A stretch of DNA of 7,547 nt, from NCBI GenBank assembly GCA_036562265.1, contig DATCKS010000026.1:1-7547 (forward strand), read 5' to 3'. This DNA is from DASVDK01 sp036562265 [NCBI: Thermodesulfobacteriota bacterium] (lineage in GTDB: Bacteria > DASVDK01). Of this stretch, positions 1-7,547 are shown piece after piece. The position numbers and the translations under genes were made by a program. Each line of letters starts with the position of its first letter. The stretch's first letter is position 1. The notes under the pieces are model-generated. The model ran no database searches, had not been told where the DNA came from, and saw only the letters and a list, made by a program, of their open reading frames with translations.

Positions 1-1
1 G

Positions 2-22
2 AAAATGGAAAGGCCTGACCCC
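2..22. repeat. Possible end of a REP/RAYT-type dispersed element
   Basis: The first bases are AT-rich (AAAATGGAAA) and run into AGGCCTGACCCC. They stand out from the GC-rich remainder. From memory, sequences of the type 'AAAATG..AAGRCCTGACCCC' occur at the borders of small dispersed elements mobilised by REP-associated tyrosine (IS200-like, Y1) transposases in environmental bacteria. Only this 21-nt edge is visible. There is no transposase or paired end in the window, so this is a recollection-based resemblance and not an identification. Confidence 0.22.
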
Positions 23-36
23 CTGGGTTGCTTGCC

Positions 37-64
37 TTGACGCCCGGCTGGCGGCCGTGCTAAC
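37..64 (+). promoter_or_regulatory. Weak sigma-70-like promoter candidate
   Basis: TTGACG at 37-42 is a good -35 match (5 of 6 to TTGACA). The best -10 at suitable spacing is GCTAAC at 59-64, a 16-nt spacer with only 3 of 6 matches to TATAAT. Transcription would start near 70 and give a leader of about 20 nt before the regulator gene. No other promoter-like pair stands out in 1-91. The -10 is poor, so this is a candidate only. A promoter left of the window cannot be excluded. Confidence 0.25.
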
Positions 65-78
65 GGTGTTCGTGATGC

Positions 79-100
79 TGCATACAGGTGCATGCAGGTG
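79..100. promoter_or_regulatory. Operator-like repeats overlapping the regulator start
   Basis: TGCAT at 79-83 and ATGCA at 92-96 form a perfect 5-bp inverted repeat around an 8-nt centre. CATACAGGTG (81-90) and CATGCAGGTG (91-100) form a tandem direct repeat with one mismatch. FadR/FCD-type GntR regulators usually bind short palindromes close to their own promoters. The site lies just downstream of the candidate promoter and covers the start codon of the gntR gene, a position suited to autorepression. The assignment is inference. Confidence 0.33.
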
Positions 101-823
101 AATGCGGCCGTGGCCTCCGGACGGTCGTCCACTCGGGACCGCGTCTACGCCCTCATCCGGCAGCGGATCCTGAACGGCGACCTCGCCCCCGGGACGCGGC
201 TCGTCGCGGGGCAGATCGCCGCGTCGGTCAAGGCGAGCCGGACGCCGGTTCGGGAGGCGATCCTGCGCCTCGTGACCGAGGGGCTCGCCGAGGAGACGCC
301 GGCGGGCCACGTGGTCCGGGAGCTGACGGAGGAGCAGATCGCAGAGCTCTACGAGGTGCGGGTCCCGCTCGAGGCGACCGCGGCGCGGCTCGCCGCGATG
401 CAGCTCACGCCGCTCCACCTCGCGCAGATCGAGGCGCTGCACGAGCGGTTCACCGCGGGGGTCCGCAAGCCGCGTCCCGACGCGAAGGCGCTCGCCGTGC
501 TGAACCTCGAGCTGCACCGGGCGATCTGCCAGGCGGCGCGCAACCCCCTCCTCCTCGACTTCATGTCGCGCATCTACGACACGCTCGGGCGCTTCAGGCG
601 GACGACGTTCGAGCATCCGGGCCGCCTCGCCGAGGTCGCCGCGGAGCACGAGGCGCTCGTCGCCGCGCTCCGCGACCGCGACCCCGCCAGGGCCGAGGCG
701 GTCGCCCGGGCGCACATGGAGCACGCGATGGCGGTCCGCCTGGCGATGTCCCGGGAGCGCTACGGCGCCTCGATCGACGGCGCGCCGGCGCCCTCCGGGC
801 GCCGGACGCGGATCGGGAGGTAG
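92..823 (+). CDS. GntR-family transcriptional regulator, FCD (FadR) subfamily
   Basis: This is a 243-residue DNA-binding regulator that probably controls the downstream transport and oxidation genes in response to a carboxylic acid ligand. Residues about 14-76 form the winged helix-turn-helix. It contains the family signature PGTRL (33-37), then a recognition helix region with SRTPVREAILRL (49-60) and GL (64-65). Residues about 80-215 are an all-helical FCD domain. Its likely metal/ligand positions are N138, H142, H186 and H208, with the hallmark pattern N-x3-H...ARNPLL followed by EHEALVAAL. Length is normal for the family. There is an in-frame stop at 38-40 and no ATG, GTG or TTG start between it and 92. 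ATG 92 lacks a well-spaced ribosome site. GTG 98, two codons later, sits 7 nt after AGGTG (86-90) and may be the true start. It heads the operon with 7 nt to the next gene. The ligand cannot be told from sequence. The family assignment is firm. Confidence 0.93.
   Translation: MQVNAAVASGRSSTRDRVYALIRQRILNGDLAPGTRLVAGQIAASVKASRTPVREAILRLVTEGLAEETPAGHVVRELTEEQIAELYEVRVPLEATAARLAAMQLTPLHLAQIEALHERFTAGVRKPRPDAKALAVLNLELHRAICQAARNPLLLDFMSRIYDTLGRFRRTTFEHPGRLAEVAAEHEALVAALRDRDPARAEAVARAHMEHAMAVRLAMSRERYGASIDGAPAPSGRRTRIGR
815..821 (+). promoter_or_regulatory. Ribosome binding site for the dehydrogenase gene
   Basis: GGGAGGT ends 9 nt before ATG 831 and overlaps the last codons and TAG stop (821-823) of the regulator gene. 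This supports both the chosen start and coupled translation of the two genes. Confidence 0.7.
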
Positions 824-830
824 TTTCGCG

Positions 831-1925
831 ATGCGCCGCTACCGGATCGGCGTCCTCGAGGGGGACGGCATCGGACCGGAAGTGGTCCCGCCCGCGGTGG
901 ACGCCGTCGAGGCGGCGCGCGCCGTGGTCGGCGGCCCGGCGATCGACTGGGTGCCGCTCCCGATGGGCCTCACGGCGTACGAGCGGGAGGGCTCGACGCT
1001 GCCGGCCGCGACGGTGGCGGCGCTCGAGACCTGCGACGGCTTCCTCCTCGGCCCGGTGAGCCACCACACCTACGCCGTCGGGCGCCCGGAGATGGCCAAC
1101 CCGAGCGGGACGCTCCGCAAGCGGTTCGACCTCTACGCCAACGTGCGGCCGGCGAGGTCCTTCGCCGGGGTGAAAACGCGGTACACCGGCGTCGACCTCG
1201 TCGTCGTCCGCGAGAACACCGAAGGGTTCTACGCGGACCGGAACGTGCTCGACGGCAACGGCGAGTTCCGGCCCGACGCCGACACGGTGATCTCGGTGCG
1301 GGTCGTCACCCGCAAGGCGTCGCGCCGGATCGCGGAGTACGCCTTCGCGCTCGCGGCCGAGCGGGCGCGCGCCCGCGGCCGGCAGGGGCGCGTCACCGCC
1401 GTGCACAAGCAGAACGTGCTCAAGCTGGGCGACGGGCTCTTCCTCGACTGCTGCCGCGAGGTCGCGTCGCGCTACCCCGAGGTGGCCTTCGACACGGCCC
1501 ACGTCGACGCGTTCGCCATGTTCCTGGTCCAGCGGCCGGAGGCGTACGACGTCATCGTCACGACGAACCTCTTCGGCGACGTCCTGTCCGACGAGGCCGC
1601 GGGGCTCGTGGGCGGCCTCGGCCTCGCGCCGTCGCTGAACGTCGGCGCCGACATCGCGATGGCGCAGGCGGTGCACGGCTCGGCGCCCGACATCGCCGGT
1701 CGTGGGATCGCCAACCCGGTGGCCGAGATCCTGTCGATGCAGATGCTGCTCGCCTGGCTCGGCCAGCGCCACGACGACGACGCGGCCCGGGCCGCCGCCG
1801 CGCGGATCGCCGGTGCCGTCGACCGGGTGATCGCCGAGGGACGGGTGCGCACGCCGGACCTCGGCGGCCGCGACCGGACGGCCGACGTGGCCCGGGCGGT
1901 CGTCGAGGCGGTCCGGGCGTGCTAG
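831..1925 (+). CDS. NAD-dependent isocitrate/isopropylmalate-family dehydrogenase
   Basis: This 364-residue beta-decarboxylating dehydrogenase oxidises a (2R,3S)-type 2-hydroxyacid and decarboxylates it to a 2-oxoacid with NAD. The family includes 3-isopropylmalate, isocitrate, homoisocitrate, D-malate and tartrate enzymes, all of similar length. The N terminus has GDGIGPE (11-17). The substrate Arg set is R96 (in TLRKRF), R106 (in NVRPAR) and R127 (in VVRENTEGFY), with catalytic Y134 and K193 (HKQNVLK). The metal Asp residues are D226, D250 and D254 (TTNLFGDVLSDEAAG). The cofactor loop HGSAPDIAG (282-290) has Asp at 287, where NADP isocitrate dehydrogenases carry Lys-Tyr, so NAD is expected. 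The usual 'FEPVHGSAP' reads AQAVHGSAP here, a subfamily difference. The specificity loop (SHHTYAVGRPEMANPSG, 77-93) matches no textbook member closely enough to name the substrate. Its placement in a tricarboxylate operon suggests an isocitrate-like or malate-like substrate (inference). Confidence 0.93.
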   Translation: MRRYRIGVLEGDGIGPEVVPPAVDAVEAARAVVGGPAIDWVPLPMGLTAYEREGSTLPAATVAALETCDGFLLGPVSHHTYAVGRPEMANPSGTLRKRFDLYANVRPARSFAGVKTRYTGVDLVVVRENTEGFYADRNVLDGNGEFRPDADTVISVRVVTRKASRRIAEYAFALAAERARARGRQGRVTAVHKQNVLKLGDGLFLDCCREVASRYPEVAFDTAHVDAFAMFLVQRPEAYDVIVTTNLFGDVLSDEAAGLVGGLGLAPSLNVGADIAMAQAVHGSAPDIAGRGIANPVAEILSMQMLLAWLGQRHDDDAARAAAARIAGAVDRVIAEGRVRTPDLGGRDRTADVARAVVEAVRAC

Positions 1926-1930
1926 ATACC

Positions 1931-1959
1931 GTGCGCCGAGCGGCAGCGGTGTGGCGCAC
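1931..1959 (+). other. Intercistronic stem-loop
   Basis: GTGCGCC (1931-1937) pairs perfectly with GGCGCAC (1953-1959). One inner G-U pair (1938/1952) extends it to 8 bp around a 13-nt loop. It lies just after the dehydrogenase stop, in the only sizeable spacer between genes (1926-2011). No T-run follows, so it is not a typical intrinsic terminator. An RNA-processing or stability element that sets relative expression of the binding protein is possible, but in such GC-rich DNA chance pairing is also plausible. Confidence 0.35.
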
Positions 1960-1996
1960 CGCCGCCCGGGGCGATCATCGCGGATCGATACTACTC

Positions 1997-2004
1997 AAGG
2001 AGGT
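1997..2004 (+). promoter_or_regulatory. Strong ribosome binding site of the binding-protein gene
   Basis: AAGGAGGT is a near-perfect anti-Shine-Dalgarno match located 7 nt before ATG 2012. It fixes the start of the binding protein against a longer in-frame reading from GTG 1919, and it is the strongest such site in the window. That fits a protein needed in excess over its membrane partner. Confidence 0.85.
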
Positions 2005-2011
2005 GGTCGAC

Positions 2012-3106
2012 ATGTCCCTCACCCGATGGAGAGGATCCCACCGAGTCGTCATCGCCGTCCTGACGCTGAGCCTGCTGCTCGTCGCGCCCGTGGCACAGGC
2101 CGCCGAGTACTACGCGGGCAAGACGATCGAGATCGTGGTCCCGTTCGGCGCCGGCGGCGGCACCGACGTCTGGGCCCGCTTCATCGCCCCCTACCTCGAG
2201 CGGCACGTCCCGGGCAACCCCCGCGTCATCGTCAGGAACATGCCGGGCGGCGAGAGCATCACCGGCGCGAACCACTTCGCCGCGAACGCCCGCCCCGACG
2301 GCCTCACGCTCCTGGCCACGTCGGGCACGACCGCGTTCCACTACCTGCTCGGGCGGCCCCAGGTCCGCTACGACTTCGAGAAGCTCGCGCCGGTCATCGT
2401 CACCGCCACCGGCGGCGTCGTCTACGCCTCGCCCCGTACCGGCGTGAAGCAGCCGGCCGACCTCCTCAAGCCGCAGGCGCCGCTCGTCTACGGCGGCATC
2501 AGCGCGACCGGTCTCGACCTGGTTACGCTGCTCACCTTCGAGCTGCTCAAGCTCGACGTGAAGTCGGTGCTCGGCTTCGAGGGGCGCGGCCCGGCGCGGC
2601 TCGCCTTCGAGCGGGGCGAGACGACGCTCGACTACCAGACGACGACCGCCTACCAGACGCAGGTCGTGCCGCTGATCTCGCAGGGCAAGGTGACGCCGCT
2701 CATGACGTTCGGCATCCTCACCGGGCCTGGCAAGGTCGAGCGCGACCCGACCGTGCCCGACCTGCCGACCGTGCCGGAGGTCTACCAGCAGATCCACAAG
2801 GAGGCCCCGAGCGGGGTGGCCTGGCGCGCGTACCTCGCCTTCATGGCCGCCGGGTTCGCCTATCAGAAGGCGCTCTGGGCGCCCGACGGCACGCCGAAGG
2901 AGGTGATGGCGGCCCTGCACGAAGGGGCGCGGCGGCTCATCGAGAGCGCCGACTTCAAGGAGAAGAGCCAGGACCTCATGGAGGGGTACCCGACCTACTC
3001 CGGTGACGCCGTCGAGGCGGCGGTGCGCGAGGCGCTGTCGCTGCCGCCCGAGGTTCGGGCGTTCGCGCGCGACCTCGTCTCGACGAAGTACGGCGTGAAG
3101 TTCTAG
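2012..3106 (+). CDS. tctC: TTT-system periplasmic solute-binding protein (TctC/Bug family)
   Basis: This 364-residue extracytoplasmic receptor captures a carboxylate and delivers it to the TctA/TctB permease. Residues 1-30 are a Sec signal peptide: basic N region (R5, R7, R11), hydrophobic core at 12-27 and cleavage after A-Q-A (30/31). The mature N terminus has the family signature YYAGKTIEIVVPFGAGGGTD (33-52), followed by MPGGESITGANHFA (77-90) and RPDGLTLL. The C-terminal lobe shows the usual APDGTPKEVMAALHEG (290-305). The middle part (about 160-220, GISATGLDL...DYQTTTAYQTQ) departs from the common Bug pattern, and the protein is longer than the usual 320-330 residues, so it belongs to a divergent branch whose ligand cannot be inferred from Bug structures. 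The start is set by the strong ribosome site at 1997-2004. The permease gene follows after 18 nt. The symbol denotes the family, not proven citrate transport. Confidence 0.92.
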   Translation: MSLTRWRGSHRVVIAVLTLSLLLVAPVAQAAEYYAGKTIEIVVPFGAGGGTDVWARFIAPYLERHVPGNPRVIVRNMPGGESITGANHFAANARPDGLTLLATSGTTAFHYLLGRPQVRYDFEKLAPVIVTATGGVVYASPRTGVKQPADLLKPQAPLVYGGISATGLDLVTLLTFELLKLDVKSVLGFEGRGPARLAFERGETTLDYQTTTAYQTQVVPLISQGKVTPLMTFGILTGPGKVERDPTVPDLPTVPEVYQQIHKEAPSGVAWRAYLAFMAAGFAYQKALWAPDGTPKEVMAALHEGARRLIESADFKEKSQDLMEGYPTYSGDAVEAAVREALSLPPEVRAFARDLVSTKYGVKF

Positions 3107-3124
3107 CGCCGGGGGCCGCCGTCC

Positions 3125-5047
3125 GTGCCGGGAGCCGCGCTCGACGCCCTCGCCGCCTTCGCCGACCCCGCTCTGCTCGGGATGCTCCTCGCCGGCGTGC
3201 TGACCGGCACGGTGGTGGGGGTCATCCCGGGGCTGGGGGGCACGGCGGCGGTCTCCCTTCTCCTGCCGTTCGTCTTCGGACTCGAGGCGACCCACGCCAT
3301 GGCGCTCATGGTGGGCGCCGTGGCGGTGGTCCACACCGCGGACGTCATCTCGGCGGTCCTCCTCGCGGCCCCGGGATCGGCGTCCGCGGCGGTCGTCATG
3401 ATGGACGGGCACGCCCTGGCCCGGCAGGGGCAGGCCGGCCGGGCGCTCGCCGTCTCGTTCCTCGCCTCGATGCTCGGCGGCCTCATCGGGGCGTTCGGGT
3501 TGACCCTCTCGATCCCGATCGCGAGACCGCTGGTGCTCGCGTTCGGATCGCCCGAGATCTTCGTCCTCTGCCTCCTCGGCGTCAGCTTCGCGGTGTCGCT
3601 CTCCGAGGGGAAGATCCTCAAGGGCGCGGCGGCCGGCCTCCTGGGGCTCCTCCTCGGGACGGTCGGCTCGGCGCCGAACGCCGCCGAGTACCGCTTCACC
3701 TTCGGCACGACCACCCTCATGGATGGGCTGCCGCTCATCGCGATCGCGCTCGGCGTCTTCGGCCTCGCGGAGATCGCCGACTTCCTCCGGCGCGGCGCGG
3801 TGGCTTCCGGCGTCGCGGCGATCGGCGGCGGCTGGCTCCAGGGGATTCGCGACATCGTCCGGTACCGCTGGCACGTCGTACGCGGCGCGCTGATCGGCAT
3901 CTGGGCCGGCATCCTCCCCGGCATCGGCGCGACGGCGGGGACCTGGATGGCGTACGGGCAGGTCGTGGCGTCGGCTCGCGACAAGAGCCGCTTCGGCCGG
4001 GGCGACGTGCGCGGGATCATCGCGCCGGAGAGCGCGAACAACGCCGTCGAGGCGGGCGACCTCATCCCGACGCTCCTCTTCGGCGTCCCCGGCGGCGTGC
4101 CGGCCGCCATCATGATGGGCGCCCTGCTGGTCTTCGGCGTCCAGCCGGGGCCCCGCATCATGACGGAGCACCTCGACCTCGTCTACACGATCGTCTGGAG
4201 CTTCGCGATCGCCAACGTGGTCGGGGCCGGGCTGGCGTTCCTCCTGAGCCCGCTTCTCGCCCGGCTCACGTACGTCCCCTTCGTCCGGCTCGCGCCCGCG
4301 GTCCTCCTCGTGATGCTCGTCGGCGCCTACCAGGACAGCCCGAACATCGGCACGCTCGTGACCATGATCCTCCTCGGCGTCGCCGCCTGGCTCATGAAGC
4401 GGGCCGACTACCCGCGGGCGCCGCTCCTCATCGGCTACGTCCTCAGCCTCCCGACGGAGCGGTACTACTGGCTCACCGTCAACCTGCACGGTAGCTCGTG
4501 GGTGACGAGGCCCTGGGTCGTCGTCCTGCTCCTGCTCCTCGTGGCCTCGGTGGTGTGGGGCATCTGGAGCAGCCTCAAGGCGAACCGCGCCCCCGACGCG
4601 GAGGCGGAGGCGCCGAGCGGTCCGGCCTGGCACGTCGCGGTCAGCGCCGGCGCCCTGGTCGTCTTCTCGGCGGCGCTCGTCGCGAGCTTCGGCTACGACG
4701 AGGGGGCGAGGCTCCTGCCCATGCTCGCCACGATCCCGGGCGTCGCCGTGAGCCTCGTGCAGTTCGTGCTCGACGTGCGCCGGCTGCGGCGCGGCCCCGC
4801 GGGTCCGGCCACCGACCGGGCCGTGGTGCAATCGGCGCTCACGGCGTTCGGGTGGATGGCCGCCTTCGTGCTGCTCCTCTGGCTCTTCGGCCCGTACGTC
4901 GCGGCCGGCGTCTTCGTCCCGCTCTTCCTCGTCACGATGGCAAGGATGCGGTGGATCGGCGTGGCGACCTATACGCTGGTCGTGCTCCTCGCGATGTCGG
5001 GGCTGACCTGGCTCTTCGGTCTCACCTGGCCCCATGGCGTGATCTGA
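3125..5047 (+). CDS. tctA: TTT permease: TctA with C-terminal TctB-like domain (fusion)
   Basis: This 640-residue inner-membrane protein translocates the carboxylate presented by the binding protein, driven by an ion gradient in this family. Residues about 1-495 are TctA. They contain the first glycine-rich repeat GTVVGVIPGLGG (28-39), DGHALARQGQAGRAL, the second repeat GIWAGILPGIGATAG, and the conserved PESANNA (301-307) with FGVPGG...GVQPGPRIM after it. Many hydrophobic helices are present. A charged linker (KANRAPDAEAEAPSG) leads to residues about 502-640, which have about four further membrane helices in the arrangement of the small TctB subunit. TctA alone is about 500 residues and no separate tctB is present in the window, so a fusion is the best reading. 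The start is GTG 3125, the only ATG, GTG or TTG codon in frame directly after the upstream stop (3104-3106, same frame). Its ribosome site (GGGGG at 3111-3115) is modest. The symbol is a family label. Confidence 0.92.
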   Translation: MPGAALDALAAFADPALLGMLLAGVLTGTVVGVIPGLGGTAAVSLLLPFVFGLEATHAMALMVGAVAVVHTADVISAVLLAAPGSASAAVVMMDGHALARQGQAGRALAVSFLASMLGGLIGAFGLTLSIPIARPLVLAFGSPEIFVLCLLGVSFAVSLSEGKILKGAAAGLLGLLLGTVGSAPNAAEYRFTFGTTTLMDGLPLIAIALGVFGLAEIADFLRRGAVASGVAAIGGGWLQGIRDIVRYRWHVVRGALIGIWAGILPGIGATAGTWMAYGQVVASARDKSRFGRGDVRGIIAPESANNAVEAGDLIPTLLFGVPGGVPAAIMMGALLVFGVQPGPRIMTEHLDLVYTIVWSFAIANVVGAGLAFLLSPLLARLTYVPFVRLAPAVLLVMLVGAYQDSPNIGTLVTMILLGVAAWLMKRADYPRAPLLIGYVLSLPTERYYWLTVNLHGSSWVTRPWVVVLLLLLVASVVWGIWSSLKANRAPDAEAEAPSGPAWHVAVSAGALVVFSAALVASFGYDEGARLLPMLATIPGVAVSLVQFVLDVRRLRRGPAGPATDRAVVQSALTAFGWMAAFVLLLWLFGPYVAAGVFVPLFLVTMARMRWIGVATYTLVVLLAMSGLTWLFGLTWPHGVI

Positions 5048-5054
5048 TCCTCTG

Positions 5055-5083
5055 ACCCTCGGAGAAGAACCCTCGGAGAAAGA
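5055..5083 (+). repeat. 14-nt tandem repeat carrying a duplicated ribosome binding site
   Basis: ACCCTCGGAGAA occurs at 5055-5066 and again at 5069-5080, a period of 14 nt. The units continue as GA and AGA respectively. Each copy contains GGAG (5061-5064 and 5075-5078). The second copy is 6 nt before the GTG start of tcuA and is the likely working site. The first is 20 nt away and may be a leftover or a standby site. The repeat fills most of the 37-nt gap between the permease and tcuA. Confidence 0.8.
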
Positions 5084-5084
5084 C

Positions 5085-6473
5085 GTGAGCCACGTGTTCG
5101 ATGTCCTTGTCGTCGGCGGGGGCAACGCCGCCCTCTGCGCGGCCATGACCGCACGCCGCGCGGGGGCGAGCGTCCTCCTGCTCGAGGCGGCGCCGGAGGT
5201 CTACCGAGGCGGCAACAGCCGCCACACGCGCGACATCCGCTACGTCCACCCCGCCGCCACCCAGTACGTGACCGGCCCGTACTCGGAGGAGGAGTTCTGG
5301 GACGACCTCCTCAGGGTCACGGGAGGCGAGACCAACGAGGCGCTGGCGCGGCTGACGATCCGGGAGTCGGCCGACTTCGACCGGTGGATGTGGGCCCACG
5401 GCGTCAGGTGGCAGCGCCCGCTCTCCGGCACGCTCCACCTCGCCCGGACGAACCTCTTCTTCCTCGGCGGCGGCAAGGCGATGATGAACGCCTACTACGC
5501 GACCGCGCGCGACCTCGGCGTCGAGATCCGCTACGAGGCGGAGGTGCGGCGCCTCGACGTGCGCGACGGCGTCTTCCACTCGGCGACCGTGGTGCACGCG
5601 GGGCGGGAGGAGGAGGTCCGCGCGCAGGCGGTGGTCGTCGCGTCGGGCGGCTTCGAGGCCAACCGGGAGTGGCTCAGGGAGTACTGGGGCGACGCCGCGG
5701 ACAACTTCGTCATTCGCGGGACCCCCTACAACCAGGGGCGCGTCCTCGAGGCGCTCCTCGAGCACGGCGCGACGCCGGTCGGCAATCCGCGCCGGTTCCA
5801 CGCCGTGGCGGTCGACGCCCGCGCGCCGATGACCGACGGCGGCATCATCACCCGCCTCGACAGCGTCCCCTTCGGCATCGTGGTCAACCGGGAGGCGCGC
5901 CGGTTCTACGACGAGGGGGAGGACTTCTGGCCCAAGCGCTACGCGATCTGGGGCGGGCTCATCGCCGAGCAGCCGGGCCAGATCGCCTACTCCATCATCG
6001 ACTCGAAGTCGTTCGACCTCTTCATGCCGTCGGTGTTCCCGCCGATCGAGCGCGGAAGCCTCGAGGAACTCGCCGTCGAGCTGCACCTCGACCCGGCTGC
6101 CCTCAAGGCGACGGTCGACGCCTTCAACCGCGCCGTCCGGCCGGGGCGCTTCGATCCCGGCGCGCTCGACGACTGCCGGACCGAGGGGATCACGCCGGTC
6201 AAGAGCCACTGGGCGCGCCCGATCGACCGGCCCCCCTTCTGGGCCTACCCCTTGAGGCCGGGGATCACGTTCACGTACCTCGGGGTGGCCGTCGACGACC
6301 ACGCGCGCGTGCTCTTCCGCAGCGGCGAGCCCTCCCCCAACGTCTTCGCCGCGGGGGAGGTCATGGCCGGCAACATCCTCGGCCGCGGCTACCTCGCGGG
6401 GTTCGGGCTCACCATCGGCACGGTATTCGGCAGGATCGCGGGACGGGAGGCCGCACGTCATGCCCGGGCTTGA
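5085..6473 (+). CDS. tcuA: FAD-dependent tricarballylate dehydrogenase-type oxidoreductase TcuA
   Basis: This 462-residue flavoprotein is close in length to characterised TcuA (about 465). In Salmonella TcuA oxidises tricarballylate to cis-aconitate and hands electrons to TcuB. Residues 5-34 are the FAD-binding Rossmann segment: FDVLVVGGGNAAL (G11, G13, A16) ending in acidic E34. RGGNSRHTRDIRY (41-53) is typical of TcuA and related flavoproteins. Further family marks are ASGGFEANREW near 186-196, RGTPYNQGRVL, GIVVNREARRFYDEGEDFW (264-282) in the substrate-capping region, and the C-terminal FAD segment NVFAAGEVMAGNILGRGYLAGFGLTIG. No signal peptide is seen, so it should be cytoplasmic and docked to TcuB. 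GTG 5085 is chosen because GGAG (5075-5078) lies 6 nt before it. The 3' end overlaps tcuB by 14 nt, which implies coupled translation. Family certainty is high, but the true substrate could be a relative of tricarballylate. Confidence 0.92.
   Translation: MSHVFDVLVVGGGNAALCAAMTARRAGASVLLLEAAPEVYRGGNSRHTRDIRYVHPAATQYVTGPYSEEEFWDDLLRVTGGETNEALARLTIRESADFDRWMWAHGVRWQRPLSGTLHLARTNLFFLGGGKAMMNAYYATARDLGVEIRYEAEVRRLDVRDGVFHSATVVHAGREEEVRAQAVVVASGGFEANREWLREYWGDAADNFVIRGTPYNQGRVLEALLEHGATPVGNPRRFHAVAVDARAPMTDGGIITRLDSVPFGIVVNREARRFYDEGEDFWPKRYAIWGGLIAEQPGQIAYSIIDSKSFDLFMPSVFPPIERGSLEELAVELHLDPAALKATVDAFNRAVRPGRFDPGALDDCRTEGITPVKSHWARPIDRPPFWAYPLRPGITFTYLGVAVDDHARVLFRSGEPSPNVFAAGEVMAGNILGRGYLAGFGLTIGTVFGRIAGREAARHARA
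6445..6450 (+). promoter_or_regulatory. Ribosome binding site of tcuB inside tcuA
   Basis: GGGAGG lies 9 nt before ATG 6460, within the last codons of tcuA. It decides the tcuB start and the 14-nt overlap. Confidence 0.7.
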
Positions 6474-7547
6474 GGTGCTGAGAGAGGCCGAGCGGCAGAT
6501 GGTCATCTGCAACGCCTGCCGCTACTGCGAAGGCTACTGCGCGGTCTTCCCCGCGATGGAGCGGCGGCGCGTCTTCACGCCGGCGGACGTGACGTACCTG
6601 GCCAACCTCTGCTTCGACTGCCGGGCCTGTTACTACGCCTGCCAGTACGCGCCGCCGCACGAGTTCGCCATCAACGTGCCGCAGATCTTCTCGCGGCTCA
6701 GGGCCGAGACCTACCGTGACTACACCTGGCCGGGGATCTTCGGTCGGTTCTACCGGCAGAGCGCCCGGTCGGGCCTCGTGGTGAGCCTCGCCGCCGTCGC
6801 GGTGGTTCTCCTCCTGACGCTCGCCTGGCAGGGGCCGGAGGTGCTCTTCTCGATCCACCGGGGCGAAGGGGCCTTCTACCGGGTCGTCCCGTACCTCGCC
6901 ATGGTGCTGCCGGCCCTGGCCATCACCCTGTACGGCATCGGGGCGCTCACCATCGGGACCGTCCGGTTCTGGCGCGACACCCGCGGCAGCCTCCGGCAGA
7001 TGATCTCGCCGGGCGCGTTCTGGAAGGCGGTCGAGGACGCCTTCAGCCTCCGGTACCTCGACGGCGGGGGGCACGGCTGCAACTACCCCGACGAGCGCTT
7101 CTCGCAGTCGCGGCGGTGGTACCACCACCTCGTCTTCTACGGCTTCCTCTCCGCCTTCGCGTCGACGACGACGGCGGCGATCTACGAGCACATCTTCCAC
7201 TGGCAGGCCCCCTACCCGTACTTCAGCCTCCCGGTGGTGCTCGGGACGGTCGGCGGGATCATGATGGTGATCGGCACGACCGGCCTCCTCTGGCTCAAGG
7301 CGAAGGCCGACCGGGCGCCGGCCGAGCAGCGGATGCTCGGGATGGACGTGGCGTTCCTCGTCGTCCTCAACCTGACGAACGTCACGGGGCTCGCGCTCCT
7401 CGCCTTCCGCGAGACCGCGGCGATGGGGACCCTGCTCGCGATTCACCTCGGCATGGTGGCGGCGTTCTTCGTCACCGCACCGTACGGGAAGTTCGCCCAC
7501 GTCTGGTACCGGTACGCCGCGCTCGTCCGCAACGCCATCGAGCGCGA
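6460..7547 (+). CDS. tcuB: TcuB-type iron-sulfur/membrane electron-transfer protein (3' end missing)
   Basis: The reading frame stays open for 362 codons to the window edge. Known TcuB proteins are about 380 residues, so only a short tail is probably missing. The N-terminal 70 residues carry two [4Fe-4S] motifs, C17-x2-C20-x2-C23-x3-C27 and C51-x2-C54-x2-C57-x3-C61. About six membrane segments follow (near 105-123, 142-168, 222-242, 257-279, 296-316 and 322-340), with histidines such as H222, H223, H244 and H247 in or near them that could bind haem. In Salmonella, TcuB takes electrons from reduced TcuA and passes them to the quinone pool, regenerating FAD. The adjoining overlapping tcuA is its expected partner. 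The start is ATG 6460, with GGGAGG upstream. The related fused protein CobZ joins both activities in one chain; here they are separate genes. Confidence 0.92.
   Translation, partial: MPGLEVLREAERQMVICNACRYCEGYCAVFPAMERRRVFTPADVTYLANLCFDCRACYYACQYAPPHEFAINVPQIFSRLRAETYRDYTWPGIFGRFYRQSARSGLVVSLAAVAVVLLLTLAWQGPEVLFSIHRGEGAFYRVVPYLAMVLPALAITLYGIGALTIGTVRFWRDTRGSLRQMISPGAFWKAVEDAFSLRYLDGGGHGCNYPDERFSQSRRWYHHLVFYGFLSAFASTTTAAIYEHIFHWQAPYPYFSLPVVLGTVGGIMMVIGTTGLLWLKAKADRAPAEQRMLGMDVAFLVVLNLTNVTGLALLAFRETAAMGTLLAIHLGMVAAFFVTAPYGKFAHVWYRYAALVRNAIER

What the first reader, a model, noticed from the sequence alone, without database searches (positions are those of the whole stretch)
92..7547. Re-wired tricarballylate-type operon: TcuAB with a TTT importer, GntR/FCD control and an added NAD dehydrogenase
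Seen: gntR, IDH/IPMDH-family gene, tctC, tctA-B, tcuA and tcuB sit head to tail with small gaps or overlaps. Known: the Salmonella locus uses LysR TcuR and MFS TcuC. Inferred: the regulator and carrier have been exchanged for a binding-protein-dependent system, giving high-affinity scavenging. The dehydrogenase would complete a route of desaturation, hydration and oxidative decarboxylation that takes a tricarboxylate to a 2-oxoacid. Only the hydratase is missing from the window and may lie beyond the right edge. The real substrate may not be tricarballylate.
Basis: partly seen in the sequence, partly recalled or inferred. Interest (0 to 1): 0.6.

Follow-up and report, generated by a model that had tools for sequence, protein, structure and literature searches.

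The report
Tricarboxylate uptake and oxidation operon
An operon that probably imports a tricarballylate-like acid and oxidises it step by step; its importer and first enzyme belong to known families, but its dehydrogenase belongs to an unstudied branch that recurs beside similar genes in other bacteria.

Summary
Observation confirmed: gntR/FCD, an isocitrate/isopropylmalate-type dehydrogenase, tctC, tctA with a probable fused tctB, tcuA and tcuB lie head to tail at 92-7547. TcuAB with a tripartite tricarboxylate (TTT) importer recurs and is modular: of the 80 best TcuA loci found, 18 have TctA within 8 kb, 10 the window's TctC/fused-TctAB type, 14 a GntR. The dehydrogenase does not group with known isocitrate dehydrogenases: it falls in an uncharacterised clade (51 of 79 tree rows, 100/97) with its own pocket signature. 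In genome samples, 12 of 36 clade members have TcuA or MmgE/PrpD within 10 kb against 0 of 13 other family members (one-sided Fisher p 0.014); for TcuA alone the contrast is not significant (p 0.097). Candidate hydratases in relatives are MmgE/PrpD (in the three best TcuA matches) and AcnA; PrpF-type isomerases often accompany them. Best reading: TTT import, FAD desaturation, hydration by an enzyme outside the window, NAD-linked oxidative decarboxylation. The substrate is unproven and may not be tricarballylate.

The parts
78..97 (.). imperfect 20-bp palindrome CTGCATACAGGTGCATGCAG overlapping the gntR start; candidate auto-operator
   Evidence: sequence; inference only, conservation not tested
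92..823 (+). GntR/FCD-family regulator (243 aa)
   Evidence: Pfam FCD 108.3 bits, GntR 53.6 bits
831..1925 (+). clade-X beta-decarboxylating dehydrogenase, Iso_dh family, NAD-type motif HGSAPDIAG (364 aa)
   Evidence: Pfam Iso_dh 300 bits; below the curated cut-off of all 16 NCBIfam models hit; trees; signature
1997..2003 (+). AAGGAGG ribosome-binding site before tctC ATG 2012
   Evidence: sequence
2012..3106 (+). TctC-type periplasmic binding protein with signal-peptide-like start (364 aa), divergent
   Evidence: Pfam TctC 28.5 bits, cut-off 27; best solved relative 6hke, 52.5 bits
3125..5047 (+). TctA permease with probable fused TctB-like C-terminal part (640 aa)
   Evidence: Pfam TctA 405 bits; TctB 17.6 bits, sub-threshold
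5085..6473 (+). TcuA, FAD-dependent tricarballylate-type dehydrogenase (462 aa)
   Evidence: NF006130 708 bits, TIGR02485 619 bits, both over cut-off
6460..7547 (+). TcuB, 4Fe-4S/membrane electron-transfer protein, cut by the right edge (362 aa present; the TIGR02484 model is 372 long)
   Evidence: TIGR02484 428 bits over cut-off 247; PRK15033 431 under cut-off 524; two CX2CX2CX3C motifs in the translation

Best explanation
A catabolic operon for a tricarballylate- or aconitate-type tricarboxylate. The FCD regulator senses the acid or a product (inferred). TctC binds the acid in the periplasm and TctA(-B) imports it (from families). TcuA moves two hydrogens onto FAD to give an aconitate-type alkene, and TcuB passes the electrons to the quinone pool (from family knowledge of Salmonella TcuA/TcuB, partly recalled). 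A hydratase outside the window, most likely an MmgE/PrpD-family enzyme or an AcnA, adds water (inferred from relatives). The clade-X dehydrogenase then oxidises and decarboxylates the hydroxy-tricarboxylate with NAD+ to a 2-oxoacid (family, catalytic residues and NAD motif shown; substrate inferred). The module is combinatorial: other loci swap carrier, regulator and hydratase.
For: TcuA/TcuB over equivalog cut-offs. Same parts in plasmid loci: of 16 loci with the window-type TctC examined, tcuA in 11, a PrpF-family tautomerase in 14, this kind of dehydrogenase in 8 (not a blind sample). Clade X: 12 of 36 genome-sampled members have TcuA or MmgE/PrpD within 10 kb against 0 of 13 other Iso_dh rows, one-sided Fisher p 0.014; 7 of 36 have TcuA against 0.16-0.32 expected if a 4.5-Mb genome has one or two. 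Hydratase families in relatives: MmgE/PrpD near tcuAB in L015, L001, L002, the three best TcuA matches; tcuA-tcuB-tctC-tctAB-acnA in L008; clade X beside acnA in L203. L193/L208 carry MmgE/PrpD, clade X, a TcuA-family flavoprotein, TctC, TctAB, two PrpF and two AcnA in one block. Ten of ten clade-X genomes tested hold at least two further Iso_dh matches, and all ten hold aconitase-family genes.
Against: Only 1 of the 80 best TcuA loci has clade X within 8 kb; the close relatives L002 and L015 have MmgE/PrpD but no such dehydrogenase in the stretch held. 23 of 36 sampled clade-X genes have no TcuA, MmgE/PrpD or TTT gene within 10 kb, so the clade has other jobs. Against the 13 control rows, TcuA alone (7/36 v 0/13, p 0.097) is not significant and any of the three (13/36 v 1/13, p 0.050) is borderline. 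The MmgE/PrpD of L001/L002/L015 is only about 22-29% identical to the others seen, including those beside clade X. Three of the seven TcuA neighbours are a divergent type (233-276 bits). Aconitase lies near only 3 of the 36. No ligand or enzyme data.
Confidence: 0.6

Rival explanations
1. TcuAB and TTT simply feed tricarballylate into the TCA cycle as cis-aconitate; the dehydrogenase is an extra NAD-linked isocitrate dehydrogenase and the cell's own aconitase is the hydratase.
For: cis-Aconitate is the known TcuA product (title of Lewis 2006 in the reference list of PMC10468695). All 14 genomes tested hold aconitase-family genes. The window enzyme keeps Tyr134, Lys193 and the Arg/Asp set.
Against: The enzyme lies outside the clade that holds the two solved isocitrate dehydrogenases 6lky and 6ltf; the Ser-x-Asn of the isocitrate loop is replaced by Asn90-x-Ser92, and Arg137 and Gln279 are near-specific to the clade; it is below the cut-off of every isocitrate dehydrogenase model hit.
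Confidence: 0.25
2. Two independent uses of one importer: TcuAB handles tricarballylate, while the dehydrogenase handles another imported hydroxyacid (D-malate, tartrate or lactone-derived type).
For: Clade X also occurs with amidohydrolase, lactonase, Ldh_2 or semialdehyde dehydrogenase genes and without TcuA in the stretch seen (L132, L134, L178, L187); branch A sits beside tartrate/D-malate-type dehydrogenases and PdxA (L130, L158).
Against: Direct adjacency with tcuB or tcuA in several loci (L081, L083, L041, L161).
Confidence: 0.15

Closest known systems
Salmonella tcuRABC tricarballylate operon
   Same: TcuA and TcuB over equivalog cut-offs, adjacent and overlapping
   Different: LysR TcuR and MFS TcuC (recalled; the 2004 paper is not held) replaced by GntR/FCD and TTT; a dehydrogenase added
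Tripartite tricarboxylate transporters (TctCBA; BctCBA, passage)
   Same: TctC, TctA and probable TctB parts
   Different: TctA-TctB probably fused; TctC divergent (28.5 bits, cut-off 27); no two-component sensor pair in the window, unlike most of the plasmid TctC loci opened
NAD-isocitrate, homoisocitrate, isopropylmalate and D-malate/tartrate dehydrogenases (Iso_dh superfamily)
   Same: fold family, catalytic Tyr/Lys/Arg/Asp, NAD motif
   Different: separate clade; own signature N90, F133, D136, R137, Q279
trans-aconitate tarRAB system (PMC11495376, abstract and passages)
   Same: assimilation of an aconitate-type acid; PrpF-superfamily isomerase, a family also found in loci related to the window
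   Different: LysR and MFS, no TcuAB or dehydrogenase in the passages seen; no PrpF gene inside the window

Membership tests
TcuA/TcuB tricarballylate utilisation | TcuA equivalog score | tested here: met
   708 bits, cut-off 369
TcuA/TcuB tricarballylate utilisation | TcuB equivalog score | tested here: met
   TIGR02484 428, cut-off 247; the subfamily model PRK15033 not reached (431 v 524) with the C-terminus cut
TcuA/TcuB tricarballylate utilisation | oxidises tricarballylate to cis-aconitate | not testable with these tools
   needs enzyme assay
Salmonella-type tcuRABC operon | LysR regulator and MFS carrier (recalled) | tested here: not met
   GntR/FCD and TctC/TctA instead; genes beyond the window edges could not be read
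TTT transporter | TctA and TctC domains | tested here: met
   405 and 28.5 bits, over cut-offs
TTT transporter | TctB domain | tested here: inconclusive
   17.6 bits, cut-off 29.1
NAD-dependent isocitrate dehydrogenase | groups with solved isocitrate dehydrogenases 6lky and 6ltf | tested here: not met
   separated by branches of 100/99 and 100/97
NAD-dependent isocitrate dehydrogenase | Ser-x-Asn isocitrate loop before LR | tested here: not met
   NPS in the window; N90 in 49 of 51 clade-X rows and 0 of 28 others
homoisocitrate/isopropylmalate/tartrate dehydrogenase | curated model cut-offs | tested here: not met
   LEU3_arch 335 v 410, AksF2 335 v 540, TTC 250 v 470, leuB 221 v 353
GntR/FCD regulators | GntR wHTH plus FCD domain | tested here: met
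   54 and 108 bits

The most novel reading that the evidence does not exclude
Clade X is an unrecognised enzyme type: together with TcuA and a dedicated hydratase or isomerase (MmgE/PrpD, PrpF or an AcnA paralogue) it runs a parallel, plug-in copy of the aconitase-isocitrate dehydrogenase branch on a substituted or stereoisomeric tricarboxylate that the TCA enzymes cannot use, kept even in a genome of about 1.2 Mb.
Probability: 0.3. Interest if true: 0.65.

Novelty: new variant of a known kind. Interest (0 to 1): 0.45.

Why it matters
It gives a testable home to an uncharacterised branch of the isocitrate/isopropylmalate dehydrogenase superfamily, and shows that tricarballylate-type catabolism is more modular (carrier, regulator, hydratase) than the one enterobacterial model. 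Tricarballylate-like acids occur in nature as reduced aconitate and as side chains of fungal toxins (recalled), so the route could matter for carbon turnover in soil and sea.

Tried and rejected
Rejected: that the dehydrogenase groups with the known isocitrate dehydrogenases (trees and residues). Rejected as proven: that the MmgE/PrpD of the closest TcuA relatives and the MmgE/PrpD beside clade X are the same enzyme (about 22-29% identity, separate branches with long-branch warnings). In the 79-row tree the window enzyme joins the MmgE/PrpD-linked branch A (97/84), but in the 55-row tree its place was open, and at two pocket positions (Tyr134, Ser92) it matches branch B, not A: all eight branch-A rows have Gln and His there. 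This conflict stays open.

Led nowhere: the pattern scans of viral contigs gave no relative of the dehydrogenase or of TcuA; the phylum of L015 gave only 6 of 395 sampled genomes with a strong match to the dehydrogenase. Literature: 'tricarballylate' with 'tripartite tricarboxylate' gave 2 papers; one (PMC4684311) was checked by passages and does not link them, the other (PMC5820359) was seen only in the listing; at least two of tcuA/tcuB/tctC gave 12 papers, none linking them by title and abstract start. A fumonisin-degradation lead (a gene cluster with isomerase, TcuA-like and TcuB-like genes) is recalled only; the 15 of 93 papers listed did not hold fumK.

Dropped rows and corrections: Iso_dh matches with an aligned stretch of 900 bases or less, or a score of 150 or less, were left out of the trees (L110 and L181 among them); L043 was left out of the second tree; L084-L109 were left out of both. 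The first Fisher tests counted 14 controls including L181, which is in no tree; one search repeats them with 13 (p 0.014, 0.050, 0.097 instead of 0.010, 0.039, 0.084). The 36 sampled rows come from 34 genomes, and L165/L167 and L164/L166 are near-twins; with one row per genome p is 0.010, with twins merged 0.013. The controls are mostly isocitrate-dehydrogenase-like genes chosen by lower scores, not a random gene set. The second genome sample used the Pacificitalea dehydrogenase, itself TcuAB-linked, as query. In one search the tctC query was one base off frame; its tctC column was discarded and redone. Plasmid loci were not a blind sample: some were opened because coordinates already suggested co-location. 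Gene labels come from phmmer against a small reference set, so unlabelled neighbours may hide other hydratases; a match position there can be that of one domain only.
Full report
WHAT IS THERE. Six same-strand genes fill the window: gntR/FCD 92-823, an Iso_dh-family dehydrogenase 831-1925, tctC 2012-3106, tctA with a probable TctB-like tail 3125-5047, tcuA 5085-6473 and tcuB from 6460 across the right edge. Gaps of 7, 86, 18, 37 and -14 bases, no terminator-like site by the simple scan and uniform third-position GC (0.963-0.978) fit one operon. A 20-bp imperfect palindrome at 78-97 overlaps the gntR start and may be its operator (inference). No genome is held for the window, so the host and what lies to the right are unknown. 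The best TcuA relatives found in the genome collection are 71-73% identical, in MAGs named Deltaproteobacteria (L001, L002, L003, L015).

HOW COMMON IS THE COMBINATION. Within 8 kb of tcuA a TctA gene lies in 18 of 80, the window's own TctC and fused-TctAB type in 10, GntR in 14, PrpF-family in 12, MmgE/PrpD in 11, TRAP in 6, MFS in 5, aconitase in 1 and the window's kind of dehydrogenase in 1 (L041) (carrier reference proteins checked). So TTT plus TcuAB is not rare, carriers are interchangeable, and the dehydrogenase is the rarer part. In 16 plasmid loci with the window-type TctC (labelled; chosen partly because co-location was already visible) tcuA is present in 11, a PrpF-family '4-oxalomesaconate tautomerase' in 14, and this kind of dehydrogenase in 8 (seven of them placed in the trees; L110 by score only). 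Pacificitalea pDY25-C shows tautomerase-tctAB-tctC divergent from GntR-tcuA-tcuB-dehydrogenase-DUF1932. No locus that I looked at has the window's exact order.

THE DEHYDROGENASE. Of 16 NCBIfam models hit, it reaches the cut-off of none. In maximum-likelihood trees the window protein falls in a separate clade, here called X (27 of 55 rows, 100/99; 51 of 79 rows, 100/97), away from two solved isocitrate dehydrogenases (6lky, named putative NAD-dependent, and 6ltf), from Thermus homoisocitrate dehydrogenase and from E. coli LeuB, DmlA and Icd. Lys193, Arg96, Arg106 and Asp250 are present in 51 of 51 clade-X rows. Clade-marking residues are N90 (49 of 51 against 0 of 28 other rows), F133 (50 of 51 against 0 of 28), D136 (50 of 51 against 0 of 28), R137 (51 of 51 against 2 of 28) and Q279 (49 of 51 against 1 of 28). 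The Ser-x-Asn isocitrate loop is replaced, and the NAD-type motif GSAPDIAG is present (roles of these residues and the cofactor reading come from family knowledge). Arg137, three residues after Tyr134, could contact an extra carboxylate (inference). In the larger tree the window joins branch A (97/84), where 7 of the 8 other rows have MmgE/PrpD within 10 kb; the eighth, L206, begins 0.5 kb from a contig end. But all eight have Gln at position 134 and His at 92, where the window has Tyr and Ser like most of branch B, the branch that holds the TcuAB-linked rows.

IS THE LINK MORE THAN CHANCE. Clade-X genes taken from genome samples without regard to TcuA (contexts; labels; recount): 7 of 36 have a TcuA-family gene within 10 kb, 6 have MmgE/PrpD, 10 have TTT genes, 5 PrpF-family, 3 aconitase, and 12 have TcuA or MmgE/PrpD. 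Of 13 other Iso_dh rows fetched the same way: TcuA 0, MmgE/PrpD 0, TTT 1, aconitase 1. One-sided Fisher p is 0.014 for TcuA or MmgE/PrpD, 0.050 for any of TcuA, MmgE/PrpD, TTT and 0.097 for TcuA alone. If a 4.5-Mb genome has one or two TcuA genes, 0.16-0.32 neighbours would be expected by chance against 7 seen. Three of the seven TcuA-type neighbours are divergent; the two of these that were scanned pass the TcuA model NF006130 but not TIGR02485. The other 23 of 36 clade-X genes have none of the three partners, and some clade members sit with lactonase, amidohydrolase or Ldh_2 genes, so the clade is not tied to this pathway alone.

THE MISSING HYDRATASE. The three best TcuA relatives, L015, L001 and L002, each have an MmgE/PrpD gene within 4 kb of tcuA or tcuB (75-84% identical to each other; positions); the fourth, L003, is too short to tell. 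Its best model is the bifunctional 2-methylcitrate dehydratase/aconitate hydratase, far below cut-off (105 v 575), and its best solved relative is PrpD 1szq. MmgE/PrpD enzymes also include epimerases, isomerases and decarboxylases acting on a shared four-carbon dicarboxylate part (PMC12290011, passages), so hydration is likely but not certain. Other loci have aconitase: tcuA-tcuB-tctC-tctAB-acnA in Desulfacinum (L008), acnA divergent from tcuA in Shinella, and acnA beside clade X in L203. PrpF-family genes may interconvert aconitate isomers, as the PrpF-superfamily TarA does (PMC11495376, abstract and passages).

THE FULLEST LOCUS. I saw no tcuB label there. It also has three other Iso_dh genes and one further aconitase-family gene, so clade X is not its only member of the family. 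This is the strongest hint that desaturation, isomerisation, hydration and oxidative decarboxylation form one pathway.

VERDICT. The operon and its parts are real. What is new here is the placing of the dehydrogenase in a recurrent clade without a characterised member among the references used, and the specific hydratase predictions. The substrate remains inferred; nothing here shows that it is tricarballylate. No paper linking tcuAB with TTT was found in the held library with the searches, judged from listings and, for PMC10468695 and PMC4684311, from passages; most subscription journals are not held.

Noticed in passing
L193 5568-18999 and L208 4514-14941 (G1136:C1, about 197,500-221,000): A genome of about 1.2 Mb (stretch 32% GC) keeps a block with two tandem AcnA, two PrpF, two MmgE/PrpD, clade-X dehydrogenase, TcuA-family flavoprotein and TTT importer.
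   Followed up: partly
L130 3356-11343, L133 308-7812, L158, L159, L160, L207: A second recurrent cluster without a TcuAB label: MmgE/PrpD and a branch-A dehydrogenase, with an FCD regulator and, in most, an AbrB-family gene and a tartrate-type dehydrogenase. All eight branch-A rows have Gln where the family's catalytic Tyr stands.
   Followed up: partly
L081, L082, L110-L112, L114, L117-L119, L121 (plasmids): Genes annotated 'AbrB family transcriptional regulator' (PF05145 in the one scanned) recur near GntR-tcuA or the D-2-hydroxyacid dehydrogenase; the regulator name is doubtful (recalled as a membrane-protein family, not tested).
   Followed up: no
L001 13386-14543, L002 1170-2618, L015 2078-3466: An MmgE/PrpD subfamily near tcuAB in the closest relatives, only about 22-29% identical to other MmgE/PrpD seen.
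   Followed up: partly
L004 1468-9494: Locus with PrpF, a DASS-type carrier (PF00939), tcuA, tcuB, a different Iso_dh gene and a LarA-like gene (PF21113): yet another carrier and dehydrogenase combination.
   Followed up: partly
L114 23250-25959: In Paracoccus liaowanqingii an alpha/beta hydrolase and an MBL-fold hydrolase sit next to the clade-X gene, hinting at an ester or lactone form of the substrate.
   Followed up: no
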